A stretch of DNA of 64,000 nt from Actinoallomurus bryophytorum (lineage in GTDB: Bacteria; Actinomycetota; Actinomycetes; Streptosporangiales; Streptosporangiaceae). Under the pieces are notes generated by a model. The model saw only the letters and a program-made list of their open reading frames with translations. It searched no databases and was not told the origin of the DNA. A program made the translations under genes and the position numbers. The stretch is taken from positions 1,116,001 through 1,180,000 of the forward strand of contig NZ_VFOZ01000001.1 in NCBI RefSeq assembly GCF_006716425.1, read 5' to 3'. This document shows, in pieces, positions 1 through 64,000 of the stretch (the stretch's first letter is position 1; each line of letters opens with the position of its first letter).

Positions 1-444
1 CTGTCGCTGACGCCGGAGGAGACGCCGCAGCAGAAGGCGGCGCTGGTCCGGCTGGAGACCATGCTCGCCCTGGTCGAGGGCTGGGTGGACACCGTCGTGA
101 ACGCCGCGGCGAAGGACCGGCTGCCGTCCTCGGTCAAGCTCGCCGAGGCCGTACGCCGTCGCCGCGCCACCGGCGGCCCGGCCGAGCGTACGTTCGCCAC
201 TCTCGTCGGCCTCGAACTCCGGCCGCGCCGGCTGCGCGAGGCGGCCACGCTGTGGACGAGCCTCGGCGAGGCACGCGGCAACGACGGACGCGACGACATC
301 TGGGCGCACCCCGACCTGATGCCGACCCACGAGGACCTGGACGACCCCATCGGATTCGTCGAGGGCAAGAGCGCCGACTTCGACATCACCGACTTCACCG
401 GGCCGAAGGACGATAAGGACGATAAGCCGGACGACGAGGCGTGA
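1..444 (+). CDS. Zinc-dependent metalloprotease-like protein, DUF2342 family (C-terminal part)
   Basis: The frame is open from base 1, so only the last 147 residues are present and the start lies outside the window. The visible part matches the C-terminus of the DUF2342 / F420-associated putative hydrolase family: LALVEGWVD, then RLPSS, RRRRATGGPAERTFA, GLELRPRR and a HPDLMP stretch, ending in an acidic Asp/Lys-rich tail. The zinc-binding helix expected further upstream is not visible, so activity cannot be judged. The stop overlaps the next start by 4 nt (GTGA), so the two are co-translated. The M. tuberculosis homologue (Rv3195, from memory) lies in the same gene neighbourhood as whiB7 and uvrD2. 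Confidence 0.8.
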   Translation: MSLTPEETPQQKAALVRLETMLALVEGWVDTVVNAAAKDRLPSSVKLAEAVRRRRATGGPAERTFATLVGLELRPRRLREAATLWTSLGEARGNDGRDDIWAHPDLMPTHEDLDDPIGFVEGKSADFDITDFTGPKDDKDDKPDDEA

Positions 445-1004
445 CCGCGGAGGTTCGCGCGGCGCTGCACGACGACGCCGTACGGGTGCTGTCCGGCTGG
501 CACCCGTACGACGATGGGCAGGACGCGCTGCGACAGGAGTTCCTCACCCATCTGGCGACGCACGCGGACGGCATGTGGCGTGAGTGCGTGCCGGGGCATC
601 TGACCGCCAGCGCGGCGGTCCTGGACTCCTCGGGCGAGCGCGTGCTGCTCACGCTGCATCCGAAGGCGAAGATGTGGCTGCAACTCGGCGGCCACTGCGA
701 GCACGGCGACGACTCGCTCGCCGGAGCGGTGCTGCGGGAGGCGGAGGAGGAGTCGGGCATCGAGGGCCTGCGCCTGCTGCCGGGCCCGGTGCGCGTCGAC
801 CGCCACCGCGTCTGGTGCCACGGCGGCTCGTACCACCTGGACGTGCAGTACGCGGCGGTCGCACCGGCCGGGGCCCAGGAGAAGATCAGCGACGAGTCCG
901 ACGACCTGCGCTGGTTCGCCCTGGACGCCATCCCCGACCTCGCGGACGACGTCCTGCGAAGCCTGGCCACCGCGTCACGCGAGGTCTTCGCCCGGCACGC
1001 CTGA
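441..1004 (+). CDS. NUDIX hydrolase
   Basis: This 187-residue protein starts at a GTG that overlaps the upstream stop. It carries a Nudix box near residues 83-107, with the Gly-x5-Glu opening and the REAEEESGI core that binds the catalytic divalent metal. A family member hydrolyses a nucleoside diphosphate linked to another moiety; the substrate cannot be read from sequence. It has no N-terminal zinc ribbon and no SQPW motif, so it is not NudC, which occurs separately at 48.4 kb. The tight coupling to the DUF2342 gene suggests a shared transcript ending before 1058. Confidence 0.85.
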   Translation: MTAEVRAALHDDAVRVLSGWHPYDDGQDALRQEFLTHLATHADGMWRECVPGHLTASAAVLDSSGERVLLTLHPKAKMWLQLGGHCEHGDDSLAGAVLREAEEESGIEGLRLLPGPVRVDRHRVWCHGGSYHLDVQYAAVAPAGAQEKISDESDDLRWFALDAIPDLADDVLRSLATASREVFARHA

Positions 1005-1057
1005 CCGGCGAGCACGGGCGAGGCCGCTCCACCGATCGTGTCGGGCGGGGCACATCG

Positions 1058-1255
1058 TCAGCGACCGCCGCCGCCCCCACCACCCGGGCTCCCGGTGCTG
1101 TCAGGGCGGCCTTCGGTGTTCGCCCGAGCCCGCCGTATCGCCGCCGCGGTGTCGTGACCGGTGATGGGGCCACCCCGACGGCGCTGCTTCAAGTCGAACA
1201 GGGCCGCCGTGACGACTAAGGCAAGGATCAGGGCCGCAATCAGGATCAGAATCAT
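1058..1255 (-). CDS. Small single-pass membrane protein
   Basis: A 65-residue protein. I chose the ATG at 1255 because AAGGAG lies about 6 nt upstream; a longer frame to 1294 has no such site. Residues 2-20 are a hydrophobic Leu/Ile/Val/Ala segment, followed by a basic KQRRRGG stop-transfer stretch and a Gly/Ser/Pro-rich tail ending in a run of Gly. The expected topology is a short membrane anchor with a cytoplasmic tail. I do not recognise a family and make no functional claim. It converges with the NUDIX gene and lies 5' of the oxidoreductase pair on the same strand. Confidence 0.6.
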   Translation of the reverse strand: MILILIAALILALVVTAALFDLKQRRRGGPITGHDTAAAIRRARANTEGRPDSTGSPGGGGGGGR

Positions 1256-1414
1256 CGGGATCTCCTTCGTCGGAGCCTGAGCGTATTTCTCCAATGCCTG
1301 AATTGGCCTGGCCTGGCCGCCACACCGTCAAGTGTGGCGGTGCTCGCCTTGGGACCGAGCCCTATGCGGGTGGCCGGTCGTCATGAGGTGGCTCGGTCAG
1401 GGCGCCTCTTCCGG

Positions 1415-2467
1415 TCACTCCACCAGGCCGCGGCCCGTGATCAAGGGCAGGTCCAGGGCGGTCAGCAGGCCGGGCGGGGCGGCCACCACGGAGGGTACGG
1501 CGTTGACCAGGCGCATCGCGGTGGCCTTCAGGCCCGCGGTGTTGTGGTCGCCGTTCTTGCCCAGGAGTTGCAGGTCGACCGTGTAGTTCGGCTCGCCCTT
1601 CACCTCGACCCGGTAGCTGCCTTGGCCCGCGGGCTGGGGCCAGTCGGGGCCCAGGTCGTCGCGTAGGCGTGTGACGTGTTCGAGGACGACGACCGGGCGG
1701 CCGCCGCGCATGCCGCGGACCTCGAAGCGCAACGCCGCCGCGGTGCCCTTCTCCACCGTGCCGGCGTCGACCTCGAACGTCTCCGGGGCCGGCAGGCGCG
1801 TGTGCCACTCCTCGATGCCGTCCAGCTCGACGTCGAGGCCGGCGGCGAGCTGGCGTACGACACTGCCCCAGGCCAGCGTCAGGACCGTCGGCGAGAGCAG
1901 GAGGGGCGTCTCGTCCATCGGGCGTCCGAAGCCCATCACGTCGAACAGCACCGTCGGCTGCGCGTACGTGGAGTAGTTGAGGATCTCCATGCAGCGGACC
2001 TCGGTGATGCTCTCGCTGATCCCGGTGATCGTCAGCGGCAGCCAGTCGTTGGCGAAGCCGGGGTCGATGCCGTTCACCCAGATCGAGACGCCGCCCTCCA
2101 GCGCCGCCTCGCGGATCGGCGCGCCGGTCTCCTCGTCGGGGAACTGCAGGAAGACCGGGCTGCTGGAGACGACGTTCACGCCCGCGCGCAGGATCCGGGT
2201 CAGGTCACCCATCGCCTCGTCCAGGCGTACGTCGGCCATCGAGGTGTAGACGACGCAGTCGGGACGCAGCGCCAGCACCGCGTCGGCGTCGTTGGTCGCG
2301 AAGACGCCCAGGCGGCCGAGGCCGGCGAGCTCACCCGCGTCACGGCCGACCTTGTCCGGGTTGGAGACCCAGACGCCGGCCAGCTCCAGGTCCGGCCGGG
2401 CATTGATGCCGATGAGGGCGTTGCGGCCCACGTTCCCTGTGCCCCACAGCACCACGCGGTGCGTCAT
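1415..2467 (-). CDS. NAD(P)-dependent DapB-like oxidoreductase (diaminopentanoate/amine dehydrogenase-like)
   Basis: A 350-residue protein with an N-terminal Rossmann motif GTGNVG at residues 9-14 and the overall look of the dihydrodipicolinate reductase N-terminal superfamily (COG3804), which includes 2,4-diaminopentanoate dehydrogenase. The ATG at 2467 is preceded by GAGGAG; a 22-residue longer frame is less likely. It lies 19 nt behind a short-chain dehydrogenase on the same strand, so the two probably form one operon of redox enzymes. The native substrate is unknown. Actinobacteria often carry several copies of this family in xenobiotic or terpenoid degradation loci. Confidence 0.75.
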   Translation of the reverse strand: MTHRVVLWGTGNVGRNALIGINARPDLELAGVWVSNPDKVGRDAGELAGLGRLGVFATNDADAVLALRPDCVVYTSMADVRLDEAMGDLTRILRAGVNVVSSSPVFLQFPDEETGAPIREAALEGGVSIWVNGIDPGFANDWLPLTITGISESITEVRCMEILNYSTYAQPTVLFDVMGFGRPMDETPLLLSPTVLTLAWGSVVRQLAAGLDVELDGIEEWHTRLPAPETFEVDAGTVEKGTAAALRFEVRGMRGGRPVVVLEHVTRLRDDLGPDWPQPAGQGSYRVEVKGEPNYTVDLQLLGKNGDHNTAGLKATAMRLVNAVPSVVAAPPGLLTALDLPLITGRGLVE

Positions 2468-2486
2468 GTTGAGTCTCCTCGAGGAA

Positions 2487-3278
2487 TCAAAGGTCCGGCA
2501 GGCCCAGGTCGAGGGTGGGCTGTTCGGTCCCACCGTCGACCTCCAGGACCTTGCCGGTGACGAACCCGCCGGCCGGAGAGGCCAGGAAGAGCACCGTGGC
2601 GGCGATCTCGTCGGGGTCGCCGATGCGCCCGAGCGGCGTCTTGCCCTCCATCTGCTTACGGATTCCCTCGTCGCCGATGACGAACTCCAGTGCCGAGGTC
2701 GCCACCGAACCGGCGGCGATGGCGTTCACCCGTACGCGCGGGGCGAGGTCGACGGCGGCCAGGCGAGTGTAGTGCGCGAACGCGGCCTTGGCGGTGCCGT
2801 ACGCGAGGTAGCCGCGCCCGGTGATCCGGCCCATCACCGAGGAGATGTTGACCACCGCGCCCTCTCCCCCATCGGCGATCATGAAGGGGACGGCGGCGCG
2901 GGTCACGGCGTGGGCGATGCCCACGTTGAACTGGAACGCCTCGTCCAGGTAGTCGACGGTCGTGTCCATGAACGCGTTCGGGATGGTGCCACCGACGTTG
3001 TTCACGACGATGTCCAGCCGGCCGAACGCGTCCATCGCCGCCTGGGGCAGCGCGGCGGCCGCGGCCAGGTCGGTCAGGTCCGCCGCGACCACGACGGCCC
3101 GCCGGCCGGCGGCCTCCACGCGGGCGGCGATCTCTCGGAGCTGGTCTTCACTGCGGGCTGCCACGACGACGTCCGCGCCGGCCTCGGCAAGGGCGACCGC
3201 GGTCGCGGCACCGATCCCTCGTCCGGCACCGGTCACGATCGCGGCCCGGCCATCGAGCCGGAAACGGTCCAGAATCAC
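2487..3278 (-). CDS. Short-chain dehydrogenase/reductase (SDR)
   Basis: A 263-residue classical SDR. The cofactor motif TGAGRGIG is at residues 16-23, NNVGG at about 93-97, the catalytic Ser at 147, and Tyr160 and Lys164 in the YGTAK motif. Length and motif order are those of a complete cytosolic NAD(P)-dependent oxidoreductase acting on a hydroxyl/keto group; the substrate is not evident. It is first in a two-gene unit with the DapB-like enzyme downstream. Its start lies 76 nt from the remains of an anti-sigma-type kinase gene on the same strand, which marks the edge of the decayed locus. Confidence 0.85.
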
Positions 3279-3353
3279 GGGGAGAGCCTAAGTGGATCTA
3301 GAACACGTTTCAATAGCTCGCAGCACCCGCCGACAACCTGGACAGACGGCGCG

Positions 3354-3640
3354 TCATGGCCGAGGCGCGGGAACATCGAAGGCCGCCCAGACGACCTTGC
3401 CGCCCCTGCCATCGGCCACTCGTCGGCCAGCGCGTCGACGATGACCAGACCGCGACCGTGGACGTCGAGCGGGCCTGCCTCTTCCGGTATCGGCAGTTCG
3501 GTCGAGGGGTCCGCCACCTCCACGACGAACCGGCCGCCGGCGGAGATGAAGCATTCGAGAGTGAACAGGTCCGGGGCATAACAGACGGCGTTGGTCACCA
3601 GCTCGCTCATTACCAGCGCGACGTTCTCGGTGAGCGCCTA
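3354..3640 (-). pseudogene. Remnant of anti-sigma-type ATP-binding protein (HATPase_c_2)
   Basis: Translation from about 3637 downward gives ALTENVALVMSELVTNA, then a Bergerat-fold continuation with VEVADPSTELP and DVHGRGLVIVDALADEW. The N-terminal half expected before TENVALV is missing, and in-frame stops precede it. After DALADEW (about 3405-3415) the family ending GRGGKVVWAAFDVP is found in another frame, stopping at 3354, so the gene also carries a frameshift. In streptomycete-type genomes such genes sit divergent to XRE/DUF5753 regulators, exactly as here. The gene looks dead: truncated at the 5' end and frameshifted at the 3' end. Confidence 0.8.
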
Positions 3641-4070
3641 CTTCGCCTACGAACTGCGGCGACACCGCGAGGAACGCGGTCTGGGCCAGGAGCAGCTCGG
3701 CCAGGCGCTCTACACCCCGCGGGCGAACATCAGCCACTGCGAGAGGCTGATCCGGCGCCCTGGCCTACCGTTCGCCAGACAGCTCGACGAGCACTTCAGG
3801 ACGGCGCGACACTTCCAGACCCTCTGGCACCACGCCCGCCGCCAGCATCTGGCCGACTGGCTACGCGAATATCTTGACTACGAGACGCGCGCATCAGAGA
3901 TCAAGAGCTTTCAGACCTACTTCGTCCCCGGCCTGCTCCAGACCAGGCGGTACGCCCATGCGCTCCTGATCGCCGGACAGGCCAAAGACCCCGACGATCT
4001 CGTGGAAACCCGCATGGCACGTCAAACGATCCTCACGCGCGAGAATCCGCCGCCGCCAATTCTGTGGGTG
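3636..4070 (+). pseudogene. Truncated XRE / DUF5753 (Scr1-type) regulator
   Basis: The frame reads SAYFAYELRRHREERGLGQE, a helix-turn-helix of the Scr1/DUF5753 family, followed by the start of the DUF5753 domain (FVPGLLQTRRYAHALL, then LTRENPPPPILWV). Homology ends abruptly at 4070; the remainder is antisense to the uxuB-like gene that stops at 4085. At its 5' side it is fused within a few bases to the divergent HATPase remnant, with no promoter region between them. Both the original start and roughly half of the C-terminal domain are lost, so I call it a pseudogene. The break coincides with the 3' end of the uronate operon. Confidence 0.8.
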
Positions 4071-4084
4071 AGGTGGCCGACCTT

Positions 4085-5419
4085 TCACAGCAAGCGGCCG
4101 AGGTGGTCGGTCAGTAGGTCGCGGAAGACCACGGAATCGCGTAGGTCCGGGCCGAAGACGTCGGTGATCGACAGCAGTGCGTCCACCACCTTTTCCGGAC
4201 TGTCCGCGCCTGCCACGGCCTTTCGCAGCGTCTCGGCCATCGGGTCGTCCAGCTCCTTCGCCGTCTTGACGTGGCGCATCCATGCCGCCACGGCCAGCGC
4301 CGCCCAGCGGGGTTCCTCCCCGGTCGCCAGGCGGTCGCGTACGACGCCGAGCAGTCGCTGCGGCAGCTTCTGCGAACCGTCCATCGCGATCTGGGCGATG
4401 CGGTGCCGCAGGGCGGGGTTGGCGAAGCGTTCGATCAAAGAGGACTTGTACGCGGCGAGGTCGAAGCCGCGTGGCACGTCGAGTGTCGGGGTCGCGTCCT
4501 CGTCCATGTAGTGACGCAGGTCGTCGCCTAGCCCGCCGGCGATCGCGTCGGAGACGTAGGTGAAGTCCGCGCCCAGGTAGGCCAGCATCGAGTGCGCGCC
4601 GTTGAGCAGGCGCAGCTTCATCGTCTCGTACGGCGCCACGTCGGTGGTGAGGATCGCTCCAGCCGTGTCCCACGCGGGCCGGCCGGCCGCGAAGGTGTCC
4701 TCGATGACCCACTGGGAGAACGGCTCGGTGACCACGACGGCCTCGTCGCGCACGCCGAGCAGGCGTTCGGCCTCGTCGAGGTCCTCCGGGGTGGTCGCGG
4801 GCGTGATGCGGTCCACCATCGCGTTCGGGAAGGTTACCTCGCACGGGAGGCGGATGCCGCCTCGGTCGCAGTACTCCTCGACCAGCCCGCGTACGAACGA
4901 GCCGTTGGCGGTGAGGTTGTCGCAGCACAGGACGGTCACCGGCGCCTCGCGCCCGGCGAGGCCGCCGACCAGCCGGCCGATCACCGTCTCCGGCGGTCGC
5001 CCGGCCAGGTCGCGGAGGATCTCGGGGTCGTCAACGCGCAGCCGCCTCGTCGCCGGGTCGTGCCGGTAGCCCTTCTCGGTCACCGTCAGGGAGACGATCT
5101 TCACCGCGGGGTCGCCGATACGCGCGACCGTGGCCGAGCCGGTGAGCACCTCGCGTACCGCTCCGATGACGCGCGCCGAGACGCCGCCGGGTCCGCGCTC
5201 CAGCACGCTGTACAGGCCGTCCTGCGGCGCCAACCGCGACGCCACGGCCGCGCTGCGCTGGGTGATCCCGCAGATCCCCCAGCCGTCGCCGGCGTCCTCG
5301 GTGTAGACGGCCTGGTGGGCACGGTGGAACGCCCCGATGCCCAGGTGCACGATCCCGACCGAGGCCGGAACCTCACGAGGCCGGCTCGTCAGCGACAACC
5401 GCAACGTGGTCTCCCTCAC
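4085..5419 (-). CDS. uxuB: Mannitol dehydrogenase-family oxidoreductase (fructuronate reductase-like)
   Basis: A 444-residue protein of the polyol-specific long-chain dehydrogenase family. It has the N-terminal HLGIGAFHRAHQ Rossmann signature at 25-36, CDNLTANG at about 166-173, FPNAMVDRITP at about 197-207, and the catalytic Lys268, Asn273 and His276 in MKLRLLNGAH. Family members interconvert fructuronate and mannonate, tagaturonate and altronate, or mannitol and fructose. The two sugar-acid dehydratases directly upstream point to fructuronate or tagaturonate. The GTG start overlaps the uxaA-like stop by 4 nt. It is the last gene of the operon and abuts the XRE remnant. Confidence 0.85.
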   Translation of the reverse strand: MRETTLRLSLTSRPREVPASVGIVHLGIGAFHRAHQAVYTEDAGDGWGICGITQRSAAVASRLAPQDGLYSVLERGPGGVSARVIGAVREVLTGSATVARIGDPAVKIVSLTVTEKGYRHDPATRRLRVDDPEILRDLAGRPPETVIGRLVGGLAGREAPVTVLCCDNLTANGSFVRGLVEEYCDRGGIRLPCEVTFPNAMVDRITPATTPEDLDEAERLLGVRDEAVVVTEPFSQWVIEDTFAAGRPAWDTAGAILTTDVAPYETMKLRLLNGAHSMLAYLGADFTYVSDAIAGGLGDDLRHYMDEDATPTLDVPRGFDLAAYKSSLIERFANPALRHRIAQIAMDGSQKLPQRLLGVVRDRLATGEEPRWAALAVAAWMRHVKTAKELDDPMAETLRKAVAGADSPEKVVDALLSITDVFGPDLRDSVVFRDLLTDHLGRLL

Positions 5420-6849
5420 ATGACCGCCCCCAGCTGCCAGGGGGCGAACTCCTCGTCGCCGAAGCCGAGCTCCTCACTTGCCGTCTTGCGGCCCGACGCG
5501 ACCTCCAGGACCAGGTCGAAGATCTGTGAGCCCAGCTCCGCGACCGTGACCTCGCCGTCCAGGATCACACCGCAGTCGACGTCCATGTCCTCGGCCATCG
5601 CCCGGTAGACCTCGCGGTTGCTGGCCAGCTTCAGGCTGGGCGCCGGACGGCAGCCGTACACCGAGCCCCGGCCGGTCGTGAAGCAGATCAGGTTGGCGCC
5701 GCCGGCGACCTCCCCGGTCGCCGAGACCGGGTCATAACCCGGGGTGTCCATGAACACGAAGCCCCGCGAGGTGACCGGCTCGGCGTACTCGTAGACCGCG
5801 GTCAGCGGCGTGGTGCCGCCCTTGGCGACCGCGCCGAGCGACTTTTCCAGGATCGTGGTCAGGCCGCCCGCCTTGTTGCCCGGCGAGGGGTTGTTGTCCA
5901 TCGACTCGGCGTAGGACTCCCACCAGCGAATCCGCGAGACCAGCCTCTCGCCGACCGCACGGGAGACCGCGCGGCGGGTCAGCAGGTGCTCGGCCCCGTA
6001 CACCTCGGGCGTCTCGGCCAGGATCGCGGTGCCGCCGTGGCGTACGAGCAGGTCGGCGGCGGCGCCGAGAGCCGGGTTGGCGGTGATTCCGGAGTAACCG
6101 TCCGACCCGCCGCACTGCAGGCCGAGGACGAGCTCGGAAGCGGGTACGGGCACGCGGGTGACCGCGTCCGCGGCGGGCAGCAGCTCGCGGATCACCTCCA
6201 GACCGCGGCGTACGGTCGCCGAGGTGCCGCCGAGCTCCTGGATGGTCATCGTCGGGGTATCGGCCGGCAGGTCGAACCCGGTGAGCTGGTTGACCTCGCA
6301 GCCGAGGCCGATGACGAGGATCGCGGCGAAGTTGGGATGCCGCGCGTAGCCGTTCAGGGTGCGGCGCAGCAGCCGGATCCCGTCGCCGTCAGACGCCATG
6401 CCGCAGCCGGTGCCGTGGGTCAGCGCCACGACACCGTCCACGTTGGGGAAGCCCTCCGTGGACGCCCGCGCGGCGATCATCCGGGCGACCGTCGCCGAGC
6501 AGTTCACCGAGGTGAGGATGCCGATGTAGTTGCGGGTGGCGACCCGCCCGTCCGGCCGCCGGATGCCCTGGAAGTGCGCGGGCGCGGGCACCGGCTCGAC
6601 CTCGCGTACGTCGGTGCCGAAGGCGTAGTCCCGGTCGTGCGGCCCCATGCCGAGATTGTGGGTGTGGACATGCGAACCGGCCGTGATCGGCGCGGTCGCG
6701 ACGCCGATGAGCTGGCCGTACTTGCGGATCGGGGCACCGGAGGCGAGGTCGCGGACGGCCACCTTGTGGCCGCGGGGTACGCCGGGCAGGTCGCGCAGGG
6801 CCACCGCCACGTCGTCGTCGGGCTGTAGCAGCAGGGTCTCACCAGTCAT
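5416..6849 (-). CDS. uxaA: UxaA-family altronate/sugar-acid dehydratase
   Basis: A 477-residue protein with an N-terminal SAF domain (about residues 1-80) and the C-terminal UxaA dehydratase domain. Visible family motifs are [35 protein letters not shown] and [15 protein letters not shown]. Family members are iron-dependent and dehydrate D-altronate to 2-keto-3-deoxygluconate; galactarate and other hexarate dehydratases are close relatives, so specificity is inferred. I start at the ATG at 6849, which has GGGAG about 7 nt upstream, instead of a TTG six codons earlier. It overlaps the end of the manD-like gene by 11 nt. Confidence 0.85.
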
Positions 6850-8050
6850 GCATGCTCCCGTCCTCAAGGCGGTTGACCGGCAGATACGCCTGCCGGTAGG
6901 GGTACGCCGCGGCCGCCTCCTCGTCGATGTCGACGCCGAGACCGGGCTCCTCCGAGGGGTACATCGACCCGTCCGCGAAACGGTACGAGTGCGGGAAGAC
7001 GGCGTTCGTGGCCGAGGTGTGCGGCATGTACTCCTGGATGCCGAAGTTCGGCACCGCGATGTCGACGTGCAGCGCGGCCGCCAGGCACACCGGCGACAGG
7101 TCGGTGGCGCCGTGCGAGCCGGTGCGCACGTGGTACAGGTCGGCCAGGTCGAAGACCCGGCGCAGATGGGTGATGCCGCCGCCGTGCACGACGTCCATCC
7201 GGATGTAGTCGATGAGCTGCTCGGTGATCAGCTGGTGGCAGTCCCAGATGGAGTTGTAGACCTCACCGACCGCGATCGGCGTCGTGGTGTGCTGCCGGAT
7301 GAGCCGGAACCCCTCCTGCAGCTCCTCGGAGATCGGGTCCTCCAGCCAGAACAGGTCATGCGGCTCGAGAGCCTTGCCCAGCCGTGCCGCCTCGATCGGG
7401 GTGAGCCGGTGATGCGCGTCGTGCAACAGGTGGAAGTCGCGGCCGAAGCGGGAGCGTACGGCCTCGAACAGCCCCGGGATGAAGTTGAGGTACTTCGTGG
7501 TCGACCAGGTCTCCTCGTCCGGCCGCTCCCCGGCGAGAGCGGGCTCGTACGGCTCCCCCGTCACCGGGACGCCGTAGACCTTCTCCAGGCCCGGAATGCC
7601 GACCTGGACCCGCACCGCGCGGTAGCCGCGGCCGAGGAGGTCCCCGACCTGCTCCAGCGCTTCGGGGATGGTCGCGCCGTTCGCGTGGCCGTACACCGTG
7701 ACCGCGTCGCGCGACCGCCCGCCGATGAGCTGGTAGACCGGCATGCCGGCCGCCTTGCCCTTGATGTCCCACAGTGCCGTGTCGACCGCCGCGACCGCGG
7801 TCATCGTCACCGGCCCGCGCCGCCAGTACGCGCCCTTGTGCAGGTACTGCCAGGTGTCCTCGATGCGGCTCGCGTCGCGGCCGATCAGGAGCTGGCAGAC
7901 GTGGTCCCGCAGGTACGAGGCGACCGCCAGCTCACGGCCGTTGAGGGTGGCGTCGCCCACCCCGGTCAGGCCGTCGTCGGTGGTCAGCTTCAGGGTCACG
8001 AAGTTGCGGTCGGGGCAGGTGACGATGACCTTGGCCGCGACGATCTTCAC
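6839..8050 (-). CDS. manD: D-mannonate dehydratase ManD-type enolase-superfamily enzyme
   Basis: A 403-residue, full-length enolase-superfamily protein of the ManD/RspA group. The metal ligands fall at Asp211, Glu237 and Glu263, with His213 in the HDAHH segment. The Tyr/Arg pair used as general base in characterised ManD is present as Arg147 and Tyr159. Together these support dehydration of D-mannonate (and possibly D-gluconate) to 2-keto-3-deoxygluconate in the cytosol. GTG start, 7 nt after the isomerase-like gene. Having both ManD and UxaA in one operon suggests that more than one epimeric acid is processed. Confidence 0.88.
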
Positions 8051-8057
8051 CGTGGCC

Positions 8058-8798
8058 TCATCCCGTCTGGACCCAGGCGTGCTCGGGGTCGAGGTAGGGG
8101 ATCATCTGCCGGCCCTGGCCCGCCATCACCCACAGGTAGCAGAGCTTGTAGCCGGGCGCGGCGACGACCGGGTGGTAGCCGGCCGGGATCGCGGCGACGT
8201 CGCCGTCGCGGACGGTGAACGCCTCCTCGCCCTTGCCGTCGTAACGGAGCTGGATGCCGAAGCCGTTGGCCGGGTCGAGCTTGAAGAGGTAGACCTCCTC
8301 CAGCTTCACCTCGCGCGGCGGCTCGTGGGTGTCGTGCTTGTGCGGCGGGTAGCTGGACCAGTTGCCGGGCGGGTTGATCGTCTCGCCGAGCAGGAGTCGC
8401 CCGGCGTCGTCGCCCGGGCCGAGGATGGTACGGACCGTACGCGACCAGTTCCCCTCACCGCGCTCGGCGACGTCCTGGTCGGCCGGGCCGATGATCCGCG
8501 CCGTGCCGGGGGTGCCGTCGCCGAGCGGGGCGTAGGCGATGACGATCTGCGCGGGACCGCCGGTCGCCTCGAACCGCAGTGGCGTGCCCGGTGGCGCGTA
8601 CACGGTGTGGCCCGGTCCGTCGAAGACGTCGCTGCGCCCGCCCGCGGTGCCGAGCCCCTCGACGTCGACGACGCCGGAGAGGACCACGGCCGCGATCTCG
8701 GCGTCACGGTCGAGCTCGAGGGTCTCACCGTCGGCCAGGTCGGCCAGGTCGAGCCCGATCAGCTCGGTTTCCTTGCCCGGGGTCAGCAGGGTTCTCAA
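8058..8798 (-). CDS. KduI/IolB-family isomerase (5-deoxyglucuronate isomerase-like)
   Basis: A 246-residue double-cupin protein. The metal site is visible as PPHKHD at 151-156, Glu168 and YHP around His209, within the [12 protein letters not shown] signature typical of IolB. IolB isomerises 5-deoxy-glucuronate in inositol breakdown, and the related KduI acts on 4-deoxy-5-keto-uronate. No other inositol genes are present, so here it may isomerise a uronate entering this pathway. The TTG start at 8798 has AAGGAG 5 nt upstream and overlaps the permease stop by 4 nt. It is slightly shorter than typical IolB (about 270). Confidence 0.75.
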
Positions 8799-9640
8799 TC
8801 TCTCTCCTTGATCTGGGTGACCAGCTGCGTGGGATTGACGAAGCGCAGTGCCACGACGAGCAGCACCAGCATGGACATGGTGTAGATGACCGCCATCGCG
8901 TCGATCTCCTGCTGCGCGCGGATGCCCGCCGAGGAGACCGAGTAGTAGAGCGCGACCACGAGCGTCTGGCTGTCGGGACCGGCGGTCAGGAAGGTCAGCT
9001 CGAACATGCCCACCGTACGCACCAGGATGAGGATGGCGGCGGCCAGCATGCCGGGGAGCAGCAGCGGGCCGAGGATCCTGGTGAAGATCACGCGGGTACG
9101 GGCGCCGCACATCCGCGCCGCCGCCTCGATCTTCGGGTCGATCTGCTCGATGAACGGCGTCATCACGAGGATGACGAACGGCACCGCCGGCACGAGGTTC
9201 GCCAGGATGACGCCGGACAACTTGCCCGCCAGGTGGAACTTGTACAGGACGGTCGCCAGCGGCACGCCGTACGTGATCGGCGGGATGAGGATGGGCAGCA
9301 GGAACGCCACCATCAGCACCCGCTTGCCGGGAAAGGTCCGGCGGGCCAGCGCGTACGCGGCGGGCACGCCGATGAACAGCGAGACCACCACCACGGCCAG
9401 GGCGACCTCCAGGGTCACGACCAGCACCCCGCCGAGGTCGAACTCCCGCCACGTCGTCCCGTACCAGCGCGTGGTCCAGCCGGCCGGCAGCCACCCGGTG
9501 AACCACCGGGTGCCGAAGGAGTCGACGACGACCGCGCCCACGACCCCGGCCAGGATCAGCATGAAGAAGACGACCGCGCCCCAGACCAGCCACGCCCCGG
9601 GCCGCAGAGTGACCCGCCGTCCGCCCGATACGGCCGCCAT
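8795..9640 (-). CDS. ABC importer permease, PotC-type
   Basis: A 281-residue integral membrane protein with about six hydrophobic segments and the EAA loop, which couples to the ATPase, in EAAARMCGARTRVIF. The sequence resembles the second permease of spermidine/putrescine, iron and phosphonate importers rather than typical sugar permeases. It starts with an ATG that shares 1 nt (TGATG) with the stop of the preceding permease and overlaps the isomerase start by 4 nt. With its neighbours it forms a complete importer: lipoprotein, ATPase and two permeases. Substrate inferred from context is a sugar acid. Confidence 0.88.
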   Translation of the reverse strand: MAAVSGGRRVTLRPGAWLVWGAVVFFMLILAGVVGAVVVDSFGTRWFTGWLPAGWTTRWYGTTWREFDLGGVLVVTLEVALAVVVVSLFIGVPAAYALARRTFPGKRVLMVAFLLPILIPPITYGVPLATVLYKFHLAGKLSGVILANLVPAVPFVILVMTPFIEQIDPKIEAAARMCGARTRVIFTRILGPLLLPGMLAAAILILVRTVGMFELTFLTAGPDSQTLVVALYYSVSSAGIRAQQEIDAMAVIYTMSMLVLLVVALRFVNPTQLVTQIKERD

Positions 9641-10563
9641 CAGCCCTTACCTCCCGTCGCGCCCCGGTACAGACGGGAGCGCCAGCCGAGGACCAGGCCG
9701 ATGACGATCAGCTCGACGGCGCCCATGATCATGGCGATCGCCGAGGCCATCGAGTAGTCGTACTGCTCGAAGGCCGCGTGGAACGCCGCGATCGAGATCA
9801 CCCGGGTCTGCCCGGCCGGATCGCCGACCATGATCGCCGAGGGGAAGACCGAGAACGCCAGCACGAACGACAGGCAGAAGGTGATCCCCAGACCCGGTGC
9901 CAGCAGTGGCAGCGTGATGTACCGGAACCGCTGCCACCAGCCCGCGCCGAGCGTGGCCGCGGCCCGCTCCAGGGTGGGATCGATGCCGCTCAGATAGGAC
10001 AGCGTCAGCAGGAACGCGAACGGGAACCCGGAGATGATCAGCGAGAACAGCACGCCCCAGTAGTTGTGGGTGAACCGCACCGGGTGGTCGGCGATGCCCG
10101 CGTCCATGAGCAGCCGGTTCAGCCAGCCGGTCGGGCCCATGAACGCCAGCAGGCCCTCGGCGGTCAGCACCGTGCCTAGCGTGATCGGCACGACCAGGAT
10201 CGTGGTGATCGTCCGCTTGCCGCGGAACCTCCCCCGCATCCGGTACGCGATCGGCACCGAGGCGATGACGTTGAACAGGGCCGCCGGCAGGCTGAGCTTC
10301 AGCGTCGTCCAGATGGTGTCCCGCAGATAGGAGTCGGCGAAGAAGTTGTGGTAGTCGGCGAACGGGCCCGAGCCGTACCGCTGCACCGTCTCCGATCCGG
10401 GCTGCGGCTGGAAGGACAGCTGCAGCCCGTACACGAACGGATAGATGAACAGCGCCACGATGAAGATGACGGCCGGCAACAGGAGCAGCAGCGTACGGTC
10501 CATGCCACGGTCGGCCAGGCGATGCCGCAGCGCCATACGCGCCATGGACGCGTCGGCCGCCAT
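9640..10563 (-). CDS. ABC importer permease, PotB-type
   Basis: A 307-residue inner-membrane protein with a hydrophobic N-terminal segment (about 24-45), further transmembrane segments, and an EAA-like loop near ERAAATLGAGWWQRF. It is the first of two permeases and begins directly after the ATPase stop (TAGATG, no gap). The pair is expected to form the heterodimeric channel. Family resemblance is to PotB/CysTW-like permeases. All genes around it are translationally coupled, so it is part of the single long transcript starting upstream of lacI. Confidence 0.88.
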   Translation of the reverse strand: MAADASMARMALRHRLADRGMDRTLLLLLPAVIFIVALFIYPFVYGLQLSFQPQPGSETVQRYGSGPFADYHNFFADSYLRDTIWTTLKLSLPAALFNVIASVPIAYRMRGRFRGKRTITTILVVPITLGTVLTAEGLLAFMGPTGWLNRLLMDAGIADHPVRFTHNYWGVLFSLIISGFPFAFLLTLSYLSGIDPTLERAAATLGAGWWQRFRYITLPLLAPGLGITFCLSFVLAFSVFPSAIMVGDPAGQTRVISIAAFHAAFEQYDYSMASAIAMIMGAVELIVIGLVLGWRSRLYRGATGGKG

Positions 10564-11652
10564 CTAGCTCACCTCCGCGGGGGCCGCCGGACTCTCGGCC
10601 GCGAACACCAGCACCCGCTCCGGCGGCACCGACACCGTCACCCGGTCACCCGGGGCCAGGCGGGCGGCCGCACGCAGATGGAGCGGGGCGCCGGCCGCCG
10701 TACGCGCCTGGACCGCCTGCTCGCGGCCCTGGTACTCCACGACCTCGACGTCGACCTCCATGGCGTTCGGACCGTCGCCCACGGTGAAGTCCTCGGGCCG
10801 GATCGCGGCGACCGCGGTCTCGCCCAGGTCCTCGCGGCGCGTGCCGGTCAGGTCGCCGAGGACGACGGACTTGCCGGCGCCGGCACCCGAACCCGAGGTC
10901 ACCGGCAGTTCGAACTCGTTCCGGTAGCCCATGAACCCGGCCACGAAGCGGTTGGCGGGCTCGGTGTAGACCTCCTCCGGAGTGCCGACCTGCTGGACCC
11001 GCCCGTCCCGCAGGAGCACGAGCCGGTCGGCCAGGGAGAGCGCCTCCTCCTGGTCGTGGGTCACGTAGACCGTGGTGAGCCCTAGCGTCTGGTGGATGCG
11101 CTTGATCTCGGTGCGCATCTCCAGCCGCAGCTTCGCGTCGAGGTTGGACAGCGGCTCGTCCATGAGCACCAGCGCCGGCTCCATCACGATCGCGCGGGCG
11201 ATCGCCACGCGCTGCTGCTGGCCGCCCGACAGCTGGCCGGGGAACTTCGCGGCGTGGTCGCCGAGCTGGACGAGCGACAGCGCCTCGTCGACGCGCCGCC
11301 TGGACTCGGCCTTGGCGACACTCGCCATCCGCAGCCCGAACGCGATGTTGGCGCGCACCGACATGTGCGGGAAGAGCGCGTAGTTCTGGAAGACCATGCC
11401 GAAGCCGCGCTGTTCGGGCGGCACGGTGTCGATCCGCCGCTCGTCGAGCCAGATCGAGCCGCCGCTCAGCGGCAGCAGACCCGCCAGGCAGTTCAGCGCG
11501 GTCGACTTTCCACAGCCCGAAGGGCCGAGCAGCGCCACGAACTCCCCGCCCCTGATGGTCAGGTCGAGCCCCTCCAGGGCCGGCACACCCCCGAAGCCGC
11601 GGCTCACCTTGTCCAGCCGCAGCTCCGAGATCCTCGTGTCGGGACGCGTCAC
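10564..11652 (-). CDS. ABC importer ATP-binding protein, PotA-type
   Basis: A 362-residue ATPase. Walker [10 protein letters not shown] at 43-51, signature LSGGQQQ at 141-147, Walker B LVLMDEP at about 161-167 and the switch [12 protein letters not shown] follow in order, then a C-terminal TOBE-like domain. I start at the GTG at 11652, which overlaps the substrate-binding-protein stop by 4 nt; the frame is open much further upstream but that stretch is antisense-like. It energises the two permeases that follow. A large C-terminal regulatory domain of this kind is typical of PotA/UgpC-class importers. Confidence 0.9.
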
Positions 11653-12845
11653 TTGCGCACCTTTCCGCTGCCCACGGTGCGGTCCCACTGGTCGAACGCG
11701 GCGACCTGCTGCTCGGCCGGCAGCGAGGTCTCCTTGGGGAACTTGGCGATCCACTGGTCGTACTCGGGGCGGCCGAACTGCTGGATGACCTGCTGGGACT
11801 TCGGCGGGGCCATCTGCACGGTGACGCCGTTGACGGCGGGGCCCGGGTAGAAATAGCCGGTGTCGTAGGCCTTGGCCTGCTGCTGCGGCGTCAGCATCCA
11901 CTTGAGGAGCTGCAGGTCCGCGGACAGCACGTCGGCGGAGACCCCCGTCGGCACGACGCCGTACTGCGCGTCGGTGACCCAGTGCATGCCCTTGAGGTAG
12001 GCGACCTTGTCACCGGCCGGCACCTGGCCGAGCGCCCGCGGGTTGATGTCCCAGCCCGTGGTGGAGGCGATGATGTCGGCCGACCCGTTGGCGAGGTTGG
12101 CCATCGTCTCCGACGTCTTGGAGGGGTAGTAGTCGACGTACTTGCTGAGCTCCTGGAGGTACGCCCAGGTCTTGGTCCAGCCGGCCTTGGGGTCCTTGGG
12201 GTTACTGTCCCCGAGGATGTAGGGCAGGCCCATCAGCAACGTACGGCCCGGGCCGGAGTTGGCGGGGCGGGCGTACTGGAACTTCTTCGGGTGTGCCTTG
12301 GCCCAGGCGAGCAGGTCCTGCGCGGTGGCCGGCGGCTTGGTCACCGTCTTGGGGTTGTACTCGATCAGCGGCCCGGACGGGTAGTACACGACCTCGACGC
12401 CGTGGCCCTGGGCCAGCTCCTGCATCTTCGCCGCGGGCGGCAGGTAGTTCGCGTTCCCGAGACGGCTCGCGTAGTCGTCGGTCTTGACCCACAGTTTCTG
12501 GGAGATGCCCGCCGCGAGGCCGTCGGTGCCAGTGAGGACCAGGCCGATCTGCACCTGCCCGGCGCTCTGCTGCGCCTTGATCTTTCCGGGCAGCTCCGGC
12601 GCGGTCGCGGTGGTGTACGTGACCTTCTTGATCACCTTGGGATGCGTCTTGACGAACTCGTCGATCATCCCCTTCGTGAGCTGGAGGTTGCCCGCGACGT
12701 CGATGATGTTGAGCGTCACGGCCTTCTTCGGGTTGTCCGGGACCGAGTTCGGGGAAAGGTCCTTGGCCCCGCCTCCGGAGCTCGGTGAGCCGCACGCGCC
12801 CACCAGGACGAACACCGCCGCGAGGCTCAGACTCTTAACGCGCAT
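11649..12845 (-). CDS. Extracellular solute-binding lipoprotein
   Basis: A 398-residue periplasmic-type binding protein (family 1) with a lipoprotein signal: hydrophobic residues 5-15 and a lipobox ending in Cys18 (VGAC). The mature domain contains ANGSADI and YPSGP-type stretches seen in iron/polyamine/thiamine-class binding proteins. The ATG at 12845 has AAGGTGA upstream and follows the lacI stop by 8 nt. It should capture the substrate outside the membrane and deliver it to the PotBC-type permeases. Given the downstream ManD, UxaA and UxuB enzymes, the ligand is probably a uronate, aldonate or a small glycoside of one. Confidence 0.87.
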   Translation of the reverse strand: MRVKSLSLAAVFVLVGACGSPSSGGGAKDLSPNSVPDNPKKAVTLNIIDVAGNLQLTKGMIDEFVKTHPKVIKKVTYTTATAPELPGKIKAQQSAGQVQIGLVLTGTDGLAAGISQKLWVKTDDYASRLGNANYLPPAAKMQELAQGHGVEVVYYPSGPLIEYNPKTVTKPPATAQDLLAWAKAHPKKFQYARPANSGPGRTLLMGLPYILGDSNPKDPKAGWTKTWAYLQELSKYVDYYPSKTSETMANLANGSADIIASTTGWDINPRALGQVPAGDKVAYLKGMHWVTDAQYGVVPTGVSADVLSADLQLLKWMLTPQQQAKAYDTGYFYPGPAVNGVTVQMAPPKSQQVIQQFGRPEYDQWIAKFPKETSLPAEQQVAAFDQWDRTVGSGKVRK

Positions 12846-12853
12846 CTGGGGAT

Positions 12854-13852
12854 TCACCTTCCAGTCGGATCGGGCGGTACGGCTGTCGACGCCCGCACGA
12901 TCAGCTGACATTCGAGTTCCCGGCGAAGATCCCCCGCTTCGGCGCCGGTGACGGACAGGAGGCTGAGGAGCAGGTCGACGGCCGCACGGCCCGCTCGTTC
13001 GTTCTGCAGGGACACGGACGTCAACGGCGGGGTGGCCATGCCCGCCATCGCGATGTCGTCGAACCCGACGACGCTCATCTGCCGGGGCACGGACACGCCC
13101 CGGTCGGCCAGCCGGGACATCACCCCGAGCGCCATCAGGTCGTTGTACGCGATGATCGCCGTCACGCCCTCGGCGAGCGCGAGGTCGGCCGCATGTGGCC
13201 CGCCGTCGAAACGCGGCGCGAACGGGCCCAGCTCCACGATCTCGATGCCCTCGCGAGCCGCACGGCGCAGTCCGCGCCGGCGCTCCCGGTTGGACCACGA
13301 GGTACGCGGACCGCTCAGGTAGGCGACCTTGCGGTGTCCGAGAGCGGCGAGATGATCGACGGCCTGCCGCATCCCGCCCGCCGCGTCCATGGTCACGGCC
13401 GCGTGGCCACGGACCTGGCGGTTGATGAACACCAGGGAGGTCGTGCCGACCACCCGCTCGAGCTGGGTCGCCGACATGCGTGACGAGCAGAGGATGACAC
13501 CGTCGACCTGCTTGGCCATGGCCTGGACGAGCGCCATCTCCTCCGCGGGGTTCTCGTCGCAGTCCGCGAGGAACACCGCGTAGTCGGCCTCGCGGGCGCG
13601 CGCCTGGACCCCCTTAAGCACGTTGGGAAAGAAGGGGTTGGACAGGTCGGGGACGATCACTCCGAGGTTTCCGGTCTTGCCGGTGATCAGTCCCCGTGCG
13701 GCGCGGTTCGGGCGGTAGCCCAGCCGCTCCGCGGTGGCGAGCACGTAGTGCCGGGTCTCGTCCTTCACCATCTCCGGCACGGTGAACGCACGGGACACGG
13801 TGGACACCGAGACCCCCGCCTCACGGGCGACGTCCTAGATGGTTACCGGCAC
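12854..13852 (-). pseudogene. LacI-family repressor interrupted by an in-frame TAG
   Basis: The protein body is a normal LacI/GalR repressor: STVSRAF recognition helix, NRAARGL hinge, then a sugar-binding domain with VIVPDLSNPFF and VGFDDIAMAG. From the natural start, GTG at 13852 (AAGGAG 7 nt upstream at 13860-13865), the frame reads M-P-V-T-I, then TAG at 13835-13837, then DVAREAGVSVSTVSRA in the same frame. The stop replaces the codon after the Ile in the conserved TI-x-DVA helix. Re-initiation at GTG 13807 would give 317 residues lacking the first half of the helix-turn-helix. DNA binding is therefore probably lost unless the stop is suppressed or is a sequencing error. Confidence 0.8.
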
Positions 13853-13885
13853 CACGAAACTCCTTGACGCATGAGATTGAGTGAA

Positions 13886-13914
13886 AGACTGCAATCCTTT
13901 GCAGAAGCCGTCAA
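13886..13914 (-). promoter_or_regulatory. Promoter and LacI-type operator of the uronate operon
   Basis: On the minus strand a TTGACG -35 (13914-13909) is followed after 17 nt by CAGTCT, a weak -10. The spacer holds a 16-bp inverted repeat, CTGCAA-N4-TTGCAG in its + strand reading, at 13889-13904. A repressor bound there would block polymerase directly. It lies 34 nt upstream of the lacI start, so the repressor would control itself and all eight genes behind it. Confidence 0.6.
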
Positions 13915-13945
13915 TGTAGCCTTTTGGGTATAAAACCCTTACTTG

Positions 13946-14536
13946 CTACCCGCCGCCGAGAAGAATTCTGGTGTTGTCCCAGCCCTCGAGCCCGGGATCG
14001 AGGCGTGACAGGTCCTCCGGCGCGCGAAGCCGGTGCCAGCCGGGCCCGGAGCGTACGGCTCCCGGGAGCCCGGCGGCGGCACGCAGCCGGCCGGGGGCGT
14101 CCGGGGTGTCGAGATCGATCTCCTTGAGCCACGGTGGGGCCGGCAGCCGGGCGGCCAGGGCCACGAGGCCGCCGTCCTTGGCCGGGCAGATCGCGACCTC
14201 ACCGCTCCCGAGGGCGCGGAAGAGCTTGCCGAGCAGCAGGGGCGGCAGGTCGGGTGCGTCGTGGGCGACGACGGCCACCTGGTCGGCGCCGAGATCGGCG
14301 AGCTGGCCGAGCAGCGCCTCCAGCCCGGTGGTCAGCACCACCCGGGTGCCCGGCCAGGTGATGGCCTCGGCGTCCTCGTCGGGCTCGGTCAGCGCGAGGA
14401 CGGGCGTGACGAACTCCAGCCCGGCGACCACCTCGTAGGTGTCCTCCAGCATGGCGAGCCGGAACTCCGCGGGGTCGGCGCCGGGCGGGGTCGCGACCGC
14501 GCGCCCGGCGAGGACCGCGACGAAGCGGGAGCTCAC
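13946..14536 (-). CDS. DUF2064 / nucleotidyltransferase-like protein
   Basis: A 196-residue protein starting at a GTG that overlaps the upstream metallopeptidase stop (GTGA). The centre reads AVVAHDAPDLPPLLLGKLFR and CPAKDGGLVALA, the pattern of the DUF2064 glycosyltransferase-A-like fold, in which the Asp-x-Pro and DGG motifs contact nucleotide and metal. The usual N-terminal part is short here. Function is unknown; related proteins are annotated as arsenosugar-type glycosyltransferases or guanylyltransferase-like. Coupling with the YgjP-type peptidase is the only context. Confidence 0.6.
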   Translation of the reverse strand: MSSRFVAVLAGRAVATPPGADPAEFRLAMLEDTYEVVAGLEFVTPVLALTEPDEDAEAITWPGTRVVLTTGLEALLGQLADLGADQVAVVAHDAPDLPPLLLGKLFRALGSGEVAICPAKDGGLVALAARLPAPPWLKEIDLDTPDAPGRLRAAAGLPGAVRSGPGWHRLRAPEDLSRLDPGLEGWDNTRILLGGG

Positions 14537-15063
14537 GTGACGGGCTCTCCGTCTTCGAGCGGCAGGCCTGCGGTCGCGGCGACGCCTTCGAGGTAGCCGC
14601 GGGCGCGCTCGGTCTTGGGGTAGCGGTTGACCAGTTTCCAGAACGCCGGTCCGTGACCGGGCTCGATGAGGTGCGTGAGCTCGTGCAGGAGGACGTAGTC
14701 GACGACCCAGGCGGGCATCCCGCGGAGCTGGGCCGACAGCCGGATGGTGCCGTCTTCGGGAGTGCAGGAGCCCCAGCGGCTGTGCTGGTTGCCGACCCAG
14801 CGCACACTGGCGGGCGCGACCAGCCCGTCGAGGTAGCGCTGGGAAAGCTCCCGCGCACGGTCGAACAGGACGGCGTCGCTCGGATGCCGGCGTTGCTCGC
14901 GCCTCGCGAGCCGCTCCAGCACCATCGTGATCCATTCTTGCTCTTCGGCGGCGCTCAGCCCGGCCGGCATCATCACGACCGTTTTGTCACCGTCGCGGCG
15001 CGCGGTGACCGTGCGGCGGCGCCGCGCGCTGCGACGGACTTCTATCTCGCCTGTGGGGGGCAC
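14533..15063 (-). CDS. YgjP-type M48-like metallopeptidase
   Basis: A 176-residue protein of the YgjP/DUF45 family. The zinc motif HELTH lies in LLHELTHLIEPGHGPAFW, with the third His in the GHGPAFW segment, preceded by the family signature SRWGSC. It has no membrane segment, so it is cytoplasmic, unlike HtpX-type M48 enzymes. The natural substrate is unknown; the family is common next to helicase genes. Its 3' end overlaps the DUF2064 gene. Upstream lies a 316-bp gap rich in DnaA-box-like sequences. Confidence 0.85.
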   Translation of the reverse strand: MPPTGEIEVRRSARRRRTVTARRDGDKTVVMMPAGLSAAEEQEWITMVLERLARREQRRHPSDAVLFDRARELSQRYLDGLVAPASVRWVGNQHSRWGSCTPEDGTIRLSAQLRGMPAWVVDYVLLHELTHLIEPGHGPAFWKLVNRYPKTERARGYLEGVAATAGLPLEDGEPVT

Positions 15064-15379
15064 CGTAGCACCGTACCGAAAACTTTGTTTTCTCCACAGG
15101 GGGTGGATCGCATCGATGCAGGTAGAACCCAGGTAATTGGTTCATCCCCAGGACTATCCACACCCTTGTGCTCAGCCTGTCCACAGCGACACTCCGCCCC
15201 GTCCCCACCGGTTCCCCAACATCGTCCACAGGGTTTCGTTGACGCCTCTCGTGCTCCGCTCCTACCGTCACGCGAACCGGGGGTCCCCGCGGCGCACGGA
15301 TCGGCGGCCGACTGGGAAGGGCGGCGGCAGGTCCGGCGCACGGGGGCTTTCCGGGCGCGCCGGGCCGGAGTGAACGGGC
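15064..15379. other. Intergenic region with a cluster of DnaA-box-like sites
   Basis: No gene is supported here. On the + strand it carries TTCTCCACA (15090-15098), CTATCCACA (15154-15162), CTGTCCACA (15177-15185) and TCGTCCACA (15222-15230), each one or two mismatches from the actinobacterial DnaA box TTGTCCACA, all in the same direction within 141 bp. Weaker CCCCA-ending variants lie between them. No dnaA, dnaN or gyrB is nearby, so this is not the usual replication origin. Confidence 0.45.
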
Positions 15380-16168
15380 TCAGCGGCCGGTGAACCTCGG
15401 GGCACGCCTCTCGCGCTGGGCGGCGATCCCTTCGGCGAGATCGTCCGAGGCCATGGTCACGGGCTGGGCGAGCGACTCCCACCGCAGCGCCGCCTCCAGG
15501 CTCGGCTGGCCGCCATCGGCCAGGGCGGCCTTGGTCAGCCGGGTGGCGACCGGCGCCCGCTCGGCGATCTCCGCGGCGACGCCGAGCGCCTCGTCGAGGA
15601 CCTCCTCGCGCGGCACCGCGCGGTTGACCAGGCCATGCGACGCGGCCTGCGCTCCGGTGACCACGCGGCCGGTGAAGAGCATCTCGCGTGCCAGCGGCAG
15701 CCCGCCCGCCTCGGGCAGGAGGTAGGTGGCGGCCATTCCGGGGTGGATGCCGAGCCGGGTGAAGGGCGCGACCAGCTTGGCGTCCGCGGCGGCGTACCTC
15801 AGGTCGCAGGCGAGCGCGAGGCAGAGGCCCGCGCCGACGGCGGCGCCGTTGACCGCGGCGACGGTGGGGACCTCCAGCGACCGGATCGACAGCCAGGTGC
15901 GGTAGAAGCCGAGCATGTGATCACGGAGCGGGGCCACCTCGACCTCGCCTCGTTCGGCGATCCAGGCCAGGTCACCTCCGGAGGAGAAGGCGGTGCCGGC
16001 ACCGGTCACGACCACGCACCGCAGTCCCGCGTCGTCTCGCAGATCCGCGATGACCTCGCGCCAGGCGGCCGTCATCGCGTCCGACATCGCGTTGCGACGC
16101 GCCGGGTCGTTGAGGGTCAGCAGGACGACTCCGTCGGCACGCCGGTCCACCAGTAGCTCTTCGCTCAT
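15380..16168 (-). CDS. Enoyl-CoA hydratase/isomerase-family protein
   Basis: A 262-residue crotonase-fold protein. The oxyanion-hole loops are visible as GTAFSSGGDLAWI and NGAAVGAGLCLALACD, with TRLGIHPGMAATYLLP after them. The second loop normally supplies one catalytic Glu; here LGIHPGM has His at the position where hydratases commonly have a Glu-containing stretch, so hydration itself is uncertain and an isomerase or other crotonase activity is possible. I start at ATG 16168, which gives the usual family length; no strong ribosome site is seen and the mRNA may be near-leaderless. It is divergent to the ABC1 kinase gene. Confidence 0.8.
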   Translation of the reverse strand: MSEELLVDRRADGVVLLTLNDPARRNAMSDAMTAAWREVIADLRDDAGLRCVVVTGAGTAFSSGGDLAWIAERGEVEVAPLRDHMLGFYRTWLSIRSLEVPTVAAVNGAAVGAGLCLALACDLRYAAADAKLVAPFTRLGIHPGMAATYLLPEAGGLPLAREMLFTGRVVTGAQAASHGLVNRAVPREEVLDEALGVAAEIAERAPVATRLTKAALADGGQPSLEAALRWESLAQPVTMASDDLAEGIAAQRERRAPRFTGR

Positions 16169-16383
16169 GATCGGAGGGTATTGGGCCTGCTCGGAGAGGG
16201 CAGTGAGAAAGCACACACTTACCCTGTTGTCCAGTTCACCTATGCTCACAAGTGCAAGCGGTGAAGTTCTGGCGTACATCGGTATAGACGCGTTACGTCT
16301 CTCCCGGACAATGAAGACGACGTGGTCCGACCGGACCTCCAGCCCCAGCAACCTCGCGGATGCGCGAACAAGCAGGTAGGCGA

Positions 16384-17721
16384 ATGAGCGATCTCCCCCG
16401 TCGCGCCGTGACCCGGACCGCCAAACTGGCGTCCCTCCCGATCGGCTTCGCCGGGCGTACGGCGCTCGGTGTCGGCAAGCGCACGTTCGGCAAGTCCGCC
16501 GAGCTGGTCGCCGTCGAGATCCAGCAGCGCACCGCCGAGCAGCTGTTCAAGGTGCTCGGTGAGCTCAAGGGCGGGGCGATGAAGCTCGGCCAGATGCTGT
16601 CGATCTTCGAAGCCGCACTGCCGCCGGAGATCGCGGGTCCTTACCGTGCGACGCTCACCCGGCTGCAGGAGGCGGCGCCGCCGCTGCCCGCCAGGACCGT
16701 TCACCGGGTCCTGGCCGAGGGGCTCGGCGAGGACTGGCGGGAGCTGTTCGACGAGTTCGACGACCGGCCCGCCGCGGCGGCCTCGATCGGCCAGGTCCAC
16801 AAGGCGGTCTGGCACGACGGCCGTACGGTCGCGGTGAAGGTGCAGTACCCCGGCGCCGGACAGGCGCTGCTGAGCGACTTCAACCAGCTCGCACGGCTGA
16901 GCCGGCTGTTCTCCGCGCTGATGCCCGGGCTCGACATGAAGTCGATGCTGGCCGAGCTCAAACAGCGCGTCAGCGAGGAGCTCGACTACACGGTCGAGGC
17001 GGACTCACAGCGCGCCTTCGCCGCGGCGTACGCCGATGATCCCGACATCTACGTCCCGCAGGTCGTCGACCAGTCCGGCCACGTGCTCGTCACCGAGTGG
17101 ATGGACGGCACTCCGCTCTCGGCGATCATCACGGGCGGCACCCAGGAGCAACGCGACCACGTGGGCCTGCTGTACTGCCGGTTCCTGTTCTCCGGGCCGG
17201 CGCGGTGCGGCCTGCTCCACGCCGACCCGCACCCGGGCAACTACCGGCTGCTCGACGACGGCCGCCTCGGGGTCATCGACTTCGGCGCCGTCGACCGGCT
17301 GCCGGGCGGTTTCCACCGGCGCATCGGGGTGCTCATGCGCATCGGCACACTTCTCGACATCGACCAGATCGTGGATGCCCTGCGCGAGGAGGGCTTCATC
17401 CGCGAGGGCGTGGAGATCGACCCGGAGTCGCTGCAGTCGTTCATCGTGCCGATCACCCAGCCGCTGATCGAGGACAATTTCAAGTTCAGCCGCGAGTGGC
17501 TGCGCCAGGAGTTCGCACGGGTCACCGACCTGCGGCCGACCAACGTCGTACGCCAGCTGAACCTCCCGCCGTCGTATGTGCTGATCCACCGCGTGGTGGC
17601 CGCGGGCACGGGCGTGCTGTGCCAGCTCGAGGCGGAGGGCCCGTTCCGTGGCGAGGCGCTGCGCTGGGTGCCCGGCTTCGCCGATGACGACCCGACCGGT
17701 GAGGAAGAGATCGCCAGCTGA
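16384..17721 (+). CDS. ABC1/AarF (UbiB-like) atypical kinase
   Basis: A 445-residue protein with all ABC1 hallmarks: the KxGQ motif (KLGQ, 67-70), the Ala-rich loop AAASIGQVH (about 130-138), Lys152 in VKVQYPG, HADPHPGN as catalytic loop and VIDFGAVD as metal loop. Family members are ATPases that support isoprenoid-lipid and quinone metabolism at the membrane. The ATG at 16384 is preceded by AGGTAGG; an in-frame start eight codons earlier is less likely. A tiny zinc-ribbon gene and whiB7 follow on the other strand. The same neighbour pair (Rv3197 and whiB7) is known from M. tuberculosis. Confidence 0.88.
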   Translation: MSDLPRRAVTRTAKLASLPIGFAGRTALGVGKRTFGKSAELVAVEIQQRTAEQLFKVLGELKGGAMKLGQMLSIFEAALPPEIAGPYRATLTRLQEAAPPLPARTVHRVLAEGLGEDWRELFDEFDDRPAAAASIGQVHKAVWHDGRTVAVKVQYPGAGQALLSDFNQLARLSRLFSALMPGLDMKSMLAELKQRVSEELDYTVEADSQRAFAAAYADDPDIYVPQVVDQSGHVLVTEWMDGTPLSAIITGGTQEQRDHVGLLYCRFLFSGPARCGLLHADPHPGNYRLLDDGRLGVIDFGAVDRLPGGFHRRIGVLMRIGTLLDIDQIVDALREEGFIREGVEIDPESLQSFIVPITQPLIEDNFKFSREWLRQEFARVTDLRPTNVVRQLNLPPSYVLIHRVVAAGTGVLCQLEAEGPFRGEALRWVPGFADDDPTGEEEIAS

Positions 17722-17736
17722 GAGCCCGTGCTCCGG

Positions 17737-17889
17737 CTACCAGTAGGCCGGGTCCAGGCGGCCTTCGATCGAGCGGAGGTTGTCCCGGCTACAGCGGTCG
17801 CACAGGTGCTGCGCGCCCCGCTCGGTCACATCGGTGGTCCAGCCGAGCGGTGACTCGGCGGTGACTCCACATGACGTACAGCTGACCAT
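17737..17889 (-). CDS. 50-residue zinc-ribbon protein
   Basis: A short frame from ATG 17889 (GAGGGGG about 9 nt upstream) to TAG 17737. It has two Cys pairs, CTSC near the N-terminus and CDRC about 30 residues later, the spacing of a small zinc ribbon. It ends in DPAYW. It has no other domain. It sits tail to tail with the ABC1 kinase, 15 nt from that stop. I do not know a function; a metal-binding adaptor is possible. Codons are typical of the genome, with GC-rich third positions. Confidence 0.65.
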   Translation of the reverse strand: MVSCTSCGVTAESPLGWTTDVTERGAQHLCDRCSRDNLRSIEGRLDPAYW

Positions 17890-18081
17890 TCCGTGCTGCC
17901 CCCTCTGTCGGCCTCACCCAAGCATCACCGATTCGCCCCGCGACCGGAAGCGGAACGCGGTGACGTTGGCCAATGCCTTGCCCCCACCAGGGCATCCCAA
18001 CCGCTGGAGCCGGCCGGCGCACGATTCGCTCGCCTGCCCCTCCCCGCGAGCCGCCGGGCTCCGGGGCCGTGGAAACGACGA

Positions 18082-18110
18082 GGACCCCCGGCCGTTGGTG
18101 CCGGGGGTCC
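18082..18110 (-). terminator. Terminator after the whiB7 unit
   Basis: A perfect 11-bp inverted repeat GGACCCCCGGC / GCCGGGGGTCC with a 7-nt loop. It lies 41 nt beyond the stop of the small basic gene at 18151, so it would end the whiB7 transcript. No clear T-run follows on the minus strand, as is usual for actinomycete hairpin terminators. Confidence 0.65.
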
Positions 18111-18150
18111 CGTTTCCTCTGGGAGGCGTGTCAGCTTCTCGGTGAGGCCG

Positions 18151-18360
18151 TCAGCGCGTGGTGAACAGGCGCCTGAGGCGGACGGCGGTCAGCTCGGCGT
18201 CCCGCCGGGCCCGGCGTGCGGCCCGGGCCTGGGCGAGGCCGCGCCGACGCACCGCGTCGCGCTCGGCCTCGCGTATTCGCTCCTGGGACAGTTCAATGCT
18301 CAGCAAGCTCATCTTCTGCTCTTTCTCGATGTGTTCGGGCTCGATGGGCGGTGGCGTCAT
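18151..18360 (-). CDS. Small basic protein downstream of whiB7
   Basis: A 69-residue protein starting at ATG 18360, which overlaps the whiB7 stop (ATGA), so it is translationally coupled. It starts with a Pro/Glu-rich stretch, then a predicted long amphipathic helix very rich in Arg, Ala and Glu (RERI-type repeats), ending RRLFTTR. An internal Met at 18312 (MSLLSIELSQE) could be an alternative start. No known domain. The high charge suggests nucleic-acid or ribosome contact, but that is only inferred from composition and from coupling to an antibiotic-response regulator. Confidence 0.55.
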   Translation of the reverse strand: MTPPPIEPEHIEKEQKMSLLSIELSQERIREAERDAVRRRGLAQARAARRARRDAELTAVRLRRLFTTR

Positions 18361-18635
18361 GCCGCCACCTCGGCGTTCTTGCGCGGACGTCCACGCGGGC
18401 GCTTCCGTGGGACGACGACGCCGCGGATGAAGAGCTCCCCACCCCAGACACCCCAGGGCTCGCGGCGCTCGAGAGCACCGGCGAGGCAGGCGCGCCGGAT
18501 CGGGCACTCGGCGCACAGCGCCTTGGCCAGTTCGACGTCCTGTGGCGACTCGGCGAAGAAGAGCTCAGGCTCGTTCCGACAGGGAAGATCAAGGTTCTCG
18601 CTGATCGCGGTGAGCGCGAGGCCCAAGGTCTCCAC
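18357..18635 (-). CDS. whiB7: WhiB7 redox-sensitive transcriptional activator
   Basis: A 92-residue WhiB protein from GTG 18635. Four Cys for the 4Fe-4S cluster are present: one in LDLPC and three in LCAECPIRRAC. The GVWGGE turn follows, and the C-terminus carries the AT-hook RKRPRGRPRK, which among WhiB proteins marks WhiB7, the activator of intrinsic antibiotic resistance that works with the primary sigma factor. I chose this start because it gives the 19-residue N-terminus to the first Cys seen in the mycobacterial protein; a TTG at 18683 would fall in the T-run of the upstream terminator. TTG 18626 is another option. Confidence 0.88.
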   Translation of the reverse strand: METLGLALTAISENLDLPCRNEPELFFAESPQDVELAKALCAECPIRRACLAGALERREPWGVWGGELFIRGVVVPRKRPRGRPRKNAEVAA

Positions 18636-18685
18636 CCCTTTCTTGATTCGATCTCGTTGGCTCGGTTGTGTGTGGCCAAACAAAA

Positions 18686-18719
18686 AGGCCGCGGTTCCCG
18701 GGTTCGGGATCCGCGGCCT
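18686..18719 (-). terminator. Intrinsic terminator in the whiB7 leader (attenuator)
   Basis: On the minus strand a 9-bp outer stem (AGGCCGCGG / CCGCGGCCT) extends by an inner TCCCG/CGGGA pairing and is followed by five T (18686-18682). This is a textbook rho-independent terminator, rare in such GC-rich DNA, and lies about 47 nt in front of the whiB7 start on the coding strand. It would stop transcription before the gene unless antiterminated. Confidence 0.85.
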
Positions 18720-18727
18720 GGAGGCCT

Positions 18728-18747
18728 GCCAGAGCTTTTACTCTGGC
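18728..18747 (-). promoter_or_regulatory. Leader hairpin spanning the uORF stop codon
   Basis: A perfect 7-bp stem GCCAGAG / CTCTGGC with a six-base loop. The TAA stop of the leader frame is inside the loop, so a ribosome stalled or terminating there would melt this hairpin. It is 8 nt upstream of the intrinsic terminator, a classic attenuator arrangement. Confidence 0.6.
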
Positions 18748-19052
18748 GGTCTCCAGGGGTGCGGACCCTTGGGCATACGGATGCCGGTGTCCTTGACCTG
18801 GTCATTGACCTGAACAGCCGCGGATTTGGCGAAGACATGCTGCTCCACGCGCTTCTCCACGCCGCTAGCTCGCTCGCGCCCGGCTTCGGGGGAGGCATAG
18901 CCGGCGGCGGTAAGCGGCACGAGGCCGCGCGAGGACAGCACAGTCGTACGCGGGCATGCGGCAGGCCACGTCAGCAACGCGCTGAAGTTCGTCACAGGAC
19001 TGCCACCGCCTCTCTCGTCCGAAGGCTCTTCTGCGATCAGAGAGCCCTTCAT
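18738..19052 (-). CDS. Putative leader peptide / uORF of whiB7
   Basis: A 104-codon frame from ATG 19052 ends in TAA inside the leader hairpin. The peptide has no domain; its last codons encode a Pro-rich PHPWRPPE. Codon use looks more coding-like in the last third (from about 18870) than at the start, so a shorter uORF beginning further in, for example at the ATG about 36 nt before the stop, is possible. whiB7 genes in mycobacteria and streptomycetes are known to have a uORF whose poor translation under ribosome-targeting drugs permits read-through. That this frame is the sensor is inferred from position. Confidence 0.4.
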   Translation of the reverse strand: MKGSLIAEEPSDERGGGSPVTNFSALLTWPAACPRTTVLSSRGLVPLTAAGYASPEAGRERASGVEKRVEQHVFAKSAAVQVNDQVKDTGIRMPKGPHPWRPPE

Positions 19053-19064
19053 GTGCTCGCGAGA

Positions 19065-19102
19065 AGCGTACGATCGCTTCCCGGATGCAGGCAACGTATT
19101 TT
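19065..19102 (-). promoter_or_regulatory. Probable whiB7 promoter with AT-rich WhiB7 site
   Basis: Minus strand: TTGCCT (-35, 19094-19089), 18 nt, TACGCT (-10, 19070-19065). An A/T patch, AAAATA (19102-19097), lies two bases upstream of the -35, where WhiB7 AT-hooks are known to bind in autoregulated promoters. Transcription would start near 19058, giving a leader of about 420 nt. Confidence 0.5.
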
Positions 19103-19116
19103 CCACCTGCGATTTC

Positions 19117-19917
19117 TTATTTTTCGAAGCGTTGCCTTGAGGCCTCGTACAGGAGCACCGTCGCGGCGGCCGCGGCGTTGAGCGAAGAGGCCGCCCCGCC
19201 GATGGGGATGCGCACCACCTCGTCGCAGGCAGCGAGCCATGCGGCGCTCATCCCCCGCGTCTCGTTGCCGATCACGATCAGTGCCGGGTCGCGCAGATCA
19301 CAGCGGTGTACGTCCCGATTTCCGGTCTCGTCGGTGCCGATGATCTGGATGTCCGCACCACGGGCCCATTCGGCGACCGTCCCCGGCGAGGGCGCACGCA
19401 CGACGGGGACGGCGAACAGCGACCCCGTGCTGGCGCGTACGGCCTTGGGGTCATAGACGTCGGCCGCGTGCCCGGTCACGATGACGCCGGCGGCGCCGAA
19501 CGCGTCGGCGGAGCGCACGACGGTCCCGATGTTGCCGGGATCGCTGGGCCGGTCGAAGACGATCACGGGCCCGCCGGGCGTGATGCGGTCCAGGTCGTCC
19601 GGCGGGAGGGCGGCCACCGCCACCAGCTCGGCCTCGTCCTTGGCGGCGAGCTCGGCCAGCAGGTCCGGAGCCATCTCGACGCGCTCCGCGCGCGTGTCGC
19701 GCAGCATGTCCTCGGCCCACGACGACAGCCGGCGCCCGGAGGCGTACAGGAGACTGCGGATGGGCCAGCCACGCTCGGCGGCGATGGTGATCGGCCGTAC
19801 GCCGTGCACGAGGAACTCCCCGGCCCGGCCACGCTTCGTACGGTTGGTGAGGAGCGCCTCCCACTGCTGGAAGCGCGCGTTGCGCGTCGTGACCCGCAAC
19901 GCCCCGGTGGCGCTCAC
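19117..19917 (-). CDS. TrmH/SpoU-family RNA ribose 2'-O-methyltransferase
   Basis: A 266-residue protein with the three SPOUT motifs: FDRPSDPGNIGTVVRSADAFG (motif 1), IGNETRGM (motif 2) and VRIPIGGAASSLNAAAAATV (motif 3), which build the knotted S-adenosylmethionine site. An N-terminal substrate-binding stretch of about 100 residues contains VHGVRPI. Likely targets are tRNA or 23S rRNA; tsr-type resistance methylases are relatives. It ends about 25 nt upstream of the proposed whiB7 promoter on the same strand, so read-through into whiB7 is possible. Confidence 0.85.
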   Translation of the reverse strand: MSATGALRVTTRNARFQQWEALLTNRTKRGRAGEFLVHGVRPITIAAERGWPIRSLLYASGRRLSSWAEDMLRDTRAERVEMAPDLLAELAAKDEAELVAVAALPPDDLDRITPGGPVIVFDRPSDPGNIGTVVRSADAFGAAGVIVTGHAADVYDPKAVRASTGSLFAVPVVRAPSPGTVAEWARGADIQIIGTDETGNRDVHRCDLRDPALIVIGNETRGMSAAWLAACDEVVRIPIGGAASSLNAAAAATVLLYEASRQRFEK

Positions 19918-20128
19918 GCGGCGCGCTCGGCCGGAGCCCCGGTGCGAACCCGCAGGAGCCCGCAGCCCTGCCGGCTGGTCGGCAGCTGCCCGGGAAGTCT
20001 CACGATCGGCACCCTACAGGCGCCGCCGCGGGAGGGATCCGCGCCGAGGCCCAGGCGGTACAGGCACGGTTGTAACGCTCCCTGAGGTCCGGACATCTGC
20101 TGAGATAAATCCAGAGAAGGGAAACGGC

Positions 20129-20686
20129 GTGGATGATCCGCCGGATGGACCTCGACGGCACTTCGAGAAGATCTACGAGACGCATTACACCGCGATCGCC
20201 CAGTACGCACTGCGTCGTACCGAGTCCTCGGACGATGCCGTCGACGTGGTCAGCGAGACGTTCCTCACGGCATGGCGCCGGCTGCACGACGTGCCGGCAG
20301 GTGACGAGACGCGCCTGTGGCTGTACGGCGTGGCACGCCGTGTCCTCGCCAACCTTCACCGGGGCGCGGCCCGGCGTGAGCTGCTGACGGCGCGCCTGCG
20401 GATGTCATTCGCCGAGTCCTTCGCGGACCGGCCGCGTGAGTGCGACGAGGTGCGTGCCGCCTTCGCCGGACTCTCGGCAGGTGATCGCGAACTGCTCTCC
20501 CTGACCGGCTGGGAGGGACTGTCTCCCACCGAGATCGCGACGGTGCTGGGGTGCTCGCGCGGCACCGTACGGGTGCGGTTGCACCGGGCCCGCAGGCGTC
20601 TCGCCCGGGAGCTGGCGGTGGCGGGCGCGGACCTGGAGCGCTACGGCACCCGGGCGATGGAGCTGGCAGAAGGAGTGAACCGATGA
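20129..20686 (+). CDS. ECF-type RNA polymerase sigma factor
   Basis: A 185-residue sigma-70 family protein with region 2 (FEKIYETHYTAIAQYALRR, then DVVSETFLTAWRR) and region 4 (LSPTEIATVLGCSRGTVRVR helix-turn-helix). It lacks regions 1 and 3, as in ECF factors. I start at GTG 20129, with AGAAGGGA 7 nt upstream; the frame is open far upstream but overlaps the TrmH gene antisense. It shares an ATGA overlap with a membrane protein gene that is its likely partner or anti-sigma factor. Confidence 0.85.
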   Translation: MDDPPDGPRRHFEKIYETHYTAIAQYALRRTESSDDAVDVVSETFLTAWRRLHDVPAGDETRLWLYGVARRVLANLHRGAARRELLTARLRMSFAESFADRPRECDEVRAAFAGLSAGDRELLSLTGWEGLSPTEIATVLGCSRGTVRVRLHRARRRLARELAVAGADLERYGTRAMELAEGVNR

Positions 20687-21561
20687 ACGTCGACCGGATC
20701 GTGCGACACCTCGACCCGATGAACACCGCACCTCGGCTGGACGAGGACGCGCGGGAGCTGTGCGCCGAGATCACGGCCGTGCCACGGAACACCGGGCGGC
20801 CCCGTGTGCCGGCGCCGCGCCGGTGGCGGGTCGGCGTGCCGCTCGTCGCCGCCGTCGCCGCTGTGGTCCTGGCGCTGACCTGGCTGCTGCCGGGGGCGTT
20901 CGGCCTGGGCCCGCGCCCGGCCTCGGCGGCCCTGGACATCAAGCGGCAGGGTGGCTACTACGTCGTCACGGTGAAGGACCTGTTCGCCGACCCGGCGCGC
21001 TACCAGGCCCAGCTGCGGGGACGCGGCCTCAACATCTCGCTCAAGCTCGTGCCCACGACGCCGGACGCCGAGGGCCGGCCGTTCGTGCTGGATCCGAAGG
21101 AGAACGGCCTGACCGAGGCGGATGTTCGCCTCAGGAAGGACCTGATCACGACCATCGCCCACCCCGCCAAGTGTGAGGTGCCTGGGGGCTGCGCGATCGG
21201 GTTGAAGATCCCGGTCGGATACACCGGCAGTGCGGTCATCTACCTCGGGCGCGAGGCCCGGCCGGGTGAGAGCTACCAGGACCCTCCGGACCTCAATGCT
21301 CCCGGCGGACCGCTGCACTGCGTGCACTACCTGAAGAGGACCGTCGACGAGGTACGCACGCTGCTGAGGCGGCACGGCGTGCCGACGGTGACGTTCACGG
21401 ACGGCCATGGAACGCCGGGCTCGGTCCCGGGCTCCTGGTACGTCCACGACGGTGTCCTGAGCGGACCGGGCCGTGCCCTCCTCCTGGTCGCCCCCACGCT
21501 GAAGCGCCCCGACGCGCCGGGGCCCGTCCTGACGGGCGACCTGTGGTGGCACGGCTGCTGA
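20683..21561 (+). CDS. Membrane-anchored protein paired with the ECF sigma factor
   Basis: A 292-residue protein with a short cytoplasmic N-terminus (1-50), one transmembrane segment at about 51-69 and a large extracytoplasmic domain. The start overlaps the sigma-factor stop by 4 nt. Position and topology are those of an anti-sigma factor, but no zinc-binding HxxxCxxC motif is visible in the N-terminus, so the family is unassigned. The outer domain has three Cys (PAKCEVPGGC and LHCVHY), perhaps a disulfide. Similar sigma-linked CU044_5270-type proteins occur in actinomycetes. Confidence 0.7.
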   Translation: MNVDRIVRHLDPMNTAPRLDEDARELCAEITAVPRNTGRPRVPAPRRWRVGVPLVAAVAAVVLALTWLLPGAFGLGPRPASAALDIKRQGGYYVVTVKDLFADPARYQAQLRGRGLNISLKLVPTTPDAEGRPFVLDPKENGLTEADVRLRKDLITTIAHPAKCEVPGGCAIGLKIPVGYTGSAVIYLGREARPGESYQDPPDLNAPGGPLHCVHYLKRTVDEVRTLLRRHGVPTVTFTDGHGTPGSVPGSWYVHDGVLSGPGRALLLVAPTLKRPDAPGPVLTGDLWWHGC

Positions 21562-21597
21562 GCCCCGGGCCCGGCCCTCGGGCAGCGTGACGGGTAT

Positions 21598-21626
21598 GGC
21601 GGGCGTGGCCGATGGCCACGCCCGCC
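21598..21626. terminator. Bidirectional terminator hairpin
   Basis: A perfect 13-bp inverted repeat, GGCGGGCGTGGCC / GGCCACGCCCGCC, with a GAT loop. It lies between the convergent ends of the sigma-partner gene (21561) and the alpha/beta hydrolase (21690). It should serve both strands. Confidence 0.75.
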
Positions 21627-21689
21627 CTGACGCGCCGGATCTGGGGGCCGCGGGCCCGGATCCCGCGCTGTACGAGGCTGTTCGCCCGC

Positions 21690-22403
21690 TCAGCCGTGCA
21701 GAATCGCCTCGGCGATCGCGTCGGGGTGGGTCAACAGGGCTTCGTGGGTCCCGGGGACCATCACGGGCTCGAGCCCGAGCCGGGCGGCGTACTCGAGTCC
21801 GGGCCGGGGCAGCGCGCGGTCGTCCGCACTGAGGATGTACTGAGCGCGAATGCCGAGCGTGGTCACGTCCGGGACGTCGAGCGCGTCCAGGAAGTAGCCA
21901 CGAGGCTGGGATGTCAGCAGTTCCGCCAGCAAACGTTGCGCGTCCTCCGCGACACCCTGCATGAGCAGCCGCTGGACGACCTCTGGGGTGAGCGAGACGC
22001 GGTCCGGCGAAGCCGCCATCAGCTCCGGCAGGAAGCCGGGAGCCCCCGCCGGCAGATCCTCCACCAGCGACCTGCCACGTACGGGAACGAGCGCGCTGTA
22101 GTAGACGACCTTGGAGACCCTGTCCGCCAGACGGTGAGCGGCTCCGGTGATCGGGTAGCCGCCCCAGCTGTGCCCGACCAAGGTCACCTGACCGGAGCTC
22201 AGCCGTTCCGTCTCGGCGACCACGTGGTCCACCGCGTCCTGAAGCCCCAGCCCCGTGGCGTCATCACCATCGTCCAGGCCGGGCAGCGTGAGGCAGATCG
22301 CACGATGCCCGGCCGCGCGCAGCCGCTCGGCCACCGGCCGCCACGCCCACCCGCCATGCCAGGCTCCCGGTATCAGCACGTAGGTCGGCGAGTCCCGGTC
22401 CAT
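21690..22403 (-). CDS. Alpha/beta-fold hydrolase (esterase-like)
   Basis: A 237-residue alpha/beta hydrolase. The N-terminal VLIPGAWHGGWAW provides the oxyanion hole, the nucleophile is Ser79 in GHSWGG, and an Asp in ILSADDRAL and His in GTHEALL complete the triad. It resembles the plant-type methylesterase/hydroxynitrile-lyase-like group often called EstC. The ATG at 22403 gives the usual length. No ribosome site is seen and a TATGGT sequence lies about 10 nt upstream, so the message may be leaderless. Substrate unknown. Confidence 0.82.
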   Translation of the reverse strand: MDRDSPTYVLIPGAWHGGWAWRPVAERLRAAGHRAICLTLPGLDDGDDATGLGLQDAVDHVVAETERLSSGQVTLVGHSWGGYPITGAAHRLADRVSKVVYYSALVPVRGRSLVEDLPAGAPGFLPELMAASPDRVSLTPEVVQRLLMQGVAEDAQRLLAELLTSQPRGYFLDALDVPDVTTLGIRAQYILSADDRALPRPGLEYAARLGLEPVMVPGTHEALLTHPDAIAEAILHG

Positions 22404-22442
22404 GGTTGAACCATAGTGCCCCTGACCTGCCCATCTTCGCAT

Positions 22443-22470
22443 CGGCCCGGAGATCCCGAAGATCGGGCCG
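22443..22470. terminator. Possible terminator hairpin
   Basis: CGGCCCG and CGGGCCG arms 14 bases apart between the tesB stop (22482) and the hydrolase start (22403). It could end the tesB transcript on the minus strand. There is no T-run, so this is tentative. Confidence 0.35.
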
Positions 22471-22481
22471 GCCGTGGCGGG

Positions 22482-23342
22482 TCAGGCCCCCGTCGTCCTG
22501 ATCAGGCCCTCCTGGACGACCGAGACGACGAGCTCGCCCTCCCGGGTGAACACCTCGCCACGGGCCAGCCCTCGGGCGCCCGAGGCGTTGGGGGTGTCCT
22601 GCGCGTACAGCAGCCACTGGTCGGCGCGGAACGGGCGGTGGAACCACATGGCGTGGTCCAGGCTGGCGCCCATGGTCTTCTTGTCGCCCCAGGCCAGGCC
22701 GTGGTTGAGCAGGACCGTGTCGAGCAGCGTCATGTCCGAGGCGTACGTCATCAGGCAGACGTGCAGCAGGGGGTCGTCCGGGAGCTCGCCGTCGACGCGC
22801 AGCCAGACCTTCGACTCCGGGCCGGTCAGCGACGGGTCGCGGGCGGCCTCCCAGGTGAGCGGGGTGACGTGCCGCAGGTCGACCGGGCGCCTGCGGTGGA
22901 AGTCGTCCGCCATCGGGCCGAACAGCTTTTCCAGCCGCTCGCGGAACGTCGGCAGGCTTTCCGGGTCCGGCACCTCGGGCATCGGCGCCTGGTGGGACGG
23001 GCCGTCCTCCAGGACCTGGAACGACGCCGACAGCGTGAAGATCACTTTGCCGTGCTGTACGGCGGATACGCGGCGCGTCGTGAACGACCGGCCGTCGCGT
23101 ACGCGGTCGACGGTGTAGACCAGCGGCACGCTCGGGTCGCCGGGGCGGATGAAGTAGGCGTGCAGCGAGTGGACGTGGCGGTCCTGCGGCACCGTGCGGC
23201 CGGCGGCGACCAGCGCCTGCCCTGCCACCTGGCCGCCGAACACGCGCTGCTGGCGTTCTTCGGGGCTGCGCCCGCGGAAGATGTTCATTTCGATCTGCTC
23301 AAGATCGAGCAGATCGAGCAGCTCCTTCAGTGCGCCGTTCAT
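22482..23342 (-). CDS. tesB: Acyl-CoA thioesterase II
   Basis: A 286-residue double hot-dog protein of the TesB family. It has FGGQVAGQAL, HSLHAYFIRPGD and SFTTRRV in the first domain and ASDMTLLDTVLLNHG and LDHAMWFHRPF in the second. The Asp/Thr/Gln active-site triad of TesB is expected in ASDMT and the C-terminal FTREG-LVVSVVQEG segment. It hydrolyses acyl-CoA to free acid and CoA in the cytosol. I prefer ATG 23342 (AGGGAA upstream) to a TTG seven codons earlier. It is encoded 34 nt downstream of uvrD2 on the same strand, so the genes may be cotranscribed. Confidence 0.87.
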   Translation of the reverse strand: MNGALKELLDLLDLEQIEMNIFRGRSPEERQQRVFGGQVAGQALVAAGRTVPQDRHVHSLHAYFIRPGDPSVPLVYTVDRVRDGRSFTTRRVSAVQHGKVIFTLSASFQVLEDGPSHQAPMPEVPDPESLPTFRERLEKLFGPMADDFHRRRPVDLRHVTPLTWEAARDPSLTGPESKVWLRVDGELPDDPLLHVCLMTYASDMTLLDTVLLNHGLAWGDKKTMGASLDHAMWFHRPFRADQWLLYAQDTPNASGARGLARGEVFTREGELVVSVVQEGLIRTTGA

Positions 23343-23375
23343 TTCGTGGTGTTCCCTACTCAATTGACCGGATCA

Positions 23376-25460
23376 TCAGTCAACCAGGTCGGCGGAGGTC
23401 ATCTCGCCCCGGCACAGCGCGAGGACATCGGAGCCGTAGCGGTCGAGCTTGACCGCGCCGACGCCGGGGATCGCGGCCAGCTCCGACTCCGACGCGGGGG
23501 CGCGCTCGGCGATCGCCTGAAGGGTCGCGTCGGTGAACACGACGTACGACGGGACCTTCAGCTTCTTGGAGGTGTTCACCCGCCAGTCCTTCATGCGGGT
23601 CAGCAGCTCCTCGTCGTAGTCGGCGGGACAGCTCTCACAGCGGCCGAGCTTGCGCTCGATCGCCGCGGTCAGCGGGCGGCCGCAGACCCGGCACGGCTGC
23701 GGGCCCTGCGCGGCCGCCCGGCGCCGGGACCGGTCGACACGCGGAGGCCCGGCACTCTGGGGCGCCAGGCCGTCGAGGAACCGGGACCGCCGGCGGCCCT
23801 TGCGCCCGCCCGGAGAGCGGGCGAGCGCCCACGAGAGCGTCAGGAACTCCCGCGCCCGCGTCACCCCGACATAGAGCAGCCGGCGCTCCTCCTCGATCTG
23901 CTCGGGGTTCTTCTCCGCGTAGATGATCGGCAGCGTGCCCTCGACCAGGCCCGCCAGGAAGACCGCGTCCCACTCCAGCCCCTTGGCGGTGTGCAGCGTG
24001 GCGAGGGTCACGCCTTCGAGCGTCGGCGCGTGCTGCGCGCCGGCCCGTTCTTCCAGCTCCGCCACGAACTCCCGCAGGCCCGCCGACGGCCGGTCGGCGG
24101 CCACGTCCTCGGCGAGCTGGGCCAGCGCCGCCAGGGACTCCCAGCGCTCGCGTGCCGCGCCCCTGCCCTCGGGCGGCTTGTCCGTGAGACCGGCGCTGGC
24201 CAGGACGTCGCGTACGGCGCGTACGAGCGGCTCGTCGCCCGCCGAGCGCGCGGCGCCGCGGAGCAGCACCACGGACTGGCGCACCTCGGCGCGTTCGAAG
24301 AACCGCTCGGCGCCCTTGACGACATAGGGCACGCCCTGGTCGGCGAAGGCCTGTTCGTACGGCTCGGACTGGGCGTTGATGCGGAACAGCACGGCGATCT
24401 CGCGTGCGGGTACGCCCTCGTCGAGCAGCTCGCGGATGCGCTTGGCCACGGCATCGGCCTCGGCCACCTCGTCGTCGTACTCGTGGAAGGCCGGCGCCGG
24501 GCCCGCGGGGCGCTGGGCGACCAGCTCCAGGCGGTGCCGGCGCGCCTCGCCGCGAGCCTGGGCCAGCACGCCGTTCGCGAGCCCCACGACCTGCGGCGTC
24601 GAACGGTAGTCGCGGACGAGCTCGACGACCTTCGCCCCGGGGTGCTCGATCGTGAAGTTGAGCAGGTACGAGGGGCTGGCGCCGGTGAAGGAGTAGATCG
24701 TCTGGTTCGGGTCGCCGACGACGCACAGGTCCTTGCGCTCGCCGAGCCACGTGTCGAGCAGGAGCTTCTGCAGCGGGTTGACGTCCTGGTATTCGTCTAC
24801 CACGAAGTGGCGGTACTGGTCGCGGAACTGGTTCGCGACCTCCTGGTGCTCGGTGAAGATCGCGGCGGTCAGCTCCAGCATGCCCTCGAAGTCGACCAGG
24901 TTGCGGTCGCGGCGGAGCTGTTCGTACGCGTCGTAGAGGCGGGCCATGTCGGCCGCGTCGGCCGGCGGGGTACGTGCGGCCTTGGCCGCGGCCGCGACGT
25001 ATTCGCCGGGGCGGGTCTGGGTGACCTTCGCCCACTCCACCTCGGCCGCGGCGTCGCGCAGCTCGGTGCGGCCGAAGGACAGGCGGCACGCGCGCGCCGC
25101 CTCGGCGACCAGGCCGAGCTTGGACTCGACCAGCCGGGGAGGCTCACCCCCGATGACCTTCGGCCAGAAGTAGTGCAGCTGTTTGAAGGCGGCGGCGTGG
25201 AACGTCTTCGCCTGCACCCCTGGGGCGCCGAGCTGCCGCAGCCGCCCGCGCAGCTCACCCGCGGCGCGCGTGGTGAACGTCACCGCCAGCACGCGCTGCG
25301 GCGAGACCACACCGGTGAGCACGGAGTACGCGATCCGGTGGGTGATCGCACGGGTCTTGCCCGTGCCCGCGCCGGCCAGCACGCACACCGGCCCGCGTAT
25401 GGCCTCGGCGACCTCACGCTGCTCCGGGTCAAGTCCGGCAAGGACCTCATCCGCATCCAT
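23376..25460 (-). CDS. uvrD2: ATP-dependent DNA helicase UvrD2
   Basis: A 694-residue superfamily 1A helicase. Walker A AGAGTGKT at about 30-37, Walker B VVDEYQDVN, motif III GDPNQTIYSF, motif V ATLHTAKGLEWD and motif VI RLLYVGVTRA are all present. After the motor comes a four-Cys segment (CRVC and CESC) and a C-terminal HRDC-like domain (IPGVGAVKLDRYG), the domain set that distinguishes actinobacterial UvrD2 from UvrD1. It unwinds DNA in repair and replication. It is divergent from the mycoredoxin gene, as in mycobacteria. Confidence 0.92.
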   Translation of the reverse strand: MDADEVLAGLDPEQREVAEAIRGPVCVLAGAGTGKTRAITHRIAYSVLTGVVSPQRVLAVTFTTRAAGELRGRLRQLGAPGVQAKTFHAAAFKQLHYFWPKVIGGEPPRLVESKLGLVAEAARACRLSFGRTELRDAAAEVEWAKVTQTRPGEYVAAAAKAARTPPADAADMARLYDAYEQLRRDRNLVDFEGMLELTAAIFTEHQEVANQFRDQYRHFVVDEYQDVNPLQKLLLDTWLGERKDLCVVGDPNQTIYSFTGASPSYLLNFTIEHPGAKVVELVRDYRSTPQVVGLANGVLAQARGEARRHRLELVAQRPAGPAPAFHEYDDEVAEADAVAKRIRELLDEGVPAREIAVLFRINAQSEPYEQAFADQGVPYVVKGAERFFERAEVRQSVVLLRGAARSAGDEPLVRAVRDVLASAGLTDKPPEGRGAARERWESLAALAQLAEDVAADRPSAGLREFVAELEERAGAQHAPTLEGVTLATLHTAKGLEWDAVFLAGLVEGTLPIIYAEKNPEQIEEERRLLYVGVTRAREFLTLSWALARSPGGRKGRRRSRFLDGLAPQSAGPPRVDRSRRRAAAQGPQPCRVCGRPLTAAIERKLGRCESCPADYDEELLTRMKDWRVNTSKKLKVPSYVVFTDATLQAIAERAPASESELAAIPGVGAVKLDRYGSDVLALCRGEMTSADLVD

Positions 25461-25613
25461 CGCCCCTCCTTCCTCGGATCGCTCATCCTCTCAGGCCCAT
25501 CGGACGCTCGCGCCCCTTCCCTCACGTGTCGCGACACGGGGAATGAGGTGGCCTGACCCGGTGTTGAGAGAATGTTCGCGACTGAGGGTTGACCGACGAT
25601 GCCGGGGAGAGTC

Positions 25614-25880
25614 ATGACCACGCCCACGACGGGTGAGCTCACGATGTACACCACGACCTGGTGTGGCTTCTGCAGGCGGCTGAAGACGCAGCTGTCGCGC
25701 GATGGGATCGAGATGGTCGAGGTCGACATCGAGCGCGACCCGGCGGCCGCCGCGTTCGTCGAGAGTGTCAACGGCGGCAACCAGACCGTCCCGGTCGTCG
25801 TGTTCCCCGATGGCACCGCCGTGACCAACCCCACCGCCAAGGACGTGAAGGCGCGCCTCGCGGCGATCGTGACGACCTGA
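25614..25880 (+). CDS. mrx1: Mycoredoxin (glutaredoxin-like)
   Basis: An 88-residue thioredoxin-fold protein with the active-site WCGFC (Cys17, Cys20), TVPVVVFPDG as the cis-Pro loop and a short C-terminal helix. Mycoredoxins use mycothiol to reduce mixed disulfides in actinobacteria. I start at ATG 25614, preceded by GGGGAGAG, not at the ATG five codons earlier. Divergent neighbour uvrD2 matches the mycobacterial arrangement and supports the identity. Confidence 0.88.
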   Translation: MTTPTTGELTMYTTTWCGFCRRLKTQLSRDGIEMVEVDIERDPAAAAFVESVNGGNQTVPVVVFPDGTAVTNPTAKDVKARLAAIVTT

Positions 25881-25945
25881 CGCTGTCGGCCTGACCTGGG
25901 CGATCACTGGCCGGATGCAGTTTCGGGCCAGCGGTAATGTGTGTT

Positions 25946-27793
25946 ATGCGCCCATCCCTGCTGGCGCCGCTCCGGCGCCGGGTACACCCGCCCCTGGCCA
26001 CGGGAATCCTCGTGGCGGCACTGTGCCTCATGACGGAGACGGCCGTCGGCGCCCTGCTCGGGAAAATGGTGCCGGTCCAGTCCCTCGGCGTGCTGTACCT
26101 CCTCGGCCTGCTGCTGATCGCGACGGTGTGGGGTCTCGTCCTGGGGCTCCTGATGGCCCTCGCCAGCACCGTCGTGTTCGACTACTTCCTCATTCCGCCC
26201 GCGTGGAGCCTGCGGCTCAACCGCGACGAGGACCTGGCGATCCTCGGCGTCTTCATGGCTCTGGCGCTCCTGGCCTGCACGCTCGCGAGGCTGTCCCAGC
26301 TGCTGTCCGCCGAGGTGGAGGCGCGCAAGGAGGCCGACCTGTCCGCCGAGCTGGCCCGCCTCCTGCTGCGCACGCCGGACCCGGGCACCGTCCTGCAGTC
26401 GGCCGCGCGGCGGCTGGCGCGGACGCTGGGGCTGCCCTCGGCCGCGATCGAGCGCGGCGTGATCGCCTCGGACGTCCGGCATGAGGCCTTCCCGCTCCGT
26501 GGCGAACAGGTGATGGCCACCCTCCTCGTTCCCGCCGGTCTGCCACGGCAGGTGACACGCCGCCTGCGAGAGCGCGTGATCCCCTCGCTGGAGGTGCTCC
26601 TGGAGGCGGCGTGCGAGCGCAAGAAGGTCGCGGACGCGCTGCGCGACAGCCGCGACGAGCTCGCCCGGATCGCCGACGAACAGGCCTCGCTCCGTCGCCT
26701 GGCCACGCTGGTCGCCCATGCCGCCCCGCCCACGGAGGTCTTCCACGCGGTCGCCCACGAGATGGGGCGGATCCTGGGGGCGATGCACACAGTGGTGGCC
26801 CGCTACGAGCCCGTCGCCTCCGCGGTCACCGTCGGCAACTGGAACAACCGCCCTGACCTCGACGCCACCATGCCGCTCCACTCCCACTGGACCCTCGAAC
26901 CCGGCACCGTCTCCGAGCTGGTGTCGCGTACGGGTGCGCCCTCGCGGGTCGACGCGTACCTGGGCGCCGGCCCGCTCACCCGAAGGCTGCGCGCGCGGGG
27001 GATCGTCTCCTCCGTCGGCTGTCCGATCGTGGTCGGCCGGTCCCTGTGGGGCGTGGCGATCGTCTCCGCCAGCACGTCCGACCCGCTGCCGGACGACACC
27101 GAGATGCGCATGCTGGAGTTCACCGAGCTCGCCGCCGCCGCGATCGCCAACGCCCAGGGCAACGCCGATCTGAAGGCCTCACGTGCCCGAGTCGTCGCCG
27201 CCGCCGACGAGGCACGCCGCCGCGTCGAACGCGATCTGCACGACGGGACGCAACAGCGACTGGTCTCCCTGGGCCTCGAACTGCGCGGGATCGGAGAGGC
27301 GATCCCGCCGGAGCTGGACGAGGTCAGAACGCAGCTGGCACGGACGGCGAAGTCGCTGGACGACGCCGTGGTGGATCTGCAGGAGCTTTCACGCGGCCTG
27401 CATCCGGCGATCCTGTCCAAGGGCGGTCTCAAGCCGGCGCTCACGGTGCTCGCACGGCGGTCCGCCATGCCGGTCGAGCTCGACGTGTCCGTGTGCGGGC
27501 GGCTCGCGCAGCGCTTCGAGGTGACCGTCTACTACATCGTGTCCGAGGCGCTCACGAACGCGGCCAAGCACGCGTTCGCCTCCGTCGTTCACATCGGACT
27601 CGCCATGAACGGCCGCACCCTGCGGCTCTCGATCAGCGACGACGGCGTCGGCGGAGCCGATCCGAGCTGCGGATCGGGCCTGATCGGCCTCACCGACCGC
27701 GTCGAGGCCATCGGCGGCAAGATCTCGATCGTCAGCCCGGCCCGTGGTGGGACCTCCCTGCTGATCGAGTTCCCGCTGGACGAGCGCGGGTGA
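25946..27793 (+). CDS. Sensor histidine kinase with KdpD-like membrane domain
   Basis: A 615-residue kinase: about four transmembrane segments in a DUF4118-like domain (residues 15-110), a coiled region, a GAF domain (about 250-400), HisKA_3 with the phospho-accepting His432 in RDLHDGTQQR, and a C-terminal HATPase with NAAKHA (N-box) and DDGVGG. This is the NarL-type kinase class. No response regulator is adjacent; two occur at 46.5 and 47.2 kb. A TAATGT box about 6 nt before ATG 25946 suggests a leaderless transcript; an ATG three codons upstream is possible. It ends 3 nt from the convergent oxidoreductase. It shares domain order with the 44.5-kb kinase. Confidence 0.87.
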   Translation: MRPSLLAPLRRRVHPPLATGILVAALCLMTETAVGALLGKMVPVQSLGVLYLLGLLLIATVWGLVLGLLMALASTVVFDYFLIPPAWSLRLNRDEDLAILGVFMALALLACTLARLSQLLSAEVEARKEADLSAELARLLLRTPDPGTVLQSAARRLARTLGLPSAAIERGVIASDVRHEAFPLRGEQVMATLLVPAGLPRQVTRRLRERVIPSLEVLLEAACERKKVADALRDSRDELARIADEQASLRRLATLVAHAAPPTEVFHAVAHEMGRILGAMHTVVARYEPVASAVTVGNWNNRPDLDATMPLHSHWTLEPGTVSELVSRTGAPSRVDAYLGAGPLTRRLRARGIVSSVGCPIVVGRSLWGVAIVSASTSDPLPDDTEMRMLEFTELAAAAIANAQGNADLKASRARVVAAADEARRRVERDLHDGTQQRLVSLGLELRGIGEAIPPELDEVRTQLARTAKSLDDAVVDLQELSRGLHPAILSKGGLKPALTVLARRSAMPVELDVSVCGRLAQRFEVTVYYIVSEALTNAAKHAFASVVHIGLAMNGRTLRLSISDDGVGGADPSCGSGLIGLTDRVEAIGGKISIVSPARGGTSLLIEFPLDERG

Positions 27794-27796
27794 TGC

Positions 27797-28786
27797 TCAC
27801 CGGGCCCGCGAGAGGTCGGTGATGACGACCTTCCCGATGGGCCGGTCCTCGATCAGATGGCGGAGTGCCTCGCCCGCGGCGTCGAGCGGATAGATCGAGT
27901 CGATGACCGGAAAGATCCGCGCGTCGGCCAGCAGGCCGGTGATGGTGGACCAGGCGAGACGCGACTCGGCGGCGTCCACCGCGGTCAGGGAGAACCCGTG
28001 CAGGCTGGCGCGGCGCCGTACGACGTCGCCGATCGGCAGGTGCGCCACCCCGCCGCCGGACTGGCCGACCAGCACGATCCGCCCCTCGGTCGCCAGTGTC
28101 TCGGCGATCTGCGCGGTCAGCTCGCCCCCGACGCCGTCGACGGCGACGTCGATGCCGTCGGCGAAACCGGCGCCGAGCCCGCCGGCCAGCCGGTCGCACT
28201 CGAGGTCGACCACCTCGATCCCGTACGCCCACGGCGCCGCGCGTACGGCCTCGGCCTTGGCCGTGCTGCCCGCGCTGCCGGCCACGGCGGAGGCGCCGAG
28301 CGCGCGGGCCACCTGGGCGGTCGCGTTGCCGATGCTGCCGCCGATGGCGGGTGAGAAGACCCGCGCTCCCGGCGAGAACATGCCCAGGCGCAGGGCGAGC
28401 ACGGCGGTGAGGTAGGCGATCGGCACCGTGGCCGCCACCTCGTCGGCGACGTTCACGGGGATCTCGGCAAGGTTCTGTTCCGGGATCACGGCGAACTCCG
28501 CCATCGTGCCGTCCGCGGTGACGCCGACGGGCCCGGCGAAGAACATCACGCGAGTGCCGGGCTCCCACCGGCCCGCGGGGTCGGCGACGACGACGCCCGC
28601 TCCCTCATTGCCCAGCGTGACCGGGCCCGGCATCGCGCCGGTGGCGACCGTGTGGTCCCACCGGGTCACCCCCGCGGCGGTGACCTGCACCAGCACCTCT
28701 CCGGTGCCGGGCGTGGGATCTTCGACGTACTCGACGCGCAGGTCGGTGGTGTGCTCGGTGATCGGATACGCGCGCGCAGCCTTCAC
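27797..28786 (-). CDS. Quinone oxidoreductase-like MDR dehydrogenase
   Basis: A 329-residue medium-chain reductase without catalytic zinc residues. It has the N-terminal GroES-like domain (GVTRWDH, LGNEGAGVV) and a Rossmann domain (GGSIGNATAQVARALGA, then VDGVGGE). Such proteins are NADPH-dependent quinone or enone reductases. GTG start at 28786 with AAGGGGG 5 nt upstream. It is monocistronic, convergent with the histidine kinase; its 5' side faces the glycosidase terminator. Confidence 0.82.
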   Translation of the reverse strand: MKAARAYPITEHTTDLRVEYVEDPTPGTGEVLVQVTAAGVTRWDHTVATGAMPGPVTLGNEGAGVVVADPAGRWEPGTRVMFFAGPVGVTADGTMAEFAVIPEQNLAEIPVNVADEVAATVPIAYLTAVLALRLGMFSPGARVFSPAIGGSIGNATAQVARALGASAVAGSAGSTAKAEAVRAAPWAYGIEVVDLECDRLAGGLGAGFADGIDVAVDGVGGELTAQIAETLATEGRIVLVGQSGGGVAHLPIGDVVRRRASLHGFSLTAVDAAESRLAWSTITGLLADARIFPVIDSIYPLDAAGEALRHLIEDRPIGKVVITDLSRAR

Positions 28787-28904
28787 CCGCCGCCCCCTTC
28801 GCAGCCCCCTGGAGCGGACGTTGACGCGACACGATGTCCCCGAGTGCCGCTTTCGTCCCTACCGTCACTCGGCATACCCCCGGCACTGGTGCGGCACGCC
28901 TGAT

Positions 28905-28943
28905 CAGGGCCGGTACCTGCCGGTATGGCAGGCACCGGCCCTG
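28905..28943 (-). terminator. Terminator of the glycosidase cluster
   Basis: An imperfect inverted repeat, CAGGGCCGGT-a-CCTGCC / GGCAGG-c-ACCGGCCCTG, with a 5-nt loop, 6 nt beyond the GH16 stop. It is the expected end of the GH30-GH18-GH16 transcript. Confidence 0.75.
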
Positions 28944-28948
28944 GGTTC

Positions 28949-30214
28949 TCAGGACGGAAGCGTCCACTTCTGGTTGGCGGCGGAAGCGTTGCAGTCCCAG
29001 ATCTGCAGACGGGTGCCGTTGGCCGAGCTCGGGCCGGTCGCGTCCAGGCACCTGCCCGATCCGGTGTTGACCAGCGTCCCGCCCGAGCCGGGTTGCCACT
29101 TCTGGGCGGCGGAACCGTTGCAGTCATACAGCTGCACCGGCGTGCCGTTGGCCGTACCGGCCGACGTGACGTCCATGCACTTGCCCAGTGCCCGCAGGGT
29201 CTGGTCCGATCCGACGGTCCAGCTCTGCGCGGACGTGCCGTTGCAGTCGTACAGCTGCACCGCCGCGCCGTTGGCGCTGCTCGCCGCGGCCACGTCGACG
29301 CACTTGCCGCCGTACCCGGTGATCTGACCGCCGGTGCCACCGCCACCGGTCGCGCTGGTGGTGACGTGCACGTAGTCGACGACGAGTTGCTGCGGGAAGG
29401 TGGTGGAACCGTCCGGGTCGCCCGGCCAGTAGCCGCCGACCGCGAGGTTCATGATGATGTAGAACGGGTGGTCGAACACCCAGTGGTTGCCGTTCAGGTC
29501 GGCCGGCGTACGGGTCTCGTACGCGTGGCCGTCCACCGACCAGGTGATGGTGTTCGGCGCCCAGTCGACCGCGAAGGTGTGAAAGTCGTCGGCGAAGGCC
29601 TGGCCGTTCGGCAGCGTGTAGCCGGCGCCGATGCCGCCGCTGCCGGAGTAGCCCGGCCCGTGGATCGTGCCGTGCACGCTGCCGGGCTCGAAGCCGACGT
29701 TCTCCATGACGTCGATCTCTCCGTTGCCGGGCCAGCCCTGGTTGCCGGTCCCGAGCATCCAGAACGCCGGCCACATGCCCTGGCCGCGCGGGATCTTCAT
29801 CCGCGTCTCGAAGTGGCCGTACGCCTGGGTGAAGGCGGAGGCCGTGTTCATCCGGGCCGAGGTGTACTGGCACGTGCCGTACCAGCACTGGTAGCCGGCC
29901 GGGTTCTCCTTGCGCGCGGTGATCACGAGGTGGCCCTGGCCGTCCAGCGCGGCGTTGTTCGTACCGCTCGTGTAGTACTCGCGCTCGTGGTTGTTGACGT
30001 TGTCGCCGGTCTCGAGGCGCCACTTGCCTCCGTCGACGGCGGAGCCGGCGGCACCGTTGAAGTCATCGGTGAACGTGGCCGCGGCGGGCGCGGCGGCCCG
30101 CGGGGCCTGAGGCGCCCGCGGGCTCGCCGCCGCCGTGGCGGCGCCACCGGACCCGATGATCAGCGCGGCGGCCAGAGTGAACAGGCCGATACGCCGGCGG
30201 GATGCGGTGTGCAT
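28949..30214 (-). CDS. Secreted GH16 endo-beta-1,3-glucanase with CBM13 (ricin-type) module
   Basis: A 421-residue exported enzyme. A signal peptide (basic HTASRRR, hydrophobic 10-28, Ala-rich cleavage) precedes a GH16 domain (about 45-285) with the catalytic signature E166-I-D-V-M-E171, nucleophile and acid/base. This E-I-D-V-M-E form with an extra Met is typical of laminarinases rather than lichenases. A Gly/Thr linker leads to a 127-residue CBM13 beta-trefoil with three QxW repeats (QSW, QKW, QKW). It should cut beta-1,3-glucan outside the cell. ATG 30214 has GGGAG upstream. Last gene of three co-directed glycosidases. Confidence 0.9.
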   Translation of the reverse strand: MHTASRRRIGLFTLAAALIIGSGGAATAAASPRAPQAPRAAAPAAATFTDDFNGAAGSAVDGGKWRLETGDNVNNHEREYYTSGTNNAALDGQGHLVITARKENPAGYQCWYGTCQYTSARMNTASAFTQAYGHFETRMKIPRGQGMWPAFWMLGTGNQGWPGNGEIDVMENVGFEPGSVHGTIHGPGYSGSGGIGAGYTLPNGQAFADDFHTFAVDWAPNTITWSVDGHAYETRTPADLNGNHWVFDHPFYIIMNLAVGGYWPGDPDGSTTFPQQLVVDYVHVTTSATGGGGTGGQITGYGGKCVDVAAASSANGAAVQLYDCNGTSAQSWTVGSDQTLRALGKCMDVTSAGTANGTPVQLYDCNGSAAQKWQPGSGGTLVNTGSGRCLDATGPSSANGTRLQIWDCNASAANQKWTLPS

Positions 30215-30242
30215 CGTTTTCTCCCTCTCGTACTCGATCGGG

Positions 30243-31694
30243 CTAGGACGTGGTCCACTGCTGGTTGGTGGCGCCGGTGCAGGTCCAGACCTGCAGCCGG
30301 GTGCCGTTGGCCGAGCTCGGCCCCGTGGCGTCCAGGCACTTACCGCCCGCGCTGCTGACCAGGGAGTTGTTCGCGCCCTTGCTCCACTTCTGGTTGGCCG
30401 CACCCGTGCAGTCCCACAACTGCACCGTCGCGCCGTTGGCGGTACCGGGCGCGTTCACGTCCATGCACTTGCCCAGGGCGCGGATCGTGCCGTCCGAGCC
30501 CACGGTCCACTGCTGCGCCGTGCTGCCGTTGCAGTCGTACAGCTGGACGGCCGCGCCGTTGGTGCTGCTCGCCGCGGCCACGTCGACGCACTTGCCGCCG
30601 TAGCCGGTGATCTGACCGCCGGTGCCGCCACCGCCACCGCCGCCACCGCTCGAACCGCCGGTGATCGCGTTGAAGGTGCGGGAGAACTGGTACGCGCTCT
30701 GCGGCGTGCCGCTGCAGGTGTCGGAGAGCTGGCCGTTGGTCGAACACGCCTTGTCACGGCCGAGCGCCCAGAACGCGAGCTCCTGGATGCCGTGGCTCGC
30801 CGCGAAGCTTTCCAGCGTCGTGGCGTTGCCGGTGGTGAAGATCTCGTTCTGGGAGTCGTTCACGCCGATCATCGGCGTGTTGCCCTCCATGGCCCACAGC
30901 TGGTCGGAGGTCTTGGTCGTCCAGATCTTGCCCAGCTGCGTGTGAAGGCCGTTCGCCGCGTTGATGGCGGTCTGTCCCATGTCAAGAGTCGGGCCGTAGT
31001 CCATCGTCATGGGGTTGACGAGGTTGACGTCCAGGCCCCGGCTCTTGGCGTTGTTCAGCAGGTCGAGGCCGTCCTGCGGCAGGCCGCCGGGGTCGGTCGA
31101 GAGGGTGTAGTCGACGGTGAGGTGCTTGCCGGCCGCGGCGTACTGCTGCTGGAGCGCGGCGAGCGCCTGGTTGCGCCGGTCGTTGGCGGCGTCGTCGTCG
31201 ATGACCCCCTCGCCCTCGATGTCCATGTCCACGCGGGTGAGGTTGAGGGTGTCGATGACCTTCTTGTACTGCGCCTGCAGCGCGGAGACCGACGAGCACG
31301 CCTGGGCGAGCTCGGTCGGGGCGGCGCCGCCGAAGGAGACGATGACGTCGCCGCCGGAGGCACGCAGGTTGTTGATCGCGGTCTGCCACCCGCTGCTGTC
31401 GATGGAGGTGTCACCGTTCCAGGTGGCGGTGCAGCCGTTGCCGGCGATGACGAAGGCGAGTGTGTAGTACTTCAGCCCGGTCGCGGCCTGGGCGCTGGCC
31501 ATGGCCGAGGTCGAGCCCCAGGTCTCGACGTACGGGGCGGCGTAGTGGGCGGGGAAGCCCGGTCCCGGGTTGACCGCCGCGTGCGCGGCCGTCCCGGTGC
31601 CGACCATCACACCCGCGGCCGCGAGGGGGATCGCGGCGAGCGCGGCGAGACGGGCCAGCCCGCGCCGGGGCGTGCTGAACAGAGGTCGTGGCAT
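30243..31694 (-). CDS. Secreted GH18 chitinase with CBM13 module
   Basis: A 483-residue exported enzyme with a twin-Arg-containing signal (PRRGLARL, hydrophobic 16-32, cleavage near AHA-A). The GH18 barrel contains VSFGGA on strand 3 and the catalytic D156-M-D158-I-E160 with Glu160 as acid; the first Asp of the usual DxxDxDxE is Thr here. ELAFWALGRD near the barrel end supplies the conserved Trp. A poly-Gly linker joins a CBM13 trefoil almost identical to those of both neighbours. It should hydrolyse chitin. AGGAGA precedes ATG 31694 by 8 nt; 49 nt separate it from the GH30 gene. Confidence 0.9.
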   Translation of the reverse strand: MPRPLFSTPRRGLARLAALAAIPLAAAGVMVGTGTAAHAAVNPGPGFPAHYAAPYVETWGSTSAMASAQAATGLKYYTLAFVIAGNGCTATWNGDTSIDSSGWQTAINNLRASGGDVIVSFGGAAPTELAQACSSVSALQAQYKKVIDTLNLTRVDMDIEGEGVIDDDAANDRRNQALAALQQQYAAAGKHLTVDYTLSTDPGGLPQDGLDLLNNAKSRGLDVNLVNPMTMDYGPTLDMGQTAINAANGLHTQLGKIWTTKTSDQLWAMEGNTPMIGVNDSQNEIFTTGNATTLESFAASHGIQELAFWALGRDKACSTNGQLSDTCSGTPQSAYQFSRTFNAITGGSSGGGGGGGGTGGQITGYGGKCVDVAAASSTNGAAVQLYDCNGSTAQQWTVGSDGTIRALGKCMDVNAPGTANGATVQLWDCTGAANQKWSKGANNSLVSSAGGKCLDATGPSSANGTRLQVWTCTGATNQQWTTS

Positions 31695-31743
31695 GAAGAG
31701 TTCTCCTGACGGGGGTGAAATGAAACGGTGGTGACGGAGATGG

Positions 31744-33645
31744 CTAAGGGGTGGCCCACTGCTGGTTGGTGGCGCCGGTGCAGGTCCAGATCTGCAGCCG
31801 GGTGCCGTTGGCCGAGCTAGGGCCGGTCGCGTCCAGGCACTTGCCCGACGCGGGGTTGACGAGCGAGCTGGACGCGCCCTTGCTCCACTGCTGCGCGCCG
31901 GAGCCGTTGCAGTCGTACAGCTGGACCTGCGTGCCGTTGGCCGTACCGGCCGAGGCCAGGTCCATGCACTTGCCGAGCGCCTTGATGGTGCCGTCGGAGC
32001 CGACCGTCCACTGCTGCGCGCCCGAGCCGTTGCAGTCGTACAGCTGCACCGCCGCGCCGTTGGCCGAGCTGGCCCCGGCGACGTCGACGCACTTACCGCC
32101 CAGGCCGGTGATCTGGCCCGTGCCGCCACCGCCACCGCCACCGCCGTTGCCGCTCTGCGTGCCGTTCCAGGTGAACGTCGCGGTGGTCTTGGCCGGCAGG
32201 GAGTAGGTGAACGACTCGCCGCCCCAGTTGACCTTCATCGACTGCGCGGAACCGGTGTCGTTGTAGGCGACGAGCGCCTTGGAGCCGTCCGGGTTGCGCC
32301 AGGCGACGTTGGGCACGGAGGAGTTGGCCGTAGAGTCGATGCGGTATGCGCCGGGCTTGACGAACTTGGTGAGCTGGCCCATGTCGTAATACTCGACCGT
32401 GTAGTCGACCTGCCCGCTGCGGCTGTCGCCGTTGTGCACGGTGATCAGTCCGGTGCAGGTGCCGCAGCCGCCGTTGTGCGGGCCCATGTTCTGGTCCACG
32501 GCAAGCGACCACTTCACCACGCTCTTACCCCAGTTGCGGGTGTAGTCGATGATGTTGTGCATGTCCTCTTGCTGCTGGTTCCCGATCCAGGTGCCGCCGG
32601 AGTGCTCGGTGTCGTAGGCGTCCAGGTTCGGGTACTGGTTGTGCGTCGTGGTCTGCTGGCCGACGTCGCCGCCGTAGCCGTGCCAGGCGATGCCGCCGAA
32701 GTTGGGGTCGTTGCGGATGGCGGTGTCGTCCACCTGCGGCGCGCCGTAGCTCGCGTAGGTGTCCCAGTTCCAGTCCAGTGCGAGGACCTTCGTGGACAGG
32801 CCGGCGGTGTGGAAGGCCGGCAGCAGGTTGGTCTTGGTGAAGTAGTCCAGACCTGAGCCGTTCCAGCTCATCGACGGATACCCGCCGCAGCACGTCGGCT
32901 CGTTCTGTGCGGACACGAAGTCGATCGGCACGCCCTGAGCCTGGTACGCCTGGATGTACTTCACGAAGTACTGGGCGTACGCGGCGTAGTACTGGGACTG
33001 CAGCCAGCCGGGCTGGTTGAACGTGCCGTTGTCCTTCATCCAGGCCGGCGCGCTCCATGGCGTGGCCATGACCTTGAGGGCCGGGTTGAGCTGCCGTGCC
33101 TGCTTGGTCAGCGGCAGGACGTCGGCCAGGTCGTGGGAGATGGAGAAGTGGCTGAGGCTCGGGTCGGTCTGGCCGGAGGGCATGTCGTCGAAGGAGTAGT
33201 TGCTCCGGGCCAGGTCGGAGGCGCCCATCGGGTTGCGCAGGAAGTCCAGGCCGATTCCGCTGTTCGGGTCGAACAGCTGCTGCATCACCTGGGTGCGCGT
33301 CGTCGAGCTGAGCGCTCCGCTGCTGTTCATCAGCCAGGCGGCGGTGTCGGTGAACGACGCGCCCGCGCCGGTGAACTGCTGGTAGCGGTTGTTCTCGTTG
33401 ACGGTGATGTTCTGGGCGCCGCTGCCACCGGTCCCGAAGGTGATCGGCGTCTGCTGCTGCAGCCCGCGGGTGACGTGGCGGCCGCCGCTGTCATCGGTCG
33501 TGGTCAGCCAGATGTTGACGCTTTCACCCGCGGCGTGCGCGGGAGAGAGCCCACCGGTGAAGAGTGCGGCGACGAGAGCAAGGAGTGCGGAGGAGGCGAA
33601 CAGCCGTGCGGGCCTTTGGCCGGCGCGGCGGGCTTTCTTCTTCAT
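31744..33645 (-). CDS. Secreted GH30 glucanase (beta-1,6-glucanase-like) with CBM13 module
   Basis: A 633-residue exported enzyme. Signal peptide 1-38 (KKKARR, hydrophobic core, AHA cleavage). The GH30 catalytic barrel (about 85-420) shows acid/base Glu249 in SAQNEP and nucleophile Glu347 in YDTEHSGG, with a beta-side domain to about 490. A poly-Gly linker and C-terminal CBM13 follow (three QQW repeats). GH30 members of this type cleave beta-1,6-glucan; glucosylceramidase and xylanase activities exist in the family, so specificity is inferred from its GH16 and GH18 neighbours. First gene of the cluster, behind a long leader with 38-bp repeats. Confidence 0.88.
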   Translation of the reverse strand: MKKKARRAGQRPARLFASSALLALVAALFTGGLSPAHAAGESVNIWLTTTDDSGGRHVTRGLQQQTPITFGTGGSGAQNITVNENNRYQQFTGAGASFTDTAAWLMNSSGALSSTTRTQVMQQLFDPNSGIGLDFLRNPMGASDLARSNYSFDDMPSGQTDPSLSHFSISHDLADVLPLTKQARQLNPALKVMATPWSAPAWMKDNGTFNQPGWLQSQYYAAYAQYFVKYIQAYQAQGVPIDFVSAQNEPTCCGGYPSMSWNGSGLDYFTKTNLLPAFHTAGLSTKVLALDWNWDTYASYGAPQVDDTAIRNDPNFGGIAWHGYGGDVGQQTTTHNQYPNLDAYDTEHSGGTWIGNQQQEDMHNIIDYTRNWGKSVVKWSLAVDQNMGPHNGGCGTCTGLITVHNGDSRSGQVDYTVEYYDMGQLTKFVKPGAYRIDSTANSSVPNVAWRNPDGSKALVAYNDTGSAQSMKVNWGGESFTYSLPAKTTATFTWNGTQSGNGGGGGGGGTGQITGLGGKCVDVAGASSANGAAVQLYDCNGSGAQQWTVGSDGTIKALGKCMDLASAGTANGTQVQLYDCNGSGAQQWSKGASSSLVNPASGKCLDATGPSSANGTRLQIWTCTGATNQQWATP

Positions 33646-33684
33646 GGGGCGTCTCGGCTCCAGGATTCGGGGGCGGAGGAGTCA

Positions 33685-33798
33685 TATGCCTGTGGCGGCA
33701 GGCGAGGTCGTACTCGTGCGGCTATGCCTGTGGCGGCAGACATGGTCGTACTTGGGCGGTTATGCCTGTGGCGGCAGGCGTGGTCGTGCTTGGGCGGC
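33685..33798. repeat. Three tandem 38-bp repeats upstream of GH30
   Basis: Units start at 33685, 33723 and 33761, each beginning TATGCCTGTGGCGGCAG. Each holds a small inverted repeat GCCTG-N6-CAGGC (changed to CAGAC in the middle unit). They lie 40-153 bp before the GH30 start in its leader/promoter region; iteron-like operators or an expanded repeat are both possible. Confidence 0.8.
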
Positions 33799-34313
33799 CC
33801 CCGTCCGCGGTGAAAGACCCTCGGCCGGGTCACCCGCTGCGAGAACAGCGCGGGCCCGGACAAGGAACGCGGGCCGGGTGACGGTCGCCACCCTCCCGTC
33901 GACCTGCTCCCCCGTCCCCGGCCGGCCGGACCACCGTCGCCGGCGTACGCGCTGGCGGGCGCGTAGGCGATGGCGTTCGGTGGCTGTCCTGCGCGGCGGG
34001 GATCGTGCCCGGCACCGGTGGCTCTGGCGGAGTCATCCGCGAGCCGGGGCTCGGCCGGGGCGAGCACGGCGAGGGAGCCGGCCCGGCCACCCACCGGGCC
34101 GGGTTCTGGTCGGCGTCCGGCCGGGGCGGGCCCTGGCCGGAGGCCGGCGGGAGCGGATCCCGTACGGCCACTGAACGGACAGGGCGGCACCATGGCGATC
34201 GCGTCTCGCTGGAGGCTGCGGTGCCACATGGCGCGTGCCCCTTTCGGCGGGATGAAGTCCTGGTTCGGCATCCCCCGAGGCCATTTATTAAGAAACCTTC
34301 CTTTCAGTGGTCC
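33799..34313. other. Gene-free stretch upstream of GH30
   Basis: I see no supported gene in this 515-bp stretch; open frames on both strands have no domain and no ribosome site. Near its end an imperfect palindrome around AAGAAACCTTCCTT (34290-34303) lies in an AT-rich patch, resembling motifs seen before actinomycete glycosidase genes. If transcription of GH30 begins near 34.3 kb the leader is over 600 nt. Confidence 0.4.
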
Positions 34314-34360
34314 CGACGTTAACGTCGCGGTCAAGTCATGTCAACACTCATCGGACATGA
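34314..34360. promoter_or_regulatory. Two palindromic operator candidates between GH30 and deoR
   Basis: CGACGTTAACGTCG (34314-34327) is a perfect 14-bp palindrome. Nine bases on, TCATGTC / GACATGA (34336-34342 and 34354-34360) form a 7-bp inverted repeat with an 11-nt spacer. They lie in the divergent control region of the glycosidase cluster and deoR, so a regulator bound there could affect both. Confidence 0.5.
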
Positions 34361-34416
34361 CCGTCCGGCCGTACGATGGGCCGCCTCACAGGCCCATGGG
34401 CCGCCGTCGCTCCCTC

Positions 34417-34480
34417 TTGACGGACCACAGATGTGGGGATAAACAGAAGTAAAACAACCTTGAAACGGTGGTCAATCAAC
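34417..34480 (+). promoter_or_regulatory. deoR promoter
   Basis: TTGACG (34417-34422), 17 nt, TAAACA (34440-34445), then AAAC and TGAAACGG direct-repeat-like elements running up to the start codon. The same arrangement occurs upstream of the PTS operon (41554-41618), including TGAAACGG-GGT-AA-CAACA (dashes mark variable bases). Confidence 0.65.
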
Positions 34481-35242
34481 ATGTACGCCGAGGAACGACA
34501 GCAGGAGATTCTTCGGCGCACACGCGATGCGGGCCGCGTCGACGTGGTGACGCTCGCGGAGGACTTCGGCGTCACGATGGAGACGATCCGCCGGGACCTG
34601 ACGGTTCTTGAGCGTGCCGGCACGCTGCGCCGCGTGCACGGCGGCGCCATCCCCGTCGAGCGCCTCGGCTTCGAGCCGGCGCTGGCGGCTCGCGACGCCG
34701 TCATGACCGCCGAGAAGGAACGCATCGCCAAGGCCGCCCTCGCCGAGCTCCCCGCCGACGGATCGATCATCATCGACGCCGGATCCACGACGGGGCGCCT
34801 GGTCCAGGTGCTGCCCAGCGACCGCGAGTTGACAGTGATCGTCAACTCGCCGCCGCTCGCCACCATCCTGGCCACCCGCTCCAACCTCAACGTGATCATG
34901 CTCGGTGGCAGGGTCCGCGGGCGTACGCTCGCGACCGTCGACGACTGGGCCATGCAGCCGCTCGCGCGAATGCGGGTCGATGTCGCGTTCATGGCCACGA
35001 ACGGCATCTCCGCCGAGGTCGGCCTGACGACACCGGACCCGGCCGAGGCGGCCATGAAACAGTCGATGATCGGAGCCGCACAGCGCACGGTGCTCCTCGT
35101 CGACCACACCAAGGTCGGCAACGACTATCTCGCCAAGTTCGCGTCGCTGGCCGACATCAGCGTGCTGATCACCGATACCGGGCTGGACAGCGGGCTGGCC
35201 GCGGACCTGGCGGCCGCGGGGCCGGAGGTAATCCGCGTCTGA
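34481..35242 (+). CDS. DeoR/GlpR-family sugar-phosphate-responsive repressor
   Basis: A 253-residue regulator. Residues 1-55 form the DeoR helix-turn-helix (YAEERQQEIL start, VTMETIRRDL recognition helix), followed by the RRVHGGA hinge motif and a C-terminal sugar-phosphate-sensing domain with DAGSTTGRL, GGRVRGRTL and DHTKVG. I start at ATG 34481; a longer frame adds 16 residues without homology. It converges with ptsI and diverges from GH30. The ligand in relatives is a phosphosugar such as fructose 1-phosphate. Its promoter matches that of the PTS operon, so it likely controls both. Confidence 0.88.
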   Translation: MYAEERQQEILRRTRDAGRVDVVTLAEDFGVTMETIRRDLTVLERAGTLRRVHGGAIPVERLGFEPALAARDAVMTAEKERIAKAALAELPADGSIIIDAGSTTGRLVQVLPSDRELTVIVNSPPLATILATRSNLNVIMLGGRVRGRTLATVDDWAMQPLARMRVDVAFMATNGISAEVGLTTPDPAEAAMKQSMIGAAQRTVLLVDHTKVGNDYLAKFASLADISVLITDTGLDSGLAADLAAAGPEVIRV

Positions 35243-35449
35243 CCAGGTGAGCGACCGGCCGAACAATTCTCGGCGATGGTAGTGACGACGACGCGGCGGC
35301 CCCCGTACGTACGTGGATCACCGATCTCCCCTTCGACGGCCAAATGTGAACGAAGCTCATTTATACCGGCTGAGCAGGGGAAATAGGTTTATCTAACCCT
35401 TAAGCGAAGCCTAAGCGTATTTATGTCCGTGACAGAGCGACCGGACGTA

Positions 35450-35482
35450 CGAATGCCCCCTGCCGCGCGCAGGGGGCATTCG
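35450..35482. terminator. Bidirectional terminator between deoR and ptsI
   Basis: A perfect 13-bp inverted repeat CGAATGCCCCCTG / CAGGGGGCATTCG with a 7-nt loop, 19 nt past the ptsI stop. No T-run; a hairpin-only terminator typical of actinomycetes. The deoR stop is 207 nt away. Confidence 0.75.
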
Positions 35483-35501
35483 CGGACCGTGCCGCCGGGT
35501 G

Positions 35502-37157
35502 TCAGCCGTTCGTCTCGGCGAGTACCGCGGCACGGGCCTCGGCCGCGTCACCGGCGTCCAGCGCCAGCGCGGCAAGACGTTCGCATTCGGCGAGAGTGTG
35601 CCCGGCGAGGCTCGCCCGTACGGCGGGCAGCCCGCGCGGGCTCATGGACAACTTGGTGATGCCGAGCCCGGCCAGCACCGGGGCGAGAAACGGGTCGGCG
35701 GCCGCCTCACCGCAGATGCCCACGGACTTGCCGGCGGTCTTACCGGCCGCCGCACAGACCCCGATCAGCTCCAGCAGCGCCGGTTGCCACGGGTCGAGCA
35801 GGTCGGCGAGGCCACCGCTCTGCCGGTCGGCGGCGAGCGTGTACTGGCTCAGGTCGTTGGTGCCGATGCTGAGGAAGTCCACGGTGTCCAGGAACCGCCC
35901 GGCGCGCAGGGCCGCGGCCGGTACCTCGATCATCACGCCGGCCGTGGGCAGCCCGTGGTCGCGGACCCGGGCGGCGAAGTCGGCGGCCTCCGGCTGCGTG
36001 GAGACCATCGGCGCCATCACCCACACGTCGGCGGCGGTCTCCAGGGCGGCGAGCGCGATGGCCTCGAGCTGGGTGTCCAGGATCTCCGGCTGCTCGCGCG
36101 CCACCCGCAGGCCGCGTACGCCGAGTGCGGGGTTGGGCTCCTCACGCAGGCCGAGGAACGGCAGCGGCTTGTCGGCTCCCGCGTCGAGGGTGCGGACCAC
36201 GATCGTGCCGCGTTCGAAGAGACGGAACGCCTCGGCGTACGCGTCCACCTGTTCCTCCAGGTCAGGCGCGTCGTGCCGGTCCAGGAAGAGGAACTCCGTG
36301 CGGAACAGTCCCACACCCGCGACGTCGGTCAGGTCGACCCCGGCGAGGTCGGCCGCCGAGCCGATGTTGAGCATCAGGTCGACCGCGTGCCCGTCCGAGG
36401 TGCGCCCCGGACCCGTGCCACCGGCGAGCCGTGCCCGCTCCTCGGCGGCCCGTGCGCGTACGCCGTCGACCTCCTCGTCGCCGACTCCGGCGCGTACGAG
36501 ACCGGTGGTGCCGTCCACCGTCACGGCGGTCGCATCCGCGATGCCGAGCGCGCCGGCACAGCCGACCACGGCGGGTAGGCCGAGCGAGCGGGCCAGGATG
36601 GCGGTGTGGCTCGTCGGGCCGCCGCGTTCGGTCACCAGCGCGAGGACGTTCGCCGGGTCGAGGGTGGCCGTGTCGGCCGGCGCGAGATCGTCGGCGACCA
36701 GGACGTACGGGTGGCCCGGCTGCGGCACGCCGGGCATGGGCAGCCCGAGTGCCGCGGCGATGGCGCGGTGGGCGATGTCGTCCAGGTCGGCCGCCCGCTC
36801 GGCGAGGTATCCGCCGAGCCCTTCGAGTGTCCTGCGGTGCTCGTCGAAGGTGTCCCGCAGGGCGTGCGGGGCGTCCGCGCCGTCCTTGATCCGGTCGGTG
36901 ACACCGTCCTTCAGCGTGGGGTCGGCGGCGATCATCGACTGGGCGTCGAGGATGTCGCGCGCCGCGCCGGTCGCCTGGGCCGCACGCTCGCGGAGCCGGT
37001 TCTCAGCGGCCTCCAGGGCGCGCGCCGCGACCGCCACCTCCTCATCCGGATCCTTGACCGTTCGCGCCTCGGGGAGGGACGGCGGCGGGCTCATCCGCGC
37101 GACCGGCCCGGCCGCGAGGCCGGGGCTGACCCCGATACCCCGCAGCTCCTCAGGCAT
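35502..37157 (-). CDS. ptsI: PTS enzyme I (phosphoenolpyruvate-protein phosphotransferase)
   Basis: A 551-residue enzyme I with the HPr-binding and swivelling N-terminal domains and a C-terminal PEP-binding barrel. The phospho-accepting His is His184 in GGPTSHTAI. The barrel shows GLFRTEFLF, RTLDAGADK, LGVRGLR, MIEVPAA and SIGTNDLSQY. It starts the phosphate relay from PEP to HPr. The start overlaps ptsH by 8 nt and GAGGAG lies upstream. It is the last gene of the PTS operon. Confidence 0.93.
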   Translation of the reverse strand: MPEELRGIGVSPGLAAGPVARMSPPPSLPEARTVKDPDEEVAVAARALEAAENRLRERAAQATGAARDILDAQSMIAADPTLKDGVTDRIKDGADAPHALRDTFDEHRRTLEGLGGYLAERAADLDDIAHRAIAAALGLPMPGVPQPGHPYVLVADDLAPADTATLDPANVLALVTERGGPTSHTAILARSLGLPAVVGCAGALGIADATAVTVDGTTGLVRAGVGDEEVDGVRARAAEERARLAGGTGPGRTSDGHAVDLMLNIGSAADLAGVDLTDVAGVGLFRTEFLFLDRHDAPDLEEQVDAYAEAFRLFERGTIVVRTLDAGADKPLPFLGLREEPNPALGVRGLRVAREQPEILDTQLEAIALAALETAADVWVMAPMVSTQPEAADFAARVRDHGLPTAGVMIEVPAAALRAGRFLDTVDFLSIGTNDLSQYTLAADRQSGGLADLLDPWQPALLELIGVCAAAGKTAGKSVGICGEAAADPFLAPVLAGLGITKLSMSPRGLPAVRASLAGHTLAECERLAALALDAGDAAEARAAVLAETNG

Positions 37158-37434
37158 CGGTCGGCTCCTCCGCGTCCAGGTCGCGGGCGAGCAGGGCGGC
37201 CAGTGAGTCCAGGGCCTCGTCGGCGCCCGGCCCGTCGGCCTCGAGGGTGACCTCGGTGCCCTTCTGGGCGCCCAGCGACAGCACGGCGAGCATGCTGGCC
37301 GCCGGCACGGGCTTGCCGTCGCCGACCCGGATCTTCACCGGGACGCCCTGGTCGGCGGCGGCCTTGACGAACAGCGCGGCGGGCCGTGCGTGCAGACCCG
37401 TACGGGAGGCGATCGTTACCGTTCGCTCGGACAT
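37150..37434 (-). CDS. ptsH: PTS phosphocarrier protein HPr
   Basis: A 94-residue HPr with the active-site His15 in TGLHARPAA and the second-site region PAASMLAVLSLG. Length and motif spacing are normal. The start at 37434 has GGGAG 4 nt upstream. The segment that in Firmicutes holds the HPr-kinase Ser46 reads AASML here. It carries phosphate from enzyme I to IIA. Located between the dehydrogenase and ptsI, which it overlaps. Confidence 0.92.
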   Translation of the reverse strand: MSERTVTIASRTGLHARPAALFVKAAADQGVPVKIRVGDGKPVPAASMLAVLSLGAQKGTEVTLEADGPGADEALDSLAALLARDLDAEEPTDA

Positions 37435-37447
37435 GCTTGCTCCCTCG

Positions 37448-38482
37448 TCAGGGTTCGATGGTGACCTTGATGGCGGTGCCGCGGGCCACGATGTCGATGC
37501 CCTCGAGCACATCCGCGAGCGGCAGGTGATGGGTTATCAGATCCGCCACGGGGACCGCGCCGGAGGCGATGAGCTCGAGAGCCTGGGCGTTGTGCCGGGG
37601 GCTGGAGCCGTTGGCACCCACGATCGTCAGCTCGCGGTAGTGCACGAGGTTGGAGTCGCAGGCGATCACCGGGTTGTCCTTCGGCAGCCCGCCGAAGAAG
37701 CTGATCCGGCCCTGCCGTGCCGCCATCTGGAGCCCCTGCTCCTGCGCGGCGCCGGAGGCGGCCGCGGTGATGATGGCGTCGGCGCCCCGCCCGTCGGTCA
37801 GCTTCATCACCTGGTCGACCAGGTCGGTGCCGTGGAGCGCGGCGTCCGGCTTGACCCGCTCGGCGGACATCGCCAGCCGGTCGGGGTTCAGGTCGGCCAG
37901 GAAGACGCGCGCGGCGCCGCGTGCGCGGGCCAGGCGTACGTGCAGGCAGCCGATCGGACCGGCGCCGATGATCACGACGTCGTCGCCCTCGCCGATGCGG
38001 GCCAGCTCCTGGCCGTTGAGCACGCACGCGAGCGGCTCGGCCACCGACGCCTCGTCGAAGCCCAGCCCCTCCGGGATGTGGTTGAGGCCGTCGACGGCGA
38101 GCACCTTGGCCGGCACGATCGTGTACTCGGCGAAGCCACCGTCGTAGTGGTAGCCCATCGACTCCTGGTTCGGGCACACCGTCATCCGGCCGCGGCGGCA
38201 CTCCTCGCAGGTGCCGTCCGGGATCGCCGCGATGACCTGGACGCGGTCGCCCGGCTGCCAGCCGGTGACCCCCTCGCCGAGCTCGACCACCTCACCGGCG
38301 ATCTCATGCCCCATGACCCGCGGCGGCCGGATGTGGTGGTGACCGAACTTGGAGATCTTCACGTCGGTGCCACAGGTCGAGCAGTTCCGGACCCGGATCT
38401 TGACGTCCCCGGGGCCGGGGGAGGGCTCGGGGGCATCCTCGACGCGGATGTCCCCGGGCGAGTAGAAACGGGCGACCTTCAC
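37448..38482 (-). CDS. Zinc-dependent polyol(-phosphate) dehydrogenase
   Basis: A 344-residue medium-chain dehydrogenase of the sorbitol/galactitol-1-phosphate/threonine group. Catalytic zinc residues are Cys37 (STCGTD) and His59-Glu60 (MGHE); a structural zinc site is seen as CEECRRGRMTVC. The Rossmann motif GAGPIG lies mid-protein. In this operon it probably oxidises the imported hexitol phosphate to a ketose phosphate, replacing the usual MtlD; the exact polyol is not determined. It overlaps the IIA stop by 4 nt. Confidence 0.85.
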   Translation of the reverse strand: MKVARFYSPGDIRVEDAPEPSPGPGDVKIRVRNCSTCGTDVKISKFGHHHIRPPRVMGHEIAGEVVELGEGVTGWQPGDRVQVIAAIPDGTCEECRRGRMTVCPNQESMGYHYDGGFAEYTIVPAKVLAVDGLNHIPEGLGFDEASVAEPLACVLNGQELARIGEGDDVVIIGAGPIGCLHVRLARARGAARVFLADLNPDRLAMSAERVKPDAALHGTDLVDQVMKLTDGRGADAIITAAASGAAQEQGLQMAARQGRISFFGGLPKDNPVIACDSNLVHYRELTIVGANGSSPRHNAQALELIASGAVPVADLITHHLPLADVLEGIDIVARGTAIKVTIEP

Positions 38483-38928
38483 GCTGGTTCCTCTTCTCCG
38501 GCCGGCTGCAGCAGCCGTACCACTTCGTCGATGTCGTTCGTCTCCCGCAGGGCACGTGCCCGGTCGGGGTCGAGCAGGATCTGGGCGAGCTCGGACAGCA
38601 GGCGTACGTGGCCGTCGCCGACCGCGGCGATGCCGATACAGAGCACCACCTGCTGGTCATCGCCCCAGCTCACGCCGTCAGGGAACCGGACGAAGGAGAC
38701 CGCGTCATGGCGTACGGACTCCTTGCCGTTCAGGGTGCCGTGCGGGATCGCGACGCCCTCCCCGACGTACGTCGACACGGACTGCTCGCGTTCGAGCATC
38801 GCGACGACGTACGCCGGCTCCACCGCGCCGGTCCGCACGAGCGCCTCGCCACACTGGCGGATGGCGTCGTCGCGGCCGGTCGCGGTCGCGTCGAGACGTA
38901 CGGCGCCGCGGTGGAGGAGCTCAGGCAC
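38479..38928 (-). CDS. PTS IIA component, fructose/mannitol type
   Basis: A 149-residue IIA domain with phospho-His63 in GVAIPHGT. It accepts phosphate from HPr and passes it to IIB. It matches the mannitol/fructose class (PF00359), here as a free-standing protein. The start overlaps the IIB gene by 8 nt. A short tail rich in Glu/Pro ends it. Confidence 0.9.
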   Translation of the reverse strand: MPELLHRGAVRLDATATGRDDAIRQCGEALVRTGAVEPAYVVAMLEREQSVSTYVGEGVAIPHGTLNGKESVRHDAVSFVRFPDGVSWGDDQQVVLCIGIAAVGDGHVRLLSELAQILLDPDRARALRETNDIDEVVRLLQPAGEEEPA

Positions 38929-39220
38929 TGATTTCGCCGCCGTTCTTGATCGCGTTGACGAGGCTCTTCACGGCGGGGTCGCCGATGAAGACCTGGAACT
39001 TGACGATCGGCTTGCCGCCGGCGCCGGCCGCCGCGCGTGCGGCGAGGCCCTGGTGACAGACGACGATGTCCGCGTCCCCGGGGATGGTGTTGACCGGGGT
39101 GTGCTCCACCTCGACGTCGAACTTCTTCAGCTCCTTGCGCAGCTGGCTGGCCAGCATGACGCTGCTGCCCATTCCGGCGTCGCAGGCCACGACGATCTTC
39201 TTTACGTCCTTGCCGTTCAT
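38921..39220 (-). CDS. PTS IIB component, mannitol type
   Basis: A 99-residue IIB domain with the phospho-cysteine Cys13 in VVACDAGMGSS. In MtlA of enteric bacteria the B domain is fused to C; here it is separate. It starts 3 nt after the IIC stop, so it is cotranslated with its partner. Confidence 0.9.
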   Translation of the reverse strand: MNGKDVKKIVVACDAGMGSSVMLASQLRKELKKFDVEVEHTPVNTIPGDADIVVCHQGLAARAAAGAGGKPIVKFQVFIGDPAVKSLVNAIKNGGEISA

Positions 39221-39223
39221 CGG

Positions 39224-40405
39224 TCACGCTCCATGGGGTGCTGTTTCGGTGGCCGGCGCCTCGTCGGTCCGTGTGGTCGTCGCCGACTTCTCCTCGGCCG
39301 TCACCGCGACCGACTCGTCCTCGGCCACCGCCTCGGCTTCTTCCTCTTCCTGGTCTCCGGCCAGTCTGCCGAAGCCGAGCAGGACCGAACCGACCGCGAA
39401 GGAGACCCCGGCGGCGATCAGTACTCCGAGGAACACCCCGAAGTAACCGCCTCGGGGGGTCTCCGCGGCGTACGCGAAGATGCTGCCCGGCGCCGGGGTG
39501 GCGACCAGACCCGCACCGGTGACCATGAACGTCCCGATGCCCGCGGCGCCGCCGGCAATCGCGGCGAGGATGAGACGCGGCTTCATCAGGACGTAGGGGA
39601 AGTAGATCTCGTGGATCCCGCCCAGGAACTGGATCACGATCGCGGCGGGGACGCTGGGCCGCAGGCGCTTCGGGCCGAACAGCAGGTAGGCCACCAGGAT
39701 GCCGAGGCCGGGCCCGGGGTTGGACTCCAGCATGAACAGGATCGACTTGCCGTGCTTGGCCGCCTCCGTCACGCCCAGCGGGCCCAGTACCCCGTGGTTG
39801 ACGGCGTTGTTGAGGAACAGCACCTTGGCCGGCTCGATCAGCACCGACGCCAGTGGGAGCAGGTGATGGTGGATCAGCCACTCGACCCCGCTGCCGGCCC
39901 AGGTGGTCACGTGCTTGACGATCGGCTTGATCGCCCAGTTGCCGAAGACCGCGGCCGCCGCGCCGAGGATGCCGGCGCTGAAGTTGTCCACCAGCATCTC
40001 GAAGCCGGCCTTGGTCCGCTCCTGGATGAAGCCGTCGACCAGTTTGAGCACGTACGCCGTGGCCGGGCCCATGATCATCGCGCCCAGGAACATCGGGATT
40101 CCGGCGCCGACCACGACCCCGATCGTGGCGACCGCACCGACGACCGCACCACGCTGGCCGTGCACCATCCGCCCGCCGGTGTAACCGATCAGTACCGGCA
40201 GCAGGACGTTGATCGTCGGGTCGACCAGCGCGCCGAACTCCTTGTTCGGCAGCCACCCGGTCGGAATGAACAGCGCGGTGATGAGACCCCAGGCGATGAA
40301 CGCGCCGATGTTGGGCATCACCATCCCGGCGAGATAGCCGCCGACTCGCTGAATCGTGGCCTTGACGCCACCACCGGTGACTTCTGGTGTGTACGGAGTG
40401 GCCAT
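39224..40405 (-). CDS. mtlA: PTS mannitol-type IIC permease
   Basis: A 393-residue membrane permease of the mannitol IIC family: MVMPNIGAFIAWG near the N-terminus, NNAVNHGVL, and the substrate-site motif GGIHEIYFPYVLM with the conserved Glu. It ends in a 50-residue acidic, Thr/Glu-rich tail where B and A domains would be attached in fused MtlA proteins. Predicted to import and phosphorylate a hexitol, most likely D-mannitol. It follows fruK by 40 nt. Confidence 0.9.
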   Translation of the reverse strand: MATPYTPEVTGGGVKATIQRVGGYLAGMVMPNIGAFIAWGLITALFIPTGWLPNKEFGALVDPTINVLLPVLIGYTGGRMVHGQRGAVVGAVATIGVVVGAGIPMFLGAMIMGPATAYVLKLVDGFIQERTKAGFEMLVDNFSAGILGAAAAVFGNWAIKPIVKHVTTWAGSGVEWLIHHHLLPLASVLIEPAKVLFLNNAVNHGVLGPLGVTEAAKHGKSILFMLESNPGPGLGILVAYLLFGPKRLRPSVPAAIVIQFLGGIHEIYFPYVLMKPRLILAAIAGGAAGIGTFMVTGAGLVATPAPGSIFAYAAETPRGGYFGVFLGVLIAAGVSFAVGSVLLGFGRLAGDQEEEEAEAVAEDESVAVTAEEKSATTTRTDEAPATETAPHGA

Positions 40406-40445
40406 GAGGGGCCTCCCTTGGGGGTTGGGGAATCTGCCGGGCAGA

Positions 40446-41384
40446 TCAGGCGATCAGCGACCGGCCCAGGTCCGGACGCGAATGGATGTGGACGATGTCG
40501 CGGCGGATGTCCTGCGGCCGCGGCATCCGGCTGGCGGGCAGGCGGACCGCCGCCGCCCCCCATGCCAGACCTTCGGCGAGCGCCTCGCTCCCCCGCGCGC
40601 CGGCGGCCAGGAACCCGGCGAGCAGGGCGTCGCCCGCCCCTACCGTGCTCCTCGCCCCGGCGACCGGTGCCTCGCCGATGGTGACGCCGCCGTCCTCGAC
40701 CAGTACGGCGCCGTCGGCGCCGAGGCTGGCGAGCACGCTTCCGGCGCCTCGTTCGCGCAACTGCTGTGCCGCCTCGACGGCGTCGCCGACGCTGTCGACC
40801 GGCCGCCCTACGGCCTCGGCGAGCTCGTCCCGGTTCGGCTTGATGAGTACCGGGGCGGCGTCGACCGCGGCCAGGAGCGCCGGGCCGCTCGCGTCGACCG
40901 CGACCTGGACGCCCGCCTGGGTGAAGAACTCACACATCTGGGCATAGATCCCGTCCGGTACGCCGGGCGGCAGGCTTCCGCAGGTCACCACCCAGCTAGC
41001 GGACTCGGTCTCGCCGAGCACCGCGTCGGCGACCGCGTCCAGCTCCTTGCGGGACAGGGGCTCGCCGGGTTCGTTGAGCTTGGTGACCACACCGTCGGGC
41101 TCGGCGATGGTGATGTTGGATCGGGTCCGGCCGGCCACGCCGACCGCGCGGAGCGGTATCCCGTCGGCCTCCAGGAGGCGGACGAGCTGTTCGCCGTCGG
41201 CACCGCCGACGGGCACCACGGCGACGGAGGGGACGTTGTTCGCGAGCAGGGCCCGCGAGACGTTCACCCCTTTGCCGCCGGGGTCCAGCCGCGCCGAGGT
41301 GGCACGGGTCATCGTCCCGCGCACGAGACGGTCGACCTCGATGGTCCGATCCAGACTCGGGTTGAGGGTCAACGTAACGATCAT
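40446..41384 (-). CDS. fruK: 1-phosphofructokinase-type PfkB sugar kinase
   Basis: A 312-residue ribokinase-family enzyme of the FruK/LacC branch. TLNPSLDRTI at the start, DPGGKGVNVSRAL as sugar-binding loop, and GAGDALLAGF with the catalytic Asp near the C-terminus. It phosphorylates a hexulose monophosphate (fructose-1-P, or tagatose-6-P in LacC) to the bisphosphate. It opens the PTS operon. The ATG at 41384 overlaps the stop of a short upstream frame by 4 nt, the arrangement left from an upstream regulator gene. Confidence 0.9.
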   Translation of the reverse strand: MIVTLTLNPSLDRTIEVDRLVRGTMTRATSARLDPGGKGVNVSRALLANNVPSVAVVPVGGADGEQLVRLLEADGIPLRAVGVAGRTRSNITIAEPDGVVTKLNEPGEPLSRKELDAVADAVLGETESASWVVTCGSLPPGVPDGIYAQMCEFFTQAGVQVAVDASGPALLAAVDAAPVLIKPNRDELAEAVGRPVDSVGDAVEAAQQLRERGAGSVLASLGADGAVLVEDGGVTIGEAPVAGARSTVGAGDALLAGFLAAGARGSEALAEGLAWGAAAVRLPASRMPRPQDIRRDIVHIHSRPDLGRSLIA

Positions 41385-41551
41385 GCCGCGTCCGCCCTCG
41401 CCACTCGGGCCGTGCCCCCCGTCCAGGCGGCCCGAAGACCCACCATGGACCGGCGGCGGACCTGCCCGCCCCCGAGGCGGCAGCGCGCGCCTTGAACCCC
41501 CACCACGCCGGCCGGGCACAGGGCCGCCCGTCGCCTCTCATCGGCGCACAT
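41381..41551 (-). pseudogene. Vestige of a second DeoR-type regulator gene before fruK
   Basis: A 56-residue frame from ATG 41551 begins MCADERRRAAL, closely like the MYAEERQQEIL start of the intact DeoR at 34481, and is preceded by the same promoter-leader block. After about 11 residues all similarity ends; the rest is Gly/Arg-rich without a domain. Its stop overlaps the fruK start (ATGA), as a fruR gene in front of fruK would. I read it as a regulator gene reduced by an internal deletion. A fortuitous frame on a shared operator is the alternative. Confidence 0.5.
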
Positions 41552-41553
41552 CG

Positions 41554-41618
41554 TGTTGCTTCACCGCCGTTTCAGTTTGGTTTCCATTTGTTTACGCCCA
41601 TATGCGTCCGGCCGTCAA
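41554..41618 (-). promoter_or_regulatory. PTS operon promoter with deoR-like leader
   Basis: Minus strand: TTGACG (41618-41613), 18 nt, TAAACA (41594-41589), then GAAAC and TGAAACGG elements at 11-bp spacing and GGT-AA-CAACA up to 41554. It aligns over about 65 bp with the deoR promoter at 34417-34480. Direct repeats at helical spacing suit a DeoR-family operator. Confidence 0.65.
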
Positions 41619-42623
41619 GAGATTGACGTGCCCCAGATCACACAAATTCACCCCTCCGGAAGCACCGACTGGAAGCCGCAGGTGTAGGGGGGACGGGCGA
41701 TGGTGGAGGGCACGGGCCGAGGTGGCCAGGCGGGGGCACTGGCGCCGAGCGGGGGCGGAGGCTGGACGAACCTGCCACCGACCACCCACCGCGCGCAGCA
41801 CACCGACCAGCCGGCTACGGGCACGCGGGTGTAGAGGCACGGCGGAGACGGGATGATGAGCGTCCCGCCCAGGAATCCGTCGGTATCCCCTCAGCTCCGG
41901 ATGGCCGCCGCCAAGTGGGCCTTCCACCGAGAAGCGACTCGTTCCCAAGCCCCACCAGCCCGCCGGCGTTCCGACTCCGAGGACGCGTGTGAAGGACCTG
42001 CCACCCGAGCCACCCACCCCGCGCAGCACACCGACTGCCCCAGCGAAGCTACGGGCACCGCCACGAGCATCGGCCCGGCATGGCCGTCATTGCGGCACAA
42101 AACGCCGCGCGGTCGCGAGTGCGCCGAGGCCGCGCATCCTCGCTGCGGCACAAGACACCTGCTCGTGCGCCTAGCGACACGCCGCGCAGTCACGAGTCTG
42201 CCGACCCGTGCATCACGGTGGATTCGCTGCGCGTTCGTCGGCGTACCCGTGGCGAATCTGGGGGAGGGTTGTTCGCGGTCGCCCGCAGCGCGTCGCCTTG
42301 GTCGAGGTGATACCCAAGGCCCGCACGCCCCGCGTCCTCTGCGTCAGGTCCGTTTGCGGACTTGATGTCCGGGTCTGCCCGCACTCGCGCTCCTCCCGCG
42401 TCCGTGCCCGCCCGCACTCCGGGTCCTCGCGCTCCGCCCCTTGTCTGCTCGCATCCCGCGCTCCGCGCTCCGTCCGGCCCGCGCACTCGCGCGCCCCGCC
42501 CGCTCCGCGCGGCGCGTGTCGCCCCCGCGCCCTGTCCCGCGCCCGTGCTCGCCCGTACGCTCCGGTCCCGTCCACGCTTCGGCAAGCCCCCGTGGGATTG
42601 CGGCGGTGTCGGTCGGCGTGGTG
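41619..42623. other. Gene-free, repeat-bearing region between the PTS operon and poxB
   Basis: No gene is supported in this 1-kb stretch. It holds an imperfect direct repeat (41771-41826 and 41997-42058, both with CCTGCCACC, GCGCAGCACACCGAC and GCTACGGGCAC), a second pair starting TGCGGCACAA (42091 and 42144), and a low-complexity C/G/T-rich tract at about 42360-42590 with many CGCTCC/CGCACTC variants. It looks like decayed or recombined DNA. Confidence 0.6.
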
Positions 42624-44366
42624 TCAGGGGCGGGGGATGTTCCGGAGGTTGGAGCGGGCCAGCTGCACCATCCGCCCCACGCCGCCGCTGATCACCATCT
42701 TGCTCGCCGACAGGGCGAAGCCGGTCAGCTGCTCCCCCGTGATCCGCGGCGGCAGAGACAGTGCGTTCGGGTCCGTGACCACGTCCACCAGCGCCGGTCC
42801 GTCGTGGCGGAACGCCTCGCGCAGTGCCGTGCGTACCTCTCCCGGGTCCTCCACCCGGATCCCGTGCACGCCCGCCGCGCGGGCGATCGCCGCGTAGTCC
42901 GTGTGCTGGTGCTCGGTGCCGTACGGCGGCAGGCCCGCGACCATCATCTCCAGGTCCACCATGGCGAGCGAGGAGTTGTTGAACAGCACGATCTTCACCG
43001 GAAGCCCGTGCTGGACGACCGACAGCAGCTCACCCATCAGCATCGAGAAACCGCCGTCTCCCGACATCGAGATCACCTGGCGGCCGCGGTCGGCGAGTTG
43101 CACGCCCAGGGCCTGGGGCAGGGCGTTGGCCATCGAGCCGTGGCTGAACGAGCCGATCACCCGCCGCCGGCCGTTCGGTGTGAGGTAGCGCGCGGCCCAG
43201 ACGTTGCACATGCCGGTGTCGACGGTGAACACCGCGTCCCCTGCCGCCTCCTCGTCCAGGACGGAGGCGACGTATTCGGGGTGGATCGGCGTGCGCCGCC
43301 CGACGTCGCGTGTGTAGGCCGCCACCGCGCCCTCGAGCGCGTCCGCGTGCCGTTTGAGCATGCGGTCCAGGAACCGGCGGTCGGTCTTCTCGCGTACGAG
43401 CGGGATCAGCGCGTGCAGCGTCTCGCGTGCGTCGCCCCACACGGCGAGGTCCAGCCGGCAGCGACGGCCCAGATGCTCGGGCCGTACGTCGACCTGGACG
43501 ATCCGGACATCGCTGGGAAGGAACCTGGTGTACGGGAAGTCGGTGCCGAGCATGATCAGCAGGTCGGCCTCGTGCATCGCCTCGTACGCCGCGCCGTACC
43601 CGAGCAGCCCGGACATGCCGACGTCGAACGGGTTGTCGTACTGGATCCACTCCTTGCCGCGCAGCGCGTGGGCCACCGGGGACTTCAGCCGGTCCGCCAG
43701 CCTCATCACCTCGTCGTGGGCGCCGGCCGTACCGCTGCCGCAGAAGAGCGTGACCCGCTCCGCGTCGTCGATCATCCGGGTCAGCGCGGCGATCTCCTCG
43801 TCGGCCGGGCGCACCGTCGGGCGCCGGGTGACGAGGGCCAGCTGGGCCGCCCCCTGGGGCGCGTCCAGCGCCGCCACGTCGCCGGGCAGGCAGACCACCG
43901 AGACGCCCGAGCGGCCCACGGCGTGCTGGATCGCCGTCTGGAGGACGCGTGGCATCTGCGCGGGATTGGAGATCAGTTCCGAATAGTGGCTGCACTCGGC
44001 GAACAACCGGTCCGGATGGGTCTCCTGGAAATAGCCGGTGCCGATCTCGCTGCTCGGGATCTGCGCGGCCAGCGCGATCACGGGCGCCATGCTGCGGTGC
44101 GCGTCGTACAGGCCGTTGATCAGGTGTAGGTTGCCGGGACCGCAGCTGCCGGCGCACGCCGCCGGGCGGCCGGTGATCTGCGCCTCCGCGCCCGCGGCGA
44201 AGGCCGCGGACTCCTCGTGCCGCACCTGCACCCAGTCGATGCCGGGCGTACGCCGGACGGCGTCGGTGACCGGATTGAGACTGTCGCCGACGACGCCGTA
44301 GATGCGTTCCACCCCCGCGCGGACGAGGATTCCGACGAACTGCTCGCCGATGCTCTGCCTGGCCAT
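42624..44366 (-). CDS. poxB: Pyruvate dehydrogenase (quinone)/pyruvate oxidase-type ThDP enzyme
   Basis: A 580-residue thiamine-diphosphate enzyme. The activating Glu lies in RHEESAAFAAG, the FAD/central domain follows, and the ThDP-Mg motif is GDGGFSM to VLFNNSS. It is a PoxB-like protein, which converts pyruvate to acetate and CO2 with electrons to quinone at the membrane; oxidase or acetolactate synthase-like relatives are possible. The C-terminal extension is short. ATG 44366 is preceded by GGGGGAG. It stands alone between the repeat region and a sensor kinase. Confidence 0.87.
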   Translation of the reverse strand: MARQSIGEQFVGILVRAGVERIYGVVGDSLNPVTDAVRRTPGIDWVQVRHEESAAFAAGAEAQITGRPAACAGSCGPGNLHLINGLYDAHRSMAPVIALAAQIPSSEIGTGYFQETHPDRLFAECSHYSELISNPAQMPRVLQTAIQHAVGRSGVSVVCLPGDVAALDAPQGAAQLALVTRRPTVRPADEEIAALTRMIDDAERVTLFCGSGTAGAHDEVMRLADRLKSPVAHALRGKEWIQYDNPFDVGMSGLLGYGAAYEAMHEADLLIMLGTDFPYTRFLPSDVRIVQVDVRPEHLGRRCRLDLAVWGDARETLHALIPLVREKTDRRFLDRMLKRHADALEGAVAAYTRDVGRRTPIHPEYVASVLDEEAAGDAVFTVDTGMCNVWAARYLTPNGRRRVIGSFSHGSMANALPQALGVQLADRGRQVISMSGDGGFSMLMGELLSVVQHGLPVKIVLFNNSSLAMVDLEMMVAGLPPYGTEHQHTDYAAIARAAGVHGIRVEDPGEVRTALREAFRHDGPALVDVVTDPNALSLPPRITGEQLTGFALSASKMVISGGVGRMVQLARSNLRNIPRP

Positions 44367-44468
44367 CCGTACTCCCCCGTGAAGCGGCCACCCCTTGCGG
44401 ACCGGCTCATACCCGCAATCGGGGGTCCAGGGCGTGTCCGATACACGACGGCAGGAGGACAGACCGCC

Positions 44469-46421
44469 CTAAGCGGTCCAGGTCGGGATCCGTACCTGGA
44501 GCGAGGTGCCCTTGCCGCTCGGGCTCCGTACGTCGATCGTGCCGCCGAGCGCCTCGACGCGGTCCTTGAGGCCGATGAGGCCCGATCCCCCGCCGACGGC
44601 GGCGCCACCGACCCCGTCGTCCTCGACCGCCATCTGGATCACGTCCTCGTCCAGGTGCAGGTGGATCCGTACGACCGAGGCGTCCACGTGGTTGGTGGCG
44701 TTCGTCATCGCCTCCGCCACGATGTAGTAGACGGCCACCTCGAGCCGCTCGTCCAGGCGCCGGGCGACGTGCAGGTCGAGCTCGACGGGGACCACGGACC
44801 GCCGGGCGAGCGCCTTGATGGCGGGGTGGAGGCCGCCGCGGGACAGGATCGCCGGATGCAGACCCCGGGAGATCTCCTGCAGGTCCTCCAGGACGCCGGA
44901 CAGGCCCGAGGCGGTCTTGGCCACCCGTTGCCGCAGAACGTCGTGGCCGTCGGGGATGGAGCCCTCAGCGGCGCGGAGTTCGAGCCCGAGCGAGACGAGG
45001 CGCTGCTGGGCGCCGTCGTGCAGGTCGCGCTCGATCCGGCGCCGGGTCTCGTCGGAGGCCGACACGAGGCGGGCGCGGGCGGCCGTGAGCTTGGCCCGGC
45101 TCTCGGCGTTGGCGATCGCCGTGCCGACGAGTTCGGTGTACTCGGTCATGCGGACCTCGATCCCCTCCGGCTGCGGATCTTCGCTCATCGAGAAGGCGAT
45201 CATCACGCCCCACAGACGGCCCTCGACCACGACCGGGCTCCCCGCGCCGCACCTGACTCCGCGCGTCCGCGCCCACACGCCGATGCCGCTGGTGGCGCGC
45301 TGGTAGTCGGTCACGCGCGCCGGACGCCCGGTCCGCTCCACCGACGACTCAAGACTCCGGCCCTCCAGCGACCAGCAGGAGCCCGTGGGCGGTGCCGCCT
45401 CGGGGTTCTTCTCGGCCTTCCAGGAGCCGACCACGGTCTCCATCCGGTCGGGCTCGAAGCGGTTGACCACGATGAAGTCGGCGGCCAGGATGCGGCCCAG
45501 CTCGGCGGCGACCGCCTCGAAGACCTCGTGCGGGGAGACCGCGCGCGCCACGAGGGTCGCCACGCGGCGCAGGGCCGCCTGTTCGTCGGCGACCCTGCGG
45601 AGCTTGTCGTGGCTCATCTCCAGGGAGCGCGCCATGGTGTTGAAGGCCTGTTCGAGCACGCCGATCTCGCCCAGCGAGGTCTCGGGCATCCGGACGCCCA
45701 GCTCACCACGGGCCAGGTCGGCGGCCATGATCGACGCGCGGCGCACGGGGCGTACCAGCGCGCGCGTCAGGTACGAGGTGAAGACGAAGACCAGCACGAA
45801 CGAGGCCACCGCCGCGATGCCGGCCATCGCCATGGCCCGCCGGGACGCCTCCAGGGAGTGCTGTTCGTAGCGGGAGGTGAGCCTGCGCTGTACCCCCATG
45901 AACTGGTCGAAATCGGTCCGGATCCGGTCGACACGCCGCTGCCCGTCCGCGACCGAGGCCGCCGCGCTGACCCCCGGTTGCCGCTGGACCTTCGTCACGA
46001 GCGGTACGGAGAAGTCCTGGAGGTAGGACGTCACGGCCGACGAGATCTGGCCGGCCCGCTTTCCCTGCTCCCCGCCGATCTTCGTGCCGAGCCGGCGGAA
46101 CTCCGCCGCCTCTTGGGGAACCGCGGCTCGTGCCGTCTCCCAAGGCGTCAGGAATGTCGGATCTTTGGTGATGATGTAGCCGCGTTCGCCCGTTTCGAGG
46201 TCCACGATGAGACGTTCGAGCCGGCTGGAGGAGGCGAGGACCTCCTCCGACCGGCCCGTCAGTGCCGCCGCGTCGCGCAGCCGGGTGATCGCTCCAAAAA
46301 GGATCAAGAACGTGGCGGTCATCAGCAGCGCCAGCAGGGCACTCGCGATGACCAACCGTCGGCTCAGTCCCCGTGGAGCGTCGACCCGCAGCTGCGAGCG
46401 GCGTGACGCCCATCTGGTCAC
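44469..46421 (-). CDS. CHASE3-GAF sensor histidine kinase
   Basis: A 650-residue kinase: transmembrane segment at about 23-45, CHASE3 sensor with the hallmark [10 protein letters not shown] (about 76-85), second transmembrane segment (about 200-218), HAMP, coiled coil, GAF, HisKA_3 with phospho-His468 in [10 protein letters not shown], and HATPase with NATNHV and DDGVGG. From GAF onward it is a close paralogue of the 25.9-kb kinase. It is divergent from a NarL-type regulator 83 bp away, its probable partner. GTG start with GAGAGGA upstream. Confidence 0.9.
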
Positions 46422-46504
46422 TGCTCGTTCCTCTCGACCAGGAGAGACTGGCCGATAATGAGATTAGGGTTGGTGTGGAATCACTCTACGTGCGGAGGAG
46501 AGTG

Positions 46505-47164
46505 ATGGTCGAACGTAGAGCGCGACTGGCTCTGGCCGAAGATGACGTCCTGCTTCGCGCCGGGCTGGCAAGCCTGCTGGAGCGGTCGGGGTTCGAGATC
46601 GTGGCGCAGGCGGGCGATGGGGAGGAGCTCATCGCCGCTGTTCGCGCGCACCAGCCCGACGTCGCCATCGTCGATATCCGCATGCCCCCCGCGTACGAGA
46701 CCGAGGGGCTGGACGCGGCCCAGATCATCCGCGCCGAGTTCCCCGCGATCGGCATTCTCCTGCTGTCGGCGCACGTCGAGGTCGAACAGGCGACAGAGTT
46801 GCTCGCCGCCGGCCAGCGTGTCGGCTACCTGCTGAAAAGCCGGGTGACCGAGGTGAGCGAGTTCATCGAGACGGTCGAGCGGATCGCCCAGGGCGGCTCT
46901 GTCGTGGACCCCGGGCTCGTCCAGGAGCTCCTGACCGCCCGGCACAAGGACGATCCGCTGGAGGGCCTCACCGAGCGCGAGCGCGAGGTGCTCGCGCTGA
47001 TGGCCGAGGGCCGGTCGAACGCCGGCATCGCCAACCGGCTGTGGATCACCGAGGGCACCGTGGAGAAGCACGTGCGGAGCATCCTCGCGCGGATGCAGCT
47101 GCCGGAGACCGAGGACGATCACCGCCGGGTCCTCGCCGTGATCACGTTCCTGGACAACCGTTAG
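46505..47164 (+). CDS. NarL/LuxR-type response regulator
   Basis: A 219-residue regulator. Receiver domain with acidic pair Glu12/Asp13-Asp14, phospho-Asp57 in VAIVDIRMPP, Ser88 and Lys111; then a LuxR helix-turn-helix (LTEREREVLALMAEGRSN, GTVEKHVRSIL). ATG 46505 has GGAGGAGAG directly upstream. Divergent from the CHASE3 kinase, its likely phosphodonor. Two kinases and two receivers in this island make cross-talk possible. Confidence 0.92.
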   Translation: MVERRARLALAEDDVLLRAGLASLLERSGFEIVAQAGDGEELIAAVRAHQPDVAIVDIRMPPAYETEGLDAAQIIRAEFPAIGILLLSAHVEVEQATELLAAGQRVGYLLKSRVTEVSEFIETVERIAQGGSVVDPGLVQELLTARHKDDPLEGLTEREREVLALMAEGRSNAGIANRLWITEGTVEKHVRSILARMQLPETEDDHRRVLAVITFLDNR

Positions 47165-47194
47165 CGGTCACGCTCGGTCAGGGAATAGGGGCGG

Positions 47195-47605
47195 CTAGCA
47201 GTGGTGGGCGGAGGCGTGCCCGCCGACGTCACCGGGCTCACCGGACCGCTCGCCGACGATCTTTCGGACCGCCGGGCCCGACAGCTCCGACTTCGGCAGG
47301 AAGCCGAGAGCGGCGCTGCCCGTGACGATGTCGGCGAAGTCGTCCTCGGGATAGGTCGAAATCAAGATCACGGCCGGTTTCGACGGCGCCTTCTCGACGA
47401 TCTGGTCGGCCAGCGCGACCCCGCACTCGTCGCCCAGACAGACGTCGATGAGCGCGACGTCGGGGCGGAGCTCGTCGATGAGGTCACGGGCGTGCTCGCT
47501 GTCCGAGGCCACGCCGACCACAACGATCCCGTCGCGCTCGAGAACGCCGCGAGCGGTCTCGAGGAAGCGGTCGTTGTCGTCAACGATCAGACAGCGCATG
47601 TCCAT
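47195..47605 (-). CDS. Stand-alone response-regulator receiver protein
   Basis: A 136-residue single receiver domain without output domain: VDDN at 8-11, phospho-Asp54 in VALIDVCLG, Ser83 and Lys105. The tail after 110 is Gly/His-rich and ends HASAHHC. It may act as phosphate sink or protein-binding switch. Met1 (47605) and Met3 (47599) are both possible starts. It is tail to tail with the NarL-type regulator, 30 nt apart. Confidence 0.85.
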   Translation of the reverse strand: MDMRCLIVDDNDRFLETARGVLERDGIVVVGVASDSEHARDLIDELRPDVALIDVCLGDECGVALADQIVEKAPSKPAVILISTYPEDDFADIVTGSAALGFLPKSELSGPAVRKIVGERSGEPGDVGGHASAHHC

Positions 47606-47885
47606 TGCCCCAGTCTGGCGAATCGATGGCCGAATACGCATTGCCGCTACCCGGAATATAGACGTTCCGGCTGACAGGGCGCCAACCGGGGGCCCGCAAG
47701 AGCGCAGGTCAAAGACCATCTTCGGGCACCTCTGACCCGGTGGAAGCACCGGTGTACCGGCTAGCAGGGGGGTGCCCGGTGCCGCTGGCATGACAGCAGG
47801 ATGGGTGCTGGCGGCGCAGACGGGGGACGCCGAAGGCGCGATGGTGGATACATAACCCGAACCAGCTGGGAGAGGAGAAGACGTC

Positions 47886-48083
47886 ATGTGCCAGCACTGC
47901 CCGCACTGCCCCGCGGCCACCGCGGAGGATCACATTGCCGCACGCGTCATCTCCGCGCACCCTGAGCAGGGATGGAGCCTGCTCTGCAACGGTGTCGTGG
48001 TCTTCGATGACACCGGCGAGCTGTTCCCGGACGGGCACACCATCTCACCCCACAGAGCCCGCCCGCTCACGCTCGCCGCTTGA
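47886..48083 (+). CDS. DUF5999 small protein
   Basis: A 65-residue protein with Cys-rich N-terminus (MCQHCPHCP) and the family core SAHPEQGWSLLCNGVVVFDDTGELFPDG. DUF5999 proteins are widespread in streptomycetes and relatives, with no known function; the Cys/His cluster suggests metal binding. GAGGAG precedes the ATG. It is divergent from the stand-alone receiver. Confidence 0.82.
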   Translation: MCQHCPHCPAATAEDHIAARVISAHPEQGWSLLCNGVVVFDDTGELFPDGHTISPHRARPLTLAA

Positions 48084-48114
48084 TTTCTTAATTTCGAGCG
48101 TAAGGATCGACCCC

Positions 48115-48210
48115 ATGCGTCGCATCCGTATCAAGGTCAGCAGGCCGCCTGCCAACCCGCTCCCCGAGCTCGACCTCCGGACCCCATCCGGACGGCTACT
48201 GCCCTACTGA
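48115..48210 (+). CDS. Possible 31-residue peptide gene
   Basis: A frame from ATG 48115 with AAGGA 8 nt upstream and GC-rich third positions, encoding a peptide that starts MRRIRIKVSRPP and ends TPSGRLLPY. It follows DUF5999 by 31 nt on the same strand, after an AT-rich TTTCTTAATTTC stretch. It has no recognised domain and is too short to be sure. A basic leader and Pro/Leu-rich tail would fit a small peptide, but no modifying enzyme is nearby. Confidence 0.35.
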   Translation: MRRIRIKVSRPPANPLPELDLRTPSGRLLPY

Positions 48211-48362
48211 GACACCCCATCGGCCCCGTGTGAACCCCGGCCCCCGCCGTCGGCTCACCCCCGAGCCGAAGGACCGCCGTGCGGTCTGGCGACGATGGCC
48301 CCCGTCGACAGGCCGCACGGCAGAGTCCCCCATCTCCCCGCCAGGCGGCGGCGAGCTGCTCG

Positions 48363-49259
48363 TCACCAATCACCGGGCAGCTCGCCGCCGTACCAGCGTT
48401 CGATCAGCTGCCGCGCGATGGAGATCCGGCCTGGCAGGAGCAGCTCGCCGGACTCGGTGGCGGCGAGAAGCTCCGCGCGGGTGTACCAGCGGGCGCTCAT
48501 GATCTCCTCACCGTCCACGCGCAGCTCCTGCCCCTCCTCGGCGCGGGCGAAGAAGCCCAGCATGAGACTGCGGGGCAGCGGCCACGGCTGACTGCCGAGG
48601 TAGCGGCAGTCGTGGACGCGGATCCCGACCTCTTCGTACACCTCACGGGCGACGGCCTGCTCGAGTGACTCGCCCACCTCCACGAACCCCGCGAGGACCG
48701 AGGCCCGCCGCATCGGCCAGTTCGCGCTGCTGGCCAGCAGCATCCGCTCGTCGTCGTGCACCAGCATGATCACCGCGGGGTCCGTACGCGGAAACTGCTC
48801 CGCGCCGTCCACCGGGCAGACCCGGGTATGGCCCGCGGACGCGGGGGTCGTCGGCGCGCCGTGGCGGGGGCAGTACGCGTGGGTCTCGTGCCAGTTCTGC
48901 AGGGCGACCGCCTGCGTGAGCAGCCCGGCGTCACGGTCGCTGAGCAGCGCGCCGACCCCGCGCAGGCCGGCGGGCTCGGTCCCCTCGATGGCGGGCAGCG
49001 GCGCGGCCACCGCGAAGTAGGCGACTCCGTCCTCGTCGACGCCCAGCAGGTAGCGCTCACCTTCGGGGGCCTGGTCCGGGCCGAGCAGCACCAGGGCGGG
49101 ATCCGGACGGATCAGCACCTTTCCGTGGTCGATCGCGAAGGCCCGCGTACGGGCGTCGGCCCACGCCTCGGTGAGCCAGGCGTCGTCGCGACGGCGTTCG
49201 CCGACGCGGTCGAGCGCCCCACGGGAGAGCGCCAGCCAGTCGAGCGTGGTTTCAGTCAC
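48363..49259 (-). CDS. nudC: NAD+ diphosphatase / RNA de-capping NudC
   Basis: A 298-residue protein with N-terminal NudC domain, a central ribbon, a Nudix box (GFVEVGESLEQAVAREVYEEVGI region) and the NudC-specific SQPWPLPRS motif, which recognises NAD(H). The zinc ribbon normally has two CxxC pairs; here they read CPRH and CPVD, so the second Cys of both pairs is absent and zinc binding may be lost or altered. GTG 49259 is the chosen start; the frame is open upstream only as antisense-like sequence over the peptidase gene. Confidence 0.88.
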   Translation of the reverse strand: MTETTLDWLALSRGALDRVGERRRDDAWLTEAWADARTRAFAIDHGKVLIRPDPALVLLGPDQAPEGERYLLGVDEDGVAYFAVAAPLPAIEGTEPAGLRGVGALLSDRDAGLLTQAVALQNWHETHAYCPRHGAPTTPASAGHTRVCPVDGAEQFPRTDPAVIMLVHDDERMLLASSANWPMRRASVLAGFVEVGESLEQAVAREVYEEVGIRVHDCRYLGSQPWPLPRSLMLGFFARAEEGQELRVDGEEIMSARWYTRAELLAATESGELLLPGRISIARQLIERWYGGELPGDW

Positions 49260-49279
49260 GGAGCACCCTTCCCACCGGT

Positions 49280-50674
49280 CTAGCGCCGACCGGCGAACTC
49301 GTCCCAGAGATACGCCGCGACCTCGGCGCCCCTGAGCAGCAGCGGCATCTCGACCTTCTCGTTGGGGGCGTGGATCCGGTCCTCGTCCAGGCCGACCGCC
49401 ACGAACACCAGCGGTGCCTCCAGGATGTCGGCGAGGTCGGCCTCGGGGCCGCTGCCGCCCTCGCGGGTGAACAGCACCTCCTTGCCGAACACGCGCTCCA
49501 TCGCCCGCCGGGCCGCCAGCACGCCGGGTGAGTCGATCGGCGAGAAGCACGGCCGGACCCCGGCCCCGGTGACGTGCACCTCGGCCCTGATGCCGGGCGG
49601 AGCGTGCTCGGCCACGTACGCCTCGAACGCCTGCTGCACCGCCTGCGGATCCTGCCCGGCGACCAGCCGGAACGACACCTTGGCGTGCGCCTCGCGCGGC
49701 ACGATCGTCTTGCCGCCGGGGCCGGTGTGGCCGCCCCACATGCCGTTGATCTCGGCGGTCGGGCGCGCCCAGACGCGCTCCAGCGTGGTGTAGCCCTCCT
49801 CGCCGAACGCCGCGCGGCTGCCGCCGGCCGTCGCGAGCCACTCGGCCTCGTCGAAGGGCAGGCGCGCGAAGGAGTCGCGTTCCTGGTCCGTGAGCTCGAT
49901 CACGCCGTCGTAGAAGCCCTTGAGCGTGACGCGGTTTTGCTCGTCGTGCAGGCCGGCGAGGAGCCGCGTCATGGCGTGCAACGGGTTGGGCACCGCGCCG
50001 CCGAAGGAGCCCGAGTGCAGGTCAGAGGACGGCCCGTACATCGAGACCTCGGCCTCGGTGAGGCCTCGCATGCCGGTGCACATGGACGGGACGTCCGCCG
50101 CCCACATGGTCGTGTCGCTGATCACGATGGCGTCGCAGGCCAGCCGGTCCCGGCGCTCCCGGAGCAGATCCGCGAAATGGGTCGATCCGGACTCCTCCTC
50201 GCCCTCGACCAGCATCTTGATTGTTACGGGCGGCGCGGTCCCGCCGCTCGCGGCGAGCCCGGCCCTCACACCGAGTGTGTGGAAGAAGATCTGCCCTTTG
50301 TCGTCGGACGCGCCGCGGCCGACGAGCCGGTCGCCGCGTTCGACCGGCGAGAACGGATCGGTGGCCCATTCGGCGAGGGGCTCGACCGGCTGTACGTCGT
50401 GGTGGCCGTACACGACCACGGTCGGCGCGGCCGGGTCCTCGGCCGGCCACTCGGCGAACACCGTGGGCAGGCCCGGCTCGTCCGCGGTGCCGGTCTCCCA
50501 GATCTCCACGACCGGGAACCCGGTCTCGCGAAGATGGGCCTCGAGCCAGACGGCGGAGCGCCGTACGTCGTCGCGGCGCTCGGGATCACCGGAGATCGAC
50601 GGGATCGCCAGCCATTCCTTCAGCGCGGCGAAGAAGCCGCTCGCGTTGGCGTCGATGTATTCGCGTACGTCCAT
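49280..50674 (-). CDS. M20 family dipeptidase/metallopeptidase
   Basis: A 464-residue M20 peptidase: GHHDVQPV (first zinc His and Asp), RGASDDKGQ (bridging Asp), EGEEESGS (catalytic Glu pair), DLHSGSFGG at the dimerisation lid, and a C-terminal HAPNEKVEM with the last zinc His. Full length. Such enzymes cleave dipeptides in the cytosol. ATG 50674 with GAGGAAG upstream. It precedes nudC by about 20 nt and is probably cotranscribed with it. Confidence 0.88.
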   Translation of the reverse strand: MDVREYIDANASGFFAALKEWLAIPSISGDPERRDDVRRSAVWLEAHLRETGFPVVEIWETGTADEPGLPTVFAEWPAEDPAAPTVVVYGHHDVQPVEPLAEWATDPFSPVERGDRLVGRGASDDKGQIFFHTLGVRAGLAASGGTAPPVTIKMLVEGEEESGSTHFADLLRERRDRLACDAIVISDTTMWAADVPSMCTGMRGLTEAEVSMYGPSSDLHSGSFGGAVPNPLHAMTRLLAGLHDEQNRVTLKGFYDGVIELTDQERDSFARLPFDEAEWLATAGGSRAAFGEEGYTTLERVWARPTAEINGMWGGHTGPGGKTIVPREAHAKVSFRLVAGQDPQAVQQAFEAYVAEHAPPGIRAEVHVTGAGVRPCFSPIDSPGVLAARRAMERVFGKEVLFTREGGSGPEADLADILEAPLVFVAVGLDEDRIHAPNEKVEMPLLLRGAEVAAYLWDEFAGRR

Positions 50675-50732
50675 TGAACCGCTTCCTCGCGGGCTGGTCA
50701 GGCCTCGGATCTGCCTCTGGCACTCTAATGCG

Positions 50733-51002
50733 GTGACCGTCTTCATCGACCGCCCCCTCTGGCCCGCCCGCGGACGGTTGTGGTCCCACATGGTCAGCGA
50801 CACCTCGTTCGCGGAGCTGCACGACTTCGCCGAACGCCTCGGAATGCCGCCGCGCGCGTTCGAACGGGACCACTACGACGTGCCGTCCGACCTGTACCAG
50901 CCGGCCCTGCGCCTGGGCGCGGAGCCGATCGGCTCCCAGGAGCTGGTGGCGCGGCTCATCCGCGCGGGTCTGCGCCGCCGGAAGCACGCCCCAGGAGCAT
51001 GA
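50733..51002 (+). CDS. DUF4031 protein
   Basis: An 89-residue protein with the DUF4031 pattern: VFIDRPLWPARGRLWSH, SDTSFAELHDFA and FERDHYDVPSD. Function unknown. GTG 50733 has no ribosome site but a TCTAAT box a few bases upstream, so it is probably leaderless. Its last 47 bp overlap antisense with the HD phosphohydrolase gene. Divergent from the M20 peptidase. Confidence 0.82.
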   Translation: MTVFIDRPLWPARGRLWSHMVSDTSFAELHDFAERLGMPPRAFERDHYDVPSDLYQPALRLGAEPIGSQELVARLIRAGLRRRKHAPGA

Positions 51003-51576
51003 GCTCGGTCCGGAGGTTGTGCCGGGCGACGGCCTCCCACCGCTCCCGTGCGGGGGCCGTACGGAACAGCGCCGGCAGCCCCAGCAGGCTCTCCAGGATG
51101 TCCGCGCGGCCCGCGCGGAACGCCTCGTCCGGCACCGCGGCGTACTCCTCACGTACGGCGGCGGCGTAGCTCGCGTAGCGGTCCGGGGACGCGGCCAGGA
51201 CGGCCAGGTCCGCGTCGCACAGGACGGCGCCGTCGCGGTCGCCGTCGCGCGGGTCGTGCGTCGTGGTCAGCCGGACCAGGCGGGCGACCTCGGCGACGGT
51301 CCCCGCCGGCAGGTCGGTGTCGGCGAGCATCCGCTCGGCCAGGACCGCGCTGCGCTCCTCGTTGTCGCCGCGCGACGGGTCATAGATCGCGTCGTGGAAC
51401 CAGGCCGCCAGGCGTACGGCGTCGACGTCACCTGCCTCGGCGGCCAGCTCGTCGACGCGGTCGAGCACCTCGGCGAGATGCTCGGTGGTGTGGTAGCGGC
51501 GGTGCGGCTCGCCGTAGCGGCGCAGGAGGTCCGTGCCGATCGCCTCCGGGCCCGGCCAGCGGCTCAGGAGTTCCAT
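50956..51576 (-). CDS. HD-superfamily metal-dependent phosphohydrolase
   Basis: A 206-residue protein related to COG4339. YHTTEHL near the N-terminus and AWFHDAIYD carry the His and HD metal ligands, and DADLAVL holds a later Asp. Substrate unknown; nucleotides are plausible. It starts on the last base of the ABC ATPase stop (TGATG) and its 3' end overlaps DUF4031 antisense by 47 bp. Confidence 0.82.
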   Translation of the reverse strand: MELLSRWPGPEAIGTDLLRRYGEPHRRYHTTEHLAEVLDRVDELAAEAGDVDAVRLAAWFHDAIYDPSRGDNEERSAVLAERMLADTDLPAGTVAEVARLVRLTTTHDPRDGDRDGAVLCDADLAVLAASPDRYASYAAAVREEYAAVPDEAFRAGRADILESLLGLPALFRTAPARERWEAVARHNLRTELMLLGRASGGADPRG

Positions 51577-52379
51577 CAGGCGGCCCTCGCGGTCCAGCGG
51601 CCTGCGGCCTTCTCGATGGTGATCGGGTGGTCGAAGCAGGCACTGATCAGTTCGGTGGTCAGGACACCGTCGACGGCCCCTGAGGCGAGCACCCGTCCGT
51701 CCCGCAGCAGCATCGCGTGGGTGGTGCTGGCCGGGAGCTCTTCCAGGTGGTGGGTGACGAGCATGCTGGTCAGCGACGGCTGGGCGCGCCGCAGCAGGTC
51801 GATGGAGGTCAGCAGCCGCTCGCGGGCGGCGACGTCCAGGCCGGTGGCGGGCTCGTCGAGCAGGAGCAGCCGGGGCCGCGGCATAAGGGCGCGGGCGATG
51901 AGCGTACGGCCGCGCTCGCCGTGCGACAGCGTGGGCCAGCGGGCGTCACGGTGCGAGACCAGCCCGAGCAGCTCGATGAGCTCCTCGGCGCGGTCCAGCT
52001 CCTCCGGCTCGGGCTTCCAGTGCGGGACCAGCTCGATGCTGCCGGTGAGGCCGGTGAGGACGATCTCGTGGACGGTGCGGGCGGAACGGAGCGGATGACT
52101 CGGGTTGACGTGCCCGATCCAGGCGCGCAGCTCGCGTACGTCCACGCGGCCGAGGCGGTGGCCCAGGATGTGGACCTCCCCGCTCGTCGGGTGCTGGTAG
52201 GCGCCGAGCAGGCTGAGCAGGGTGGACTTTCCGGCGCCGTTGGCGCCGAGCAGCGCCCAGTGCTCGCCCTCGCACACGGTGAGGGACACGTCGTCGAGCA
52301 GCGCCCGGCGCTCGCGTACGAACCGGACATCCTGCGTGCGCAGCACGGCCGGCGGCTCGGTGGTCATCGCGATGCTCAT
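51576..52379 (-). CDS. Stand-alone ABC transporter ATP-binding protein
   Basis: A 267-residue ATPase: Walker A GANGAGKST, signature LSHGERGR (His in place of Gly), Walker B LLLLDEPATG and switch VTHHLEEL. It is most like the YlmA/ModF-type free ATPases. No permease is nearby, so it may act with a distant partner or as a soluble ABC protein. Its start faces the iron box and the siderophore operon 174 bp away, so control by iron is possible but unproven. Confidence 0.85.
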   Translation of the reverse strand: MSIAMTTEPPAVLRTQDVRFVRERRALLDDVSLTVCEGEHWALLGANGAGKSTLLSLLGAYQHPTSGEVHILGHRLGRVDVRELRAWIGHVNPSHPLRSARTVHEIVLTGLTGSIELVPHWKPEPEELDRAEELIELLGLVSHRDARWPTLSHGERGRTLIARALMPRPRLLLLDEPATGLDVAARERLLTSIDLLRRAQPSLTSMLVTHHLEELPASTTHAMLLRDGRVLASGAVDGVLTTELISACFDHPITIEKAAGRWTARAA

Positions 52380-52515
52380 CGCGGGCCAGGCTACCCAAGA
52401 GCCCGCGCGGACAGGACCGCGCTACCGCGCGCCTGCCCGCGTGGGCTCCAAGACACGCGCGTGACCCGTTGGTTGCGTGGCGCCATGGGGCCGGGCCACT
52501 ATGGTCACCCTTGGC

Positions 52516-52534
52516 TTAGGTAAGCCTTACCTAC
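52516..52534. promoter_or_regulatory. Iron box (IdeR/DmdR operator)
   Basis: TTAGGTAAGCCTTACCTAC is a 19-bp site with perfect 8-bp arms (TAGGTAAG / CTTACCTA) around a central C. It agrees with the actinobacterial iron box TTAGGTTAG-CT-ACCTAA (dashes mark variable bases) at most positions. It lies 20 bp before the GTG of the siderophore operon, where iron-loaded IdeR/DmdR represses. Confidence 0.9.
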
Positions 52535-52553
52535 CTCACCATGCGGGGGACTC

Positions 52554-53669
52554 GTGCGGCTCTACATCGTGGCCGGCAAGCAGACCGACTCGGTGACGCA
52601 CGGGTTCCTCCCGGCGGCCGCCGCGCTCGGTCTCGACGTCACCCTGCTCACCGACCGCGCGTGGCCGGTGGAGACCGTGCGCTGTGACGTCACGGACTTC
52701 CGCTCGATCATCGCCGCCGTCGCGCGCGACGCGGACACGCCCGCGGCGATCTTCTCCAACAGCGACCATCTCCAGGCGCCGGCCGCACTGGCCGCCGACT
52801 ATTTCGGGCTCCCGTGCAAGGACTGGCGAGCCGCACTGCGCACCAAGAACAAGGCCCTCATGCGCCGGACGCTCCGCGGGGTGTACGCGGCCGAGCTGCT
52901 GCCCGGCGACAAGCCGCCCGAGGGCGCGCCGTACCCCCTCGTCGTCAAGCCGCGCGAGGGCGTGGCCAGCGAGGACGTCTTCCTGGTCGGCGACGCGACC
53001 GAGCTCGCCGCCCGCTGCCGGGAGATCTGGGCCCGGCGCCACGAGGCGCTCGTCGCCGAGGAGTACCTCCCCGGCCGGCTGCACACCCTGGAGACCCTGA
53101 ACGGCCAGGTCATCGGGGGATTCCGTACGACGGTCTCGGCTCCGCCCCACTTCGTCGAGGAACGCCTCGACTGGACCCTGCCGCCCTGCGCGGAGGAGGT
53201 GCTGGCCGGGCTGCGGACGCTGGGCGTCGGCTTCGGCGCGTGTCACACGGAGTACGTCGTCCACGAGGGCCGCGCCCGGATCGTGGAGGTCAACTACCGG
53301 ATCATCGGCGACCACTGCGACTTCCTGCTCGCCGACCTGCTGGGGGTGCCGATCTTCGAATGGGTGCTGCGCGCGCACCTCGGCGAGCCGGTTCCGCCGG
53401 TCCCGTCCGCCCCCGGCCACGCCACGGTCGACTCGGTGATCGCCGAGCGGTCCGGCACACTCGCCGCGGCTCCCCCGCGGCAGGAGTACGAGACCGGCGG
53501 TGTGCGGCTCGCCTACTGGCCGGTCCGTACGGCCGGTGACACGATCGAGCTGACCCGTACCAACCGCGACTACGTCGGCATGATCCGGGCTGTCGGCTCC
53601 GACGCCGCGGGCGTCGAGGCGGCGATCCGCGGATTCCGCGCCGGGCACACCTGGGAGATCATCCCTTGA
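52554..53669 (+). CDS. ATP-grasp ligase of siderophore biosynthesis (PvsA-like)
   Basis: A 371-residue ATP-grasp protein. The ATP-binding middle has PLVVKPREGVASEDVFLV and the C-terminal half EVNYRIIGDHCD with the metal-binding Glu/Asn. Such ligases join an amino acid to a carboxylate; in vibrioferrin PvsA does this step with alanine and 2-oxoglutarate-derived units. Its place before two NIS synthetases and a decarboxylase fits pvsA. GTG 52554 follows GCGGGGGA and the iron box. It overlaps the next gene by 4 nt (TTGA). Confidence 0.8.
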   Translation: MRLYIVAGKQTDSVTHGFLPAAAALGLDVTLLTDRAWPVETVRCDVTDFRSIIAAVARDADTPAAIFSNSDHLQAPAALAADYFGLPCKDWRAALRTKNKALMRRTLRGVYAAELLPGDKPPEGAPYPLVVKPREGVASEDVFLVGDATELAARCREIWARRHEALVAEEYLPGRLHTLETLNGQVIGGFRTTVSAPPHFVEERLDWTLPPCAEEVLAGLRTLGVGFGACHTEYVVHEGRARIVEVNYRIIGDHCDFLLADLLGVPIFEWVLRAHLGEPVPPVPSAPGHATVDSVIAERSGTLAAAPPRQEYETGGVRLAYWPVRTAGDTIELTRTNRDYVGMIRAVGSDAAGVEAAIRGFRAGHTWEIIP

Positions 53670-55201
53670 CCGGTGACGCCGCGACGGTGCGGGCCGGCCG
53701 CGAGACCTACCTCGCCGCGCGGGTCCTCGACGCATTGGTCCGCGAGGACTACGGCGGCCTGTCGGGCCGTGTCTCGGGTGAGGTCCTGGCGCTGCCCGGG
53801 GGGCGCGTCGTCCGGCTGACCCGCGAGCCGTCCGGGGCGGGGCGGTATCCGGGGTTCCTGGCCGACCTGGTCGTGGACGACGTGCTCACCCTGGATGAGG
53901 TGCTCGCCGCGGTGCGGGCGCTGGCCGACCCCCGCGACGACGTCACCGCCTTCGAGCGCGAGTGCCGTGAGGCGCTCCGCAGTCTGCGGCTGTACGACGC
54001 GGTGACGCCACGGCCGCACGGCATCGCCCGCTACGAGGCGCTCGCCGCGACCGTCGACCATCCGGTCTATCCCACCGCGCGCTGCCGCCTCGGAGTGGAC
54101 GAACGCGATCTGCTCGCGTACGCGCCCGAGTTCGGCCCGTCCTTCCGGCTGTGCTGGACCACGGTGCCCCACTCCACGTGCCGGGGCGACCGGCCTGCCT
54201 GGTGGCCCACGGCGGCCGACCTCGGGATGCCCGGAGACCTCGACGTGTTCCCGGTGCATCCGCTGGCCGCGCGGCTGATGCCCACGGTGACCGGCCCCGC
54301 CGTCACCGTCCGGCCCACCCTGTCCATGCGCACGGTGGTGGTCGGCACCGATGAGCAGCTCAAACTGCCGCTGCCGACGAGCACCCTGGGCCTGCGGAAC
54401 CGCCGGGTGATCATGCCGGCCACGCTCGCCGACGGCGCCCTCGTCGAGCGCGTGCTCCGCGCCGTACTCGCGCGGGAGGGATCTCCCGTGCTCCTGGCCG
54501 ACGAGCAGACCTGGGGGCACGCCGACGACCCGCTCCGCGGCTACCTGCTGCGCCGGATGCCGGCCGAGGGAGTGCCGGTGGCGGCGCTGCTGGCCCGCAC
54601 CGAGAAGGGCGGACACGTCATCGAGGAGCTCACCGACGACGTGCCCTCCTTCTTCGGGAGCTATCTCGGCGCGCTGTTCGACTGGAACGTCATGCTCCTG
54701 ACGAAGTACGGCATCGCGCTCGAGGCCCACCAGCAGAACGTCTCGGTCGTGCCCGGCGAACCCCTGCGGCTGATGATCAAGGACAACGACGGGGCCCTGC
54801 TCGACCTGCGCCGCCTGCGCGAGACGCTGCGATGGGCGCCGGAGCCCGCGGAGTTCGGTGACCGGCGGCTGCTGACCTCCGACCCCGAGGCGCTGGCCCG
54901 GGTGTTCACCACGATCACCGTGCACCTGTGCGCGGGGGCGATCGCCTTCGGGCTCGCCGAACGGGGCCTGCTCCCCCTCGCCACGGGCCTCGGCCTGATC
55001 CGCGATCATCTCGGCGCGGCGCTCGACGCTCACGACGGCTCGGGCTTCCTCCGCGCCCGGACCCTCGAGGCCGACCGGCTGCCCGGCAAGGCCATGGTCA
55101 CCGCGGGGACGCTCGTCGGCAAGGACCGTACCCGCGCCGAGGACATCAACAAGCACTACGGTCCGCCGGGACCGAACTACCTGAAGAGGTCTGCGCATTG
55201 A
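53666..55201 (+). CDS. NIS siderophore synthetase, IucA/IucC family (first)
   Basis: A 511-residue NRPS-independent siderophore synthetase. Family motifs: DHPVYPTARCRLG (the usual H-P-x-H-P has Tyr for the second His), KLPLPTSTLGLRNR in the ATP site, GIALEAHQQN, and IKDNDG. They adenylate a carboxylate (typically citrate) and condense it with an amine or alcohol. The TTG start overlaps the ATP-grasp stop, and the stop overlaps the next start. Corresponds to pvsB by position. Confidence 0.85.
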   Translation: MTGDAATVRAGRETYLAARVLDALVREDYGGLSGRVSGEVLALPGGRVVRLTREPSGAGRYPGFLADLVVDDVLTLDEVLAAVRALADPRDDVTAFERECREALRSLRLYDAVTPRPHGIARYEALAATVDHPVYPTARCRLGVDERDLLAYAPEFGPSFRLCWTTVPHSTCRGDRPAWWPTAADLGMPGDLDVFPVHPLAARLMPTVTGPAVTVRPTLSMRTVVVGTDEQLKLPLPTSTLGLRNRRVIMPATLADGALVERVLRAVLAREGSPVLLADEQTWGHADDPLRGYLLRRMPAEGVPVAALLARTEKGGHVIEELTDDVPSFFGSYLGALFDWNVMLLTKYGIALEAHQQNVSVVPGEPLRLMIKDNDGALLDLRRLRETLRWAPEPAEFGDRRLLTSDPEALARVFTTITVHLCAGAIAFGLAERGLLPLATGLGLIRDHLGAALDAHDGSGFLRARTLEADRLPGKAMVTAGTLVGKDRTRAEDINKHYGPPGPNYLKRSAH

Positions 55202-56856
55202 CGTCGCTCGCCCACGCCGCACCGTCGCGGCCCGCCCTCGCCCCTGCGGAGACACGGCCACGAGCCGACGCGGGTGAGATCACCGCGCTGGCGTTGCTCA
55301 ACTGCGCGGTGCGGGAGCTGTGCGCGCCGGGCCGGCAGGTCTGGCCGGCCCTGCCCTATCTCGTCGTGCGCCTCCCCCGCGCCGGCGTGATGTTGCGGGC
55401 CCGGCTGCTCCGCTCGCCGCTGATGACCCCAAGGCTCGCGACGCCCGTCGAGGAGCTGCGCGACGGCTGGAGCCCGCTGGGCTGGCAGCGGCTCGCCGAG
55501 CTGGTCGCCGGCGAGCTGGAGCTGACGACCGGCAGGGCCAACCCCGAGTTCGCGGACCAGGTCGCGGCCAGCCACGACGCGATCGCGACCATGATCGGTG
55601 AGGGGCGGCGGCCGGCCGGTGATCCGTTCCTGGACTCCGAGCAGGCGCTCCTCGCCGGGCACCGGTTCCATCCTTCGCCCAAGGCGCGGCAGGGAGCGGA
55701 CTGGCCGCGCTACGCCCCCGAGACCGGCAGCCGGTTCCCGCTGCACTGGCTCGCGGTCCGCGAGGACGCCATCGCCGAGGAGGGCGACGTCTCCCTGCTG
55801 GACCGGCTCGGCCCGCCGGTCCGTGCGGGCTACCGAGTGCTGCCCGCCCACCCCTGGCAGCTCGCGCTGCTGAGGCCGGAGTCCGAGGCGATCATCGACC
55901 TCGGGCCGTACGGCCCGGAGGCCGTGCCGACCGCCTCGGTGCGTACGGTGTACGTCCCCGACGCGTTCCTGAAGTTCAGCCTCGACGTGCGCATCACCAA
56001 CTGCGTGCGCAAGAACGCCTGGTACGAGCTGCCCGGCGCGGTCGCGCTGACCAGGATCCTGCGGCCGGTCTTCGAGGGCCTCTCGGCCGGGCTGCTCGGC
56101 GAGCCCGGCTACCGGACGGTCACCCTGACGGACCCGCGGCTGCACGAGGGACTCGGGGTCATCGTGCGCGACGGCGTCGGCGGCTTCGCGGGCACGCCCC
56201 TGCTCGCCGCCGCCGTCGCCGACCCGTACGCCCGCAGCGGCGCGGCCGTCGCCCGGCTGCTCGGCGGTGCGTCCCCAGAACACCTGCTGGCCTGGTGGGA
56301 CGCCTACGTCCGGCACGTCGCCCCGCCGGTGCTGCGCGCGTACCTCGAACACGGTGTCGTCCTCGAGCCCCACCTGCAGAACGTCCTGATCTGCCTCGAC
56401 GACGACGGCATGCCGATCCAGGCGATCTTCCGTGACCTGGAGGGGACCAAGCTGCTGCACCGGCCGTGGGCCTCGTTCCTGGCCGGGCTGCCCGGACCCG
56501 TGGCCGGCGCCATGACGTACGACGCCGAACGCGGCTGGGACCGCGTGGTGTACTGCCTGTTCGTCAACCACCTGGCCGAGGTCGCCGCCGCGATCGCCGA
56601 CCTGTGCCCGCCGCTGGAGCGCGAGCTGTGGCGCCTGGCCCGCCACCACGTCGCACGCTGCGCCGGGGAGACGCCTGCCGTACCGGGCGGAGCGGCCCGC
56701 CTGCGCGCCCTGCTCGCCGGGGTCCCGCTGCCGGCAAAGGCCAACCTGCGCACCCGCTGGGCCCGCGATCCCGACCGCGAGGCGGCCTACGTCTCCGTGC
56801 CGAACCCCCTCGCCGACCTCGGCGCGGTCCCCGGTTCTCGTCCGGGGGTGGCCTGA
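55198..56856 (+). CDS. NIS siderophore synthetase, IucA/IucC family (second)
   Basis: A 552-residue paralogue of the first synthetase with complete motifs: GHRFHPSPKARQG, SVRTVYVPDAFLKFSLD with the ATP-site Thr/Lys, TNCVRKN, GVVLEPHLQN and FRDLEGT. It has a standard HP-x-x-K in place of the altered His of its neighbour. TTG start overlapping the previous stop. Corresponds to pvsD. Two NIS enzymes imply a siderophore with two carboxylate couplings. Confidence 0.87.
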   Translation: MTSLAHAAPSRPALAPAETRPRADAGEITALALLNCAVRELCAPGRQVWPALPYLVVRLPRAGVMLRARLLRSPLMTPRLATPVEELRDGWSPLGWQRLAELVAGELELTTGRANPEFADQVAASHDAIATMIGEGRRPAGDPFLDSEQALLAGHRFHPSPKARQGADWPRYAPETGSRFPLHWLAVREDAIAEEGDVSLLDRLGPPVRAGYRVLPAHPWQLALLRPESEAIIDLGPYGPEAVPTASVRTVYVPDAFLKFSLDVRITNCVRKNAWYELPGAVALTRILRPVFEGLSAGLLGEPGYRTVTLTDPRLHEGLGVIVRDGVGGFAGTPLLAAAVADPYARSGAAVARLLGGASPEHLLAWWDAYVRHVAPPVLRAYLEHGVVLEPHLQNVLICLDDDGMPIQAIFRDLEGTKLLHRPWASFLAGLPGPVAGAMTYDAERGWDRVVYCLFVNHLAEVAAAIADLCPPLERELWRLARHHVARCAGETPAVPGGAARLRALLAGVPLPAKANLRTRWARDPDREAAYVSVPNPLADLGAVPGSRPGVA

Positions 56857-57977
56857 TGCCGCTGCCCGGGGCCGTACGGGAATGCGCGCTGTCCGTCGCG
56901 CCGCCCGCGTACGTCTACGACCTGGCCGGCCTGCGCGCGCACGCCGCCTCGATACGCGCGGCGGTCCCGGCGGAGTTCTTCTACGCGGCCAAGGCCAACC
57001 CCGACGCGCGGCTCCTCACGGCGCTCAAGCCGTACGTCGACGGGATCGAGGTGTCCTCCGGCGGCGAGCTCGCGCACGTTCGCGAGGTCCTGCCGGACGC
57101 GCGCGTGGCCTTCGGCGGGCCGGGCAAGACCGCGGAGGAGCTGGACGCCGCGTTTCCGCTCGCGGGCCGCCGCCTCCACCGGATCCACGTCGAGTCGCCG
57201 GGCGAGCTGCGCCGCCTCGCCGCGCTCCGCCGCGAGGCGGACGTTCTCCTGCGCGTGAACCTCCCGCTCGCCGCGGCCGGGGCGTCACTGCGGATGAGCG
57301 GCCCGTTCGGGATGGACGCCGAGGCGCTGGGGACCTGCCTCGACCTGCTGGCGCGCGCGCCGTGGCTCCGGCTGCGCGGCGTGCACGCCCATCTCGCGTC
57401 CGGCCTCGACGCGGTGCCGCTGCTCGACGTGGCGGCCCAGGTGCTCGCGTGGGGGCGTTCATGGCTGGACGGCGTAGACGGCCCGGCGGAGTTCAACGTG
57501 GGCGGCGGTATGGCGGTCGACTACTGCGCGCCCGGCCGCCGCTTCGACTGGGCGGCGTACGGCACCGGGCTGGCGGCGCTGCGCAGGCCCGGCGAGGTCC
57601 TGCGGATCGAGCCGGGCCGCGCGGTCACGGCCTACTGCGGCTGGTACGTCACGGACGTACTGGACGTGAAGCGGACGCACGGAGCGTCCTACGCCGTTCT
57701 GCGCGGCGGCACCCACCATCTGCGCACCCCGGTGGCCAAGGGACACGACCAGCCGTTCACCGTGCTCCCGGTGGGCGACGGGGCGGCGGTGGACGGACCG
57801 GTCACGGTCGTGGGGCAGCTGTGCACGCCCAAGGACGTGCTCGCGCGGAACGCCGCCGTCGAGCGCATCGCGGTCGGCGACATCGTGGCGTTCGCGCTGG
57901 CAGGGGCCTACGCCTGGAACATCTCACATCACGACTTCCTGATGCACCCGAAACCGGGCGTCCACTACGTCGGCTGA
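56856..57977 (+). CDS. PLP-dependent fold-III decarboxylase (PvsE-like)
   Basis: A 373-residue alanine-racemase-fold decarboxylase. The PLP Lys is Lys46 in FFYAAKANPD; HAHLASG, the phosphate-binding NVGGGM and EPGR follow; the C-terminal half has LCTPKDVL with the active-site Cys. In siderophore loci such enzymes make a diamine or ethanolamine-type building block. It shares 1 nt with the previous stop and ends the operon before a terminator. Confidence 0.87.
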   Translation: MPLPGAVRECALSVAPPAYVYDLAGLRAHAASIRAAVPAEFFYAAKANPDARLLTALKPYVDGIEVSSGGELAHVREVLPDARVAFGGPGKTAEELDAAFPLAGRRLHRIHVESPGELRRLAALRREADVLLRVNLPLAAAGASLRMSGPFGMDAEALGTCLDLLARAPWLRLRGVHAHLASGLDAVPLLDVAAQVLAWGRSWLDGVDGPAEFNVGGGMAVDYCAPGRRFDWAAYGTGLAALRRPGEVLRIEPGRAVTAYCGWYVTDVLDVKRTHGASYAVLRGGTHHLRTPVAKGHDQPFTVLPVGDGAAVDGPVTVVGQLCTPKDVLARNAAVERIAVGDIVAFALAGAYAWNISHHDFLMHPKPGVHYVG

Positions 57978-58050
57978 GAGACAGGACCGCCGAGGCGTAT
58001 CGTCCGGCCGGTGGGCCGGGGCGTCCTCGTCGACCACACCGGTTACCGGA

Positions 58051-58094
58051 CGCGCACCGTGAGGGCCGCCGGCCACGGCCCTCTCCGGTGCGCG
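58051..58094. terminator. Terminator between siderophore operon and pspC-like gene
   Basis: A long inverted repeat: CGCGCACCG / CGGTGCGCG outer arms and GAGGGCC / GGCCCTC inner arms with one mismatch between them. It lies between convergent stops at 57977 and 58114, so it can serve both. Confidence 0.8.
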
Positions 58095-58113
58095 GGATCA
58101 GCGCGCGAGCGTG

Positions 58114-58365
58114 TCACCCGCGGCGGCGGTTGTTGATCAGTTTCTGGGCGATGGAGGACTCCTCGCCCTCACGGGGGATGAGCATCCAGGCGGCGGCGTA
58201 GGCGGCCACCGCGGTGCCGCCGGTGAGGCAGGTCACGGTGGCCGCGGCGATCCTGGTGACATTGGGGTCGACGCCGAGGCGGTTGGACACGCTGGAGCAG
58301 ACACCGCCGAACATCTTGTCGTCATCGTCGCGGCGGATCGAGAAGGTGGAGGTGTTTTCGCTCAT
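58114..58365 (-). CDS. PspC-domain membrane protein
   Basis: An 83-residue PspC protein: RRDDDDKMFGGVCSSVSNRLGVDPNVTRI, a hydrophobic segment at about 38-62 (CLTGGTAVAAYAAAWMLIP) and a basic tail. PspC proteins sense or support membrane stress. It is single-gene; the partner PspA is not in the window. Start ATG at 58365. Confidence 0.88.
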   Translation of the reverse strand: MSENTSTFSIRRDDDDKMFGGVCSSVSNRLGVDPNVTRIAAATVTCLTGGTAVAAYAAAWMLIPREGEESSIAQKLINNRRRG

Positions 58366-58572
58366 GTCTCGATACTGCCGGGGGGACCTCTGCGGCGTTA
58401 TCGGGATCTGCCCTGATACGACCCTGAGCCGCCCCTGGGGGCCGCATCCGACTCGAGAGGGCGCACCTCAGGGTCGCCGGTCGGCCGCCCGGCCGGATCG
58501 GCGCCGCGCGGTCATGCGGCGGAAGAGAGGCGCGACGGCCGTGGTGACCACCGGGTGCCCCGGCGGCGCCGC

Positions 58573-61500
58573 TCAGCCCTGCGGGACGCGGTCGAGCAGC
58601 TCGGCCAGGCCGGTCTCGTCCAGGAGGTCGGCGGGGCGCACGGTCACGTCCGCGGCCACATAGTGGAACGCGGCGCTGACCTTGGCGACGTCGACGCCGG
58701 TGAGCCGCGCCCAGGCGAGGCGGTAGGCGGCGAGCTGCACGGACACCACACGCGCCTCGTCGCCGGACGGCGGGCGTCCGGTCTTCCAGTCGACCACCTC
58801 GTAGCCCCCGTCACCGGTGCGGAAGACCGCGTCCATCCGGCCGCGGATGAGCCGGTCACCGATCAGCGTCTCGAACGGCACCTCGATGTCGTGCGGCTCC
58901 CGGTCGGCCCAGGCGCTCGCCTCGAACGCCGCCTGCAGCGCCTCGAGCTGCCCGTCCGCCGCGGCGCCGTCGTCGGACGCGCCGGGCAGGTCGTCCAGGT
59001 CGAGCAGCCGCTGCTGGCCCCAGCGTGACTCCAGCCAGCGGTGGAAGGCGGTGCCCCGCCGTGCGTACGGCGCGGGAGGGCGGGGTAGCGGGCGGCGGAT
59101 CTGGCGGGCGAGCGTGGCGGGATCGCGGGCCAGCGACACGAGGGAGGACACCGACAGGTGGCCCGGCAGGTCGACGGCGAGACCGTCCGTGCCGCGGGAC
59201 CGGTCGCGCTCGGCGAGGAGCAGCTCGACGTCGCGGGCCCAGGCCGAGACGCGGCCGCGTTCGGCGGCCGGGACCGCGGAGTAGGCCGCGGCGCCGCGGC
59301 GGGGGCGGCCGTGCATGGCGTCCTCGACCATGCGGGCGCCCTCGGCGATCGCGGCGTACCGCTCGTCCTCCTCCGCTCCCCCCTCTCCCGGCCATGGTCC
59401 CGGGGCGACCGGCCACGTGGCGGTCTGCTGCCGGGCCAGGAGGGGGTTCTCCTCGCCGATCGGCTCCTCGGCCCAGTAGCCGACCTGGCCCGCGCCGGCC
59501 TCGCACGCCTCCCGGATCTCGGCCAGGAACGGCGACGGGCCCAGCGGCCTGCTCGACGTGCCCCACCGATAGCCGGTGGCGATGAGCAGGTGCTTGGCAC
59601 GCGTCACGGCGACGTACGCGAGACGGCGCTCCTCGCGTACGTCACGCTCGGACGTCGCGGCGTTGAACGTCTCGATGTCGTCCTTCTGCAGGCCCGGCAG
59701 CCCCGGCAGGTCGGCGCGGTCGCCGCGCAGGGGGTACGGGAGGGTGCGGGCGTTCGTGGTCCACCGCGAGGAGCTCTGCGGCCGTGCCGGGAAGACCGAG
59801 CCCGGGCCGGGCGTGCCCTCCTTGGTCGGGTTGAAGACCAGCCCGGGGATGGCGACGACCTCCCATTCGAGGCCCTTCGCGGCGTGCACGGTCAGGATCT
59901 TCACACTGTTGGTCTCGCCGACGCGCCCGGCCTCCAGGCCGAACTCCTCGGACTCCGCGGCCCTGAGGTAGGCGAGGAAGGCTCCCAGCGTCGGGTCCTC
60001 GGCGTCGCCGGCGAAGGAGGCCGCGGCGTCGACGAACGCGTCCAGGTCGGCGCGGGCCGTCACCGGGTCCAGGCCCGTACGCGAGGCGACCTCGATGTCC
60101 AGTCCGAGCGTGCGCTCGACCTCGGTGACCAGGTCGGGCAGGGCCAGGCCGACGTGCCTGCGGAGGGTCCGCAGCTCGTCGCGCAACCGTTCCAGCCGCG
60201 CGAACCCCTCCTCGCTGTAGGCGTCGCCCTCCCCCAGGTCGTCCAGGGCGTCGACGAGGCTGCCGTTCTCGTCGTTCAGCTCCTCGACCACCTGCCGGAG
60301 CGGGTCGGCGGCCGTGCGTTCCGGCGGCGTGCCGGCGTCGGGATGGACGTCGCGCGCGGCCTCGCGTGCCAGCTCGCGGGCCCGGCGGCCGAGCGCCACC
60401 AGGTCGCGGGGGCCCAGCCGCCAGCGCGGGCCGGTGAGCAGCCGGGCCAGCGACGCCCCCGCCGTCGGGTCGTGCACCACGCGGAGCGTCGCGACGACGT
60501 CCTGCACCTCCGGGACGGTCAGCAGGCCACCGAGGCCGACGACCTCGACCGGGATGCCGCGCGCCTCCAGCGCCGCCCTGATGAGCGGGAACTGTGACCG
60601 CTTGCGGGCCAGCACCGCGATGTCGGAGGGCTGTACGCCCGCTCCGTGCCGGCCGGTGCGGTCCCAGGCCACGCCGTCCGGCGCGATCTCGCCCGGCTGC
60701 CGCAGCAGCGTGACGAGGCGTTCGGCCAGGCGCTCGGCCTCGTCCTCGATCGTCTCCAGCATCGCGCACTCGATGCGGCCACGCGCCTGCTGGTCCGCGC
60801 CCGGCCACAGGCGCGGCACGTCCTTGGCCTCCTCGCGCAGCTCTCCCTGGATACGGGCGGCCGCATCGAGGATCCGCTCGCCGTTGCGGAAGCTCGTGGA
60901 CAGCTGGCGCATCGGCGCGACCCGGTCGCCCTCGGGAAAGTCGCGCACGAACCCCAGCAGGTTGCCGGCACTGGCGCCGCGCCAGCCGTAGATCGACTGG
61001 CACGGGTCGCCGACCGCGGTGACCGGATGCCCGCCGCCGAACAGCGACTTGAGCAGCACGAGCTGCGCGTGGCTCGTGTCCTGGTACTCGTCGAGCAGCA
61101 CCACGCCGTACCGCGAACGCTCGATCACGCCCACCTCGCGGTGCTCCGCGGCGATCCTGGCGGCGAGCGCGAGCTGGTCGCCGTGGTCGAGCACCTCACG
61201 CTTGGCCTTGGCCCGCTGGTAGGCGTCCACCAGGGGCAGGAGCTGCTCGCGTACGGCACGTGCGGCCAGCACGGTCCCCTGGTGCTTCTTGGTCGGCTTC
61301 TTGACCTCGGCGAAGCGCTCGTCGAGCCACAGGCCGATCCGGCGTACGTCGTCGGGGGTGCGCAGGTGCTCCGAGAGCTCGCCGGCCAGCGCGATCACGG
61401 CCTTGGTGACGGTGTCGGGGGCCCACTCGACGTCGTCCATGGGCCCGTCGTAGGCGTCCACCACCCGCGCCGCGATCTGCCAGGCCACCGCGGGCGTGAT

Positions 61501-61893
61501 CAACCGCATGGTCGGTTCGAGCGCGGCCCGCAGCGCGTGGTCGCCGAACAGCCGCGCGGCGTACGCGTGGTACGTCGAGACGGTCGGCTCGCCGTCGAGG
61601 ATCTCCGGGTCGATGAGGTCGTCGTGCTCGCGCAGCTGCCCGAGGCGCCGGCGTACGCGGTCCGAGAGCTCGGCCGCGGCCTTGCGGGTGAACGTGAGGC
61701 CCAGCACCCGCTCGGGGCGGATCAGGCCGTTCGCCACCAGCCAGACGACGCGTGCCGCCATCGTCTCGCTCTTGCCGGACCCCGCCCCCGCGATCACGGC
61801 CATGGGCGCGAGCGGCGCCTGGATGACCGCCGCCTGGTCCGGCGTCGGCTCAGGAACCCCGAGCCGCTGCGCCAGCTCCTGCGGGCTGATCAC
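58573..61893 (-). CDS. adnB: AdnB-like helicase-nuclease subunit
   Basis: A roughly 1106-residue UvrD-family motor fused to a RecB nuclease. Walker A GAGSGKS, Walker B LLDEYQDTS, GDPCQSIYGWRG, TVHAAKGLEWE and RRLAYVAVTRAK are present. The C-terminus has the nuclease motifs GTAFHRWLE, GRMDAVF with the metal Asp, and VDWKTG with the catalytic Lys. With AdnA it forms the double-strand-break resection motor of actinobacteria. Start GTG 61893 (VISPQEL) fits the family; ATG 61926 is an alternative. It lies 64 nt after adnA. Confidence 0.9.
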   Translation of the reverse strand: MISPQELAQRLGVPEPTPDQAAVIQAPLAPMAVIAGAGSGKSETMAARVVWLVANGLIRPERVLGLTFTRKAAAELSDRVRRRLGQLREHDDLIDPEILDGEPTVSTYHAYAARLFGDHALRAALEPTMRLITPAVAWQIAARVVDAYDGPMDDVEWAPDTVTKAVIALAGELSEHLRTPDDVRRIGLWLDERFAEVKKPTKKHQGTVLAARAVREQLLPLVDAYQRAKAKREVLDHGDQLALAARIAAEHREVGVIERSRYGVVLLDEYQDTSHAQLVLLKSLFGGGHPVTAVGDPCQSIYGWRGASAGNLLGFVRDFPEGDRVAPMRQLSTSFRNGERILDAAARIQGELREEAKDVPRLWPGADQQARGRIECAMLETIEDEAERLAERLVTLLRQPGEIAPDGVAWDRTGRHGAGVQPSDIAVLARKRSQFPLIRAALEARGIPVEVVGLGGLLTVPEVQDVVATLRVVHDPTAGASLARLLTGPRWRLGPRDLVALGRRARELAREAARDVHPDAGTPPERTAADPLRQVVEELNDENGSLVDALDDLGEGDAYSEEGFARLERLRDELRTLRRHVGLALPDLVTEVERTLGLDIEVASRTGLDPVTARADLDAFVDAAASFAGDAEDPTLGAFLAYLRAAESEEFGLEAGRVGETNSVKILTVHAAKGLEWEVVAIPGLVFNPTKEGTPGPGSVFPARPQSSSRWTTNARTLPYPLRGDRADLPGLPGLQKDDIETFNAATSERDVREERRLAYVAVTRAKHLLIATGYRWGTSSRPLGPSPFLAEIREACEAGAGQVGYWAEEPIGEENPLLARQQTATWPVAPGPWPGEGGAEEDERYAAIAEGARMVEDAMHGRPRRGAAAYSAVPAAERGRVSAWARDVELLLAERDRSRGTDGLAVDLPGHLSVSSLVSLARDPATLARQIRRPLPRPPAPYARRGTAFHRWLESRWGQQRLLDLDDLPGASDDGAAADGQLEALQAAFEASAWADREPHDIEVPFETLIGDRLIRGRMDAVFRTGDGGYEVVDWKTGRPPSGDEARVVSVQLAAYRLAWARLTGVDVAKVSAAFHYVAADVTVRPADLLDETGLAELLDRVPQG

Positions 61894-61957
61894 GTGAGCG
61901 AGCGTAGCGAGGGAACCGATGAACACAGCACCGTTGTCAACTCCCCGACGAAGGAGG

Positions 61958-64000
61958 TCACGTGACCTGTCCGCCGTTCTCGTGTGCGGGGCAGCAGCTC
62001 TGCACAGGGCACGTACGGCAGTGGTCGTCGCGCCGGGCCTCGAAGAACGGGCTGGCCATCCCCTCGGCCACCCGGTCGACGAGCTTGCGCGGCCACTGGG
62101 GGTCCTCGTCCGCGGACGGCGGAGGCTGGGTCTGGATGCGCACGCGTGCGCTGTATGCGCCCTTACCGACCTGGATCAGCTCCGCCCCCCCGGGCTCGAT
62201 CAGGCCCTTGTCGGCGAACGCGCCGAGCATCACGGCGAGCTGGTAGACCCCGAGCTGCGGATGCCGGGCGAGATCCTCCTCGCGTACGGCGACGCTGGAG
62301 GTCTTGATGTCGACGATCCAGGCGCGCCCCTCGTCGTCACGCTCGGCGCGGTCGATCCGGCCGCGGATGACGACGCGGCCCAGGTCGATGTTGAACGCGT
62401 CCTCGACGGAGACGACCTCGCGCGCCTCGGGCCGGTTGTGCCACTCCATGAACTTGTCGACCATCTTCTCGGCCTGGCGGCGCTGCTTCGCGGAGTACCA
62501 GACGCTGCGAAAGTCCAGGTCGTCCCAGATCTCATCGAGCCGCTTGGCGATGTCCGCGTCGCTCGCCGCCTCGTCGCCGCCGACCAGCTCGGCGACCGCG
62601 TGGATCACCTTGCCCATGGTGGCGAACTCCCCCGCGCCGCCGTCCTCGGCGCCGACGCTCGCGGCCAGCAGCCAGCGCAGCCCGCACTTCTCGAACGTCT
62701 CGACCTGTGAGGGCGACAGGACGAGCCGCTCGTCCTCGGCGAAGGCCGGTCCCTCCTGCGACAGCCCCGTCAGGGCGTACCAGCTGTGCGGGTCGGCGCC
62801 CTGCACGCCGCTGCGGGCGAGCCGGGCGAGGTGCCCGGCCGCGGTGCGCCGCAGCGGTGGCGCGGTCTCCGGGTCGGTCACCACCGAACGCAGGTCGGCG
62901 ACCAGGGCACGCAGCGACAGCCAGCGGGTGCGCTCGTCGAGCTGGAGGTGCTCGGCGGCGTCGGGCAGCAGCTCGCGGAGGAAACGCGAGGGACGCTCCT
63001 CGGCGTCCTCACCACCGACCGCGGTCACGATGAGCCGCCGCCGGGCACGGGTCGCCGCGACGTAGAACAGCCGGCGTTCTTCCTCCAGCAGCTTGGCCGC
63101 CATGGACGCCACCTGCGCGTCGCCGTCGTGAGCCGGCGCCGTCGTCGCCGACTCGATCAGCTCCTCGCTGCCCAGCAGCGACCCGCGCAGCCGCAGGTCC
63201 GGCCAGACGCCCTCCTGCACGCCCGAAACGATCACGACGTCCCACTCCAGGCCCTTGGAGCGGTGCGCGGTGAGGATGCGGACGGCGGCGCCGTCCGGCG
63301 ACTGCTCGGCGAGGCTGTCGCCGGGGATCTCCTGCGAGGCCAGGTCGTCCAGGAACAGCCGGGGACCGGCCTGCGGCAGCCGGTCGGTGAACCGCGCCGC
63401 CATGTCGAACATCGCGACCACGGCGTCGAGGTCGCGGTCGGCCGCCGCGCCGCGCGCACCACCCCGGATGCTCTGCTCCAGGAGCCGGCCGGCGAGCCCG
63501 CTCTCCTGCCACACCGTCCACAGCACGGCCTCGGCGTCGCCGCCCCGCTCGGTGACCTCACGCGCGAGGCCGACGAGCCGCGCGACCCGCTCGGCCGGCG
63601 CGCGGACCTTCGGGTGGATCAGCACCAGCTCGCGCGGGTCGTTCAGCGCGCGTACGAGCAGCCGGTCGGCAGGCTCGTCCTCCCGCAGGGAGTTGAGGTC
63701 GCGGAGCGCACGCCGGAGCCGCCGCAGGCCGAGGGCGTCGGCGCCGCCGATCGGCCCTAGGACCAGCTCCTCGGCCGCCTCCTCGTCGAGCAGCTCGGGC
63801 CGCAGCGCGCCGCGCAGCAACACGATGAACGGTCGCGCGCCCGGCTCGTTGACCAGGGGAACCTCGTCGCCGGCCACGACGACGGGTACGCCCGCCGCGG
63901 CCAGCGCGCGGCGGAGCGTCGGCACCTGGCGCACCGCCGAGCGGACCAGGACGGCCATCCGCGACCAGGGGACGTGCTCCAGCAGGTGGGCACGGCGCAG
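61958..64000 (-). CDS. adnA: AdnA-like helicase-nuclease subunit (N-terminal part outside window)
   Basis: The frame is open to base 64000, so the N-terminal Walker A region is missing; 680 residues are visible. Motor motifs V and VI appear as LTAHRSKGLEWDVV and RRLFYVAATRARRR. The C-terminal nuclease has GRIDRAERD, then VDIKTSS with the catalytic Lys. Four Cys (one in EKCGLRW; three in HCRTCPVQSCC with one extra) make the 4Fe-4S-type cluster of AddB/AdnA nucleases. Gene order adnA then adnB matches mycobacteria. Confidence 0.9.
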   Translation of the reverse strand: MRRAHLLEHVPWSRMAVLVRSAVRQVPTLRRALAAAGVPVVVAGDEVPLVNEPGARPFIVLLRGALRPELLDEEAAEELVLGPIGGADALGLRRLRRALRDLNSLREDEPADRLLVRALNDPRELVLIHPKVRAPAERVARLVGLAREVTERGGDAEAVLWTVWQESGLAGRLLEQSIRGGARGAAADRDLDAVVAMFDMAARFTDRLPQAGPRLFLDDLASQEIPGDSLAEQSPDGAAVRILTAHRSKGLEWDVVIVSGVQEGVWPDLRLRGSLLGSEELIESATTAPAHDGDAQVASMAAKLLEEERRLFYVAATRARRRLIVTAVGGEDAEERPSRFLRELLPDAAEHLQLDERTRWLSLRALVADLRSVVTDPETAPPLRRTAAGHLARLARSGVQGADPHSWYALTGLSQEGPAFAEDERLVLSPSQVETFEKCGLRWLLAASVGAEDGGAGEFATMGKVIHAVAELVGGDEAASDADIAKRLDEIWDDLDFRSVWYSAKQRRQAEKMVDKFMEWHNRPEAREVVSVEDAFNIDLGRVVIRGRIDRAERDDEGRAWIVDIKTSSVAVREEDLARHPQLGVYQLAVMLGAFADKGLIEPGGAELIQVGKGAYSARVRIQTQPPPSADEDPQWPRKLVDRVAEGMASPFFEARRDDHCRTCPVQSCCPAHENGGQVT

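Follow-up and report, generated by a model that had tools for sequence, protein, structure and literature searches.

The four-gene operon of Actinoallomurus bryophytorum described here probably directs the iron-repressed synthesis of vibrioferrin or of a closely related siderophore containing citrate and 2-oxoglutarate. It lies in a window of 64,000 nucleotides (the whole stretch of DNA that was analysed) and comprises the following features:

52516-52534, plus strand: iron box, a DtxR/IdeR-type palindrome (TTAGGTAAGCCTTACCTAC) found by a consensus scan of the organism's own genome.
52554-53669, plus strand: gene A, PvsA-type ATP-grasp ligase (371 aa, GTG start).
53666-55201, plus strand: gene B, PvsB-type NIS synthetase (511 aa, TTG start, HPxYP as first motif).
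55198-56856, plus strand: gene D, PvsD/AcsD-type NIS synthetase (552 aa, TTG start).
56856-57977, plus strand: gene E, PvsE/AcsE/SbnH-type PLP fold-III decarboxylase (373 aa, ATG start).

Gene set, gene order, orthology, iron box and selection were computed in this work, whereas all reactions and the product are what we infer from them. The assignment to the vibrioferrin type draws on one-to-one protein matches, the NIS tree, related structures, conserved motifs, the iron box, Ka/Ks values, the operon tree and shared gene neighbours. All four reading frames are intact, and they overlap by 4 nt (A/B), 4 nt (B/D) and 1 nt (D/E), in agreement with the original prediction of four tightly overlapping genes with overlaps of 1 to 4 nt. 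Gene A gave weak matches to the ATP-grasp and LAL_C2 models, all three under the Pfam cut-off. B and D each consist of IucA_IucC and FhuF-like domains, and E of the N- and C-terminal Orn_Arg_deC domains.

The same prediction had likened the gene order to that of the vibrioferrin locus, and both the protein comparison and the phylogeny of NIS types bore this out. The best matches of A, B, D and E were one-to-one with proteins of the Vibrio, Pantoea, Cupriavidus and Rhodococcus loci, those in Vibrio being PvsA, PvsB, PvsD and PvsE; a PvsA-type ligase is thus followed by a PvsB-type and then a PvsD-type synthetase, with the PvsE-type decarboxylase in last position. Identity of the four proteins to their Vibrio counterparts was 32-42%, and for A it amounted to 35% in Vibrio fortis, 40% in Pantoea (annotated as PvsA), 45% in Cupriavidus and 46% in Rhodococcus. 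In the NIS tree, B was placed inside the PvsB clade and D inside the PvsD/AcsD clade. The best relatives of known structure were AcsD (2w02; E=5e-62) for D and 6knh, which we take to be SbnH, for E (E=5e-72).

The closeness of D to AcsD and of E to the 6knh protein would also fit a desferrioxamine, staphyloferrin, petrobactin or achromobactin locus, as AcsD- and SbnH-like parts also serve the achromobactin and staphyloferrin B pathways. Such an identity is very unlikely. None of these four pathways is known to use an ATP-grasp gene such as A, none is annotated in the achromobactin-type locus of Sodalis, and B groups with PvsB. Moreover, the NCBIfam models for staphyloferrin and rhizoferrin synthesis (SbnC, SbnF, FslA) scored 18-30 bits against cut-offs of 700-1000. 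B and D were the only PF04183 (IucA_IucC) proteins found in the genome, so that no separate DesD was found; on these grounds a desferrioxamine or staphyloferrin locus was rejected.

A different carboxylate siderophore, made by the same backbone logic but with serine/ethanolamine or alanine exchanged for some other amine or amino acid, is possible but rather doubtful as the product, and overlaps with the close-relative part of the main explanation. An identity of only 32-42% to the Vibrio proteins leaves room for a change of substrate, and the actinobacterial proteins form lineages separate from the Proteobacterial ones. In addition, no E was found next to A, B and D in 11 of 80 loci, none of which breaks off there (one further locus, L088, yielded neither D nor E). 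Against this stands the retention of the motif columns and of all four families from Vibrio to Actinoallomurus, as seen in the alignments. It had also been proposed that the product may differ because the first NIS synthetase carries Tyr instead of the second His of its HPxHP motif. The substitution is real (HPxYP, DHPVYPTARCRLG) but not distinctive: 25 of 27 aligned PvsB-type proteins share the Tyr, including those of Vibrio, Cupriavidus and Pantoea. As Proteobacterial PvsB has Tyr too, the residue was rejected as a mark of a different product.

The predicted 19-bp iron box was recovered at its place ahead of the operon, 19 nt upstream of the GTG of gene A. The genome (9.47 Mb) was scanned with a degenerate consensus which we take to be of the DtxR/IdeR type, and five sites with at most one mismatch were obtained, the operon box included. 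The reversed pattern, used as control, gave 0 matches at up to 3 mismatches, which argues that the operon box is not due to chance. Iron boxes also precede FTR1- and DyP-type genes in the same genome. Of the 80 loci compared, 78 had a box with at most 3 mismatches upstream of A, while the best control stretch had 6 mismatches; in the two loci without a box (L099 and L106), importer genes stand ahead of A. Presence and conservation of the box suggest that the operon may be under iron control.

The neighbourhood and box comparisons covered 80 named loci out of 556 relatives; the avs locus of S. avermitilis was not among them. The PvsA-type gene, taken as marker, was present in 185 of 297 genomes of the host family, and A and D were matched in all eight genomes of the genus Actinoallomurus. 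Ka/Ks values for A, B, D and E against seven loci of the genus ranged from 0.15 to 0.29, and the operon is thus under purifying selection in the genus. That it might be a decaying remnant which lost its transport genes and no longer works is extremely unlikely. While exporter and importer genes are not linked to the operon and E was not found in some relatives, the intact frames, the low Ka/Ks values, the box in 78 of 80 loci and the occurrence of A and D throughout the genus argue against decay. Two stops counted for D at residues 544 and 546 of 552 are natural ends, and a pseudogene reading was rejected on the basis of Ka/Ks.

The operon tree agrees with the taxonomy and separates Proteobacteria from actinobacteria with a support of 1.0, and the gene neighbours of the operon are common to related loci. 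The operon was mainly inherited vertically, and tree and neighbourhoods are most simply explained by a loss of pvsC from it among the ancestors of the Streptosporangiales. Genes for vibrioferrin-type synthesis are thus no speciality of marine Proteobacteria; they are common in a large group of soil actinomycetes and are passed on there mainly by vertical descent.

The overlap of B and D leaves the position of pvsC between them empty. No relative of PvsC was found in the genome (assembly rated 95.8% complete) by a search which recovered it in both of two Streptomyces genomes carrying pvsC. A pvsC-like gene was found in five of the 80 loci, all from Streptomyces (L099, L106, L112, L114, L124), and not in the other 75, some of which are ended by contig ends. 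The missing exporter noted in the original prediction is thus real but not special, being usual in actinomycete loci, and a loss peculiar to this strain was rejected. Export probably relies on a pump that is unrelated to PvsC and encoded at another site. In the five Streptomyces loci, the same genes are accompanied by a pvsC-like MFS gene and by genes for a FecB-type binding protein and for FecCD, and this company links the gene set to siderophore traffic.

The examined neighbour genes of the operon included no exporter, binding protein or receptor, in line with the original prediction, and no dedicated FecB/FecCD-type uptake genes. The left neighbour is a lone divergent ABC ATPase gene (51576-52379) which adjoins the operon in seven of seven genus loci. 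It was rejected as part of the system since it is absent upstream in Actinomadura loci and overlaps an HD-domain gene. One FecB/FecCD importer was found in the genome (C1:7811-7815k). It has an iron box and adjoins an NRPS gene, its binding protein is 31% like the counterpart of the Rhodococcus pvs-type locus, and a close match (81%) occurs in one of the other seven genus genomes; for these reasons it was rejected as dedicated uptake system. As the sole such system found in the genome, it may still serve the operon product. Another iron-box importer (L177) was observed in genome G003; its binding protein shares 44% identity with the one encoded in a Streptomyces pvs-type locus. Within the genus, FTR1, like the operon, was present in all eight genomes and FecCD importers were found in six of the eight, not all of them orthologous. 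That the product is an extracellular iron solubiliser, with iron re-entering via an FTR1/EfeUOB-like route after the Streptosporangiales operon lost its own exporter and importer, appears unlikely.

For synthesis of vibrioferrin or a close relative, the following course can be envisaged. Iron-loaded DtxR/IdeR would bind the box and block transcription, and iron starvation would free it. D would couple the L-serine side chain to citrate, E would then decarboxylate the serine part to yield an O-citryl-ethanolamine, and A and B would finish the chain by adding 2-oxoglutarate and an amino acid, which in vibrioferrin is alanine. Published reviews order the Pvs steps otherwise, with serine decarboxylated first and the ester made by PvsA; according to one of them, the enzyme functions are untested.

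Among known systems, the achromobactin-type locus of Sodalis pSG1 (which we take as such from its acs gene order) shares with the operon a D related to AcsD and an E related to AcsE, but has three NIS synthetases and no annotated ATP-grasp ligase. Vibrio pvsABCDE, represented by a V. fortis plasmid locus called pvs from gene order and content, has A, B, D and E in the same order and HPxYP in B. The operon differs from it by the lack of pvsC and of adjoining TonB receptors or FecBCDE genes, and by an identity of 32-42%; outer-membrane receptors are not expected in an actinomycete. Rhodococcus oxybenzonivorans pRB29 carries the same four genes (43-52% identity). Unlike the operon, both it and the five Streptomyces loci have a pvsC-like MFS gene inserted between B and D as well as a nearby gene for a FecB-type binding protein; Rhodococcus has an aldolase/citrate-lyase family gene in addition.

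The original prediction would have been refuted by a common actinobacterial cluster with an assigned product. Common it is (185 of 297 genomes, and avs), while no product assigned by experiment was found for any actinobacterial copy in the literature searched, mostly titles and abstracts. One article names avsABCD of S. avermitilis (genes 7320-7323) a 'vibrioferrin-like polyhydroxycarboxylate siderophore' cluster (PMC9394381). Like the operon it has four genes with no exporter counted, and it is likened here by published annotation alone, namely three 'siderophore synthetase components' and a 'diaminopimelate decarboxylase' (PMC9394381). The operon therefore has an avs-like gene set and not the full pvsABCDE, and on that published description its kind, a vibrioferrin-like siderophore operon, is already known in soil actinomycetes (PMC9394381).

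An iron box followed by four overlapping genes on the plus strand, as the original prediction had it, was confirmed by direct reading:

52516-52534: iron box (DtxR/IdeR-type palindrome), upstream of genes A, B, D and E
52554-53669 (+): A, PvsA-type ATP-grasp ligase
53666-55201 (+): B, PvsB-type NIS synthetase
55198-56856 (+): D, PvsD/AcsD-type NIS synthetase
56856-57977 (+): E, PvsE-type PLP fold-III decarboxylase

The 9.47-Mb genome was searched with the degenerate DtxR/IdeR-type iron-box consensus. Five sites lay within one mismatch, the window box among them, and the reversed pattern gave zero sites at up to three mismatches. At the same tolerance a box was present upstream of A in 78 of 80 loci (the best 80 of at least 556 relatives, the locus set used throughout unless stated otherwise); the best control stretch had six mismatches. 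For all four genes of the window, Ka/Ks against seven genus loci was 0.15-0.29, the two stops counted for D being its natural ends. This is an avs/pvs-type operon behind an iron box, real and constrained.

The window proteins were compared with all genes of four annotated plasmid loci from Rhodococcus oxybenzonivorans, Cupriavidus necator, Pantoea soli and Vibrio fortis (the last called pvs from gene order and content, the name being absent from its record). The best match of each was its own counterpart, which bears out the predicted assignment to pvsA, pvsB, pvsD and pvsE. In the above order of species, identities were 46, 45, 40 (annotated PvsA) and 35% for A, 43, 34, 37 and 32% for B, 45, 36, 34 and 32% for D, and 52, 47, 45 and 42% for E. 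B scored >180 bits with each counterpart vs at most 43 bits with any D-type protein, and D >200 bits vs at most 60 bits with any B-type protein. In an NIS phylogeny of 23 proteins, a check set beforehand, B grouped with PvsB (support 100/99) and D fell in a clade with PvsD and a Sodalis AcsD-type protein (100/100); the remaining two Sodalis rows were long branches of unsure placement. Among solved structures, the top matches were AcsD for D and 6knh (SbnH) for E, with weak matches only for A and B. Given the kinship of D with AcsD and of E with the 6knh protein, and the activities of these relatives, we propose that D would join citrate and L-serine, E would then decarboxylate, and A and B would finish the chain.

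The Tyr in the HPxYP motif of B, which the original prediction took as a hint that the product may differ, is present but is a PvsB family feature, since 25 of 27 aligned B-type proteins carry it (22 of 24 actinobacterial rows, including the window, and all three from Vibrio, Cupriavidus and Pantoea). The exceptions, Rhodococcus and locus L043, have His.

All 80 loci have A; B was detected in 79 of them, D in 77 and E in 65. Loci L071, L093 and L102 stop shortly past A or B, so that missing later genes are uninformative there; at L088 neither D nor E was found. Eleven loci have A, B and D without a detected E despite continuing (L068, L072, L077, L078, L095, L097, L100, L108, L110, L115 and L122); their product may keep serine, or E may be supplied from elsewhere. 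The seven closest relatives (A identity 78-89%) comprise six titled Actinoallomurus and Actinomadura sp. DC4. Of 297 genomes sampled within the family, 185 have a match to a PvsA profile (E≤1e-60), spread over 34 of the 68 genera sampled. D was matched in 27 of 60 genomes of the first relatives search, own genome counted, some matches being weak enough for other NIS types.

HD and M20 genes adjoin the operon in Actinoallomurus and most Actinomadura loci. Most Nonomuraea loci have flanking NUDIX and UvrD/RecB-like helicase genes. In Actinoallomurus and Actinomadura loci, this helicase gene is also located downstream of the operon where in range. A lone ABC ATPase gene (51576-52379, minus strand; Ka/Ks 0.16-0.26) overlaps an HD-domain gene and adjoins the operon in 7/7 genus loci. 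Elsewhere in the window (30243-33645, minus strand), two adjoining glycoside hydrolase genes each carry a ricin-type lectin domain; one is GH30-type, the other has a GH18 match slightly under cut-off.

The exporter gene pvsC had been predicted to be missing, and a PvsC search of the whole genome (assembly rated 95.8% complete) was indeed empty at E≤1e-5. The same query recovered pvsC in both Streptomyces genomes known to have it; A. spadix gave no match, and one Nonomuraea gave weak matches only. A pvsC-like MFS gene occurs in five of the 80 loci, all Streptomyces and all also carrying FecB-type binding protein and FecCD genes; none was found in a second set of 20 loci, which overlaps partly in genomes with the first and includes the incomplete L036. 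A concatenated A+B+D tree (83 rows; 4 of 82 loci left out for missing parts) set apart Streptomycetaceae, the Nonomuraea group, Actinoallomurus, and Actinomadura and kin, as labelled by us from record titles. Proteobacteria and actinobacteria were split with support 1.0; the position of Rhodococcus outside other actinobacteria was unsure (0.38). Since all four annotated plasmid loci, Rhodococcus included, have pvsC, the most parsimonious reading is that it was lost on the way to Streptosporangiales. The picture in Streptomycetaceae is mixed.

With respect to uptake, one FecB/FecCD/ATPase importer was found in the own genome:

C1:7811625-7820114 (locus L148): iron boxes, importer and adjoining NRPS gene (adenylation, methyltransferase, carrier and condensation domains)

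One of the seven other genus genomes encodes a protein closely similar (81%) to the importer's binding protein. FecCD genes were found in 6/8 genus genomes; the assemblies of the other two are fragmented into 380 and 500 contigs, and one of them is just 87% complete. FTR1 is present in 8/8, in the own genome with an iron box about 20 bases ahead of its predicted start. In one relative (G003, locus L177, 4611-8605) an iron-box importer has a binding protein that shares 44% identity with its counterpart at a Streptomyces pvs-type locus; in this one species, it may be a cognate uptake system detached from the operon. At another locus of the own genome (C3:411719-411757; L156, 4891-7222), genes for an ornithine/lysine monooxygenase and a formyltransferase point away from iron boxes, and an ABC exporter-like gene is close by; this is probably a hydroxamate siderophore locus.

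No experimentally assigned product of any actinobacterial copy was found in the open-access literature searched. In published work, Pvs pathway steps are proposed (PMC5577590, PMC6836290), with enzyme functions called untested in the former; the vibrioferrin genes of V. parahaemolyticus are given as pvsABDE (PMC5812596); a Streptomyces siderophore region is assigned 18% similarity to vibrioferrin (PMC7385001); and avsA-D of S. avermitilis is described as a four-gene cluster for a vibrioferrin-like polyhydroxycarboxylate siderophore, its bounds partly taken from Ikeda et al. (PMC9394381). The window operon is a further member of this already known avs/pvs kind.
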